Positions 1-42,815 of a stretch of DNA of 42,815 nt are shown here, piece after piece (positions within the stretch are counted from its first letter, which is position 1; every line of letters starts with the position of its first letter). Position numbers and translations under genes: made by a program. Source of the DNA: a virus; the IMG/VR virus record IMGVR_UViG_3300007276_000092, positions 1-42,815 of that record. One strand, written 5' to 3'. A model generated the notes under the pieces. It was given only the letters and a program-made list of their open reading frames with translations. It had not been told where the DNA came from and did not search any database.

Positions 1-623
1 CCGTTTCCAGCTAGGTCAGTTAGTTCAAGCTCATGCAGACAGCTATCTATAGCTATATCTGTATTAGCTGAATCTATATAATTATATGCTAATGAGTCTG
101 TACATCCATATACTTTTGGTGTATAACACATACCTGTGTCTGCTGTAGCAGATAAGTCAAACTCTACAAAGCTACTATCCATACAACCAAATACTGGTGG
201 GGGTGGAGGGCAGCCAGACGTATATATTACATCCCATATTTGATTACCAAAATCAGCTGTATCTAATTGCCATATAGTGTCACCACATTGTTCTATGTAT
301 ACAGAACCATCATTACCACCCCATAAACTACCTGCAACACCATCACCAAAACTATCTTCTAATACAAAATAAAAACTATCAACAGGTAAACATATACTTG
401 CATACTGTGGCTCATAATCTACTATATTATTATAAGGGCCTCCTTCTAACAAAGTATCTCCAAAGAAAGTCATAATATACCAAGATGTTTCTTCAGGATA
501 TTGATCAGGATTAACTGTAACGTTTAAACTCCATGTATTAGGAGGACATTGTCCAAATGCTGTAGCTATAGTAAATACTATAACCATTATAAATGTATAT
601 AAAAATTTTGTAAAGTTGTTCAT
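1..623 (-). CDS. Exported cysteine-motif protein, truncated by window edge
   Basis: The 5' 207 codons of a gene that runs off the left edge. The start ATG (621-623) overlaps the stop of the preceding gene as TAATG. Residues 1-24 form a signal peptide with a hydrophobic core ending A-F-G-Q. Two cysteine motifs follow: one beginning FGCMDSSF, and one reading GCTDSLAYNY, the repeat type seen in secreted Bacteroidota proteins. A proline stretch (PPPPPP) lies before the first motif. It is the last visible gene of the late minus-strand operon and shares its motif with the 1555-residue protein at 5422-10089. I infer an exported or virion surface protein. The function is unknown. Confidence 0.7.
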   Translation of the reverse strand, partial: MNNFTKFLYTFIMVIVFTIATAFGQCPPNTWSLNVTVNPDQYPEETSWYIMTFFGDTLLEGGPYNNIVDYEPQYASICLPVDSFYFVLEDSFGDGVAGSLWGGNDGSVYIEQCGDTIWQLDTADFGNQIWDVIYTSGCPPPPPVFGCMDSSFVEFDLSATADTGMCYTPKVYGCTDSLAYNYIDSANTDIAIDSCLHELELTDLAGN

Positions 624-1417
624 TAGCTTGCTCTCCATTTTTCGTATAAGTGTTTTGCCATTTGTTTACAAGTTGCTTCTCCTGGATCTCCATTATGTAT
701 TGCAAATTCTCCAATAAATCCAGCAAAAGCATTATTTATAGGAGATCCACCTAATTGTCCTCCCATTGTTAAAAATCCAAATCCTTTGTCGGTATTTGCA
801 TCAGCTGCTAAATATCCTACAAAATCTCCATTTTTGTTATATACATAAATATTATTAGAAGCGTCTTTTCTTAAAACTATAACCTCAATATCAGTATTAA
901 CCATTTGATAAGCTACAGTTCCATTATCAGTATTATTTAAATTAATAGTAAAAGCGTTATTACCACTTGATGTACCATTAAATCTTAATTGTAAAGTATT
1001 TTGGTTATAAATATGAAATCTATTTAAACCAGCAGTATCACCAGAAATAGCTCCATCTGGACTACTGTCTGTTAAATCTCCAGTCAACCTAATAGCCATA
1101 GATAAAACACATGCATCTGCAGACACAAATTCATTATCTGATACAAGATGATCGTCACTACCATCAAACCTTAAAGACACTTTTCCCATAGTACTAGAAG
1201 CAGCAGCAGTAGCTACAGGTCTATAGTTTCCATCTGTTACTGTTAGATCATAATTACTGTTATAGTAAGAGTTGCTATTTGATATATTACCATTTGGCCA
1301 ATCGTCAATTGCTCCTGACGCTGTGTTAAAATCATACCACACCTGTAAACCTGCAACACTTGCTAAATTAAATGAAGCATCATTATCTTTTATTACTATG
1401 TTTCCTAAACCTAACAT
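623..1417 (-). CDS. LamG / concanavalin A-like lectin-fold protein
   Basis: 264 residues. After a short start (LGLGNIVIKDND) comes a segment beginning GLQVWYDF, followed by a glycine/asparagine-rich beta-strand region and an end reading GFIGEFAIHN ... HLYEKW. This is the usual shape of LamG-like jelly-roll domains in phage and Bacteroidota adhesins. I see no signal peptide, so it is more likely a virion appendage than an exported protein. It sits between the thioredoxin-fold gene and the exported GCTD-motif gene with one-base overlaps on both sides, so it is translationally coupled. Its likely role is glycan or cell-surface binding. The fold assignment is by pattern only. Confidence 0.6.
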   Translation of the reverse strand: MLGLGNIVIKDNDASFNLASVAGLQVWYDFNTASGAIDDWPNGNISNSNSYYNSNYDLTVTDGNYRPVATAAASSTMGKVSLRFDGSDDHLVSDNEFVSADACVLSMAIRLTGDLTDSSPDGAISGDTAGLNRFHIYNQNTLQLRFNGTSSGNNAFTINLNNTDNGTVAYQMVNTDIEVIVLRKDASNNIYVYNKNGDFVGYLAADANTDKGFGFLTMGGQLGGSPINNAFAGFIGEFAIHNGDPGEATCKQMAKHLYEKWRAS

Positions 1418-1770
1418 TAAAATTTACTTATTATAAGTTCGTCAATATATTCTTGAACGTCTTCTCTAGTAGCAACCATCTTAAAACTTATGTCTGCTTG
1501 AAAACGTTTTACTTCTTCGCCGTCATCAAATATTACAATAGTAGGTACAATTGCTATTTCGTACTTAGTTTGATTATCATTTTGCTCTATCAAAAGTGTT
1601 TGTCTATCACATTCTTTTAATTTTGAGAACCAAACTACATTATTAGCTGAATTAAAATCTGCATTAAAGTGTATCGCTGTCACTTGAGAAAAAGCAGATG
1701 ATGAGGCCACCAATAAAAATAGTACTAATAAGTACGTAAAAAGCAGTTTCCATTCTGTGTAATTTTTCAT
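1417..1770 (-). CDS. Exported thioredoxin-fold protein without CxxC
   Basis: 117 residues. Residues 1-29 are a signal peptide (long leucine-rich core, cleavage likely at A-F-S-Q). The rest fits one thioredoxin domain: a strand ending IHFNADF, a helix, then IAIVPTIVIFDDGEEV, which matches the cis-proline strand (VPT) and the following beta hairpin, and a C-terminal helix. The active-site CxxC expected just after the first strand is replaced by FNSANN, so redox catalysis through the usual site is not possible. The one mature-chain Cys (CDRQ) is elsewhere. The gene overlaps its neighbours by one base. It could be a periplasmic binding or scaffolding domain, or a lysis or host-envelope factor. 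Confidence 0.65.
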   Translation of the reverse strand: MKNYTEWKLLFTYLLVLFLLVASSSAFSQVTAIHFNADFNSANNVVWFSKLKECDRQTLLIEQNDNQTKYEIAIVPTIVIFDDGEEVKRFQADISFKMVATREDVQEYIDELIISKF

Positions 1771-2045
1771 TATCTTAGTTGATCAATTTTGTCTTCCATG
1801 CGAATCATACGTTCTTCTAATTTTTCCACATTTCTTTCTGTATTCTTAATAGATTGACGAATATTAACATCCTTCATGTCAAACTCCATTTTAGATATTT
1901 CAGGTTTTGGCAACTCTTTTGCTTCAGCTATATCAGCTTGTAAAGTAAACCACATACCAACTAGTGTAAATATTAAAGCTGCAATTCCTGCTAAAGTTTT
2001 AATACTTATTTTAAATGCTGTTTCTTCGTTTAGTTCTTTTGCCAT
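1770..2045 (-). CDS. Single-span membrane protein with C-terminal coiled coil
   Basis: 91 residues from the ATG at 2043-2045, which has an A-rich lead (AAAAAATAAA). A frame-compatible start at 2093 would add 16 residues of low character, so I prefer the shorter form. One transmembrane segment (about residues 15-34, IKTLAGIAALIFTLVGMWF) is followed by a charged helical region with heptad spacing (NIRQSIKNTERNVEKLEERMIRMEDKI). This shape fits small holin or holin-accessory proteins (for example the XhlA type, though there the span is C-terminal) and spanin-like proteins. Its place in the exported-protein block at the end of the late operon supports a lysis or envelope role. No homologue is recognised with certainty. 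Confidence 0.55.
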   Translation of the reverse strand: MAKELNEETAFKISIKTLAGIAALIFTLVGMWFTLQADIAEAKELPKPEISKMEFDMKDVNIRQSIKNTERNVEKLEERMIRMEDKIDQLR

Positions 2046-2135
2046 TTTATTTTTTGCATTGCTTTGAACAGTGGTTAAAACACACTCTTCCAAAAGTTAT
2101 CTTACTAATTAGGTTGCAAATAAAGTTTTTCATAA

Positions 2136-3200
2136 TTAAAATATTCTATAGTTAATTCCAAATTTAAAATCGTACCATTCTCTATTCCAGTACTTATTGT
2201 ATTTACCTTCAATAAAACAACCTACATTTTTATTTAAGTTGTAACCAAAGATTAATCCTCCTGAGTAATCATACCATTGTTCTCCGTCATTAAAATTATG
2301 ATATGAATATAGACCGCCATCATCATAGTGATATGGCATTAGGTTACCCCAGGAGTGTAACCAAAAATTCTTTTTATAGTGATAAAAATCAAATCCTACC
2401 ACTAATGAATATTGCCATTGATTAGCTAATTCATTTTGTTTTTTTTCTACATAGTTTTTAAGAACTTCTGGTATTACTACGTTGTTCCAAACTGCAGCAT
2501 TTTCAGCAACTAAATTACCATCTGGATCTCTATACTCAGATTCATATACGTCTACGCTATACCCTTCTTCAATTGCTAAGCATGTATAATGTAACTGTCC
2601 TGAAGCTATTAACCATTCTTCTAATGGATCATAACCATAAGGTTCTGCTAATCTTTGTACAGCTCCTAAATTAAACGATAACTTTTTATTACCGTTTAAT
2701 CTAAGTCTTTGTGTTGATTCAAAGTATTCTATATCTGCAAATCCTTCTTTAATATACGCAATTTTAGCCATCCATACTGGCTTTACATATCTTATAAAGT
2801 GCTGCTGGTCTAGATACTCTATACCCTCTTGTCTTCTATAATCTACTTCAAATAAGTATTCAAATGGAGATAGCCCAATAGTAGCAGCATCACCGTAAGC
2901 AGCTTCAGTACCGTCTTTAAATGTTCTTCTATCCTCATATCCAAATCTTTTAATCTTACGTATACCCATTGTTAATGAGTAATCGTAAGGAGTAATTATA
3001 GTATCTGTAGATAGGTAACTATTATCTACTGAATATATATTTTCATTTGCCAAAGATGTTCCACCATTAGCTGCTACATAAAATGTAGAAAACTTAAATG
3101 GTTTTTTAAAATTTTGACCAAAAGCATTTGTAGACACTAAAATTAACGATAGTGCGTATACTACAAATAAAAATTTAAATATGTAAGCTATTGCTCTCAT
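2136..3200 (-). CDS. Outer-membrane beta-barrel-like exported protein
   Basis: 354 residues. Residues 1-29 are a signal peptide (FKFLFVVYALSLILVSTNAFGQ). The mature chain is rich in alternating aromatic strands, with many Tyr/Phe/Trp residues, for example a WQYSLVVGFDFYHY strand, a GGLIFGYNLNKNVGCFIEGKY strand pair, and a terminal strand ending GINYRIF. A C-terminal aromatic residue after an alternating strand is the classic barrel-assembly signal. No enzyme motif is visible. Stop and start overlap by one base with the upstream gene (3200). A phage gene for an outer-membrane protein within a late operon is uncommon. It may alter the host surface (superinfection exclusion, receptor masking) or help lysis. 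The fold is inferred from sequence character. Confidence 0.6.
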   Translation of the reverse strand: MRAIAYIFKFLFVVYALSLILVSTNAFGQNFKKPFKFSTFYVAANGGTSLANENIYSVDNSYLSTDTIITPYDYSLTMGIRKIKRFGYEDRRTFKDGTEAAYGDAATIGLSPFEYLFEVDYRRQEGIEYLDQQHFIRYVKPVWMAKIAYIKEGFADIEYFESTQRLRLNGNKKLSFNLGAVQRLAEPYGYDPLEEWLIASGQLHYTCLAIEEGYSVDVYESEYRDPDGNLVAENAAVWNNVVIPEVLKNYVEKKQNELANQWQYSLVVGFDFYHYKKNFWLHSWGNLMPYHYDDGGLYSYHNFNDGEQWYDYSGGLIFGYNLNKNVGCFIEGKYNKYWNREWYDFKFGINYRIF

Positions 3201-3538
3201 TAAGCTTCTGTTGTTACAGTTACTCCTTGTTTAGCGTATGCAATTACAGTTCCACTATCTAACTCAATAGAGGTAAAATTACCATATATAGTTATTCCTT
3301 TAGGAATAGTAAGATCTGTTGCTATTGCCTGAATAGCTCCACCATTGCCTTCTACTATACCAATTTCACATTCGCTTACATCTACTACTGCATCTGCTAA
3401 CGCTGTAATTGCAAAAAATGGACCTGTATGTTTTTTTTGATCATTTATATGAACAGTAGTACCAGGTGTTAATGAGTTATTTACACCATCAGCTGTATCA
3501 CTGTGCCATTTGTCTTGCTCCGTTCTAATTGTTGACAT
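3200..3538 (-). CDS. Small beta-rich virion protein
   Basis: 112 residues with no signal peptide. It begins MSTIRTEQDKWHSD, then mostly short hydrophobic strands separated by turns (PGTTVHIND, GPFFAITALADAVVD, IPKGITIYGNF, SGTVIAYAKQGVTV). PKGITIYGNFTSIEL resembles a beta-structured segment often found in small phage tail or head proteins. It is translationally coupled to both neighbours by one-base overlaps (3200 and 3538). Its position after a fibre-like gene and a coiled-coil gene suggests a virion or fibre accessory component. I do not recognise the family. Confidence 0.5.
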   Translation of the reverse strand: MSTIRTEQDKWHSDTADGVNNSLTPGTTVHINDQKKHTGPFFAITALADAVVDVSECEIGIVEGNGGAIQAIATDLTIPKGITIYGNFTSIELDSGTVIAYAKQGVTVTTEA

Positions 3539-3951
3539 TATTTTATAATTTTTATAATATTAGTTACTTGATCTGCAGTAATATCATCTGGTAAAACATC
3601 TTCAGAAACCATATGTAATTTTAATTCCATATCTTGTTTTAAAGCTTCTGTTACTTTTGCTAATTGCTCTTTTCTAGTTTTTACTATTTCAGAGTTTTCA
3701 TTTTCAATATTTGCAATTTGTTCTTGAGCATTTGCCTCATTTCTATTTGCAATATCATTAATCTTTCTAGCTATTTCAATAAACTCTTCTGAAGGTTTAT
3801 TTAAATCCTCTACATCTTGTAAAGCATCTTTAATAATTAGCATGTTTTTACCTGCTACTAAAGCAAATTTTTTACTTTTTAAATCCTTAACTTCTACTAG
3901 ACCGTTATACAGTCTTGCAAAGTCATCTTTTGTTGCATTAATTTTTGTCAT
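3538..3951 (-). CDS. Coiled-coil protein, possible fibre accessory
   Basis: 137 residues, almost all predicted helix. Lys/Glu-rich heptads run through the middle (IARKINDIANRNEANAQEQ, then IANIENENSEIVKTRKEQL). It ends with a short domain LPDDITADQVTNIIKIIK. No signal peptide or membrane span. It lies 24 nt after the fibre-like gene (3976-5412) and overlaps the next gene by one base. Coiled-coil proteins of this size next to fibres can be assembly chaperones or fibre stalk parts. No specific function can be assigned. Confidence 0.5.
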   Translation of the reverse strand: MTKINATKDDFARLYNGLVEVKDLKSKKFALVAGKNMLIIKDALQDVEDLNKPSEEFIEIARKINDIANRNEANAQEQIANIENENSEIVKTRKEQLAKVTEALKQDMELKLHMVSEDVLPDDITADQVTNIIKIIK

Positions 3952-3975
3952 CTCTATTGTTTTAATTGGTTAATA

Positions 3976-5412
3976 TTAGCTTTTGTTAACTATTAAATAG
4001 TTTATTTTAAATACGTCAGCTGCATCTGTAGCTACATCATCTGTGTTAACTACTACAATTTTACAACTTCCTGCTGTTTTAGTGTGAAAATACACTTGTA
4101 TATTTGCTCCACCTGTTCTACCAGATGCTACACATTCTAAACCTGTAAGTATTACAGAATCAGATTTAATTGTACTATTTGTAAAAGTAAATTCAACTTC
4201 TGCAGCACTTGCTAATACAGCTCCATATAGTGTAATTATACCAGAAGTTGTATTAGAAGTTACAGCAGTAGTTGCACTACCAGTTTGACCAACAGAGGCA
4301 CTACCTGAATGTATAATACCTTCTGCAGCTCCTGTAATAATTAAACTACCTGTATTTACAGTTACGTCTTGTCCTTCAGCTGCAATTGTAACTGCATCTG
4401 TTGCAGTAGCACCTGTATATGTTTTTAATTGAATGTTACCATCAGTACCGCTACCAGATTTACCTGAAGTAATTACCACAGATCCTGCAGTACCACTTCC
4501 TGATGCTGTACCAGCTGTTAAATTTAAATTACCCGATGTACCATCTGCAGACCCACCTGATTCTAAAGATAAAGCCTGACCTGCTGTACTAGACGTTGTA
4601 GCTGTAGGTTTAATTGTAGGTGCAAAAGTGTTACCAAATCTAATACCTCCATTACCTAAGTTAAGTTGATCCGCATTGTGATAATTAGCAGAAGATCCTA
4701 AATACATATTATTACCTGTTACGCGCACACCATTTTGAGCGCCATCAGAACTTAAGTATCCTGTGCCTAAATCAATATCATTGTTATCACAGTCTAAATC
4801 AGCTGCTAATGTTGATAAAGTAGCATCTAATTTTAAAACTCCTGCACTAGATACGTCTAAAGTTAAATTAGTTCCTGCATTAAGAGTAGACCATGCTGGT
4901 ATACCTGTAGTAGAATTATAAACTAATATTTGTCCATTTGTACTACTTGCTGCCGCTGCTATTGAGTCTGCAGCATCTGCATAAAGAATTGCACCTTTTG
5001 CTATTGTAGATAATCCTGTACCTCCGTTTGTAACTCCACATTCTCCTGTAACAGTTCCTGTAAAATCAACTCCAGTTAAAAATCCTGATGTTGCATTATT
5101 ACAAAGACTAAGGTCTATACCTGCTTCTAAAACAGTAAGTACTATGTTATTACTTGTTGTTGCTACAGTTAGCAATCCTGTGTCTCCTGATTTTATTCCT
5201 TTAAAATTCAGTTGATTTTTATTTGTAATGCTTACATATAGTTGTTCTGAACTCACTCCAGAAGTTGCTAATGAAGGCATCATAGTCTCTACTGCAAGTT
5301 TTCTTTTTTTACCTGTAGCTCTATTAGTTACTCTAAAAATGTCATTACTGTTAATGTCAGTTTTAGTAAGGGTTTTATAAGCTATATCAGATTCTCTGTC
5401 GTATTGTGGCAT
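3976..5412 (-). CDS. Tail fibre / appendage-like protein
   Basis: 478 residues. The N-terminus (MPQYDRESDIAYKTLTKTDI) is probably the attachment part. The body is rich in Gly/Thr/Ser/Ala with NGGTGLSTIAKGAILYA, the common phage fibre motif in which repeated GGTG turns join short strands, and repeated blocks such as SSTAGQALSLESGG and GNLNLTAGTASGSGT typical of trimeric beta-helical fibres. The C-terminal 80 residues look like a separate compact beta domain (VEFTFTNSTIKSDSVILTG, ending INYLIVNKS), likely the tip. It lies 9 nt downstream of the 1555-residue gene. I infer host recognition. No enzymatic motif is visible. Confidence 0.65.
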   Translation of the reverse strand: MPQYDRESDIAYKTLTKTDINSNDIFRVTNRATGKKRKLAVETMMPSLATSGVSSEQLYVSITNKNQLNFKGIKSGDTGLLTVATTSNNIVLTVLEAGIDLSLCNNATSGFLTGVDFTGTVTGECGVTNGGTGLSTIAKGAILYADAADSIAAAASSTNGQILVYNSTTGIPAWSTLNAGTNLTLDVSSAGVLKLDATLSTLAADLDCDNNDIDLGTGYLSSDGAQNGVRVTGNNMYLGSSANYHNADQLNLGNGGIRFGNTFAPTIKPTATTSSTAGQALSLESGGSADGTSGNLNLTAGTASGSGTAGSVVITSGKSGSGTDGNIQLKTYTGATATDAVTIAAEGQDVTVNTGSLIITGAAEGIIHSGSASVGQTGSATTAVTSNTTSGIITLYGAVLASAAEVEFTFTNSTIKSDSVILTGLECVASGRTGGANIQVYFHTKTAGSCKIVVVNTDDVATDAADVFKINYLIVNKS

Positions 5413-5421
5413 TTCTATTTT

Positions 5422-8400
5422 TTATTGAGCAATAAAGTCTGTAGCGCAATCTGCGCAAAACTTATTTGCAAAGTTAATAAATTTATCTAAATATGCGACA
5501 CTAGCTGCTGTAGTAGTATCTGCATCTGTAAATGTAAAAGTCGTGTTGTTTTGACATAATTGCCAATGTCCTGATTGTTGTCCTTGTGCTGATTCTGGAT
5601 TGTAGCATCCTTGTGTACAGCTTACACCAGATGACATTACATATATATTTCCACTAGGCATTTGTATTACATCTCCTTCCCACACTATTGTGTTTTGTAC
5701 AAAATATAAATTAGGATCTGTAATTACTGTTCCTATTCCAGCAGTATATGTAGAACCTGGATAGCCTGCATCATTTAATCCTGTTGTAGGACCTCCCTCA
5801 GAAAGTAATTCTGCACAAGTTTGATTATTTTGAATCTCATTAGGAGTAAGACCATCTTGACAATTATATAGACAATCTAATTCTCCTCCGTGGCTTTTTA
5901 ATACATAGTCAACTAAAATAAGTTTCCAAGTGTTCATAATTGAACAATCGTCTGCTAAACCTGTTTTTAGTTTATTTAAATATGATAAACCTTTGTTAGC
6001 TAAACAGTTTTCTATGTTTTCTAATATTCTTTTCTTTTGAGTAGCGTCTAATTGACAAGGATTTACAGGTATTGTATAAGTACAAGAACCATCTTCACAA
6101 ACAGCGTTTGGATCGTAGTTATTAGCTAAAGGATCAGTACATCCGCAATAAACGCATGAACCGTCATCTGATGTTGCATTAGAATCATAATTATCAGCAT
6201 TAGGGTCTGTACAACCACAAGATGAACTATCTGCTGTAATAAAGAAAGTATCACTTATAGAACATCCATAGCAATCATCTGTTACTACATATGTGTATGC
6301 TCCTGCAGGCAATATATTACCTGTATTAAATATTGCATTGTTACTAATTCCAGTATTGTTAGTCAATGAAATTGGACCGCTAGCGTTAAAGATTTCAATA
6401 CTCCAGCTAGGACAATTTAAAAAACTACTAGTATAAGCATATATACTAAATGATCCGTCAGAATTAGTTATACAATCTGAGCTAATTGTGGCATTTGTTG
6501 TAGTAGGACTAAAAGTTACAGGTTCATTATCTGTACAATATATACAGCAAGAATTTTGAGCAATTGTAGCACTTGGTAAGTAATTTCCATCACAATCGTA
6601 ATATACTCCATACTGTCCATTTATCTGTATAGAATTAGGATCTAAACATGCAGAGTACTCGCATAAACTATTATCAGGTATTGTAGTATTTGGATTATAA
6701 TTACTTGCTAAAGGATCAAAACAATCTATTATTTCTGGAGTACATGCATTTTGCATACATGTATTATAATCTTGAAAAGTTCCAGTACCATCTAAAGGAT
6801 CAGTACATTGAAAAGTTAAAGGATTACAATTGTAACTTTCATAAATACAAGAGCCGTCATCAATTGTAGCAAGAGCATTAAAATTTAAAGCTATTCCACC
6901 ATTTGTATTTGGATCTCCATCTGTACATCCACATAAAGGAATTGTAGCAAGCAATTGTGCAACTGTTGTGCAACTTTGATTTGTTTCAGAATTAGTAAAT
7001 CCTACTTCTACACTATAAGTATGAACTCCAGGAGTTACCCCATTCCATCCAATTGAAGGACTACTTAAAATATTTATTAAATTACCATCTCCAAAAATAC
7101 CAGCTTGTACAAAAGGAGCTCCCATTTGAACACCATCTTGGTACCATATAATAGTTAATGTAGAAGTTGTATTATTAGTATACCCTACAGCAACTCCTTC
7201 ATAATCTACTGATACTGCAATTGATACAGGGTTACAAGGAATATCTTGATCGTATGTAATTGAAATATCTGCTGTAGTTGTACAATCGTAGTTACATAAA
7301 TTTATTTCATGTGCCCATAATTCTGTAGGTATTACTAAATAGTCATTAAATGAATTAGATTGAGAGTCTGAACAAACATTTGCTGGTATCTTACCCGCAG
7401 CTCTACTAAAACATTTTTCTAAACCTGCATCTGCTCCTGTAGAAGAATCTTCAATTTCAATTTTTACAGAATAAAATCCATATCCTAATCCTGTAAAATT
7501 ATAAGTAGGAGATGACTGCCCTGTTTGTTGAGCAACTTGAGTAGCATTTGTGTATGCTTGAGAGTCTGCTTCAGTAGGGTGGCTAAACAATGTAATAGTA
7601 TATGACATTGTAGCTGTTAAACTTGCAGTAACTAAAGGATATAGTCCAAGTTGAAATTGTATTGACCCATCGTTATTAGACCCTAAAGGATCGGTAGATA
7701 CAGTTTGAGATATATTTGTAAAATTACCTATACCTGTTTCTACTAAAATTCCACTAGCATTTTCAATATTACCTGTAGCTGCATTACAGAAAATACAACT
7801 TTGATCATCATTGACAGCTGTAGAGTCGTAATTAAGAGCTCCAGAATCTGTACACCCTTGAGGTGCACGAAGTTGATTTATTCTAATAGATCTTAGATAA
7901 GTACAACTTTCAGAATTTGTTATTGAAACTGTATAAGTATCTGCTGCTAAACTTCCAAACTCAATAGAATAACCCATTGAGAATTGTAAAGTATTTGTAG
8001 CCGCTGCAGTAGCACTTACTTGCTCTCCTGTTACACTTACTAGTGTAAATTTAGAAACTCCAGAAGCTCCGTCAGCCCCAATTGTTCCTGTAAGTATTTG
8101 TCCAACAAAAGTACCATCAGGAATACCAGTACCAGTAACCTGCATGCCTGGTGATACTAAATCACTTTGTGCTCCTCCCGCAAGAGTAACCTGGTGTGCA
8201 GTAGCTGCTGTAGTATTTGTAATACAAGAAATTCCTGTTGAACTACCCTGCGAAGCGGGTAAAGTTTGTGTAATAGTTGAACCGTCAAGTGCTGTTAACG
8301 CTACTGTAAATTGACTTCCTCCAGTTGTTGTAGGAAATCCTGAATCAGCTACACCGTCACCGTCATTATCAAATATTGTAAATTTAAAACTACCATCTGA

Positions 8401-10089
8401 AGAATTATAAGAAGCAGATGTAACATCACTAAAATCTGCATTATAATTTTCATCTTCACAATCAAAAGTACAACAATCAGTAGCAACAAAATTAGCAGCT
8501 AAAGCTCCACTTAAATAAGTAGCTGGAATTGTATTACCGTCACAATCTAAATTTGTTGTATTGTAATAATAAGAACTTGTTGTATCAGAGCATACATAAA
8601 ATGTTGGAATATCGCCAGCGCAAGGTTCTAAATTTTTAGAATATTGAATCCAACCTATAGCAGGACTCTTTTGTGTAGCTGTTGGAATACCTATTATTCC
8701 TATTTCATCTCCTCCAACATTATTAATACTGTCTGGAAAATTAACTCCAGTTAAATCATAAAATAAACCTTCTGGGTTTTCACTATCTAAATTTGCTATC
8801 CACCCATCATAAGTTATTCCTAAAGTTTTTAGCTCATTTGCTAAAAATTTTCTAGCAGATGGGCCTCCCCACCAACCTGCGTATAAACTTGGAAGAAAGC
8901 TAGCTACTTCCTCTGACTGTTCCCCTTCTTCATCTACAATAAAATAAGAAGATGCCCAGCCTTCAGTTAATAGTCCTCCTGTAGTATAATTTAATAAATA
9001 ACTAGTATCATCAGTAAATCTTGAAGCGTCACTGAAATTTTGAATATGTTTAACTTGTTGCTCTTGAGTAGTATAACCAGTAATACCCCAAGTAACATTA
9101 CTATCATCTGTTTCCCACGCTGTATCTAAAGTAGTGGCGTAAGTTTGATTATTATCTTGAGTAAAAGAATCATAAATATGAGGGTAAGATCCAACAAAAT
9201 AAAAATCATTAGAGTTTGCATAAAGAAAATTATACTCATGATAGGCATCTCCAACATAAGATGGATGTGGGCTACGTAAATTATACCACCAAGGTAAATA
9301 ATTTTGCCATAAATTTGCAGGATCTTCTACTACTTTTGTAAATGTGTGAAGAGCTTTATTTCTGGCAGTGTTTAAAACCTCTATACCAGGAGACATAACC
9401 TGGCTTACACTAGTATAATCGTCATCTTGTGTACTACCTGTACAAGCAGACGTAGCTTGGCCGTACTCAATATAAGCTTCCTCATTATAGTCTACAGCTC
9501 TTTTCCAAGGAATAAAAACATCAAATATTTTTTCCCAACCATTACTCCAAGTAACTTTAACAGTTGTTTCAGAGTTAGGAAAGCCTTTTAATACATATTT
9601 TAATTGAGCAAAATTACTACCTAGTGAAGAACCTGAACTAAAAATTTCTGAAGATAAATAATTCTCAACAATATTAGGATCAGTAAACTCTATATTAGTA
9701 ACTGTAGCAAATGTAACTTGGCTTGGAGAAGTAATGTAAATTAAACCATACCCTGTTATTACTTGTCCATCTACAAGTACGTCGTTATGATGACTAGATC
9801 TAATCAGAACATTAATCTTGTCATCAGCTATATCAGCTCTACTAACAAAATTATTTTGAGATGCTATCTGATCTAAATTTTTACTTGTTCCTGTACGAGG
9901 GTCATCTTGCTCTGCCTGCGCTTGAGCTTCTTCTAACTTTTCTTTTTCAACTTCAAGTTCAGCTTTTTTAGGATCAGTTATAGATCTACGCGTAATATCT
10001 TCTAAAAACTTTTCTGCAAATTTTAAATCTCCAGATTTTAAAAGTTTGTCGTATGCTTTTTGTTGTTCAGGTGTTAATTTTACTGACAT
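5422..10089 (-). CDS. 1555-residue cysteine-motif virion/adhesion protein
   Basis: The largest gene in the window. Residues 1-65 are charged and helical (KLTPEQQKAYDKLLKSG...), likely a virion anchor, and there is no signal peptide. The rest is beta-rich and Asn/Thr/Ser/Cys-rich, with at least five copies or variants of the motif GCTDxxAxNYxxxAxxxDxSCxY: GCTDSGALNYDSTAVNDD, one with an insert (GCTDGDPNTNGG), CFDPLASNYNPNTT, and a tandem pair GCTDPNADNYDSNATSDD and GCTDPLANNYDPNA. This motif is known from secreted Bacteroidota proteins. A C-terminal region of about 200 residues (from PVNPCQLDATQKK) looks like a separate helical then beta domain. It likely forms a large tail spike or host-binding structure. 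The function is inferred. Confidence 0.65.
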   Translation of the reverse strand: MSVKLTPEQQKAYDKLLKSGDLKFAEKFLEDITRRSITDPKKAELEVEKEKLEEAQAQAEQDDPRTGTSKNLDQIASQNNFVSRADIADDKINVLIRSSHHNDVLVDGQVITGYGLIYITSPSQVTFATVTNIEFTDPNIVENYLSSEIFSSGSSLGSNFAQLKYVLKGFPNSETTVKVTWSNGWEKIFDVFIPWKRAVDYNEEAYIEYGQATSACTGSTQDDDYTSVSQVMSPGIEVLNTARNKALHTFTKVVEDPANLWQNYLPWWYNLRSPHPSYVGDAYHEYNFLYANSNDFYFVGSYPHIYDSFTQDNNQTYATTLDTAWETDDSNVTWGITGYTTQEQQVKHIQNFSDASRFTDDTSYLLNYTTGGLLTEGWASSYFIVDEEGEQSEEVASFLPSLYAGWWGGPSARKFLANELKTLGITYDGWIANLDSENPEGLFYDLTGVNFPDSINNVGGDEIGIIGIPTATQKSPAIGWIQYSKNLEPCAGDIPTFYVCSDTTSSYYYNTTNLDCDGNTIPATYLSGALAANFVATDCCTFDCEDENYNADFSDVTSASYNSSDGSFKFTIFDNDGDGVADSGFPTTTGGSQFTVALTALDGSTITQTLPASQGSSTGISCITNTTAATAHQVTLAGGAQSDLVSPGMQVTGTGIPDGTFVGQILTGTIGADGASGVSKFTLVSVTGEQVSATAAATNTLQFSMGYSIEFGSLAADTYTVSITNSESCTYLRSIRINQLRAPQGCTDSGALNYDSTAVNDDQSCIFCNAATGNIENASGILVETGIGNFTNISQTVSTDPLGSNNDGSIQFQLGLYPLVTASLTATMSYTITLFSHPTEADSQAYTNATQVAQQTGQSSPTYNFTGLGYGFYSVKIEIEDSSTGADAGLEKCFSRAAGKIPANVCSDSQSNSFNDYLVIPTELWAHEINLCNYDCTTTADISITYDQDIPCNPVSIAVSVDYEGVAVGYTNNTTSTLTIIWYQDGVQMGAPFVQAGIFGDGNLINILSSPSIGWNGVTPGVHTYSVEVGFTNSETNQSCTTVAQLLATIPLCGCTDGDPNTNGGIALNFNALATIDDGSCIYESYNCNPLTFQCTDPLDGTGTFQDYNTCMQNACTPEIIDCFDPLASNYNPNTTIPDNSLCEYSACLDPNSIQINGQYGVYYDCDGNYLPSATIAQNSCCIYCTDNEPVTFSPTTTNATISSDCITNSDGSFSIYAYTSSFLNCPSWSIEIFNASGPISLTNNTGISNNAIFNTGNILPAGAYTYVVTDDCYGCSISDTFFITADSSSCGCTDPNADNYDSNATSDDGSCVYCGCTDPLANNYDPNAVCEDGSCTYTIPVNPCQLDATQKKRILENIENCLANKGLSYLNKLKTGLADDCSIMNTWKLILVDYVLKSHGGELDCLYNCQDGLTPNEIQNNQTCAELLSEGGPTTGLNDAGYPGSTYTAGIGTVITDPNLYFVQNTIVWEGDVIQMPSGNIYVMSSGVSCTQGCYNPESAQGQQSGHWQLCQNNTTFTFTDADTTTAASVAYLDKFINFANKFCADCATDFIAQ

Positions 10090-10100
10090 ATTAATCTATA

Positions 10101-10613
10101 TTAACAGTTGCATCCACATGATGCGTCACAAAGTTCCTTAGCTTTTTTATATTTATTTGCTGCATCTAAAGCATAACCACTATTAGAAGAAGTTGCAGTA
10201 TTAAATAAATCTATTGCAGTATTTGCTGCATGTAGTAGTAAGTAAATTTTTTCAGCTTTTGCCAAAGACGATGCACATTTTGCACAATCGCATTCGCAAT
10301 CTAATAATTCGTTTGTAAGTTTTACCAAGCAACAATCTATATCACAATGTATCATTACTAGCTTTTTTGCTACAGAAGTTGCATTTTCTATAATGTCAAT
10401 TTCGTACACTCCTCCAGAAAAAGGTAAATCAGGTATATTAACCATTATTTGACCAGTACCAGTAGACGAATAAGTTAAAGTATAATCTACAGTAGCTCCC
10501 TGTGCGTGTAGGGGTGTAATTTTTAAGGTTGCACTAGTAGCTCCACTATAAGATTTACCTTTTATAAAAAGATACTTACAGCTACTAATTACGTTTACAT
10601 TTGTATATGCCAT
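10101..10613 (-). CDS. Small virion protein with Cys-rich C-terminal half
   Basis: 170 residues. The first 90 form an immunoglobulin-like beta sandwich by pattern (strands CKYLFIKGKSYSGATSATLKI, TVDYTLTYSST, GGVYEIDIIENA). The second half is helical and cysteine-rich: CDIDCC, then CECDCAKCASSLAKAEKIY, and an end reading CDASCGCNC. The spacing suggests metal binding or several disulfides. It lies 11 nt before the 1555-residue gene and after a strong minus-strand terminator (10630-10668), so its transcription depends on read-through or a local promoter. It is probably a partner or adaptor for the large cysteine-motif protein. The family is not recognised. Confidence 0.5.
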   Translation of the reverse strand: MAYTNVNVISSCKYLFIKGKSYSGATSATLKITPLHAQGATVDYTLTYSSTGTGQIMVNIPDLPFSGGVYEIDIIENATSVAKKLVMIHCDIDCCLVKLTNELLDCECDCAKCASSLAKAEKIYLLLHAANTAIDLFNTATSSNSGYALDAANKYKKAKELCDASCGCNC

Positions 10614-10629
10614 TGCTTTGAATTTTAAG

Positions 10630-10668
10630 AAAAAAAGACCTATAGGGGGACTATGCCCCCTATGAGTC
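10630..10668 (-). terminator. Strong intrinsic terminator (minus strand)
   Basis: A perfect 8-bp stem (ATAGGGGG with CCCCCTAT, loop of 6), extended by outer GAC/GTC pairs, is followed on the minus strand by seven U. It lies between the 128-residue gene (10686-11072) and the 170-residue gene, so it should cap abundant transcripts from the head module. Partial termination here would make the downstream fibre and exported genes less abundant. Confidence 0.85.
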
Positions 10669-10685
10669 TTATATTAAATTAAATA

Positions 10686-11072
10686 TTATCCGATGAATAC
10701 GTATTCAACAATAATATCTAGATCTGCTGAAGAACCAGTTAAAACTGATGTACCAATTGCTACTTTAATTGCAGTACCGTCAGAAACTGCAGAAGCTTCT
10801 TCTACAACATCTTCACGAACAACATAGCCTGCATCGAGTAGCTTAGCCTCAGCAATAGCTGAAGTAGTAGTAACACCACCCGCAATAATTGTAATTGTTG
10901 CATTATCTGCTCCTGAGTCAATTGCTCCACGAGCAATTACAGTAGTAGATGTAATTACAGCTCCTTCAGGAACATTACTAGTAGTTGCTAAAGTTTGAGT
11001 AGCTACAGTAACACCGTCAGTGTGTACATATCTTGCAGATACGTATCCGTATTTTGGATTTGAGTTTGCCAT
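10686..11072 (-). CDS. Putative capsid decoration / head fibre protein
   Basis: 128 residues, beta-rich, with no Cys and high Val/Ile/Thr/Ala/Ser (SNVPEGAVITSTTVIARG, ADNATITIIAGG, ending DLDIIVEYVFIG). Small, stable beta proteins of this size in the head module are often abundant decoration or head-fibre proteins. The gene is immediately followed by a strong terminator, in keeping with high expression. It lies 25 nt downstream of the 314-residue structural gene. The role is inferred from position, size and composition. A minor tail protein is an alternative. Confidence 0.5.
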   Translation of the reverse strand: MANSNPKYGYVSARYVHTDGVTVATQTLATTSNVPEGAVITSTTVIARGAIDSGADNATITIIAGGVTTTSAIAEAKLLDAGYVVREDVVEEASAVSDGTAIKVAIGTSVLTGSSADLDIIVEYVFIG

Positions 11073-11097
11073 TTTTCTAAATTTTAAAAGTTAATAA

Positions 11098-12042
11098 TTA
11101 TGCTAAAATCAATGCTGGGAATACTCCTGCAAAATACCCGTTTAGAATATTTTGAACTACGTTACTGTTAGCATCATTTGTTTTTAATGCTAAAGTAATT
11201 TCAATCAAATTATCAACTCCGTGAATTTGAGAATGAGAACTTCCATCCTTAGTAGCTACTAAATTGTACATATTAAAGTTTGTACCAGCCTGAACTTGCG
11301 CTGCAGGAGTGTTTGGTAACTCTAGTCTGTTGTAATATCCGTAAGCTGCACCTCTTAACTCTTTTTCAAAGTTAGCTACAGCAGCGTTATCACCAATACC
11401 AGGAAAAGCATTTTGAGTAGCTGATCCAGATGCAGTAGCTGTGTAAGTTTGTGTAGTTCCAGAATAAGATTCTACAATTACATCAAAGATAGCAGGTCCG
11501 TATTCCCAAGTGTTGCCACTTTGAGCTACATCACCTCTAACAGCTCCTTCAAATACTACAGTAGCACCTGCAGTTGCATCACATACATCTTCTAACCAAT
11601 CAGGTAAAATTGCAGCCTCATAAGCTGCTTTTACTAATGCATCTGCAGCCGTGTGAGCTGTACCGTTAGGAATTTCTGTTGTAAAGCTAAAAAATTCTGG
11701 TTTTACACCATCTTTTCTTACAAACTTAATAACAACCTCTCCTGCTGAACCTGCTGCACCTGCAATTGTTACAGTGTGTTGATGAGGTAATGCTGCAGAA
11801 TAAGAGCTTCCACTAAAATCAATTACATCTTTTCCATAAAACCATGGAGAGTAAAGGTTTTTACCGTGGTATCCACCTTGTACAAATCTAATGTATGGAG
11901 AGTCTGCAAAAGTATCTCCTAATGCTAATGGAACTGGCCCATTGTCACTTTTCTTTTCAATAGAAACGATTCCGTCTGTATACAAACCACCTGTAGGTGC
12001 TGCATAAGCGACGCCGTTTCCAACTATTAAATGTCTTGCCAT
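11098..12042 (-). CDS. Virion structural protein, candidate tail tube or head-tail protein
   Basis: 314 residues, beginning MARHLIVGNGVAYAAPTGG, with mixed beta-strand content and a middle insertion rich in Ala/Gly/Thr (TATASGSATQNAFPGIGDNA). The C-terminus (LIEITLALKTNDANSNVV ... GYFAGVFPALILA) ends in a hydrophobic helix. No Cys cluster apart from one Cys, no signal peptide. It lies between the connector gene and the decoration-like gene, where many Bacteroidota podoviruses encode an abundant tail-tube or ring protein. A GTGGC/GCCAC hairpin stands 15 nt before the start codon. A precise assignment would need structure comparison. Confidence 0.5.
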   Translation of the reverse strand: MARHLIVGNGVAYAAPTGGLYTDGIVSIEKKSDNGPVPLALGDTFADSPYIRFVQGGYHGKNLYSPWFYGKDVIDFSGSSYSAALPHQHTVTIAGAAGSAGEVVIKFVRKDGVKPEFFSFTTEIPNGTAHTAADALVKAAYEAAILPDWLEDVCDATAGATVVFEGAVRGDVAQSGNTWEYGPAIFDVIVESYSGTTQTYTATASGSATQNAFPGIGDNAAVANFEKELRGAAYGYYNRLELPNTPAAQVQAGTNFNMYNLVATKDGSSHSQIHGVDNLIEITLALKTNDANSNVVQNILNGYFAGVFPALILA

Positions 12043-12057
12043 TTTAATAAAGTTTTT

Positions 12058-12072
12058 GTGGCTTTATGCCAC
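12058..12072 (-). other. mRNA hairpin in leader of the 314-residue gene
   Basis: GTGGC and GCCAC pair perfectly around a 5-nt loop in the 39-nt gap between two structural genes, 15 nt from the downstream ATG. On the minus strand it is followed by A-rich, not U-rich, sequence, so it is not a terminator. It may protect or process the polycistronic mRNA. Confidence 0.4.
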
Positions 12073-12081
12073 TATTAATAA

Positions 12082-13284
12082 TTATTCATTTTTACCAACC
12101 TCAGCGTTATGAGATCGGTACCTAGGGTCACTAATTCCCTCTAAAATACCGCTTACTGTCATGTCTACAATCTCTTGATGAGTATGGTTAGGCAGTTCGC
12201 AGTCAGTCCCCAAAGATAGTGAAATCTGAGCGGGTTCTCTAATGTATAATATTTTTACGCTTTCTGTTATAAATATATCATTCGTATAAACATCAATATT
12301 ATTAGCTCGTATAGTAGATAAAGGTTTTGTATGCTTAGTTGTATTAAAAGGGTCATTTAACAAAGTAAAAATGTCATCTTGTTGTACAAATTTATTTTGT
12401 GATTTTAACGATCCTGTAGATTGCGTTGCAATTCTAGAATCATCAAATATGTCTGCTTCATACAGTCCTTCTACTATTAAATTTTCTTCTAAACCTGTAA
12501 TTGGATCAAGAACAGCTGTGTCTATTTGATTTAAAGTATCTACAGCAACTAATGATGTAATTAGGTTTGTACTTGTGTAAGTATTTGTTACTGACGCATC
12601 CCAATTAAATTGTGGGTATATGTTAGTATCTACTCTTACAATAAATTGTCCTGGTAAATTTAAAGTACCATACTGCTCCCAAAATATACTTATTCCTGGA
12701 GCAATTATATTATCAGGATCTATTAAAGATAATCTAAATACCTCTATATCCTGAGGGAATTGTAAACCTGTTGGTAATTCCCATATAGTTTGATTTAAAT
12801 AATTTGCAGTAGTAAGATCGTTAACATCAGTTCTCATAACTAAAGAGTTAATAAATCCTGTGTTACCTTTTAAAGCAAAATCTAAATCAAATGTAAAATA
12901 GCTTAAACTTTCATCAGCGCTTGCTAAAGTAAATGCTATTGGATTACAATTGTTTATTAAAACTTTTGAAATATGATTTATTAAATACATATAGTCATTT
13001 GGAAGCTCTACAGTATCTATGTAAAATTTATTACTTAACTGCTCTTTAAATGTAGCAATTAATACTGCCTCAGTTAAAAGAAATCTTAAATCGTCAACTC
13101 GTTTTTGAGATTCTTCAAACCCTTTTCCATATTTATTGTTTTTACCATACTTTAAATTTATAAACTTAAACATGTTTTTGTTAAGTTCAATATCTATCTC
13201 TTCTGGTAAAAGCAAGTCAGCTTGGAGTGAATTAATCTTATCCACTCCTTGCTGAACCGCTAAATGCATTTCGTTTACTGTCAT
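12082..13284 (-). CDS. Head-to-tail connector / neck ring protein
   Basis: 400 residues. The N-terminal helical region (MHLAVQQGVDKINS ... LLPEEIDIELNKNMFKF) and a following segment (VELPNDYMYLINH) precede a beta-rich middle. The C-terminus has ILYIREPAQISLSLG, then CELPNHTHQEIVDMTV and ISDPRY. The pattern of an N-terminal helix bundle plus a closing LPxHxHxEIVxxAV-type helix is typical of connector-like proteins encoded near the capsid gene of Bacteroidota phages. It lies 1 nt after the 270-residue gene. It probably docks below the portal and seals the head after packaging. The assignment is from pattern and position. Confidence 0.6.
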   Translation of the reverse strand: MTVNEMHLAVQQGVDKINSLQADLLLPEEIDIELNKNMFKFINLKYGKNNKYGKGFEESQKRVDDLRFLLTEAVLIATFKEQLSNKFYIDTVELPNDYMYLINHISKVLINNCNPIAFTLASADESLSYFTFDLDFALKGNTGFINSLVMRTDVNDLTTANYLNQTIWELPTGLQFPQDIEVFRLSLIDPDNIIAPGISIFWEQYGTLNLPGQFIVRVDTNIYPQFNWDASVTNTYTSTNLITSLVAVDTLNQIDTAVLDPITGLEENLIVEGLYEADIFDDSRIATQSTGSLKSQNKFVQQDDIFTLLNDPFNTTKHTKPLSTIRANNIDVYTNDIFITESVKILYIREPAQISLSLGTDCELPNHTHQEIVDMTVSGILEGISDPRYRSHNAEVGKNE

Positions 13285-13285
13285 A

Positions 13286-14098
13286 TTATTTTAATGCCAA
13301 TTCTTTTAGTTTTGCTCTTAAAATTGTCAACTTTCCAGAATTTTTCTTGTCTTTTAAATGGATAACTGTGTCTTCCATTGTATCGCCAAGAACTTCGTCA
13401 ATAAATATAACTTGATTTCCAATCTTACGTAAAACTCCAGCTGAAATCATTTCGTCAATTTCTGCTTTCATTTCAAGATTCTTATCAGTTGCAACTCGTA
13501 AGAATTTTTTAGGACTCTTACTTTTAAACTCATAAAGAGCATTTTCAATCTGATCAGAAGTCATTCTTGCAGGGTTACTGCTAGTTAATAACCTTAGAAC
13601 TCTTGCCATATTTTTCGGGTTAGATGACAACTTGATAAATTCTTTATCAGCGTCTTTTCTAAACTGGATTTCATTGTTTTTATCCTTATCATCTCTAGTA
13701 AGATCTTGAATATAAAACTTTTTTGTGCTGTCTTTTTCCATTTCTGCTTTTGTTAAAGCTACATATGGATGAGCTAGTGCAAATCTGTATTTGATATAAT
13801 CCATAATACTTATGGCTGTACCATCTTCATTCATTCCTATCTCAAGCTGCACTCCTGTAAATGATACAGGAATTGTAAGCTCTGCCCAGAATTTTTTAGA
13901 GTGTGTTGGCCATTCAACGTGTTCAGGACTAACATCTAATATTCCTTGCATAAACTTTTTTTCTTCGTCAGGATTAAATCCTTTCAAAGGTTGTCTATTT
14001 ACATAAACGCTGCTAAGTTTTGTTGTTGCCTCAGCTCGCACCTCTTTTGGAAGGTAACCTTCTAAAGGTTTTCTTCTCAAGTAAACTGTTTTACTCAT
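13286..14098 (-). CDS. Head-associated protein of unknown function
   Basis: 270 residues with no Cys. The N-terminus holds two similar segments, YLRRKPLEGYLPKEV and YVNRQPLKGFNPDEE, that look like a short internal duplication (residues 6-20 and 32-46). The middle and C-terminal parts are Lys-rich and helical (KFIKLSSNPKNMARVLRLL-like stretch, then LRKIGNQVIFIDEVLGDTMED resembling a small winged helix). It follows the major capsid gene after a 134-nt gap with a GC hairpin, and precedes the connector. Such genes next to the capsid in related phages are virion or assembly proteins. No firm family. Confidence 0.5.
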   Translation of the reverse strand: MSKTVYLRRKPLEGYLPKEVRAEATTKLSSVYVNRQPLKGFNPDEEKKFMQGILDVSPEHVEWPTHSKKFWAELTIPVSFTGVQLEIGMNEDGTAISIMDYIKYRFALAHPYVALTKAEMEKDSTKKFYIQDLTRDDKDKNNEIQFRKDADKEFIKLSSNPKNMARVLRLLTSSNPARMTSDQIENALYEFKSKSPKKFLRVATDKNLEMKAEIDEMISAGVLRKIGNQVIFIDEVLGDTMEDTVIHLKDKKNSGKLTILRAKLKELALK

Positions 14099-14169
14099 AA
14101 TTTAGTTCTTTTAAAGTTTTAATAATGGATGTAAAGAATAACTCCCCAATATTTTAAAATTGAAATCGC

Positions 14170-14186
14170 GGGGGATTAACTCCCCC
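14170..14186 (-). terminator. GC-rich hairpin after the major capsid gene
   Basis: GGGGGA pairs with TCCCCC around a 5-nt loop in the 134-nt gap after the capsid stop codon. On the minus strand the sequence after it is only moderately U-rich (GCGATTTCAATTTT). It may be a weak terminator or an mRNA 3'-end stabiliser that raises capsid mRNA over downstream genes. A second partial copy (GGGGAGTTA) lies at about 14142-14151. Confidence 0.45.
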
Positions 14187-14232
14187 ACAACCTCAATAAA
14201 AAACCAATATATAGACGCAAATTAATGCCTAA

Positions 14233-15684
14233 TTAAGAAGCGACGCATGTAATGTCAAGCGAAGTATCAAAACGCTTAAGCGCGATACCAGCTGTCTTTA
14301 ACATGTGTACACTCGCACCGTCAACGTCAGATGCTCTTGTATCTGTAGCAGAGAAACCTCTTGGTACTACAGAACCAGCAACACACCATCTCATTGCTTC
14401 ACGACCTTTCTTAGAAATCATTTGTAGATTATTTTGTCCGTCATAGTTTGACTGATCAACAAATACCATACGGTAAGATTCTAAAGAATAACCCGTAACT
14501 GGGTGCTTAGCACGAGCTTGAGCAACAGCACCGTGATCAAATAATGGTAATTTTACCACATTGATTACGTGTCCATCTACGTGCTCGTACGAGTTAAAGT
14601 ATCCAGTCAAACCTAAGCTACGACCAGATCCTGTAATAAATCGACTGTCTCCACTAGATACTTTAAAAGCATTTGTGCCTCCAAAGTGAGCTTTAAGAGC
14701 TTCGTCGAATTCACGAGCACCACCAGTACCCGTGTATAATGTAACTTGCTTGTTAGAAGCGTCAGTCATTCCGTAGAACAAGTCACCAATAATGTTCTTC
14801 AATTTAGTTTCAGTCATTGTAGAGTAAGTGTCTGTTTCAACAATTTGCTCTAATAAACCAGGACCAACGATTACAGGCTGACCGTTTTCATCTTTCATAG
14901 TTGTTACACCATTAGAATCATAAGTCTTTTGCCCGTACCAGTAATACATTTCACACTCTTCTTTAAAGTCAAGCATGTGTAAATACTCTTCATAATCCAT
15001 CCAAAGTTTAGTAGTAGATCCACCTTTAGTTGGTAGAGAAAATTCTGCTACAAAATCTTTAGCGTTACCAGACATGTGGTAAGATTTACGAACTGTAGTC
15101 AGTTTGTTTCTTACTTTACCTGGAGTTTCCCAGTTAGAAGCGTTTCCACGAGAGAAGTCAACTCCTACAGGAGCAAACATTTGTGCAAACAAAGAACCTG
15201 CTGCAACATCAGCTGCTGGCATAGTTGCTGCTGGATCAGGATTTACTAATTGTAAAGTGTAAACCCAACCAGTTCCACCAGAAACCTGCATTGGTTCTTT
15301 CATAATACGAGCTTGTACCCCTGTTTGAGATACTAGTACGTATGGGAAAATAAAGTTTTTATCTGGGAAAGTTAATTCAAACGTAGAACTACCAAGTCCC
15401 AAGTTGGTAGTAGTTGATGGCGCAGCCGCTACTGGTCTAGTTCTCCTGCGGTGTGTTGCCACACGATATTCATACTCAAGGCGATCAATTGATTTTACGT
15501 TACCAACACCTTCTGTTAAGAAAGATAAAGGAAATCGCTTATCATCCTTACCCGCCAAATGAGTAATAATAGGAGATAATTCAGTAGGCTTAGACAACAA
15601 CGCGTTTGCTAGACTGTTCATATCAGTCATTTGCGAATCATTATAAAACGTTTTTTGTACGCTTATGTTAGTTCCATTGCTCAT
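14233..15684 (-). CDS. Major capsid protein (HK97-fold type)
   Basis: 483 residues, the expected size for a Bacteroidota-phage major capsid. It starts MSNGTNISVQKTFYNDSQM and has a basic stretch VATHRRRTRPVAA followed by strands FELTFPDKNF and VLVSQTGVQARI. Later come SYHMSGNAKDFVAEF, a DYEEYLHMLDFKEECEMYYW helix (a typical spine-helix position), GPGLLEQIVE, and a C-terminal P/A-domain-like region (MVFVDQSNYDGQNNLQM, then KKGREAMRWCVAGSVVPRG). It stands directly downstream of the acidic scaffold gene and upstream of connector genes, the usual place for the capsid. It is isolated by hairpins on both sides (15718-15731, 14170-14186), as expected for a highly expressed gene. Confidence 0.75.
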   Translation of the reverse strand: MSNGTNISVQKTFYNDSQMTDMNSLANALLSKPTELSPIITHLAGKDDKRFPLSFLTEGVGNVKSIDRLEYEYRVATHRRRTRPVAAAPSTTTNLGLGSSTFELTFPDKNFIFPYVLVSQTGVQARIMKEPMQVSGGTGWVYTLQLVNPDPAATMPAADVAAGSLFAQMFAPVGVDFSRGNASNWETPGKVRNKLTTVRKSYHMSGNAKDFVAEFSLPTKGGSTTKLWMDYEEYLHMLDFKEECEMYYWYGQKTYDSNGVTTMKDENGQPVIVGPGLLEQIVETDTYSTMTETKLKNIIGDLFYGMTDASNKQVTLYTGTGGAREFDEALKAHFGGTNAFKVSSGDSRFITGSGRSLGLTGYFNSYEHVDGHVINVVKLPLFDHGAVAQARAKHPVTGYSLESYRMVFVDQSNYDGQNNLQMISKKGREAMRWCVAGSVVPRGFSATDTRASDVDGASVHMLKTAGIALKRFDTSLDITCVAS

Positions 15685-15717
15685 TTTATTATCATTTTAA
15701 AAAGTTATATACTAAAT

Positions 15718-15731
15718 TCAAGTCGCCTTGA
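15718..15731 (-). other. Leader hairpin before the capsid gene
   Basis: TCAAG and CTTGA pair around a GNRA tetraloop (GCGA on the minus strand), 34 nt before the capsid ATG, within the 58-nt gap after the scaffold gene. There is no U-tract, so it is more likely an mRNA stability or processing element than a terminator. Confidence 0.35.
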
Positions 15732-15742
15732 GAGTTAGTCAG

Positions 15743-16819
15743 TTATATGCTAAGATCTAAATCATCTATATCAAAAGATTTTTTTGACCTAGAGGCCTTA
15801 CGAGCACTTTTAACAGTTGCTTCGTTTTTGGCAATTTTATCTCTCAGGGATCTAGTCTGCTTAGTTTTAGCTTTTTTATCAATAATTGTATCCAAGTTAA
15901 AACCTTTAAACATTAAGTAATCTATTGCTAGTTTTACTTCCATGTCTGCTTGTGCATGATCTAAATCACGTTGTGTGCGTCCATCTCTAGACACTGGTTG
16001 CGAAAGGTAATTAAAAAATTTACTTTTCTCTCTTTCTGTAACTTGTAGCCCCGCAAACTCTTTTGAGTCTTTAATTGTGTCAGCTACTCCATTCCAAAAA
16101 GTTTCTTGTTCTTGCATTTGTTGGTATCTCATTTGATTTTGTTGTTCAACCAACTGTGCATTTCGCTGTTCTTGTGCTTTTCCTAAAGCTTGTCGAGCAG
16201 CTTCTGCTTTATTATGCAATTTGCCAGAATCTTCGTAATCTTCTAGCATTTCATTTATAAAGTCATTGTCATGACCTTTTACTCTAAAATAGTCAGACAA
16301 TATTGCTTTCTGACTTCTTGTATCATCTTCAGTAAGAGTAAACGCATTGTAATCTAAATTAGGATCGTGCGCTTGCATAAAATCTTGCGATTGTCCTCCA
16401 GCTAATACATACTGCAGGTGATCTTTTACTAAAGGAAATGATTCTAAAACTTCATCAAGTCTATCGTCTGCCATTTGAGAAGCAATATCTTTTGTCATCT
16501 CTGTAAGCCCTTCTGCAGTATCAGGATAATCTCCCTCAACTTCGTATCCTAAAGCACTTAGAATTTCTCCTACTACAGTGTCGCTTTTTTCAGAAGGTTC
16601 AACGTCATCATCATCATCATCGTCTTCTTCGGTATCCTCTTCTTCTATCTCTTCTTCCGTTTCTTCTACTTCGTCTACTACTTCTTCTGTAGTTTCTTCT
16701 GCAGTTTCTTCCGTTTCAACTTCAGCAGTATCATCAATACTTACTGTGTCAACTCCATCACCTGCGATTACATCGTCAAAGGTAATGTCATCCAGTTGTA
16801 TTTTTTCATTTGGGTCCAT
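15743..16819 (-). CDS. Capsid scaffold-like protein
   Basis: 358 residues. Residues 25-80 are extremely acidic (ETEETAEETTEEV, then EEEDTEEDDDDDDDVEPSE). The middle is helical and Gln/Glu-rich (LGKAQEQRNAQLVEQQNQM), and the C-terminus is basic (TKQTRSLRDKIAKNEATVK, then KASRSKKSFDI). An acidic front, a helical rod and a basic tail that can touch the inner capsid surface are the usual layout of scaffold proteins. It lies just upstream of the major capsid gene. A GTATTTTTGTAA element stands about 20 nt before the start (16840-16851). No protease motif was seen, so how it leaves the head is unknown. Confidence 0.65.
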   Translation of the reverse strand: MDPNEKIQLDDITFDDVIAGDGVDTVSIDDTAEVETEETAEETTEEVVDEVEETEEEIEEEDTEEDDDDDDDVEPSEKSDTVVGEILSALGYEVEGDYPDTAEGLTEMTKDIASQMADDRLDEVLESFPLVKDHLQYVLAGGQSQDFMQAHDPNLDYNAFTLTEDDTRSQKAILSDYFRVKGHDNDFINEMLEDYEDSGKLHNKAEAARQALGKAQEQRNAQLVEQQNQMRYQQMQEQETFWNGVADTIKDSKEFAGLQVTEREKSKFFNYLSQPVSRDGRTQRDLDHAQADMEVKLAIDYLMFKGFNLDTIIDKKAKTKQTRSLRDKIAKNEATVKSARKASRSKKSFDIDDLDLSI

Positions 16820-16839
16820 ATATATTTAGTTTTATTAAG

Positions 16840-16851
16840 TTACAAAAATAC
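16840..16851 (-). promoter_or_regulatory. Candidate late promoter before scaffold gene
   Basis: On the minus strand the 12-mer GTATTTTTGTAA contains TATTTTTG, an exact fit to the Bacteroidota -7 consensus TAnnTTTG. It lies 24 nt before the ATG in a 96-nt AT-rich gap. The same 12-mer occurs before the portal gene (21847-21858). No TTTG is seen at the usual -33 spacing, so an activator or phage factor may be needed. Confidence 0.4.
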
Positions 16852-16915
16852 GATTTATATTAATATTTTTTATAGTTTTCATTTTTTCAAAGTTGTCATT
16901 ATTGTATAACACTTA

Positions 16916-19555
16916 TTACAAAAATCTTGGTTTATAACCACCTCTTTTTTTACCTTTTCTATACTCTTTTATATACTCTTTTGGAGTTTTATTTACACCA
17001 GGAACTTTAAAAGGTTTATTATCTCTAATAGAAGCAAAATATTTCCTACCGCCCTGTCTTCCTAAAAAATGAGATAACGCTGCAAGTTCATCATTAGTAA
17101 AATCTTTAGTTTGCTCTGAATACTTTTCTCTATAATGTTTAACATTTTCTTTAAGACCTCTTACACCAGGAATATCTCCTCTCCACCTCATATCTAATAA
17201 TTGGTTTTGCAAAGTAGTATCAGCTGCAAATTCTTCTCTAGTAATACCTTTTAATTCTGGCATATCTTTTATTTCACTAAACAGTTGCCCATACAAACCT
17301 GTAGCAGTACTAGTTTTATTTATCATATTAACACCGTTACTACTTTCTGGAATTCTTAATCTTTTTTTGAAATCTTTAGGCGCCTGCTCTTTTTGAGATT
17401 TAAAATTAGATGTATAAACATTTTCAAGATCTTGTTTATAATTTGTTTGACTTACGTTTTCAAATCCACCTTTTTGCGCAAATTGATCTGTATTAGTTTT
17501 TTCTAAATTCTTTTTCATAGCAACCTCATTCATAAATTTTATAAGGTTTTTGCTATCTCGTTTTTGATTTTGTTCGTATTTTGTTTTCTCTTGTTGTATA
17601 AAATTTTGAATATTCTCAGGAGTACTAAAGTCTGCATCGGGATAATTCTGTTCATAATAAGGCAGATTGTTTTGTATTCTTTCTACATTTTGATTTCCGT
17701 ATTGGTTGTAAGAATCTCTAATTGTTGGAATATTTAAACCTTTAAATAAATGTGAAACAGGAGCATCTCCTCCTATATCAAATTGAGTATTTTTTAATTT
17801 TTCAATGTGATCCTGAGTAAAAGGCCCAGAAGACGCGTCCCATATACCCGCAGCTTTAAGAGCAGATTCTAATTCTTTTTTTTGAGATTTTATTTCAGGA
17901 GCCGATAATAGATAGCTATTGTAATTTTTAGCGGCAATAGAGCTCTGTCCTAACTGTCTATAATTTGAACTATGTGCAGAACTTGATGAAGCGTTTTTAA
18001 AAAATGTTTTATAATAATTTTCTAATTCTGATGTTTTACTAGGAGCTTTTAAATCTTCTATAGTTTCAACATAATTACCAGACCCAGTATTACTACTAGT
18101 TAATAAAGAAGAGTGCCCTGAATTAGCTCTGTGTGCAACCTCATGTATTTTAGTAGAATATAAGTTATTATGTCCTAATTTAAAATTAGGTTTCCGCGTA
18201 ACAAAAGCAGGTTTTTCAGAATTGGAACTTAGATTTAATCCTATAAAATTATCTCTTTGACGTAAAATACCTTGTGTGCCAGGAGTTGCATACTTTTGAG
18301 GTATTGGACTAGCTGGGTTATTACCTGTATTTATTGCTTTTACGTTACTATCTTGTATATTAGAAACTTCTTGATCAGATAAATTTATATTATGTGCATT
18401 TGCGTACTCTTTTTTAAGTCTATCTCCATATGCATCTGAGCTATATAAATTAGATAATTCTGCAATAGGTTTATCTAAACTATAATTATCTTTTTTTCCA
18501 GCTGTTTGATATTTTTTATATCCACCATCTTTCATTCTATTTCTAGCAGATTTCTTTGACTCCTCTATTGTTTTGTCATATTTAGCTGCCCCCTTTTTAA
18601 ATGCCTCTGCAGACTTATTAAACAGATTAGTTACAGCTTTTGCTGGAGAAAAGCTAACAACTTCATTAACATTTTTTAATGTATCTTCTACCATTGTGGC
18701 ATCCCCAATTGTTGATCCCTTAACTGCTCTTGGGTCATTTTTAAGTGCATCAAATACTTGTTGCGGTGTTGTTACTCCTAATGCTGTATATTTAGATTGA
18801 TCTAGTCCAAAAGCTGCGCATGTTTGATCTGCACAGTTATTACTTAAAAAATTATAATCACCTTTTTGAGCTGCATCCAAGTAAGTTTCTAAATCTTTTT
18901 TATTTAAATTTAAAACAGTTGTTTCAACGCCTGGAGCATAATTACGTTCTGGACTATAATAGACTCCCAGATTTCCTTGAGGCCATGGATTTAATTGTTT
19001 TTGTACATTACTATACTCCTCTGGTAAACCATCTACATTTAATATCCTTGACTCAATATGACCAGGAGGCATATTTTTATAACCAAGAGGATATTTAATT
19101 ACTTCTACTTGATATTGTTGAGGGCTAGAATCTTTTATGCCACCCTTTTTATATTCTGCAGGTGTTTCTATTACAGTTCCCTCGTAAGGTCCTGTAGGAA
19201 GATTTTTAATTCCTGGAGGAACGTTTTTGTACGATTCTACCAAGTGTCCTTGGTTGTCATATTTATCTACATTTATAGGGGCTTTCATGCCCACAGTATT
19301 AAAAGATTGTCCAGGTTGTACATCAGGAAAAGCCATAGATGCTTGCGTATTTCCTTGTGCGTGTTCTTCTCGTAAACCTGTTTGTTGTTCTTGTGGAGTT
19401 TGCGCAACCTGCATTTGTTGTTGCATTTGCGCTTCATGATCAGCTAATATATCTAAACCTTGTTCAGCAGCTCTATACACTTCCAAAATACTTCCTGGAA
19501 ACTGTGCAGCTTTTGCCCTATTAAGTAATTGTCGTCTAGTCTCGTTTGTTAGCAT
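16916..19555 (-). CDS. 879-residue multi-domain virion enzyme (permuted papain-fold, metallopeptidase-like and lysozyme-like parts)
   Basis: The N-terminus is helical and Gln-rich. Around residues 165-250 a His (PPGHIESRI) precedes NNCADQTC, the His-then-Cys order of permuted NlpC/P60 or LRAT-like papain folds. The motif HEVAH (471-475, in TKIHEVAHRANSGH) is a gluzincin-type HExxH zinc site. Residues about 740-860 hold INKTSTATGLYGQLF, which fits the substrate-groove motif of phage lytic transglycosylase or lysozyme domains, followed by helical turns and a basic tail (KKRGGYKPRFL). Short KKGG/KDGGYKKYQ linkers occur between domains, as in internal virion proteins of Bacteroidota phages. It overlaps the portal gene by 20 nt. 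I infer a packaged, injected peptidoglycan-opening protein. Confidence 0.6.
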   Translation of the reverse strand: MLTNETRRQLLNRAKAAQFPGSILEVYRAAEQGLDILADHEAQMQQQMQVAQTPQEQQTGLREEHAQGNTQASMAFPDVQPGQSFNTVGMKAPINVDKYDNQGHLVESYKNVPPGIKNLPTGPYEGTVIETPAEYKKGGIKDSSPQQYQVEVIKYPLGYKNMPPGHIESRILNVDGLPEEYSNVQKQLNPWPQGNLGVYYSPERNYAPGVETTVLNLNKKDLETYLDAAQKGDYNFLSNNCADQTCAAFGLDQSKYTALGVTTPQQVFDALKNDPRAVKGSTIGDATMVEDTLKNVNEVVSFSPAKAVTNLFNKSAEAFKKGAAKYDKTIEESKKSARNRMKDGGYKKYQTAGKKDNYSLDKPIAELSNLYSSDAYGDRLKKEYANAHNINLSDQEVSNIQDSNVKAINTGNNPASPIPQKYATPGTQGILRQRDNFIGLNLSSNSEKPAFVTRKPNFKLGHNNLYSTKIHEVAHRANSGHSSLLTSSNTGSGNYVETIEDLKAPSKTSELENYYKTFFKNASSSSAHSSNYRQLGQSSIAAKNYNSYLLSAPEIKSQKKELESALKAAGIWDASSGPFTQDHIEKLKNTQFDIGGDAPVSHLFKGLNIPTIRDSYNQYGNQNVERIQNNLPYYEQNYPDADFSTPENIQNFIQQEKTKYEQNQKRDSKNLIKFMNEVAMKKNLEKTNTDQFAQKGGFENVSQTNYKQDLENVYTSNFKSQKEQAPKDFKKRLRIPESSNGVNMINKTSTATGLYGQLFSEIKDMPELKGITREEFAADTTLQNQLLDMRWRGDIPGVRGLKENVKHYREKYSEQTKDFTNDELAALSHFLGRQGGRKYFASIRDNKPFKVPGVNKTPKEYIKEYRKGKKRGGYKPRFL

Positions 19556-21842
19556 TTTGTCTAGCGGTGTCAGCTTTTAATACACTATCTTCTCGTTTAA
19601 CTTGATTTGCTTCTCTATTTATATCCTCTTGACTCTGAGAAGATCTAGATCTTTCCATAAGTTCTTGCTCTTTAATGTCAAGCTGTCTGTTTTTAATTTC
19701 AAAGTCTTTAATCATTTTTTCTAAGTTAAGAGAATAGCCCTCTTGATCTTTTTTAGACTCTGCATTTATTAAAGCAATCTCAATATCTTTTTGTCTATCT
19801 TTTTCTCTTTCTAAACCTTCTGCTTCTTGTTGCATTTGAGCCGCTTCCATTTGCTGTTGCGCTTGTTCTTGTTGCGCTTGCTGTTGTGCAGCTTCTAGTT
19901 CTTCTTGAGCTTTCTCTGCAGACTTAAGATTCTTTTTAATTTGTGTAAAGCTGTCAGAATCTAGCATTTCTGCAATAACAGATGGTTTAGCACCATTTTG
20001 CATCATAGCTTGTGTAAGACTCTTCAGATTTGTAAGCTTTTCTTGATCTTTACCTGCATCAGAAACATATATGCCATAGTTAGATTCCATGTGCTCTAAA
20101 GAATTAATATCTAAAAAGTCTGTAGTACCATCAGGCATTACATACATAGTTTTCTTTCCTGTATGCCACGCTTCTTTAGAATAATCTAATAATGCTTGGA
20201 AGTCTCTTTGTTCTAATCTTTCAAATTTACGGAATAGATCTTCTGTAATATGAGATGATTGTAAAATAGCTTGTTGTGAACTAGCTTTACCTTCATACGC
20301 TCCTATCTCCCCCTGTCTTTGTCTAGATACACCAGATATTTTTTCCCATTCTACTAAAATAGATTCTAGTAGTGTAATATATTGCTGTATTGTCTTAATA
20401 GACATATCCAGTACGGATTGATGCTGTGGGTTGAGTTGTATTCCTTCTTTGTTGTAATCTACCCAAGCAATACCCGTACCTTCAACGTAATACATAAATT
20501 TATCCATGTCCCATTTCTTTGGTATCATGTTTATGTCAAACTGTGCAATAATATCTTTACTTCTTGCAATAGCTAATTCTAATCTATACTTATAAATATT
20601 GTAATTTAATTGATATGGTATACCAAGTTTTACTAAAGATATATTAGCAGAATTTACATCAGAATATCTTCTACCATTAATAGGCAATTTACATGTTGAT
20701 GGGTTATCTAATGATATTCTTTGATTTGCTATTGGGTTCATGTTTACATAAAAACGACCATCAATTCTAGTCCCTTCCCATACTTCATTTACCCATAACC
20801 ATTGTAATTTTGCTCCAGAATCTTTTAATTCTCTAGGCATTCTAAAACTTTCGTCTACCTCTACCTCTTCTATAGCGCCTGTGTCCATATCCATGTATGA
20901 TAAAAATCCAATCTTTTTTCTAGATTTCCAATATACATTTGTAACTTCTACTAATCTGTTTCTATAAGCGTTAGCATCTTTTCCTGAATTATTTGCATAT
21001 AAAAAACCTATGTCATTTTCATGGTGTCTAGGTTCCTCAAGCTCCATAACTTGTTGTTCTGTTAAACTATCATAATAGTGATCAATAACTGTAGATGGGT
21101 GTACATATTTACGTACAAGTGCCCAATCACCATCTTCTACAAATTCTAAATCTGGATCTAAATCGTAATCTACATCAATAGGGTTAAGAACTTCATAAAA
21201 AGGTTCTCCATTACGTACCCCTCTATGTGTGTATACTTCACCTGCTACTAAATAATGAAACCAAGCTTTTTGTATTTTATCATACACCTCTTGATCTTGC
21301 ATGATATAACTTAATGCTTGTTGTCCTAGTACAGCTCTATTATCTACATAAGACATTTCAAACATATCAGCAATATGCTTAGGTAATTCTATCTCTTGCT
21401 CAGGATCAGCACCTACATCTAGTCCTTGATTTTGTACAGACTGTAAAAAATGCAATTGTAAATTTTTATAAATAGCATCTGTCTTTGCCTGCTCTTTAAT
21501 ACTAACAGAGTCAGCATTTTGTACTGTAACGGTATAATTGAGAGGTCGTTTAGATTTTTCACCTAAGAGAAGATCAATTATGGGTTTGATAATAGGATAA
21601 TTACGCATCTCTGAAGGAAAATTTTTGCGAGATTTGCCGTATGGCTTTAAAACGTAATTGTAATCTGCCTCATCAATTACACCGTTGTAATAATCGTATA
21701 GTATTTTTATATCATCCTTTCTGTTTGAATGTCCTATACCTGAGTTAGAAAGATCAATAAATGCCTCTACACATTTTTCTCTCCAATCTTTTGTCTTTTG
21801 TCGTAAAGGCAGTTTTTGCCTTGGAATTTTATCGTAACCCAT
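19536..21842 (-). CDS. Portal protein
   Basis: 768 residues, within the range of large portals in crAss-like and related phages. The front part has KILYDYYNGVIDEADYNYV, FPSEMRNYPIIKPIIDLLL and LLGEKSKRPLNYTV, the portal core that places the wing domain. A middle segment (AWFHYLVAGEVYTHRGV, then PFYEVLNPIDVDYDLDPD) and a stem/clip region with VEWEKISGVSRQRQGEIGAY are typical. The C-terminal 110 residues are a Gln/Glu coiled coil (EELEAAQQQAQQEQAQQQ), the crown or barrel. It lies 77 nt after the terminase and overlaps the next gene by 20 nt. It forms the ring through which DNA enters the capsid. The function is clear from pattern and place. Confidence 0.8.
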   Translation of the reverse strand: MGYDKIPRQKLPLRQKTKDWREKCVEAFIDLSNSGIGHSNRKDDIKILYDYYNGVIDEADYNYVLKPYGKSRKNFPSEMRNYPIIKPIIDLLLGEKSKRPLNYTVTVQNADSVSIKEQAKTDAIYKNLQLHFLQSVQNQGLDVGADPEQEIELPKHIADMFEMSYVDNRAVLGQQALSYIMQDQEVYDKIQKAWFHYLVAGEVYTHRGVRNGEPFYEVLNPIDVDYDLDPDLEFVEDGDWALVRKYVHPSTVIDHYYDSLTEQQVMELEEPRHHENDIGFLYANNSGKDANAYRNRLVEVTNVYWKSRKKIGFLSYMDMDTGAIEEVEVDESFRMPRELKDSGAKLQWLWVNEVWEGTRIDGRFYVNMNPIANQRISLDNPSTCKLPINGRRYSDVNSANISLVKLGIPYQLNYNIYKYRLELAIARSKDIIAQFDINMIPKKWDMDKFMYYVEGTGIAWVDYNKEGIQLNPQHQSVLDMSIKTIQQYITLLESILVEWEKISGVSRQRQGEIGAYEGKASSQQAILQSSHITEDLFRKFERLEQRDFQALLDYSKEAWHTGKKTMYVMPDGTTDFLDINSLEHMESNYGIYVSDAGKDQEKLTNLKSLTQAMMQNGAKPSVIAEMLDSDSFTQIKKNLKSAEKAQEELEAAQQQAQQEQAQQQMEAAQMQQEAEGLEREKDRQKDIEIALINAESKKDQEGYSLNLEKMIKDFEIKNRQLDIKEQELMERSRSSQSQEDINREANQVKREDSVLKADTARQNANKRD

Positions 21843-21846
21843 AATC

Positions 21847-21858
21847 TTACAAAAATAC
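21847..21858 (-). promoter_or_regulatory. Candidate late promoter before portal gene
   Basis: The same 12-mer as at 16840-16851 (minus strand GTATTTTTGTAA), again containing TAnnTTTG, lies only 5 nt before the portal ATG. If it is used, the mRNA would be almost leaderless. A palindrome ACGCGCGT stands further upstream at about 21896-21905. The repeat is clear. The promoter role is inferred. Confidence 0.3.
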
Positions 21859-21919
21859 TAAATTTTACAAACGCTTTTACATTTGTTTTATTTTCTACGC
21901 GCGTTTTATAGATATATCA

Positions 21920-23890
21920 CTAGTAATAATTCTGATCAAACCATTTGTTGCTAGAATTATCTTCTAATATCTCTTTTATTTCCGTATTGTACAACTCTCT
22001 AGTATGATACATACCAATCATAAAAGCCATAACGCGGTCAAAGTTACCTTTATGATTAAATTTTATAAGCTCTAACAATAATGCAGGGTCATATATCTTA
22101 TGTAAATTTAAAGTCTGATTACCATGTTCATCTGTACTTCTAACAGTATTTAACCAGTCTCTTATGTATATTTCACCCTGTCTTTTTCTACCTTCTGTCA
22201 TATGCATACCATATTGACGTTTTACAGTTTTAGATCGCAAATCTTTTTTGTCTAACATCTCAAATTCTTCCTGCAGTCTATGTAACTTTCTGTGTCGTTT
22301 TGCGTATGCTATTACTTCACCACGATCATTCTCAAATCCTATTTTACAACCGTAATAATCAGCTAACATAAATAAATTTCTATTATACTCATCCTGTGTA
22401 GCTGGTCTACCTACATAACTTGCTACAATCATATCATCTGGCTGCGATATATTGTTTGGTCTTTTAATTACATAAGCCGCTCCTAAAGATGTGCTGTCTG
22501 CAGATTGATTTTGGCCGTAGGGGTCATGACATATTACATACATATTTCTAGGAACTGTTCCTTCTGCTGTTCTATGAGGCGCTTGATATATAACTACACC
22601 TCCTGTAGTATTATCATCTTTTCTATGTGGATATTTTATAATTTGTTTTAAATCTCCATCAGGTGTAAACTTTATAGCTCCTTCTTTACTATAATAAAAT
22701 TTACCTATTGTACCTATAGACTGTAAACTCCTAGCTTTGACTTTATTATACTGTTCTTGCAAAGATGCTACATCAAAAAGGTTAGCAGTTACTCTAAGAG
22801 TTGCTTCTTGAGGTGAGAAAGGGTGCTCTGCCATATATTGGTCTAATGATTTTGCATCTGCCGCACCTTTTTTCTTTTCTCTCATTTCTTTTTCGTACTC
22901 TACTGCATTTTCTTGCATAGAGTTACCATCATCATCAATAAATCCATCTAAATTCTTTTGTATGGGTATAAAATATCCACATCTTGTACCAAGAGCCCCT
23001 TCATCCCAAACATTATCATAATCCATACAATCGTATGCTACAGGATTGTAAAATATTTCTTCCATAGCTTCAAAATCAGCTCCTTCTGTACCACCTGTAC
23101 CAAATGCTATCATCATACCTAGAGTTTTAGCACCTTGACGCATTGTTGGCATGGTTACCTCCCATGCTTTTAATAATCCTGGAAAAGATCCTGCCTCTTC
23201 AAAGAAAACTAGTTCTCCCGCTTTACCCCTTACTTTATCTGGATTGTCTTTTAGAGATACCCCCATAATCTGAGATTTCATACCCATTTCTATCTCTAAA
23301 CCGTTTACTTTTTTCTTATACCCTGATTGTTTGTGCATCTCACGGTCTCTTAGACGCGGTTGAGCCCATGCAGTATGATCATCTATAAACGCTAAGAAGT
23401 CCCAAGCTTTAGAAAGTAGTCCATCCCCAATTAAGTATTCTTTTTGTGCTGCAAATACAAAGTTTTTAGAATTTTTTACAAAAAAGTAGTTACGAGCAAG
23501 CATAGAACCTGCTTTATAAGAGTATCCTTTACGACGAGCTTTTAAAACAATCATATGTTTATTATCTGCTCTAGCTTTATCTATTTCTTGGAAGTATTCC
23601 CAGTCTCCATCGTAAAATCTAGGAAATGTACGCTCACGTTTAGCTTGTGTACTGCCGTCTGGCATTATTTCGTCAACGGCCCTGTCAATAGGACAATAAT
23701 TTAAATAAAAATAATGAAATCCTGTAACGTGTAACTCATCTATAGCATACCCGTATAAACATCTACGTCTTTCTTCATCCCAAAACTCATAATACTCTTT
23801 TGTCCCAGGTAAAGCGTTAGTAAAATAGCCATTTTTTAAAAAAGCTATTGCAGCTGGTCTTACTCTGTCGGTGTTTTGGAATTTTGACAT
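21920..23890 (-). CDS. terL: Terminase large subunit
   Basis: 656 residues. The ATPase domain has a Walker A-like KARRKGYSYK (117-126), a Walker B with catalytic Glu LVFFEEAG (227-234) and a coupling motif AFGTGGTEG (262-270). The nuclease domain has an RNase H-fold first acid in CHDPYGQN (454-461) and a second in GFENDRG (518-524). It drives DNA into the capsid through the portal and cuts the concatemer. It overlaps the upstream 93-residue gene by 31 nt and is 77 nt before the portal gene. No classical small terminase is evident. The 93- or 172-residue upstream proteins are the best candidates by position. Confidence 0.85.
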   Translation of the reverse strand: MSKFQNTDRVRPAAIAFLKNGYFTNALPGTKEYYEFWDEERRRCLYGYAIDELHVTGFHYFYLNYCPIDRAVDEIMPDGSTQAKRERTFPRFYDGDWEYFQEIDKARADNKHMIVLKARRKGYSYKAGSMLARNYFFVKNSKNFVFAAQKEYLIGDGLLSKAWDFLAFIDDHTAWAQPRLRDREMHKQSGYKKKVNGLEIEMGMKSQIMGVSLKDNPDKVRGKAGELVFFEEAGSFPGLLKAWEVTMPTMRQGAKTLGMMIAFGTGGTEGADFEAMEEIFYNPVAYDCMDYDNVWDEGALGTRCGYFIPIQKNLDGFIDDDGNSMQENAVEYEKEMREKKKGAADAKSLDQYMAEHPFSPQEATLRVTANLFDVASLQEQYNKVKARSLQSIGTIGKFYYSKEGAIKFTPDGDLKQIIKYPHRKDDNTTGGVVIYQAPHRTAEGTVPRNMYVICHDPYGQNQSADSTSLGAAYVIKRPNNISQPDDMIVASYVGRPATQDEYNRNLFMLADYYGCKIGFENDRGEVIAYAKRHRKLHRLQEEFEMLDKKDLRSKTVKRQYGMHMTEGRKRQGEIYIRDWLNTVRSTDEHGNQTLNLHKIYDPALLLELIKFNHKGNFDRVMAFMIGMYHTRELYNTEIKEILEDNSSNKWFDQNYY

Positions 23891-24141
23891 TTAGTTTTTA
23901 CTTTTACAAGTTCTGCACACTTTTCATACTCTTCAAGCTCTACAAAATGAGCAATTACCATGTCTATAATAGCTGGATTCTTACCAGTTTCTACTAAAGG
24001 GTCAAATGGTAAAGGATATGTATCAATTTCGTGTAATTCTAAATTAACTATTAAGTCATCTACGTTTTGCTTATCAGTTATAAACTCATAAGCGTTAAAC
24101 ATTGCTTTATTATACATTTCTAAGTCTTCTAAAAAATCCAT
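23860..24141 (-). CDS. Small acidic protein upstream of terminase
   Basis: 93 residues, mostly helical and acidic (MDFLEDLEMYNKAMF, VDDLIVNLELHEIDTYPLPFD, MVIAHFVELEEYEKCAEL). It resembles small helical-repeat proteins with a pair of Cys near the end (KCAEL, KCQNS). It overlaps the terminase by 31 nt and the upstream gene by one base (24141), so the three are translationally coupled. A packaging role such as small terminase or terminase accessory is possible but rests only on position. Confidence 0.5.
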   Translation of the reverse strand: MDFLEDLEMYNKAMFNAYEFITDKQNVDDLIVNLELHEIDTYPLPFDPLVETGKNPAIIDMVIAHFVELEEYEKCAELVKVKTKCQNSKTPTE

Positions 24142-24659
24142 TACATACTGTATTTGTTTACTTCTATTCCACCTCTATTTGTGTTTGCTGCCTGCTCTTC
24201 TTTTTTAACTATTTCTTCTAATCTTGTTAATCCGTCTACTACTTTGCCCATTTTTTCTAAATTATTTATTAAATCTTTAGCATGATAGATAGGTTTACCA
24301 TTATCGTCCATTAAAGTTAGATCTATAGTCCTAAAATACTTTTCTAATTTAACTACAGACTCTTTTGCTGCTTTTAAAAGTCTAACCGCAGAGGTTTCTA
24401 TTAATTTTTCATATTTGTCACAAGCTGCTAGCACTTTTTCATTAGGTGCCCACTTCTTATTACCAAATATACTATTTTTTACTTCTTTTACACGTTGTTC
24501 CCACTCATACACTGCAAAAGGAGATCTATGATCGCACATAAAATAAACAAATCCGAGTTCTTCTACTTTTAAGTTTTTAAACTCTATTACAGTTTTTGCA
24601 TAAGGACTTGGAATAGCCTTATTATCCTTTATGTATATTAAATCATCTTGTATCTTCAT
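24141..24659 (-). CDS. Helical protein, possible terminase small subunit
   Basis: 172 residues. It begins MKIQDDLIYIKDNKAIPSPYAK, then a charged segment containing MCDHRSPFAVYEWEQRVKEV and KWAPNEKVLAACDKY, and a long helical part (IETSAVRLLKAAKESVVKLEKY, then DLINNLEKMGKVVDGLTRLEE). Helical proteins of this size just upstream of the large terminase are often the small subunit, though the canonical HTH is not clear. It overlaps both neighbours (17 nt with the ParB-like gene, one base with the 93-residue gene). Function is not assigned. Confidence 0.45.
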   Translation of the reverse strand: MKIQDDLIYIKDNKAIPSPYAKTVIEFKNLKVEELGFVYFMCDHRSPFAVYEWEQRVKEVKNSIFGNKKWAPNEKVLAACDKYEKLIETSAVRLLKAAKESVVKLEKYFRTIDLTLMDDNGKPIYHAKDLINNLEKMGKVVDGLTRLEEIVKKEEQAANTNRGGIEVNKYSM

Positions 24660-25092
24660 TTACTTTTTGTCTTTTTTTATATCTAAAACTTGGAAAAAAT
24701 TGAGCACCATCAAAATGAAATCTAGGATGTAGTTCTGCAGGGCTTCCTAAAACTTTAAATTTCATTTTATAATCATCCCCATAAATATGTTTTAAAGTAG
24801 CTACTCTATGATTGCCATCTGAAACATTGTATTTATTTTTTTCTTGTTTGGCTGGTTTTAATATAATATACCCTTTAATTCCTTTATTTAAAATGTCGTT
24901 TTTTAAAGTTTCCCATGCATACTTTTCATAGTCGCAATCATATTCATGATAAGACGTAATATCTCCTAATTTTACAAAAACTTCTTTTAAAATAAAATGA
25001 TAGCAAATAAAAGATTTTATTTTTCTAATTAAAATAATTACAAATCCAGGCAACAGCAACCACCAAATTCTTTTTATACCGTTATCTCTCAC
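24643..25092 (-). CDS. Membrane-anchored ParB/Srx-fold protein
   Basis: 149 residues from a GTG start that overlaps the end of the IHF-like gene. Residues 8-24 form a membrane span (IWWLLLPGFVIILI) with basic flanks. The rest fits a ParB N-terminal (Srx) fold: VFVKLGDITSYHEYDCDYE (KLxDI-type opening), GIKGYIILKPAKQEKNKYNV, then DGNHRVATLKHIYG (92-105), which is the DGxHR nucleotide-binding motif. Known members are ParB CTPases, sulfiredoxin and some nucleases or kinases. A membrane anchor on this fold is unusual. The downstream HTH of true ParB is absent. It may act at the membrane on DNA or a small molecule. The activity is unknown. Confidence 0.6.
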   Translation of the reverse strand: MRDNGIKRIWWLLLPGFVIILIRKIKSFICYHFILKEVFVKLGDITSYHEYDCDYEKYAWETLKNDILNKGIKGYIILKPAKQEKNKYNVSDGNHRVATLKHIYGDDYKMKFKVLGSPAELHPRFHFDGAQFFPSFRYKKRQKVNEDTR

Positions 25093-25306
25093 TTTTTTCT
25101 TTTTTCAATTTTTCTATATAATCTATCCTACCTTGTTTAACAGAAAACTTACCAAAATATGGTAAACGCACTGTTTCAAAGTCTCCTTGTTTCATTATTT
25201 TAGAGATATACTTAAATTGATGCTCAACAATCTCTGCTACCTCTTTTAAAGGTAAGTTATACTTTGTTGCTATCAATTGTATTATTTCTTTTTTACTTCT
25301 AGCCAT
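25082..25306 (-). CDS. IHF/HU-like DNA-binding protein (short)
   Basis: 74 residues: a helical front (RSKKEIIQLIATKYNLPLKEVAEIVEHQFKY) and the beta-arm base (VRLPYFGKFSV), which fits the HU/IHF pattern where a conserved FGxF-type turn opens the DNA-binding arm. It is shorter than typical HU (about 90 residues) and seems to lack most of the arm. Crass-like phages commonly carry IHF-like genes in the packaging region. It overlaps the zinc-finger gene at 25306 and the ParB-like gene at 25082-25092. A role in DNA bending during packaging or transcription is plausible. Confidence 0.65.
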   Translation of the reverse strand: MARSKKEIIQLIATKYNLPLKEVAEIVEHQFKYISKIMKQGDFETVRLPYFGKFSVKQGRIDYIEKLKKEKSER

Positions 25307-25566
25307 TATTTATCGCCTGGCCATTTCTTTTCTGGACAATGTTGTGTTTTCATACGAGCTTTAAACTCTAATAAACATCCACATTTACCACAACGTTTAT
25401 TTTTACGCAAAAGAAAAGGGCATGTATCGCAAACATCTAATCTTTCTCTATACTCTTCTACTGTACACACAGGTGCGCCCTTTTTTACAAAATCTACAGA
25501 TGCTTCTGTAAAACTTTTTACCATTTGTAAAAATGACGGTGTGTTTTGTTCTGGATTATCACTCAT
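25306..25566 (-). CDS. Small zinc-ribbon protein
   Basis: 86 residues with Cys pairs at CDTC (46-49) and CGKCGC (59-64) and a sixth Cys in KTQHCPEKKWPG (77), typical of a treble-clef or zinc-ribbon fold. The N-terminal helix (SFLQMVKSFTEASVDFVKKG) precedes it. It is coupled by a one-base overlap to the IHF-like gene, suggesting the two work together on DNA. Close relatives occur in phage genomes next to head and packaging genes, but I do not know their function. Confidence 0.55.
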   Translation of the reverse strand: MSDNPEQNTPSFLQMVKSFTEASVDFVKKGAPVCTVEEYRERLDVCDTCPFLLRKNKRCGKCGCLLEFKARMKTQHCPEKKWPGDK

Positions 25567-25568
25567 GT

Positions 25569-25667
25569 TTAAAAAATTGTTTCTTCTACATCTAAATGTA
25601 AGAACTCTCCGTTCTCATCTTGAAATATAGTTATATTATAAGGTCCTACTTCGTAATAAGTTATCAC
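25569..25667 (-). CDS. Small 32-residue protein with GTG start
   Basis: A 33-codon frame starts GTG at 25665-25667, four bases after the stop of the HTH gene, and ends TAA at 25569-25571, two bases before the start of the zinc-ribbon gene. It exactly fills a gap in an otherwise gapless operon. The product (VITYYEVGPYNITIF ... FLHLDVEETIF) is a regular beta pattern with alternating aromatic residues. The tight spacing supports a real gene. The start codon could instead be another near-cognate codon. Function unknown. Confidence 0.5.
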   Translation of the reverse strand: MITYYEVGPYNITIFQDENGEFLHLDVEETIF

Positions 25668-25671
25668 TACT

Positions 25672-26001
25672 TTAAATTTTATTGATAGTAATTTCAATAG
25701 ATCTGGCATTTGTATCTAATAATTGGTTTAACACATAGTTACCACTAACTTTAGTAATAACTCTCTTATCTTTAAATTTTTTAATGTAATTATTTAAAGT
25801 ATTTGGATCTTTTATACCAATAGCTCTTGATACTTGCTTTTTATTCTCCATTGAACACATATTACTATTTTTTGTAATATTTTGAACATCTATAAAAGAA
25901 GATAATACCTTTAACTCTGTATTTGTTAAATTAAAGATACCATTCCATAGTTGTAAATGCTTATATGTGCTATCAATATTAACTGTTATTTTCTTTTTCA
26001 T
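25672..26001 (-). CDS. Winged-helix transcription regulator-like protein
   Basis: 109 residues. A segment LTNTELKVLSSFIDVQNIT resembles the first helices of MarR-like or replication-initiator winged helices. KKQVSRAIGIKDPNTLNNYI fits a helix-turn-helix with the recognition helix at NTLNNYIKKFKDK, followed by a wing (VITKVSGNYVLNQLL). It overlaps the upstream 86-residue gene by 23 nt. Likely a phage regulator of the late or middle operon. The target site is unknown. Confidence 0.6.
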   Translation of the reverse strand: MKKKITVNIDSTYKHLQLWNGIFNLTNTELKVLSSFIDVQNITKNSNMCSMENKKQVSRAIGIKDPNTLNNYIKKFKDKRVITKVSGNYVLNQLLDTNARSIEITINKI

Positions 26002-26239
26002 CTTTAAATTTTATTTGTGCTCTACCATTTGTTATCACAATTTGTGATGTTTTAGACTGTCTGTTAAACTCATCTAAATAATTAGATATATCAGTCTTAT
26101 CACATATGTAAGTTAAAAACACTTGTAACTCTTTTGCTGCAAGTTTTGTTTTTTCTTCAGTCTCTGCTGTTCTAGTGTGATGATCTAATAGAGCTTGGTA
26201 ATCTTCTAGTGTTATTGTAACAGTACCTGACAACTTCAT
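25979..26239 (-). CDS. Small coiled-coil protein, function unknown
   Basis: 86 residues. It begins with a strand (KLSGTVTITLEDYQALLDHHT) in the style of many short phage proteins, then an acidic helix (ETEEKTKLAAKELQVFLTYI) and a C-terminal strand pair (SQIVITNGRAQIKFKDEKEN). No catalytic motif. It shares one base with the co-chaperonin gene and overlaps the regulator by 23 nt, so all three are co-translated. Function not known. Confidence 0.5.
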   Translation of the reverse strand: MKLSGTVTITLEDYQALLDHHTRTAETEEKTKLAAKELQVFLTYICDKTDISNYLDEFNRQSKTSQIVITNGRAQIKFKDEKENNS

Positions 26240-26514
26240 TAGAACTTACCTAATATTTGAAATTCATTAACAAACAAATGCTGAACATCGTCAATATGTA
26301 TAAGCATAGCCTCAGAGTTAGGATCAACCATAACTGTATCTCCTACCTTGGTTTGTCTACAATCTGGTCCTACTGCTAGTACCTCTAAAACGTTTGTTTG
26401 TAATTTTTTTGCAGTTTCGTCATCTAAGATAATACCTGATTTAGTTTTCTTAGCTGTTGGATTAGGTAAAACTATCCACTGCCCGTACGGTGTAAAATTT
26501 AATTTCTCTGCCAT
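26239..26514 (-). CDS. GroES-like co-chaperonin
   Basis: 91 residues, close to the size of bacterial GroES. It shows the fold's landmarks: FTPYGQWIVLPNPTAKKTKSG (first strand, then mobile loop), SGIILDDETAK (loop end), VLEVLAVGPDCRQTKVGDTV (the GxVxAVGxG and KVGDxV strands), and a C-terminal VQHLFVNEFQILGKF (dome end). T4 gp31 and other phage co-chaperonins replace host GroES so that host GroEL can fold the capsid protein. Its place in the late operon upstream of the capsid genes fits that role. A near-consensus promoter (26533-26571) stands 19 nt before the start. Confidence 0.8.
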   Translation of the reverse strand: MAEKLNFTPYGQWIVLPNPTAKKTKSGIILDDETAKKLQTNVLEVLAVGPDCRQTKVGDTVMVDPNSEAMLIHIDDVQHLFVNEFQILGKF

Positions 26515-26532
26515 GTCTATAAATTTAGTTTA

Positions 26533-26571
26533 TATATGCAAAGATATAAATAATTTTTTTACATTTCCAAA
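26533..26571 (-). promoter_or_regulatory. Host-type promoter for the late operon
   Basis: On the minus strand TTTG (26571-26568), a 21-nt spacer and TATCTTTG (26546-26539) match the Bacteroidota primary-sigma consensus TTTG-N19-21-TAnnTTTG. Start of transcription is expected near 26533, about 19 nt before the co-chaperonin ATG. It overlaps the end of the SET gene. It could drive the genes from co-chaperonin through terminase. Confidence 0.65.
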
Positions 26572-26912
26572 TTGTAATTGATAAAAAGCTCTTCGCCTGG
26601 TATAATATTGTCAATTGCTGTAAAATATGCTAGGTTTTTGCTAGTGTCTATTTTCCAAACAACATTATGATTATCCGAATGGTTAAAATATGCGCAATAT
26701 CCAGTAGGATGCCATAAAGACTTTTTATTTTTAAGGCTTGGATACGGCATTAAGAAGTTAAGTTTGTACTTACTAAAATTTAAAGGTAGTATATCTCCAA
26801 CAAGGCATTCTTCTATTAATTCGCCTGCTAGAATCTTTACATCAGTATATACGCCGTGGCCGTGCACTGCACTTTCTTGTATATATAATCCTTTATGTTT
26901 GTAGATTTTCAT
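26559..26912 (-). CDS. SET-domain protein (lysine methyltransferase-like)
   Basis: 117 residues, about the minimal size of a SET domain. Motifs in order: GHGVY (18-22; binds AdoMet) with ILAGELIEE (27-35), NHSDNHNV (77-84; the NHS...N AdoMet/pseudoknot motif), and a C-terminal PGEELFINYN (105-114; catalytic Tyr and GEEL). All core motifs are in place and spaced as in small bacterial and viral SET proteins. It should transfer methyl groups from AdoMet to lysines of an unknown protein. Targets could be host chromatin-like proteins, capsid or ribosomal proteins. It is the first minus-strand gene next to the control region. A plus-strand promoter lies inside its 5' end. Confidence 0.75.
   Translation of the reverse strand: MKIYKHKGLYIQESAVHGHGVYTDVKILAGELIEECLVGDILPLNFSKYKLNFLMPYPSLKNKKSLWHPTGYCAYFNHSDNHNVVWKIDTSKNLAYFTAIDNIIPGEELFINYNLEM
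26894..26901 (+). promoter_or_regulatory. Promoter for the 26906-27142 RNA
   Basis: TATGTTTG is an exact fit to the -7 consensus TAnnTTTG on the plus strand, inside the start of the SET gene. A weak -33 (TTTC at 26873-26876, 17-nt spacing) is present. Transcription would start near 26907, just before a large set of hairpins. Confidence 0.5.
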
Positions 26913-27142
26913 TGAGAAGTAGATATAGGTACCCCCTAGGAGTTTGTAATTTCGATTGAGATTTTACTCTTAGCAGTGCTCCCACTATTTCAGATTAAAC
27001 TGGGGACCTAAGGACACTAATCTTGATGTTAATTCACCACACCTACCTCTGTGTAATGTGTCCTAACTAAGAGCTATACTCGCTCTTTTACAGGCTATGG
27101 GAGAAAATTTCCTGTTGATGATTCGCTGTCTCAGCGTTTTTT
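26906..27142 (+). ncRNA. Structured RNA with promoter, possible pseudoknot and terminator
   Basis: Plus-strand RNA of about 235 nt with no credible reading frame. Elements in order: hairpin CTAGGAGT/ACTCTTAG (26936-26943 with 26966-26973) enclosing an inner stem AATTTC/GAGATT; a 6-nt arm CTCCCA (26979-26984) that pairs with TGGGAG (27098-27103); between these arms AGGACAC/GTGTCCT (27011-27017 with 27058-27064) and AAGAGC/GCTCTT (27069-27074 with 27082-27087). ACAGG (27090-27094) pairs with CCTGT (27111-27115), which puts TGGGAG in its loop, so the two pairings would make a pseudoknot. A terminator follows. The RNA also covers the start region of the SET gene in antisense. No tRNA, tmRNA or RNase P signature was seen. 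The family is not recognised. Confidence 0.6.
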
Positions 27143-27466
27143 CTAACGTATTTGCCTAGGGCCATATTACTATTATGTTGCTAGGTATAAATCCCACGTC
27201 TGACCCCTTACTGCTCTTTCGATCCTCAGGGGTGATACTCTTATCTAAGAGTGCCTGTGCTTGTGCAAAGATACATAAACTATTTTTATCTTCCTTGCCC
27301 TCTGTATTTTTTCTTGTAGTTTTTTGAACTAGTGAGTTTGCTTGATTTACTTTTTGCATGTACGCCTGGTCGTTTTTTCTTTGGTGTCTCTAGTCTTGTG
27401 AATGTTGATTGCCTTGCCATCTATTACTTTTTGTTTACAGTTTTTTAGTATTTCTTTAAAAGTCAT
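27060..27466 (-). pseudogene. Decayed HNH endonuclease gene
   Basis: On the minus strand a first frame (27466-27347, MTFKEILKNCKQKVIDGKAI) ends TAA, and a second frame overlaps it in another register (start 27359). The second reads DRKSSKGSDVGFIPSNIIVI, which fits the DR...SKGY..GN..VIS block of small HNH endonucleases (Zn or metal-binding part and following strand). An in-frame TAG at 27154-27156 follows at once, after which the same frame resumes with ANTLEKTLRQRI, the expected RANxLK helix. So the gene carries at least one frameshift and one nonsense codon. The first part (NCKQ ... HKTRDTKEKTTRRTC) resembles a degenerate HNH zinc knuckle. Such genes are free-standing mobile elements in phages. 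It is probably inactive. Confidence 0.5.
27124..27142 (+). terminator. Terminator of the structured RNA
   Basis: CGCTG and CAGCG pair around a 3-nt loop and are followed by six T on the plus strand. It ends the structured RNA that starts near 26906. Confidence 0.75.
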
Positions 27467-27596
27467 TAGGCAAATGTATAAAAAAATAAAACTAAAAAAA
27501 ATTTTTTATGGACTTTTTGTGAGTGTGGTAACCACTTTGATCAATGACCCCTACTTTGTTTCGATTATTAGATAACCCCGTAAATTAATTTATATT

Positions 27597-27833
27597 ATGA
27601 AAATGAATGGATTAAATTTGACTTTAGGCATAGTGTCTGAAGTCATCGCAACAAAGAACGGTAACAACGACTACAAGGTAGTTGTGTTTGAGCCAACAAT
27701 GGTTGAGACTGATAGTGAAGTGACTATCATCGACTTTGAGGCCAAAGTTGTTCCCGTTACGCAAGCTAAAGTGATTGAGAAATCAATTAAGTCAGGGAAG
27801 ATTGTTAAGATGAACGCTGTTCCTCGAAGATAG
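27597..27833 (+). CDS. Small early protein of unknown function
   Basis: 78 residues with a beta-rich pattern (LTLGIVSEVIATKNGNNDYK, then VTIIDFEAKVVPVTQAKVIE) and a basic C-terminal end (IKSGKIVKMNAVPRR). No signal peptide, no Cys. It stands alone between the decayed HNH gene and the structured-RNA zone, has its own terminator (27856-27887), and is GC-richer in codons than its neighbours, which may mean high expression. Isolated, short first genes with a strong terminator are often immediate-early host-takeover proteins. I cannot name a family. Confidence 0.6.
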   Translation: MKMNGLNLTLGIVSEVIATKNGNNDYKVVVFEPTMVETDSEVTIIDFEAKVVPVTQAKVIEKSIKSGKIVKMNAVPRR

Positions 27834-27855
27834 TTCTTCTCTTTCGCTTGCTTAC

Positions 27856-27887
27856 GCACTCTTCGCTAACGCTTAGAGTGCTTTTTT
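27856..27887 (+). terminator. Terminator after the 78-residue gene
   Basis: GCACTCT pairs with AGAGTGC (7 bp, 12-nt loop) and is followed by six T. It separates the small early gene from the structured-RNA zone, so the replication operon must have its own promoter further down. Confidence 0.8.
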
Positions 27888-27922
27888 ATATTGCGTTAAA
27901 CTCAGCGTACACTACGATACAA

Positions 27923-27929
27923 TACTTTG
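27923..27929 (+). promoter_or_regulatory. Weak promoter-like element
   Basis: TACTTTG, one base short of TAnnTTTG, lies just before a perfect 8-bp hairpin (27937-27963). The same 7-mer stands at 27552-27558 before the 78-residue gene. No TTTG at -33 is seen. Low certainty, but it is the best local candidate for a start of the RNA described next. Confidence 0.3.
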
Positions 27930-27934
27930 ATATA

Positions 27935-28013
27935 TGTATTGAGAACTTGAGCTGATCTCAATAGGAATTAGTATGTGTGAGTGTGACAAGTAAGTCTCTC
28001 ACACAGCTTTTTC
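27935..28013 (+). ncRNA. Probable short two-hairpin RNA or leader start
   Basis: Two perfect hairpins follow each other: TATTGAGA/TCTCAATA (27937-27944 with 27956-27963) and TGTGTGAG/CTCACACA (27974-27981 with 27998-28005), the second with an inner GAC/GTC stem and followed by GCTTTTTCC, a weak terminator-like tract. They could make an RNA of about 80 nt, or the protected 5' end of a long leader that continues to the hammerhead. No reading frame. Confidence 0.4.
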
Positions 28014-28015
28014 CA

Positions 28016-28600
28016 CTTTTCATACAACTACACATTACGGGATTATTATAATAATATAACATAACATACAAATAATAACAAGGTTTATGGTGTGAAATTC
28101 ATCAGCAGGCCTCTTGACCTTTCAGCTGTTAAAGTCAGTAATAGATAGAGATTTGTTATTTTATCATGTATCCTGGGGGAGCAAGGCCAGTCGTGGCTAC
28201 TGCTTAATATACCTACGAGAGGTAGTCCTACGGATATATTTATTTTGCGGACAACAAATAAGGGCCATAAGCCAGTCAAACGCGACGGTACCACGGCTAG
28301 ATATAAGATAAAGATAGAGAACATAAATGCATTTATTCCGCAATGTCTTTACTTATATTGTAAATTTATTAGAACAAAGTGGTGCACACTTTTAGATTAT
28401 TCAGGAGTAATCGAAATATTACTAACCAATACCAGAGATGAAAACTGTTCCTGTAAGATATATGCATTAAGCGCTTGATGATGTATGTTTTAAAAACATA
28501 ACTTATGTAACAATAGAAACTAGGTGGAAGATGAGCGTCCATTTGATAAATAGAACGAAGCTTACAGATTGGTATAGTGTACGCATGCAGTACACTATGC
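28016..28600 (+). ncRNA. Hairpin-rich non-coding leader upstream of the hammerhead
   Basis: About 585 nt without a credible gene. Visible stems: TGACcTTT/AAAGTCA (28115-28137), AGCA-GGCCA/TGGCT-TGCT (28180-28204), AATATACC/GG-TATATT (28206-28240), TTATTT/AAATAA (28240-28261), AGCC/GGCT with inner GTC/GAC (28270-28298), AAAGTG/CACTTT (28376-28392), AGTAAT/ATTACT (28406-28423), TATGTTT/AAACATA (28484-28500) and ATAGTGTAC/GTACACTAT (28574-28598). TGCGG in a loop (28246-28250) can pair with CCGCA (28338-28342). An AT-only stretch (about 28041-28080) precedes them. It may be one large folded RNA of unknown class. Known large phage RNAs (GOLLD, ROOL) were considered but could not be confirmed by eye. 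Confidence 0.45.
28574..28598 (+). other. Perfect 9-bp hairpin before the ribozyme
   Basis: ATAGTGTAC (28574-28582) pairs with GTACACTAT (28590-28598) around GCATGCA. One G-T and one G-C pair extend it outward. It is followed by CTTTAT, too weak for a terminator, so it is more likely a structural partner insulating the hammerhead fold. Confidence 0.55.
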
Positions 28601-28606
28601 TTTATC

Positions 28607-28675
28607 TGTTTCAGTTACACTGATGAGTCTTTAATAGACGAAACTATCACACAATAGTCTGTAACATTTAAAACA
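28607..28675 (+). ncRNA. Type I hammerhead ribozyme
   Basis: All core parts are present in order. Stem I 5' arm GTTACA (28614-28619); core CTGATGA (28620-28626); stem II GTCT/AGAC (28627-28630 with 28636-28639, loop TTAAT); core GAA (28640-28642); stem III ACTAT/ATAGT (28643-28647 with 28654-28658, loop CACACA); cleavage nucleotide C at 28659, giving a GTC cleavage triplet; stem I 3' arm TGTAAC (28660-28665). An outer stem I TGTTT/AAACA (28607-28611 with 28671-28675) is separated by an asymmetric internal loop (CA and ATTTA) that can dock with loop II, as in fast natural hammerheads. Stem I is the open stem, hence type I. Cleavage after 28659 leaves a 25-nt leader before the ATG at 28685. Confidence 0.9.
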
Positions 28676-28684
28676 TTATTAGAC

Positions 28685-28906
28685 ATGACAAAGTTAAAAG
28701 ACATTAAGGAGTTTAATATGCTCCAAAGAAACTTAGAACTAACCAAAGCATTGCAAGATGTAGATAGGTTAACAGCAGAAATTGTTGATGCTAAAGAAGA
28801 GAATAACGTTTGGATTAATCAAATTCTAGATATGCAAAATCATCTAACAGAGTTAGAAAAAGAAATAGTAAAATTAAAATCAGAACGTTTAAAATCTAAT
28901 TTATAA
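28685..28906 (+). CDS. Small coiled-coil early protein
   Basis: 73 residues, all helix by pattern, with strong heptads (LELTKALQDVDRLTAEIVDAKEE-like spacing in its middle and LTELEKEIVKLKSERLKSN at its end). It is the first gene after the hammerhead, 25 nt from the cleavage site. The start follows an A-rich, SD-less leader. TAATG couples it to the lipoprotein gene. Function unknown. It could be an oligomerisation or regulator protein. Confidence 0.6.
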   Translation: MTKLKDIKEFNMLQRNLELTKALQDVDRLTAEIVDAKEENNVWINQILDMQNHLTELEKEIVKLKSERLKSNL

Positions 28907-29064
28907 TGAAGTATATTCTATGTATTTGTACTATGGCTCTAGTGAGCTGTGGTACAACACGTAGTCTAGAACAAATACAACTAGATTATGAACTAAATAA
29001 ATTATGGATTGAGTATGAATACAAAGCAGACTCGTTAATCAATAATTACTATGAAAGAAATTAA
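28906..29064 (+). CDS. 52-residue phage lipoprotein
   Basis: Starts ATG at 28906-28908 (TAATG overlap with the upstream gene). Residues 1-14 form a short lipoprotein signal (MKYILCICTMALVS) with a lipobox ending L-V-S-C at Cys15, followed by GTTRSLEQIQ and a charged helix (ELNKLWIEYEYKADSL). It ends 14 nt inside the next gene. Small phage lipoproteins are commonly superinfection-exclusion or lysis (o-spanin-like) factors. Early position, next to replication genes, favours exclusion of other phages. Target membrane (inner or outer) cannot be told. Confidence 0.65.
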   Translation: MKYILCICTMALVSCGTTRSLEQIQLDYELNKLWIEYEYKADSLINNYYERN

Positions 29065-29254
29065 AGTAGATTTAGATATAGACATCAACGGATTGTCTAA
29101 TAATCAACTAGCAGCATATGTCAACGATCTTGACAGTGCTGTTAGTTTATCCGTAAAAAATTCACAATACTCTATGATGAGTGTTTATATGACACATAAA
29201 CTTAGAGTACAAACTTTATTAGAAAATCGTTTAAAGAAAGCGATAAAACATTAA
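29051..29254 (+). CDS. Small protein of unknown function
   Basis: 67 residues. A first strand (MKEIKVDLDIDINGL) is followed by a helical region (SNNQLAAYVNDLDSAVSL) and a basic end (RVQTLLENRLKKAIKH). It overlaps the lipoprotein gene by 14 nt and precedes the 198-residue gene by 20 nt. No family recognised. Likely an early regulator or DNA-associated protein. Confidence 0.5.
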   Translation: MKEIKVDLDIDINGLSNNQLAAYVNDLDSAVSLSVKNSQYSMMSVYMTHKLRVQTLLENRLKKAIKH

Positions 29255-29274
29255 TTAATTAAATCATTATTATC

Positions 29275-29871
29275 ATGGCAGAATTCGCTACAGGTTCTCT
29301 GGATACCTTAAATCCAGGTGACACGCTTCTTGCAGGTGCAAGAAAAGTAAGTAATGGCAAAATTCAATTAGAATTTGCTGAAATTGTACAAACATCTGAC
29401 AGACCTGTTAGTTTGTTGACTCTATTAAACAAGTCTGATGACAGATTTGCAACCAGAGCTCGTAGATGTTGGGTAACAGCTGAGCCAGCTGATGCTTCTG
29501 AGACATTTGGAATCAACTTCGGTGACGACGGTGATTGGTACATGTCTGAGAAAGGTGAGGCTATGGATTTAAACATTCTTAATCCTGAAATTAATGGTGT
29601 TCGTATGAAACTACGTATCGTTGAGACAACTGCACCAAATAAATGGCAGGAACAAAATCTTGAAACTGCTGCAAAACGCAGAGGTAAAGATGGAGACTAT
29701 ATTACTCACAAAGGTGACTACATCTTTAGCAATACTATGATGGTGTTGACTAATGATGAAGTACAACACATCTTACTAGAGAGTGATACTGAGGCTATTG
29801 TTGTAGAGAGCAAGGAAGCTCAACCAGCAAAAGCACAGCTTCCAGTGGGTGATGACTCACTTGGATTCTAA
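29275..29871 (+). CDS. Possible ssDNA-binding-like protein with acidic tail
   Basis: 198 residues. The body is beta-rich with basic patches (FATRARRCWVTAEPADAS, RMKLRIVETTAPNKW). The last eight residues GDDSLGF-type end resembles the acidic tip of SSB proteins (compare DDLPF in the gene at 38211-38984). It ends a transcript: a strong terminator follows (29885-29916). High expression in an early operon and the acidic tip hint at a DNA-binding or replisome protein, but the fold is not proven. It has no catalytic motif. Confidence 0.4.
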   Translation: MAEFATGSLDTLNPGDTLLAGARKVSNGKIQLEFAEIVQTSDRPVSLLTLLNKSDDRFATRARRCWVTAEPADASETFGINFGDDGDWYMSEKGEAMDLNILNPEINGVRMKLRIVETTAPNKWQEQNLETAAKRRGKDGDYITHKGDYIFSNTMMVLTNDEVQHILLESDTEAIVVESKEAQPAKAQLPVGDDSLGF

Positions 29872-29884
29872 ACTTGTTTTTGAT

Positions 29885-29916
29885 AATAGGGCGAGATTAA
29901 TTTCTCGTCCTATTTT
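29885..29916 (+). terminator. Terminator after the 198-residue gene
   Basis: AATAGGGCGAGA pairs with TCTCGTCCTATT (12 bp, one G-T pair, 6-nt loop) and is followed by TTTTAT. It closes the small early operon that starts after the hammerhead. Confidence 0.85.
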
Positions 29917-29920
29917 ATCA

Positions 29921-29961
29921 ACAAAACATGTATACTATAATCGTTTTGATTATATTTGCTA
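29921..29961 (+). promoter_or_regulatory. Promoter before the polymerase operon (repeat copy A)
   Basis: Begins ACAAAACATGTATA, then after a 20-nt spacer TATATTTG (29951-29958), an exact TAnnTTTG. It lies right after a terminator. A second copy at 34570-34610 matches 33 of 41 positions without gaps, including the whole TGATTATATTTGCTA block. Transcription would start near 29964, about 12 nt before the ATG at 29976. Confidence 0.6.
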
Positions 29962-29975
29962 ACCAAATATTTTAT

Positions 29976-30221
29976 ATGAGTAATAATAAAGTACAAAGAG
30001 TAGTACGATCAGTTACTTCTGAAGAAGAAATTGAATTTAGAGGAAAGAAAATTACTAGAGAACGCACTGATGTAGTGTATGACATTCCTAAAGTTATAAA
30101 TACAGACATAGCTTATCAGCTTATGTTTGGAACACAAGGACATGACACACCTAAGGGTAAACCTACACCAATGCGTGGTGATTTTTTTATTATGTATACA
30201 GGCTCCTCACCTAAAAATTAA
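29976..30221 (+). CDS. Small protein of unknown function
   Basis: 81 residues from the ATG at 29976-29978. An earlier in-frame ATG at 29928 would add a hydrophobic stretch that overlaps the promoter, so I prefer the later start. The protein is charged (RSVTSEEEIEFRGKKITRER), then DIPKVINTDIAYQLMFG and a C-terminal GDFFIMYTGSSPKN. No motif. It is the first gene of the polymerase operon. Confidence 0.5.
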   Translation: MSNNKVQRVVRSVTSEEEIEFRGKKITRERTDVVYDIPKVINTDIAYQLMFGTQGHDTPKGKPTPMRGDFFIMYTGSSPKN

Positions 30222-30241
30222 CATTTAAAACCAATATTATT

Positions 30242-30520
30242 ATGTCACACATGGGATTCATCTATCAGATGATTACAGACGGTTCATATTCCGTCTTTAA
30301 ATTAAATTATGATCTAGCCTCCAAGAATAATTTAAAATCATTTGAATTTGGAGGCCAGACATTTGAAACTATATATGCTAGATATGTATGTATTCTTGTA
30401 GATAAACACCTAATGCCAGAATACGAAGAATTTCTTGAACAGAAAGCTATAAGAGCATCTGAAGAGGAATATCTAGAAATGCGAGCTGATCACGATTATC
30501 ATGATTCAGTTAGTAACTAG
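30242..30520 (+). CDS. Small acidic protein of unknown function
   Basis: 92 residues. A mixed alpha/beta front (GFIYQMITDGSYSVFKLNYD) and a helical acidic end (EYEEFLEQKAIRASEEEYLEM). It overlaps the polymerase start by 20 nt, indicating translational coupling, so it may be a small polymerase partner. No homologue recognised. Confidence 0.5.
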   Translation: MSHMGFIYQMITDGSYSVFKLNYDLASKNNLKSFEFGGQTFETIYARYVCILVDKHLMPEYEEFLEQKAIRASEEEYLEMRADHDYHDSVSN

Positions 30521-32399
30521 TACAACATCAGCAATTACGTCACCACGTTATGAGTTGGGAACAATTCAAGACGTGGTTGACTATTGCTCTACAGTAGATG
30601 TGTTAGGTGTTGACACTGAAACTGAAGGCTTTGATTTTACATGCAAACGTATGATTATGTTTCAGATTGGTGACAAACATAAACAGTTTGTTATTGATAC
30701 TAGACATGTAAGTATAGAACCATTGCGTGATATACTTGAATCAAAGAATATTATCAAAATACTTCATAACGCCAAGTTTGACTATAAGTTTATCAAACAC
30801 TATAGTGGTATCGAACTTGAGTGTGTCTACGACACTTTCCTTGCAGAACGTGTGATAAACTGCGGCAAGGATGGGGTGAAGTATGGATTAAAAGATGTTT
30901 GTAAAAAATATCTTAATGTAGACTTAGACAAAGAAGTCAGAAATAGATTTATAGGTTTAACTGGACAAGCATATACTGATGACCAAATTATATATGGTGC
31001 TAAAGATGTAGAATATCTACTTAGCGTAAGAGAACATCAGTTACCACAAATAAGCAGTAATAAACTAGAAAATGTAATAAAATTAGAAAATCGTGCAGTG
31101 TTAGCATTTGCGGATATTGAGTACAATGGACTTGATATTGACAAAGATGCTTGGGAGGTCATTGCACGCAGAAGCGAACAAGAAGCCTTGAATATGAGAG
31201 ATAACTTAGATAACCTGGTAAAAATCGTCCCAGAGTTGTCGTGCTTTGTGTTAACTCATGTTCAAGGTGACTTGTTTACGCCTCAAGAAGAATTGCGTAA
31301 GGTTGGTATTAAATGGACTAGCCCTACGCAAGTTCTTAAGGTATTTCAAAAGCTGGTTCCAGAGCTAGAAAATGTCAATGGTAAAGAAATGTATAAACTT
31401 AGACGCAGACACAAGATTATTGATTTGTATGTTAAATACAAAGAAAAGATGAAGTTAGCTACCTCTTACGGTAAAGACTTCTTTAAGTTTGTGTCTTGTG
31501 ATAACAAAATACATACAAGTTTTAATCAGATATTAGATACAGGTCGTGTTGCTAGTAGTAAACCTAATATGCAACAGATACCTGCAGATAATGCTTTTAG
31601 AAACTGCTTTATCGCCCCTGAAGGATATTGTTTTGTATCTTCAGATTATAGTAGTCAGGAGTTGAATGTCATCGCTTTTGGTAGCAAAGATCCTGTTTGG
31701 ATAGATGCTCTACAAAAAGGGCAAGACTTACATAGTGTGTGTGCTGAACTTGTATACGGCACACAATGGACCGATGCTGCTGAAGATGGTTGTGCCTTCC
31801 TCTTAAAAAGAGAGAAGTGCAACTGTCCTAAGCATTCTAAGTTACGTACTAATGTAAAGACTATTAACTTTGGCCTAGCCTACGGTATGGGACCGCATAA
31901 ACTAGCCAACACTCTTGATATTAGTATACCAGAAGCTGAAGCGTTAATCAATAAATACTTTGATGCGTTTCCTGCTATTGGTGGCTTTCTATCTAAACTT
32001 GGAGGTTTTGGTAAAAAGTATGGCTATATTAAAACATTTCCTCCGTTTAACAGACGCAGATGGTTTTCCAACTGGCATCCTAGAATCAACTCAGATAGAG
32101 GCGCAGCCTTTGAGCTTGGTAGTATAGAACGTGCCAGCAAGAATACACCTATACAGGGTGCATCTGCTGATATGACAAAGCTAGCGCTTATTCTTATTAG
32201 AGATTACATTAATCAGAATAACGCTCCTGTTCAAATAGTTATGACTGTACATGACCAAATAGATACTATATGTACTATAGAATATTCTGACGTATGGGTA
32301 GATAAACTAACAGAACTTATGGAGCTTGCAGCTTTGAAAGTAGTAACTAACGGTCTGCTAAAAGCGGACACAAATATTAGTAAATCGTGGGAAAAATAA
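30501..32399 (+). CDS. polA: Family A DNA polymerase (with 3'-5' exonuclease)
   Basis: 632 residues. Exonuclease domain: motif I DTETEG (38-43), motif II NAKFD (90-94), motif III YGAKD (165-169). No 5'-3' exonuclease domain. Polymerase motif A reads SDYSSQEL (381-388), so D382 and the Glu at 387 keep their spacing, but Q-I is replaced by S-Q and the usual Arg by Asn. The O-helix RTNVKTINFGLAYG (449-462) has the Phe at the position equivalent to E. coli F762. Motif C is VHDQID (583-588), Gln instead of the usual Glu after the catalytic Asp. A small Cys-containing insert (KREKCNCPKHSKLR) precedes the O-helix. It replicates the phage genome. It is followed by the DnaA-like gene, which overlaps by 13 nt. 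Confidence 0.9.
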   Translation: MIQLVTSTTSAITSPRYELGTIQDVVDYCSTVDVLGVDTETEGFDFTCKRMIMFQIGDKHKQFVIDTRHVSIEPLRDILESKNIIKILHNAKFDYKFIKHYSGIELECVYDTFLAERVINCGKDGVKYGLKDVCKKYLNVDLDKEVRNRFIGLTGQAYTDDQIIYGAKDVEYLLSVREHQLPQISSNKLENVIKLENRAVLAFADIEYNGLDIDKDAWEVIARRSEQEALNMRDNLDNLVKIVPELSCFVLTHVQGDLFTPQEELRKVGIKWTSPTQVLKVFQKLVPELENVNGKEMYKLRRRHKIIDLYVKYKEKMKLATSYGKDFFKFVSCDNKIHTSFNQILDTGRVASSKPNMQQIPADNAFRNCFIAPEGYCFVSSDYSSQELNVIAFGSKDPVWIDALQKGQDLHSVCAELVYGTQWTDAAEDGCAFLLKREKCNCPKHSKLRTNVKTINFGLAYGMGPHKLANTLDISIPEAEALINKYFDAFPAIGGFLSKLGGFGKKYGYIKTFPPFNRRRWFSNWHPRINSDRGAAFELGSIERASKNTPIQGASADMTKLALILIRDYINQNNAPVQIVMTVHDQIDTICTIEYSDVWVDKLTELMELAALKVVTNGLLKADTNISKSWEK

Positions 32400-32833
32400 A
32401 ATTACACAAGATAGATTCAAATGTAGCAAGAATACTTGCGACTGTTTCTAGAATTACAGAAGTGCCTATTAGTAAAATACGTGGTAAACTTAGAACTACA
32501 GAGGTGGTAACAGCTCGTAGAATATGCATGGTTCTTATTAACGATAAACTGCAATACAGTAGCACTGTAAACGCAGCTATGTTTAATAGAGACCACGCTA
32601 CAGTATTACACGCATTTAAAGTGCATGCAGATTTAATGGACGTAGATAAACCTTATCAAGAGTTTTTTAATCTTTGTGCTACAGCTGTAGGTATTAAAGG
32701 TATGAGTGATGCAAACGATAAAGATGATCTGCTTGCCCGTTTTGCGGCTAGAGTAGAACACTTAGAACTTGAAAACGAAGAGTTAAAAACAAAATTATTA
32801 AACATACAAGAAATTATAAACGATCATGAGTAA
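32387..32833 (+). CDS. Free-standing DnaA domain IV protein with coiled-coil tail
   Basis: 148 residues from a GTG start inside the end of polA. Residues about 15-90 match DnaA domain IV (origin-binding HTH): VSRITEVPISKIRGKLRTTE, then VVTARRICMVLINDKLQ, and the signature NRDHATVLHA (67-76), which is the DnaA-box contact motif. There is no AAA+ ATPase domain. The last 40 residues are a coiled coil (DDLLARFAARVEHLELENEE). It should bind DnaA boxes on phage or host DNA, either to direct replication initiation or to interfere with the host origin. Its coupling to polA supports a replication role. Confidence 0.8.
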   Translation: MGKIKLHKIDSNVARILATVSRITEVPISKIRGKLRTTEVVTARRICMVLINDKLQYSSTVNAAMFNRDHATVLHAFKVHADLMDVDKPYQEFFNLCATAVGIKGMSDANDKDDLLARFAARVEHLELENEELKTKLLNIQEIINDHE

Positions 32834-32957
32834 AAAAAGAATGCCAGAGTGGCAAGGCAAAAAAAAGTACTCTATAGTAGCTAGCTATGTATTTATGTAC
32901 ATAGGATTTTTAGGTATTATAGGTATTATTTTGTTTATGTTAGTAAGTAACCATTAA
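32826..32957 (+). CDS. 43-residue membrane protein
   Basis: Starts ATG at 32826-32828, overlapping the end of the DnaA-like gene. A basic front (MSKKRMPEWQGKKKY) precedes one membrane span (residues 17-39, SYVFMYIGFLGIIGIILFM). Ends SNH. It is a tiny inner-membrane protein in the early operon, possibly a holin-like, exclusion or toxin-like factor. Supported by spacing and by its clear positive-inside topology. Confidence 0.6.
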   Translation: MSKKRMPEWQGKKKYSIVASYVFMYIGFLGIIGIILFMLVSNH

Positions 32958-32965
32958 AATAAATT

Positions 32966-33130
32966 ATGAATTGGAATAGTAAAACTAAAGAATGGACAGA
33001 ACTAAAGAGTCTGTCAGTTATTAAACTAGCTACTATAGCTAAAAAGTTAAGATCTAAGCGCATGTCTGTAAAGAACATTGCTGAGGTTTTAGACAAAAGT
33101 GAAAGTAGAATTAGAGAATACATTAAATAA
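32966..33130 (+). CDS. Small HTH DNA-binding protein
   Basis: 54 residues from the ATG at 32966-32968. After a short start (MNWNSKTKEWTELKSLS) the sequence is a compact helix-turn-helix (MSVKNIAEVLDKSESRIREY), with the first helix IKLATIAKKLRSKR. It is like the DNA-binding part of small phage repressors or of sigma-region 4-type HTHs. It lies 8 nt after the membrane-protein gene and 7 nt before the wHTH gene, so it belongs to a regulator cluster. Target unknown. Confidence 0.6.
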   Translation: MNWNSKTKEWTELKSLSVIKLATIAKKLRSKRMSVKNIAEVLDKSESRIREYIK

Positions 33131-33137
33131 ATAATAT

Positions 33138-33401
33138 ATGGTAAATGAAAAATCAACTGCATCTTACAAAAAATTGTTAGATGATGGTGTTATTAGTAGA
33201 AGACAGGCTCAGGTTCTTAAGGTTTTAAAACTAGAACTTGGGCAAGCAACAAATAGAATGATTGCTAAGAAATTAGATTGGGATATAAATAGAGTCACTG
33301 GCAGAGTATCTGAGTTACGGGAAAAAGGCTTAGTTACGCATGCTGGTGACTACTATGACGCATCTACAGAAAGAACAGTTAATCTATGGAAGTGCAAGTG
33401 A
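33138..33401 (+). CDS. Winged-helix protein
   Basis: 87 residues. Pattern: SYKKLLDDGVISRRQAQVLK, KVLKLELGQATNRMIAKKL (HTH helices), DINRVTGRVSELREKGLV (recognition helix then wing), TLNLWK-like closing strand. This is a MarR/ArsR-like or replication-initiator winged helix of minimal size. It overlaps the helicase gene by 16 nt. A role as DNA-binding regulator or helicase-loading factor is possible. Confidence 0.6.
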   Translation: MVNEKSTASYKKLLDDGVISRRQAQVLKVLKLELGQATNRMIAKKLDWDINRVTGRVSELREKGLVTHAGDYYDASTERTVNLWKCK

Positions 33402-34564
33402 GTCAACTAATAAAGACAAAAGATGAAGAACAAAGAAAAGCTCTTAACGCATGGGCAAAACGCGGGTTCATTGGTAGTATCATTGCTGGTACTGGTTTTG
33501 GTAAGTCTCGTTGCGGCGTCCTTGCTGTTGGTAAAACTCTTGATACTGTTGAAGATGCTAGGGCTCTTGTCCTAGTACCTACTACACAGTTACAAGATCA
33601 GTTTAAAGAAGAGTTTATAAAATGGAATTACGAGCACCTGCTAGACAGAGTGGACGTAATGTGCTATCAGTCAGCATACAAATTAGAAGATAATTATTAT
33701 GACATTGTTATATGTGATGAGATACATCTTGGTTTGTCACCTGAGTATCGTAAGTTTTTTGAAAACAATACATACAAAAGGTTATTATGCATGACTGCAA
33801 CGTTACCAGAAGATATAGAATACAAGGAATTACTTGATAATATATCTCCTATAGCGTATAGGATAACACTAGATGAATGTGTTAACCTAGGTTTAGTTTC
33901 TCCTTATGAAGTTATATGTGTGCCTGTAGAACTTACAGCTATCGAAGAACAAGAGTACAAAAAAGCAAACAATACATTTGTATATGCTAAATATGTACTT
34001 GGACAATTTGATGCGTTTGATCAGGCTAAATACATCATGGGAGCAGGTAAACATACAGCTACTCAACAAGAGAAAGCTGCAGCTGCACAGTTTTACAGAT
34101 CTATACGACAAAGAAAAGCCGTGGTAGATCATGCTGACAACAAGTTAGCTATGTTACAAAAAATTGTAATTAAGCATATTGGAGAGAAAATACTAGTGTT
34201 TGGAGGTAGTAACGAGTTTACAAATAGACTTGCTGAAGCTACAGACACATTCTCTACAGTATATCACAGTGGTAAAACTAAAAAACAAAGAGAACAAGCA
34301 TTAATAGATTTTAGATCAGGTACAAAGCCTGTACTATGTTCTACAAAAGCTTTGAATCAGGGTTTTGATGTAGCAGATGCAACTATGGCTGTAATATGTG
34401 GATTAACTAGTAAAGGCTTGACTATGATACAACGTGTTGGTCGTATTATACGTTACCAAGAAGGTAAACGTGGTAAGATTGTATGTTTGTATGTAAAAGG
34501 CAGTCAAGAAGAGAAATGGTTAAAAAGCAGTGTAAAAACATTGAAAAATGTAGTTTGGAAATAA
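33386..34564 (+). CDS. SF2 helicase (UvsW/ResIII-like)
   Basis: 392 residues. Walker A AGTGFGKS (34-41), Walker B DEIH (111-114), motif III TAT (137-139) in CMTATLPED, and motif VI QRVGRIIR (349-356). This is the two-RecA-domain core of superfamily 2 helicases, of the size of T4 UvsW or short DEAD/DEAH phage helicases. It lies between the wHTH gene and a small membrane-protein gene. It probably unwinds or remodels branched DNA or D-loops in phage replication and recombination. It has no extra domains, so it may need the wHTH protein to bind DNA. Confidence 0.85.
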   Translation: MEVQVSQLIKTKDEEQRKALNAWAKRGFIGSIIAGTGFGKSRCGVLAVGKTLDTVEDARALVLVPTTQLQDQFKEEFIKWNYEHLLDRVDVMCYQSAYKLEDNYYDIVICDEIHLGLSPEYRKFFENNTYKRLLCMTATLPEDIEYKELLDNISPIAYRITLDECVNLGLVSPYEVICVPVELTAIEEQEYKKANNTFVYAKYVLGQFDAFDQAKYIMGAGKHTATQQEKAAAAQFYRSIRQRKAVVDHADNKLAMLQKIVIKHIGEKILVFGGSNEFTNRLAEATDTFSTVYHSGKTKKQREQALIDFRSGTKPVLCSTKALNQGFDVADATMAVICGLTSKGLTMIQRVGRIIRYQEGKRGKIVCLYVKGSQEEKWLKSSVKTLKNVVWK

Positions 34565-34569
34565 TATTA

Positions 34570-34610
34570 ACAAAACTTGTATAATATGTACGAAATGATT
34601 ATATTTGCTA
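34570..34610 (+). promoter_or_regulatory. Promoter-like repeat, copy B
   Basis: ACAAAACTTGTATA followed after a 20-nt spacer by TATATTTG (34600-34607). The CTTG at 34576-34579 is a fair -33. Matches 33 of 41 positions with 29921-29961. Transcription would start near 34613, inside the following small reading frame, so the promoter would serve the genes from 34794 on. Confidence 0.5.
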
Positions 34611-34792
34611 TTGTTCTTTATTTAATTATAACAAATTCTTTTATAAGACTACAAATACAACCAGAAGGTTTGTTTTTGATACTGAAAAAGCGTGAGTATA
34701 TTTACAATATATCTGACGGTAATTATAGAGAAGAACTTGTAATTAAGATAAAGCAATTGTATAGGTTTAAAGATAACGAAAGACCCTTTTAA
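34586..34792 (+). CDS. Small membrane protein
   Basis: 68 residues from the ATG at 34586. A TTG start at 34577 would add three residues. Residues 4-20 form a membrane span (MIIFAIVLYLIITNSFI), then a short charged tail (ILKKREYIYNISDGNY, ending RFKDNERPF). It overlaps a promoter-like repeat. The open frame might therefore be partly fortuitous, but the tail's amino-acid use looks like real coding. The gene lies one base before the next. Confidence 0.45.
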   Translation: MYEMIIFAIVLYLIITNSFIRLQIQPEGLFLILKKREYIYNISDGNYREELVIKIKQLYRFKDNERPF

Positions 34793-34793
34793 A

Positions 34794-35342
34794 ATGAAAG
34801 TAGAATTAGATTTTGAAGTGCTGAGCCAAACAGATATGAGCGCTGACGATTTTATCTACTTGTATATTATCTATAGAAAAGGTTATAATTATTTAAGCGA
34901 CCTCAATTTAAAACCAAATTTAGACCAATTACAAGAAAAGGGATATGTAAAGTTAGGCGAAACACCTGATCAACATGCAATTAGACAATCTTTTATAGAT
35001 TTGTTTGTTACAGATATTGATCAGATGTTCGCTGAGCTTTGTTCTAATTATCCTATGAAGGTAATGGTCAATGGGCAGGTTAGAGTGTTACATGCTAAAG
35101 ATCCAGACGCTAAAACAAACGAGAAAGCCAAAAAGCGCTATGAACGCGCTGTTGGTGGTAAACTGTACAAACACAAGCATATTATTAACTGCTTAAAGAC
35201 ACAACTGAGAGTAGAGCGTAATAGCTTAGGTTATATGCAGAATTTAGAAACATGGATTAATAACCATACTTGGGAAAAGTATGAAAATTTAGATGAAAAT
35301 GACACACAACAAACTACCACAAGAATTACACGAACCCTTTAA
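34794..35342 (+). CDS. Conserved-looking replication-operon protein, function unknown
   Basis: 182 residues. A helical front (SADDFIYLYIIYRKGYNYLS), a short domain with DQHAIRQSFIDLFVTDIDQM, and a basic C-terminal part (KKRYERAVGGKLYKHKHI, then CLKTQLRVERNSLGYMQNL and WINNHTWEKYE). The final part, LxYMQNLETWxNNxTWEKY, is typical of proteins found just before a DnaB-like helicase in Bacteroidota phages. It overlaps the helicase by 50 nt. A helicase loader or primase partner is plausible but not shown. Confidence 0.5.
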   Translation: MKVELDFEVLSQTDMSADDFIYLYIIYRKGYNYLSDLNLKPNLDQLQEKGYVKLGETPDQHAIRQSFIDLFVTDIDQMFAELCSNYPMKVMVNGQVRVLHAKDPDAKTNEKAKKRYERAVGGKLYKHKHIINCLKTQLRVERNSLGYMQNLETWINNHTWEKYENLDENDTQQTTTRITRTL

Positions 35343-36243
35343 GAAACGAGGATTTAAGAGCATTAAAACTGCTGTTAACACTTCACTTACGCATATCAAA
35401 ACTGGTATGTTAGGGCAGCGTAATGTCTTTCCAACAAATTGGAACAGGTTAAATAAGAATTTACTAGGCGGTTTACAGCCAGGCAAAATGTACGTAGTTG
35501 CAGGTCGTCCTGGCGTTGGTAAATCAGCGTTTAGTAACCAACTGATCTTTGACGTATTAGATAAAAACAAAAACAAGAATGTACTTGTATTGTATTGGAG
35601 TTTTGAGATGCCAGGCTATCAGCAGATATTGCGTGCTGGCTCAAAAGGCGCTAACAAACAAGTATTAGAGCTGTTATCAGTAGAAAGAAAATTATCAGAC
35701 GAAGCTTTTAAAGCTTATAGGGATGAAGTTATTAAATATAACAACTACCCTGTGTACTTTAATAATGTGCCACGCTCAATGGAGTTTATTAAAGAAACTA
35801 ACGTAGAAATATGTAATAGTAAACCAGATGCAACAGTTATAAATGTATTTGACCACTCACGTCTTGTGCTTGGCAATGCAGAAACTGAGCTACAACGACT
35901 CAACACTGTATCAAAAGGATGTATGTGGATGCAGTCACGTATGGGCACTATAAACATATTATTATCACAGTTAAACCGTAACATTGAACAAGAACATCGT
36001 GCTAAGAATCAATACCAGCCATTGCTAACAGATTTGTTTGGTGGTGACTCTATTGGTCAGGATGCGCATGTTGTTATGATGTTACAACGCCCTTACGATT
36101 TATATGGTATTACTGAAAAGTATTGCAACGAAGACCCTGAAGGTTTACTTGCATGTCATATTGAAAAGAATCGTGATGGACTATTGGGTATGATACCCTA
36201 TGAAGCAGAAATGTCAACATTTACAATTAACGAACGCACATGA
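35293..36243 (+). CDS. DnaB-like replicative helicase
   Basis: 316 residues, the RecA-fold ATPase part only (the N-terminal primase-binding domain of bacterial DnaB is missing). Walker A GRPGVGKS (71-78) preceded by LLGGLQPGKMYVVAG. The helicase-family Walker B lies in DATVINVFDHSRLVLG. Then ILLSQLNRN (sensor with Gln/Asn) and FGGDSIGQDAHVVMMLQRP, the typical DnaB SIxQxAD-type motif. It likely forms the hexamer at the phage fork. It overlaps both neighbours, so the order loader-helicase-radical SAM is co-translated. Confidence 0.8.
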   Translation: MKMTHNKLPQELHEPFKKRGFKSIKTAVNTSLTHIKTGMLGQRNVFPTNWNRLNKNLLGGLQPGKMYVVAGRPGVGKSAFSNQLIFDVLDKNKNKNVLVLYWSFEMPGYQQILRAGSKGANKQVLELLSVERKLSDEAFKAYRDEVIKYNNYPVYFNNVPRSMEFIKETNVEICNSKPDATVINVFDHSRLVLGNAETELQRLNTVSKGCMWMQSRMGTINILLSQLNRNIEQEHRAKNQYQPLLTDLFGGDSIGQDAHVVMMLQRPYDLYGITEKYCNEDPEGLLACHIEKNRDGLLGMIPYEAEMSTFTINERT

Positions 36244-37094
36244 TTGAAAAAGTAAAACGTAAAAGTTTTACTATTAGACATTCTGGACGATCAACTGACT
36301 TTATATCACCTAGCTTTGGCCACGGTTGTTTATACAACTGTAGCTATTGCTACATGAAACGACACAAAGACAAAGGTCTTAGCGTTGCTACCAACACTGG
36401 TGATATACTTACACACATTAACAATCATGCTTATTTTACACCTGTAGATAAGCCTAATCAGACTCACGCAGAGTTTACTACTTACGACATTAGTTGTAAT
36501 GAGGATTTTGCATTGCATGCTAAGCATCATGACTGGGAGCGTATCTTTGAATTTTTCAGAGACCATCCTGTTGCTATGGGTAGTTTTGCAACAAAGTATG
36601 TAAACCCTGATCTTACTACGTATAATCCTGAAGGAAAAGTACGTATAAGATTTAGTTTGATGCCACAAAAAATGTCAGATATACATGAGCCGCACACATC
36701 TAAGATTATTGATAGAATAAAAGCTATTGATGCATTTATAGATGCAGGCTATGATGTGCATATCAACTACAGCCCTGTAATATTTTACGAAGGCTGGTTA
36801 GATGACTATGCTGATTTATTTGATATGGTAGATAATTATGTGGACTACAAAAGTCAAGTGCTTGCAGAAGTTATATTTCTTACACATAACTTTAAAAAGC
36901 ATATTGTAAATGTTGGTCGACACCCGCAAACTGAAGTAACGTTATGGCGTCCTGAACTACAGGAGGTAAAGCAATCTCAGTATGGTGGAGAAAATGTTAG
37001 ATATAAACTTGGAGTAAAGGGCAAGTTTATACAGCAGTTTAAAGAACTGCATAATAGTAAAATACCTTGGAACAAAATTAGATATATATTTTAA
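36240..37094 (+). CDS. Radical SAM enzyme, spore-photoproduct-lyase-like
   Basis: 284 residues. A CxxxCxxC cluster, C30, C34, C37 (CLYNCSYC), follows SPSFGHG, the usual start of SPL-type radical SAM enzymes. The aromatic YMKRH follows the cluster. Later come the beta strands of a TIM-barrel half (ISCNEDFALHAK, GSFATKYVNPDL, VRIRFSLMPQK, HINYSPVIFYEGW). The SPL family repairs thymine dimers using AdoMet radicals. Related proteins of phages have no known substrate. It stands between two ATPase genes in the replication operon, so DNA repair or base modification is a plausible job. It overlaps the helicase by 4 nt. Confidence 0.8.
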   Translation: MIEKVKRKSFTIRHSGRSTDFISPSFGHGCLYNCSYCYMKRHKDKGLSVATNTGDILTHINNHAYFTPVDKPNQTHAEFTTYDISCNEDFALHAKHHDWERIFEFFRDHPVAMGSFATKYVNPDLTTYNPEGKVRIRFSLMPQKMSDIHEPHTSKIIDRIKAIDAFIDAGYDVHINYSPVIFYEGWLDDYADLFDMVDNYVDYKSQVLAEVIFLTHNFKKHIVNVGRHPQTEVTLWRPELQEVKQSQYGGENVRYKLGVKGKFIQQFKELHNSKIPWNKIRYIF

Positions 37095-37097
37095 ATT

Positions 37098-37796
37098 ATG
37101 GAATTACCAACTAAGAAGGTAAAGGCGAGCCGAAAGTCGCCTAAGAACATGATAATATATGGTCCACCAAAGATTGGAAAGACTACAGTATTATCACAAC
37201 TAGACAATTGTTTGATTATTGACCTTGAGGAAGGTTCTGATATGGTCGATGCTCTAAAGATAAAAGTTAAGAACTTAAAAGATCTTGCTGATGTCGGTAG
37301 AGAAATTATCAAACAAAAGAAACCATATAAATATGTTGCTATTGACACTATCTCAAAGCTTGAAGAATGGTGTGAAGAAGAAGCAAAGCAAATTTATATG
37401 AAAACTCCTATGGGTAAAAACTTTGAACAGAAGAACCCTGGCATGTCTGTATTATCATTGCCTAACGGCGCTGGCTATTTGTATTTGCGTATGGCATACA
37501 AAAAGTGGGTAGATAGATTAAATATGCTAGCGGATCATATTATCCTAGTAGGTCACCTAAAGGACAAAATGCTTGAAAAGAAAGGTAAAGAGGTTGCTGT
37601 AAAGGACCTTGACCTTACTGGAAAGATAAAGCAAATTACATGCGCTAACGCTGATGCTGTTGGTTATATCTATAGAGAAGAAGATAAAACTATGATTTCT
37701 TTTGACTCTATGTCAGATATTACTGCTGGTTCACGTTGCGATCACTTAAAAGGCCAGACCATGCCTTTAGAATGGTCAAATATATTTATTGATTAA
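37098..37796 (+). CDS. Sak4-like RecA-fold ATPase
   Basis: 232 residues. Walker A IIYGPPKIGKTT (19-30) after a short basic front, Walker B in YKYVAIDTISKLEEWC, and a sensor in HIILVGHLKDK. The form is the AAA_24/Sak4 group of phage ATPases, which help single-strand annealing with an SSB. It is 17 nt from a small acidic gene and then the SSB gene, the usual partner. Function: recombination-type annealing and repair. Confidence 0.75.
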   Translation: MELPTKKVKASRKSPKNMIIYGPPKIGKTTVLSQLDNCLIIDLEEGSDMVDALKIKVKNLKDLADVGREIIKQKKPYKYVAIDTISKLEEWCEEEAKQIYMKTPMGKNFEQKNPGMSVLSLPNGAGYLYLRMAYKKWVDRLNMLADHIILVGHLKDKMLEKKGKEVAVKDLDLTGKIKQITCANADAVGYIYREEDKTMISFDSMSDITAGSRCDHLKGQTMPLEWSNIFID

Positions 37797-37814
37797 CCGC
37801 TAAAATTTTAAAAA

Positions 37815-38192
37815 ATGATTGAAGCAAGAACGGCTGTCGAGCCTAACACGACTCCTGTAGTAAAACCTCAAACTATTACAGTGACGATGATTATTGAGGA
37901 CCTTAACAATGGTGTAGACCGCACAGGCATACAAACAAAGTATGGCTTAGACAAATGGGAAGTAACTCAGATGTTTCAACACCCTGCATTAAAGGGCAAG
38001 AAAGCTAAGAAAGTACGTAAACTTTCTTTTAACTTTGTAGATGATACAGCTGCAGATCCTAACCAGACTAGTATTGCGGTAGAAACTACAGATGCTGTTA
38101 CTATGCATGATGTTGATGTACATACAGAAGCATCTATGATTGTAGAAGCTACACCTGAGTTACAGGAAGACGAAGATGATTTTAACTTTTAA
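37815..38192 (+). CDS. Acidic protein between Sak4-like and SSB genes
   Basis: 125 residues. The first half contains a likely HTH-like element (VDRTGIQTKYGLDKWEVTQM) with a basic stretch (LKGKKAKKVRKLSF). The second half is acidic and low in complexity (DDTAADPNQTSIAVE, ending LQEDEDDFNF). Acidic tips of this sort (DDFNF) resemble SSB-like protein-interaction ends. Likely a small recombination or replication accessory protein. Family not recognised. Confidence 0.5.
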   Translation: MIEARTAVEPNTTPVVKPQTITVTMIIEDLNNGVDRTGIQTKYGLDKWEVTQMFQHPALKGKKAKKVRKLSFNFVDDTAADPNQTSIAVETTDAVTMHDVDVHTEASMIVEATPELQEDEDDFNF

Positions 38193-38210
38193 TTTTAAAA
38201 ACTATTAATT

Positions 38211-38984
38211 ATGGCTTTAACTAGCAACCCTATCTCTTCAGAGGTAGCAGGCGGAGGACTAAAATTGTACTCTGGCCTTACAAATGTAAATGTAATCGCA
38301 GTAAATCCTACTTTGGAAGAACTGCATAACCTAGGAATAAAATTAAAGCAGGAACCTGCTTATACTATTTCTATGGGCGACCAAGAGTATAACAAAGTTG
38401 TATTCTGGGTTAAAAATGAAACTGGTAGTTACAAGATTGAGATATTAATGCAACCATCGCATAGAGTATCACAGTCAGGAAAACACCAGTGGATGAACTC
38501 TATAGGTCAGTCTACTTGGTCTGAAGATGCACCTAGTTATGATTGGTGGAAATCTGACGGTGAGCGTAAAGCTTATGTTGGTGAGGAAACCTTAATTAAC
38601 TTTGCAAAATGTTGGGCAAATGTTGCTTCTGGAGATGAAGTAACTTTTGACACTATTGCTAAGATAGCTGCAGGTGATGTAGCTGAGCTTAAGAAATATG
38701 TAGCTGCGTTAAAAGATAACCCAGTGCGTGTTCTTATTGGTGTAAAAGATGACAAGTATCAAATTGTTTATACAAAATACTTTGGTCGTGCTTATGCTAA
38801 TCCAAGAGACAACTATTTTGTAAAAGCTTTAAATGATGAGTATGGTGCATTTAATGCTGACTTTAATGCTGATTTAGCATTTGGTGAGCACAAGCCTACA
38901 GCTACTTTGGTTACTCCTGATTCTTCAACTGAAGATGAAGATTGGACATCAAATGATAGTAGTGCTGATGATTTACCATTCTAG
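38211..38984 (+). CDS. ssb: Single-stranded DNA-binding protein
   Basis: 257 residues. The C-terminus has the canonical acidic tip SADDLPF (from DSSADDLPF) used by SSBs to bind partner proteins. The N-terminal body is beta-rich with a basic region (YKIEILMQPSHRVSQSGKHQW) consistent with ssDNA binding; this large phage SSB type differs from bacterial OB-fold SSBs in length. It follows the Sak4-like ATPase, with which such SSBs work. A strong terminator stands downstream (39003-39032), marking the end of this transcript unit. Confidence 0.75.
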   Translation: MALTSNPISSEVAGGGLKLYSGLTNVNVIAVNPTLEELHNLGIKLKQEPAYTISMGDQEYNKVVFWVKNETGSYKIEILMQPSHRVSQSGKHQWMNSIGQSTWSEDAPSYDWWKSDGERKAYVGEETLINFAKCWANVASGDEVTFDTIAKIAAGDVAELKKYVAALKDNPVRVLIGVKDDKYQIVYTKYFGRAYANPRDNYFVKALNDEYGAFNADFNADLAFGEHKPTATLVTPDSSTEDEDWTSNDSSADDLPF

Positions 38985-39002
38985 TATTTACTAACTATAA
39001 TC

Positions 39003-39032
39003 AAAGGGCAGTGTAAAAGCTGCCCTTTTTTT
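39003..39032 (+). terminator. Terminator after ssb
   Basis: AAAGGGCAG pairs with CTGCCCTTT (9 bp, loop of 8) and is followed by seven T in all. It separates ssb from primase. Confidence 0.85.
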
Positions 39033-39049
39033 ATTTAAATTCGCAGACT

Positions 39050-40045
39050 ATGCTCAAAATTAGAAAACAAAACGATAGGCTGCATACAGATACTATATTA
39101 CAAAAAATTAGTGAATATGATATTTTTAAATATTATTGTCCTAATTTTAAATCTTTAAATGTAAAATTCTGTAGTGACTTACGTAAAGATTCTAGACCGT
39201 CTGTGTCTATAGGAGTTTGGAATAATAAATTATTATACAAAGATTTTGGCTACCCTGATCACACTTTTAATTGTTTTTCATATGTACAACAAAAGTTTAA
39301 TTGTGATTTTTATGCTGCCCTTCGTATTATAGATTGTGACTTTAATTTAGGTTTAGCTAACCATAGTAGTGATGTAAAATTTACTATGGGTTATTTAGCT
39401 TATAAACAAAAACCATTAAAGTTAGTACAAAAGCAAACTATAATACAAAAGAGAAGAAGAAGGTGGAATAAAGATGATAAAAACTTTTGGAGTAAATATT
39501 TGATTAGTAAAGAAATATTACTTACATTTGGCGTCGAGCCTATAACTCATTATTGGATTAATGGTAATAGATTTACCTGTAAATCAATAACTTACGTTTA
39601 TAGATTCGGAAATAAATTCAAAATTTACGCACCCTATGAAGAAGAAAACAAATGGGCGAGCAATACAAACAAAGAAATCATCCAAGGATACAAACAACTT
39701 CCTGTTAAAGGGAATCTCTGTATTATTACATCGAGTCTCAAGGATGTTATGTGCTTGTTCGCAATGGGCATCCCCGCAATCGCCTTGCAATCAGAAATGC
39801 AAATGCCCAAAGAAGAAACAATCAAAGAACTTAAAGAAAGGTTCAAAAAGGTAGCATTGTTTTATGATAATGATTTTAACAACCCAAACAATCCAGGACA
39901 AACAATGGCAAAAAAGATCTGCGCAAAATATCGTTTAAATAATATTATCATACCTGATAATTATGAACTTAAGGATTTGTCTGACTATATTGCACACTTT
40001 AAATCTACTGGAGGGTTAAAAACTCTTATAGAAGTACAGATATGA
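39050..40045 (+). CDS. DNA primase (TOPRIM type)
   Basis: 331 residues. N-terminal part with CHC2-like zinc-site remnants (YYCPNF, VKFCSDLRKDSRPSVSIGVWN, then YKDFGYPDHTFNCFSYV), as in phage DnaG-type primases. The TOPRIM domain is at 222-300: LCIITSSLKDVMCL (the first Glu of TOPRIM is replaced by Ser-Ser), GIPAIALQSE, and LFYDNDFNNPNNPGQ (DxD at 273-275). It overlaps the phosphoesterase by 4 nt. Expected to make RNA primers with the DnaB-like helicase. The change of the first catalytic acid is worth note; similar variants occur in phage primases. Confidence 0.7.
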   Translation: MLKIRKQNDRLHTDTILQKISEYDIFKYYCPNFKSLNVKFCSDLRKDSRPSVSIGVWNNKLLYKDFGYPDHTFNCFSYVQQKFNCDFYAALRIIDCDFNLGLANHSSDVKFTMGYLAYKQKPLKLVQKQTIIQKRRRRWNKDDKNFWSKYLISKEILLTFGVEPITHYWINGNRFTCKSITYVYRFGNKFKIYAPYEEENKWASNTNKEIIQGYKQLPVKGNLCIITSSLKDVMCLFAMGIPAIALQSEMQMPKEETIKELKERFKKVALFYDNDFNNPNNPGQTMAKKICAKYRLNNIIIPDNYELKDLSDYIAHFKSTGGLKTLIEVQI

Positions 40046-41175
40046 ATAAAGAAGAAGTAAAAGAATTTTTAAAACAGAAACCAGGATACTTAAAAGAAGG
40101 AGCAGAGAGACTATCAGAAAAACTAGATTGTAGCGTTGAGACTTGTAGACATGCTTTGAAAGAAGCCAGGATAGAAGCAAAAGGGTCAGAAGCATTTGAC
40201 TTAGATAATGTAAACGCATCAGAGATCAGTGAGTTTAAAAAGTTTTTAAAAGAAAACCAAATAGACGAAGATGATGTTAAGTCTGTAAAGTTTTGGCAAA
40301 ATATGCAAGGAGATAATAGATTCTCTGTTGTAGTAAAAGGCGAAGACGATGTAGTTAAAAGAACTAAAGACGAGATAATATCTTTATTAGAATCATATAG
40401 TCCTAAAGTTGAGCAAGAATATAAAGCTGTAGAAGATGCTGTAGTGTACGAAATATCATTACCAGATATACATTACGGAAAATATACGGGTCAAACTCTT
40501 GATGAAGCGGAAGAGGAATATATGAAAGTTGTAAAAGACCTATTACATAAAGCAAAAGGATTAAATATAGAACGCATACTTTTACCTATTGGTAATGACG
40601 GTATGAACTCTGAAGGATATTCTAGAGCTACTACAAAAGGCACACCTCAACAAGATTCAGCAGAATGGCAAGAAACGTTTGTAGGTTATTGCAATCTTAT
40701 GATAAGAGCAATAAGCTATTTAGCTAGGACTGCACCTGTTGATGTTGTAGTGGTCCAAGGTAATCATGACTACGAAAGAATGTTTTATGCTGGCGAGTTT
40801 TTGCGAGCATTTTTTATAAATGATGATAGGGTTCTTGTAGACAATGGTTATGACTCAAGAAAGTACTATACTTATGGTACAAATTTGATTATGTTTACAC
40901 ACGGAGATAAAGAGAAACCAGCAGACATGCCTTTAATTATGGCTACAGAACAACCTTTACTATTTGCTAAAACAACATGTAGAGAAGTGCACTGTGGACA
41001 TATGCATAAAGAAATGGTAAATGAATATCGAGGTATTAAAGTTAGATTTATACCATCAATATGTGGTAACGACGCTTGGCATAAAATGATGGGTTATGAA
41101 GCTAAACGAACAGGTCAAGCACATATATGGAGCAAAACAAGAGGTTACGAGGGGTACTTACAAACAAACGTATGA
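40042..41175 (+). CDS. Calcineurin-like metallophosphoesterase
   Basis: 377 residues. A helical N-terminal part with an HTH-like segment (LKEGAERLSEKLDCSVETCRHAL) precedes the catalytic domain. Metal-binding motifs in order: PDIHYGK (D142, H144), GND (184-186), GNHDYER (240-246), HGDK (287-290) and GHMH (319-322). The layout matches the Mre11/SbcD-type or general MPP fold. In phages such proteins are nucleases or phosphatases linked to replication. The N-terminal HTH suggests it acts on DNA. It overlaps the primase and nuclease genes. Confidence 0.8.
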   Translation: MNKEEVKEFLKQKPGYLKEGAERLSEKLDCSVETCRHALKEARIEAKGSEAFDLDNVNASEISEFKKFLKENQIDEDDVKSVKFWQNMQGDNRFSVVVKGEDDVVKRTKDEIISLLESYSPKVEQEYKAVEDAVVYEISLPDIHYGKYTGQTLDEAEEEYMKVVKDLLHKAKGLNIERILLPIGNDGMNSEGYSRATTKGTPQQDSAEWQETFVGYCNLMIRAISYLARTAPVDVVVVQGNHDYERMFYAGEFLRAFFINDDRVLVDNGYDSRKYYTYGTNLIMFTHGDKEKPADMPLIMATEQPLLFAKTTCREVHCGHMHKEMVNEYRGIKVRFIPSICGNDAWHKMMGYEAKRTGQAHIWSKTRGYEGYLQTNV

Positions 41176-41609
41176 GACGAAAAGTAAAAGCAAATAAAAA
41201 AGTAAGAAATGCTACTAGTAAAGTATACAAAGGAATTAAGTTCAGGTCTAAGCTTGAACTTTTTACGTATAAAAAACTAGAAGAAGCTAGTATAAAAAGC
41301 TTATACGAAAAAAAGAAATACGTGTTACAAGAAGGATTTCACTATTCTCAACAATGCTATGAGCCACATAAAACCAAAGGATATGTAGACAATACATATA
41401 AAGTTAGAGATATTACATATACTCCTGACTTTGTAGATCCTAACGGTAAGTGGATTATAGAAGTAAAAGGTTTTGCAAATGATGTGTTTCCTGTAAAATG
41501 GAAGATGTTTAAAAATTATTTAATGCAGCTGGAAGACCCTCCAGTACTGTATTTACCTAAAAATCAGGGTCAGGTTTTAAAAACCATCGAACTTATCAAA
41601 GAGCTTTAA
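41172..41609 (+). CDS. PD-(D/E)XK nuclease
   Basis: 145 residues starting at ATG 41172-41174, an ATGA overlap with the stop of the phosphoesterase gene. An upstream in-frame ATG at 41127 would overlap by 49 nt and add a poor segment, so I reject it. Motif YTPDFVDPNGKWIIEVKG (catalytic Asp, then ExK) defines the PD-(D/E)XK fold, like DUF1064 or small Holliday-junction-type phage nucleases. Front is basic (RRKVKANKKVRNATSK) and suits DNA binding. Expected role: branch or ssDNA cutting in replication and packaging. The terminator downstream overlaps its stop codon. Confidence 0.75.
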   Translation: MRRKVKANKKVRNATSKVYKGIKFRSKLELFTYKKLEEASIKSLYEKKKYVLQEGFHYSQQCYEPHKTKGYVDNTYKVRDITYTPDFVDPNGKWIIEVKGFANDVFPVKWKMFKNYLMQLEDPPVLYLPKNQGQVLKTIELIKEL

Positions 41610-41623
41610 CGAGCTCTTTTTTT
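41598..41623 (+). terminator. Terminator overlapping the nuclease stop
   Basis: AAAGAGCT (41598-41605) pairs with AGCTCTTT (41612-41619) around TTAACG and is followed by four more T. The stop codon TAA (41607-41609) lies in the loop, so a translating ribosome reaching it could melt the hairpin. Confidence 0.8.
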
Positions 41624-41641
41624 ATTAACTAAATTTTAATT

Positions 41642-41866
41642 ATGAATTATGACCAGTGGAAAACTATGTCTGATAGAGATGACTCTACAGATATGGTAAG
41701 CCCTTGCTGTGGGGCAGAATACAGCGAGTACTCAAATTATATAGAATACATTTCTACAGATTTTATTTGTAGTGAGTGTAAAGATAGATTTGATGTACCT
41801 ATAGAAGACTATGAATATGCTGAAAGAAAAAAAGAAGATGCAGCAGAATTTAATAGAGATGAATAA
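41642..41866 (+). CDS. Small zinc-ribbon protein
   Basis: 74 residues. SPCCGAEYSEYSNY and FICSECKDRFD form two Cys pairs of a zinc ribbon (CxCG and CxxC type), followed by an acidic tail (YAERKKEDAAEFNRDE). No other motif. It lies after a terminator and about 30 nt before the GHKL gene. Function unknown; such mini-ribbons often interact with RNA polymerase or other proteins. Confidence 0.6.
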   Translation: MNYDQWKTMSDRDDSTDMVSPCCGAEYSEYSNYIEYISTDFICSECKDRFDVPIEDYEYAERKKEDAAEFNRDE

Positions 41867-41895
41867 ATGTTTAACAATACTTAAAAAATAATAAA

Positions 41896-42815
41896 ATGAG
41901 TATAAAAACTATTGACAAGCAGATCAAAGGATCTGAAGGCCTTGCTAAGAAAATTAACAAGGGAGCTGAAAAGATGGTATTTGACATCTTACAGTCTACA
42001 CAGTACTCTACACCTATTCCGTCTACAGTGCGTGAGTTGGCTACCAATGGTGCCGATGCGCAACGTGAAAAGGAGATGGCTATAGAGATACTTACAAACA
42101 AAGCTAAAGTAGAAGACTATTACATTGAACGCCACGGCGAGCAATATAATGATAGTAACTTTGATATTAGCTATTACAATCTAGATCATTTAGATACAGA
42201 AAACAACGACGTACTAATTACATACAAAGAGAATGAAGGAACAGGATACTGCGATGTAGTTACTATACAAGACTACGGTGTTGGTATTGGTGAACGCCGT
42301 TTGGAAGGTGTGCTTGAGCTTGGTTATTCAACTAAGCGTAACACAGCTGAGAACTTCGGTGCATTTGGTCTTGGTGCCAAGGTTGCATTGTCTACTGGTG
42401 TAGATTTTTACACTATAGAGACTGTACATAATGGTAAAAGATTCAAGATGAACTGTTACAACTACAAGACAGACTTTATTGTACCTGCATTTAATCCAGT
42501 AGCTGGTCAAGCTAACCCGCATGTTGTACTTAGCGATGGAACGAAAGTGCACTATGTACCTACTGATGCAAAAAATCAAACCTTAATATCGTTTGGGGTC
42601 AAAAAGCACAACAGACGAGATTACCGTGATGCGGTAGAAGAGCAGCTGATGTATATGCCTAACATTAAATTTAAGCGTATTGCAGAAGATGGGTATGAAA
42701 GAGAAGAAAACATTCATCCAAGAGTTATGCACAACTCTGACAACTTAATTATCTCTGATACATATCTGTTTAGTAAACCACACATTGTATTGACTAAGGA
42801 TGTAGGCGCACCAAC
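41896..42815 (+). CDS. GHKL ATPase, rIIA-like (truncated by window edge)
   Basis: 306 codons from the ATG at 41896-41898, running off the right edge. GHKL motifs: N-box RELATNGADAQ (E47, N51, D54), G1 DYGVGIG (126-132), G2 GAFGLGAKVAL (155-165), which form the Bergerat ATP-binding fold of Hsp90, MutL, histidine kinases and the phage T4 rIIA group. The layout after the motif, with TKVHYVPTDA, suggests the rIIA-like type, which protects phage from host exclusion or affects lysis timing. The C-terminal part, including any transducer domain, is outside the window. Confidence 0.7.
   Translation, partial: MSIKTIDKQIKGSEGLAKKINKGAEKMVFDILQSTQYSTPIPSTVRELATNGADAQREKEMAIEILTNKAKVEDYYIERHGEQYNDSNFDISYYNLDHLDTENNDVLITYKENEGTGYCDVVTIQDYGVGIGERRLEGVLELGYSTKRNTAENFGAFGLGAKVALSTGVDFYTIETVHNGKRFKMNCYNYKTDFIVPAFNPVAGQANPHVVLSDGTKVHYVPTDAKNQTLISFGVKKHNRRDYRDAVEEQLMYMPNIKFKRIAEDGYEREENIHPRVMHNSDNLIISDTYLFSKPHIVLTKDVGAP

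Follow-up and report, generated by a model that had tools for sequence, protein, structure and literature searches.

By its sequence, the element at positions 28614..28665 (+ strand) is a real and conserved type I hammerhead ribozyme, situated ahead of the early genes of what is probably an uncultured marine crAss-like phage (all coordinates are those of the window, the whole 42,815-nt stretch of viral DNA analysed here). The hammerhead sequence, its fold and its covariation are established, as is the fact that both the element and its distance from the start codon are conserved, and the ribozyme is very probably active. The account of its function that we favour, and hold to be rather probable, is that of an intact, selectively maintained hammerhead which cuts the early transcript at 28659/28660, leaves a fixed 25-nt leader on the early mRNA and, in a RiboJ-like manner, insulates that mRNA from a reshuffled leader upstream.

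The assignment of the phage draws on its terminase, which is closest to those of gut crAss-like phages (~41% identity to Suoliviridae members), on a major head protein matching a PHROG head family and on a 400-aa protein with a weak match to the crAss tail-ring family; the marine attribution draws on relatedness to marine and flavobacterial phages. At 42.8 kb the window is probably a fragment, since the longest contigs of relatives reach 80-83 kb. Structural genes occupy the minus strand. The plus-strand block encodes DNA polymerase A, a DnaA C-terminal domain protein, helicases and DnaB-like, primase and Sak4-like proteins, a gene content that bears out the placement of the hammerhead ahead of the replication genes made in the first-pass annotation. 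The first gene of the early block (28685..28906, + strand, 73 aa), whose start is conserved in the related loci L003, L004, L005, L007 and L135, matched no PHROG and no known family; compared with its homologues in L004, L005 and L007, it is conserved at both ends and highly variable in the middle (73 to 104 aa). Two further genes of the region are a small SET-domain protein of 117 aa near the divergent region (26559-26912, minus strand; PF00856, E 4.5e-10) and, within the replication block, a spore photoproduct lyase-like radical SAM protein (36240-37094, + strand; PF20903).

Architecture of the hammerhead and its statistical support

Read directly from 5' to 3' on the + strand, the ribozyme comprises the 5' strand of stem I (GUUACA, 28614-28619), the catalytic core CUGAUGA (C3 to A9, 28620..28626), which is invariant in all hammerhead-bearing relatives, the stem II hairpin (GUCU 28627-28630 and AGAC 28636-28639, loop UUAAU), the GAA of G12 A13 A14 (28640-28642), the stem III hairpin (ACUAU 28643-28647 and AUAGU 28654-28658, loop CACACA), C17 (28659) and the 3' strand of stem I (UGUAAC, 28660-28665). 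All nucleotides that define type I are found in place, namely C3 U4 G5 A6 N7 G8 A9, G12 A13 A14, the pair A15.1-U16.1 and H17, here C28659 of a GUC triplet; stems of 6, 4 and 5 bp surround the core, with stem I as the open end. Hammerhead cleavage leaves a 2',3'-cyclic phosphate, here on 28659, and a 5'-OH, here on 28660. With the cut predicted 3' of C17 (28659..28660), the 3' product would begin at U28660 and the processed early mRNA would carry a leader of 25 nt (28660..28684) before the ATG at 28685. Both the complete type I architecture with its GTC triplet, claimed at first pass, and the predicted cut with the 25-nt leader agree with this direct reading, the former also with the covariance model and the covariation described below.

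One structural claim of the first-pass annotation did not survive. An outer stem I (GUUU/AAAC), proposed as a platform for docking with loop II, destabilizes the fold (-6.7 compared to -8.8 kcal/mol) and is paired in 44% of alignment cells, against 97-100% for the core stems, so that energy and conservation together remove it from the element. Among 124 viral hammerheads, an A stands beside stem I on the 5' side in 78% and on the 3' side in 69%, and a loop II of the type UNAAU is enriched, occurring in many of them. Docking, if there is any, would rest on these conserved flanking A residues and loop II; inspection by eye found no conserved Watson-Crick pseudoknot joining loop II to the 3' flank.

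The Rfam Hammerhead_1 model (RF00163) matches the same place with 25.1 bits (E 0.0026 in 1.7 kb), below its gathering score of 34; a scan of the window at the gathering threshold accordingly returned no match. The Rfam gathering threshold is a curation cut-off and no defining feature of the biology. We read the sub-threshold score as a limit of sensitivity of the Rfam model rather than a failure of structure, because a covariance model (R2) built from 10 hammerheads of unrelated phages, none from the phage group of the window, gives the element 64.9 bits (E 1.7e-14 over 365 kb). The next-best match in the window (14.9 bits, E 0.2) lacks a full core, and there is thus no second hammerhead in it. 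A strict descriptor (stems of at least 6/4/5) never occurred when the window was dinucleotide-shuffled 200 times, and a loose one (stems 3/3/3) occurred 0.015 times per shuffled window.

Folding of the 69-nt segment gives exactly the hammerhead as the minimum-free-energy structure (-8.8 kcal/mol). The local folding energy is no better than that of shuffles, as may be expected from an A-U rich 52-mer, and in an 81-nt segment an alternative fold of similar energy beats the hammerhead. We count this alternative, together with the A-U rich stem III, against the favoured account. An alignment of 13 hammerheads, taken from relatives and from other phages, has 99% of its stem cells paired (97-100% in each of the three core stems). 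Both sides are changed in 51 cells, compared to 14.9 after shuffling, and covariation scores 0.75, where shuffled alignments score 0.20 and slid partners at most 0.15.

Occurrence among related phages and distance to the start codon

As relatives we considered 53 loci that encode related polymerases and were drawn from contigs of viral metagenomes. Matches of the model at 63-78 bits comprise the window and L003, L004, L005, L007, L009, L015-L019, L032, L038 and L039, and the next match among the 53 relatives drops to 15.9 bits; copies are either intact or absent, none degenerate. Loss of the core nucleotides in homologous phages had been named at first pass as a finding that would speak against the ribozyme: instead, the whole core is kept wherever the element is present, changes in the stems are compensated, and the remaining relatives are cleanly without it. 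Several of these, L024, L050 and L012 among them, cover the junction and have the same first gene with no hammerhead ahead of it, from which it follows that the element is not essential. On the polymerase tree the hammerhead occurs in two separate clades, requiring at least two changes. L135 carries a perfect hammerhead that shares stems I and II and has a longer stem III of unrelated sequence; the stem III loops range from 4 to dozens of nt. Over whole contigs, relatives have one or two hammerheads, always at the head of the early genes. In L015 (2983-3374) and the near-identical L016-L019, L038 and L039, three noncoding modules lie between a pair of hammerheads separated by 325 nt; if both cut, a 328-nt RNA would be set free, and ligation of its two ends could circularize it.

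Searches for type II and III hammerheads in the relatives devoid of type I yielded chance-like matches only, and a pistol ribozyme in L030 was the sole other ribozyme at the gathering threshold in hammerhead-free relatives. The model detected no hammerhead in eight named phages of the crAss-like or flavobacterial kind, among them phi14:2, Fpv1 and cr114_1, a set that includes no positive control.

The distance from the predicted cut to the start codon is 25 nt in the window, L004 and L005, and L015 has 23 nt between the cut and its conserved ATG. A census of 124 distinct type I hammerheads from 87 viral loci gives a mode of 20-27 nt and a median of 26 for the distance to the next start codon; 60% of these hammerheads, compared to 18% of random positions, fall within 10-45 nt, a statistic built on a simple ORF caller and on phage genomes whose short intergenic gaps also keep spacings short. 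Bacterial contigs repeat the spacing (median 25.5 nt). A ribosome needs about 20-27 nt upstream of the AUG, and we infer that the spacing is tied to this need.

The upstream side is variable. Of the 124 viral hammerheads, 64 have an upstream stop codon situated between -30 and +12 relative to the core, and in 17 the upstream gene terminates on the UGA inside CUGAUGA itself; as upstream neighbour, most other phages have a protein gene, its stop codon in contact with the core or close by. Upstream of the hammerhead stand leader module D in the window and L004, other sequence in L005 and L007, a small ORF in L135 and module A in L009. Within the window clade, by contrast, the block of hammerhead, leader and gene start remains unbroken, and similarity sets in at the hammerhead's 5' edge. 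Because the upstream neighbour varies and the downstream spacing is constant, definition of the mRNA 5' end is favoured over release of an upstream RNA. Some phages carry chains of hammerheads; one 51-kb viral contig (L071, G030:C1:4440-8727) contains nine type I hammerheads in 4.3 kb, those examined lying between small co-directional genes.

The modular leader RNA

The region preceding the hammerhead begins with a conserved stretch (27876..28066, + strand) in which a hairpin GTGTGAG..CTCACAC with a T run is followed by an AT-rich putative promoter region; it is 95-98% identical in L004, L005, L007 and L135 and 80% in L030. The hairpin, in full GTGTGAG..GAC AAGTAA GTC..CTCACAC with T-rich sequence, is found at 27950-28010 of the window and again at 2505-2545 of the distant L030, and may be a terminator or an operator. 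From there to the hammerhead, positions 28072-28607 are composed of modules with sharp borders, end-closing helices and 79-100% identity between phages, in which their order differs. Module A (28072..28164, + strand), closed by AAUAACAA..UUGUUAUU, recurs at 86-95% identity in L005, L009 and L026 in other surroundings, and in L175 too. Module B (28166..28236, + strand), a three-way-junction fold closed by GUAUCC..GGAUAU (fold z -2.74), is 100% identical to L015 3969-4039, at another place in that locus, and 94% identical to L012. Module C (28237..28362, + strand) is common to L004, L032, L048 and L024 at ~80-90% identity with frame-breaking indels. Module or modules D (28364..28607, + strand), shared with L004, L135, L035 and L032 at 79-93% identity, end in a hairpin before the hammerhead. 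This strong, terminator-like hairpin with a U-rich tail (28564..28610, + strand; ACAGAU-UAUAGUGUAC..GUACACUAU-AUCUGU) constitutes the 3' end of the upstream modules, folds with z -5.65 and is conserved in L004 and L135.

Exchange of modules involves L005, L009, L012, L015, L024, L026, L029, L032, L035, L048 and L175, phages whose polymerases are ~75-80% identical. Other module families recur in relatives, among them F9 in nine loci and L175 and F13 in seven loci. Module F9, a conserved RNA-like stretch of ~62 nt with AUCUCG..CGAGAU and near-invariant loops, occurs in L012, L013, L015, L020, L024, L029, L048, L049, L050 and L175, sometimes adjoining module B or C. The 600 nt upstream of the hammerhead fold better than shuffles (z -2.57), and covariation inside the modules is modest owing to the close similarity of the copies; for the single modules, structured RNA is thus well suggested, short of proof. 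The leader modules (28072-28607) have no Rfam match. Weak Rfam matches to AdoCbl-II (at 28088, E 1.4) and SNORD97 (E 0.76) are taken as chance, no covariance model for GOLLD or ROOL matched in 27300-29000 at E up to 5, the window as a whole gave no match for a pistol ribozyme or GOLLD, and there are no tRNAs near the leader. The indels that distinguish the window from L004 have lengths not divisible by three, and the leader is hence taken as noncoding.

At the site of the hammerhead and leader in the window, L030, the sister of the window clade, has at 3428-4177 a pistol ribozyme (74.7 bits) and then a GOLLD RNA (192.7 bits); the pistol starts where a small gene has its stop codon. Among 21 relatives, neither pistol nor GOLLD occurs outside L030, whose locus is possibly a ribozyme-processed GOLLD. 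Tentatively, and with less than even confidence, the early leader may be viewed as a cassette array of several unreported structured RNA families, 60-140 nt in size with end helices of their own, which are exchanged together with small genes, hammerhead and pistol serving as separators that would set the RNAs free and shield the early mRNA from the reshuffling.

Functional readings and known systems

In the mechanism we propose, the hammerhead would cut the early transcript co-transcriptionally between 28659 and 28660, with the effect that every early mRNA would receive the same 25-nt leader with a 5'-OH, regardless of the preceding sequence, and the detached leader of exchangeable structured modules would end in a 2',3'-cyclic phosphate. 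The downstream gene would thus be uncoupled from a constantly reshuffled leader, as with the synthetic RiboJ. The benefit may consist in a uniform, unstructured landing site for ribosomes and perhaps in escape from 5'-phosphate-dependent decay. Cleavage, its benefit and any regulatory role of the hammerhead are inferences.

Alternatively, cleavage could serve the 5' product, a structured leader ncRNA of modules A-D being freed as a decoy in trans, a scaffold or a GOLLD/ROOL-like cage. The conserved and well-folding modules (z -2.57 over the upstream 600 nt), the paired hammerheads bracketing the 328-nt noncoding stretch of L015 and its kin, and the pistol on the 5' side of GOLLD at the same site of L030 all speak for such a release. 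The hammerhead is abutted, however, by an ORF and no ncRNA in L135 (a small ORF) and L032, and by a protein gene in most other phages, making this reading unlikely. A regulated switch, whereby folding would respond to ribosomes at the start codon, to a protein or to a small molecule, and cleavage would control early expression or read-through of the terminator-like hairpin, is consistent with the start codon only 25 nt from the predicted cut, the hairpin directly upstream and the competing local fold. The hammerheads have no conserved aptamer-like appendage, though, their stem III loops differ in size (4 to dozens of nt) and those of L009 and L159 fold as plain hammerheads with no competing hairpin; we consider the switch improbable. 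The element could also be a neutral or selfish passenger, a mobile RNA cassette persisting by recombination to no use of the phage, as would fit its patchy presence, its clean absence at a conserved junction and the shuffled region around it; the lack of degenerate copies, the compensated stem changes and the fixed start-codon spacing in unrelated phages leave this reading very improbable. Chance resemblance, for which the score under the Rfam gathering threshold and the unexceptional folding energy might be adduced, has negligible probability and is refuted at the sequence level by the empty shuffles (0/200), the R2 E-value of 1.7e-14 and the covariation.

A phage hammerhead as such is not new; the crAss-like context, the fixed cut-to-start spacing and the cassette array appear to be, and a literature search of incomplete coverage found no paper joining hammerheads with crAss-like phages. 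Within the locus, novelty lies more in the swapped leader RNA array than in the hammerhead. Our study has importance in placing a hammerhead in crAss-like phages and in exposing a leader locus where structured ncRNAs and ribozymes swap as modules. The purpose of phage hammerheads has been open since 2011, and the sharp 20-27 nt spacing makes 5'-end definition and insulation directly testable.

Perreault et al. 2011 described hammerheads of every type from phages and prophages alike, which often lie beside genes and of which some cleaved in vitro and in E. coli, and proposed that clustered copies segment long phage transcripts into gene- or operon-length mRNAs (PMC3088659). The window element resembles those in its core, its three-stem type I structure and its intergenic location in phage DNA near co-directional genes, being on the same strand as the first early gene and 25 nt before it. 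It differs in a 6-bp stem I with no supported outer helix, a mosaic noncoding leader and a sub-threshold Rfam score. Clustering is common, not obligatory, in the Perreault hammerheads; unlike their arrays, the head of the crAss-like early region carries one copy, as in the window, or two, as in L015 and near-identical contigs. Theta (HDV-like) ribozymes, small self-cleaving RNA processors of gut bacteriophages, are a different class, tied to tRNA-based recoding and not to an early mRNA leader (PMC10879173). The phage RNA GOLLD is already known, and it assembles into cages (PMC12286853). The L030 arrangement of pistol (RF02679) and GOLLD (RF02032) is analogous to the window in its site, in the ribozyme beside a large structured ncRNA and in the small gene upstream, whereas ribozyme class and RNA are unrelated. 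A functional analogy is RiboJ, the synthetic hammerhead insulator of Lou et al. 2012 (described in PMC7536230), which is engineered and has an added 23-nt hairpin, absent from the window, that stabilizes ribozyme folding. In both cases a hammerhead in the 5' UTR sets, or in the window would set, one fixed mRNA 5' end whatever lies upstream, and the mosaic leader together with the constant spacing suggests that the phage element could work like its engineered counterpart.
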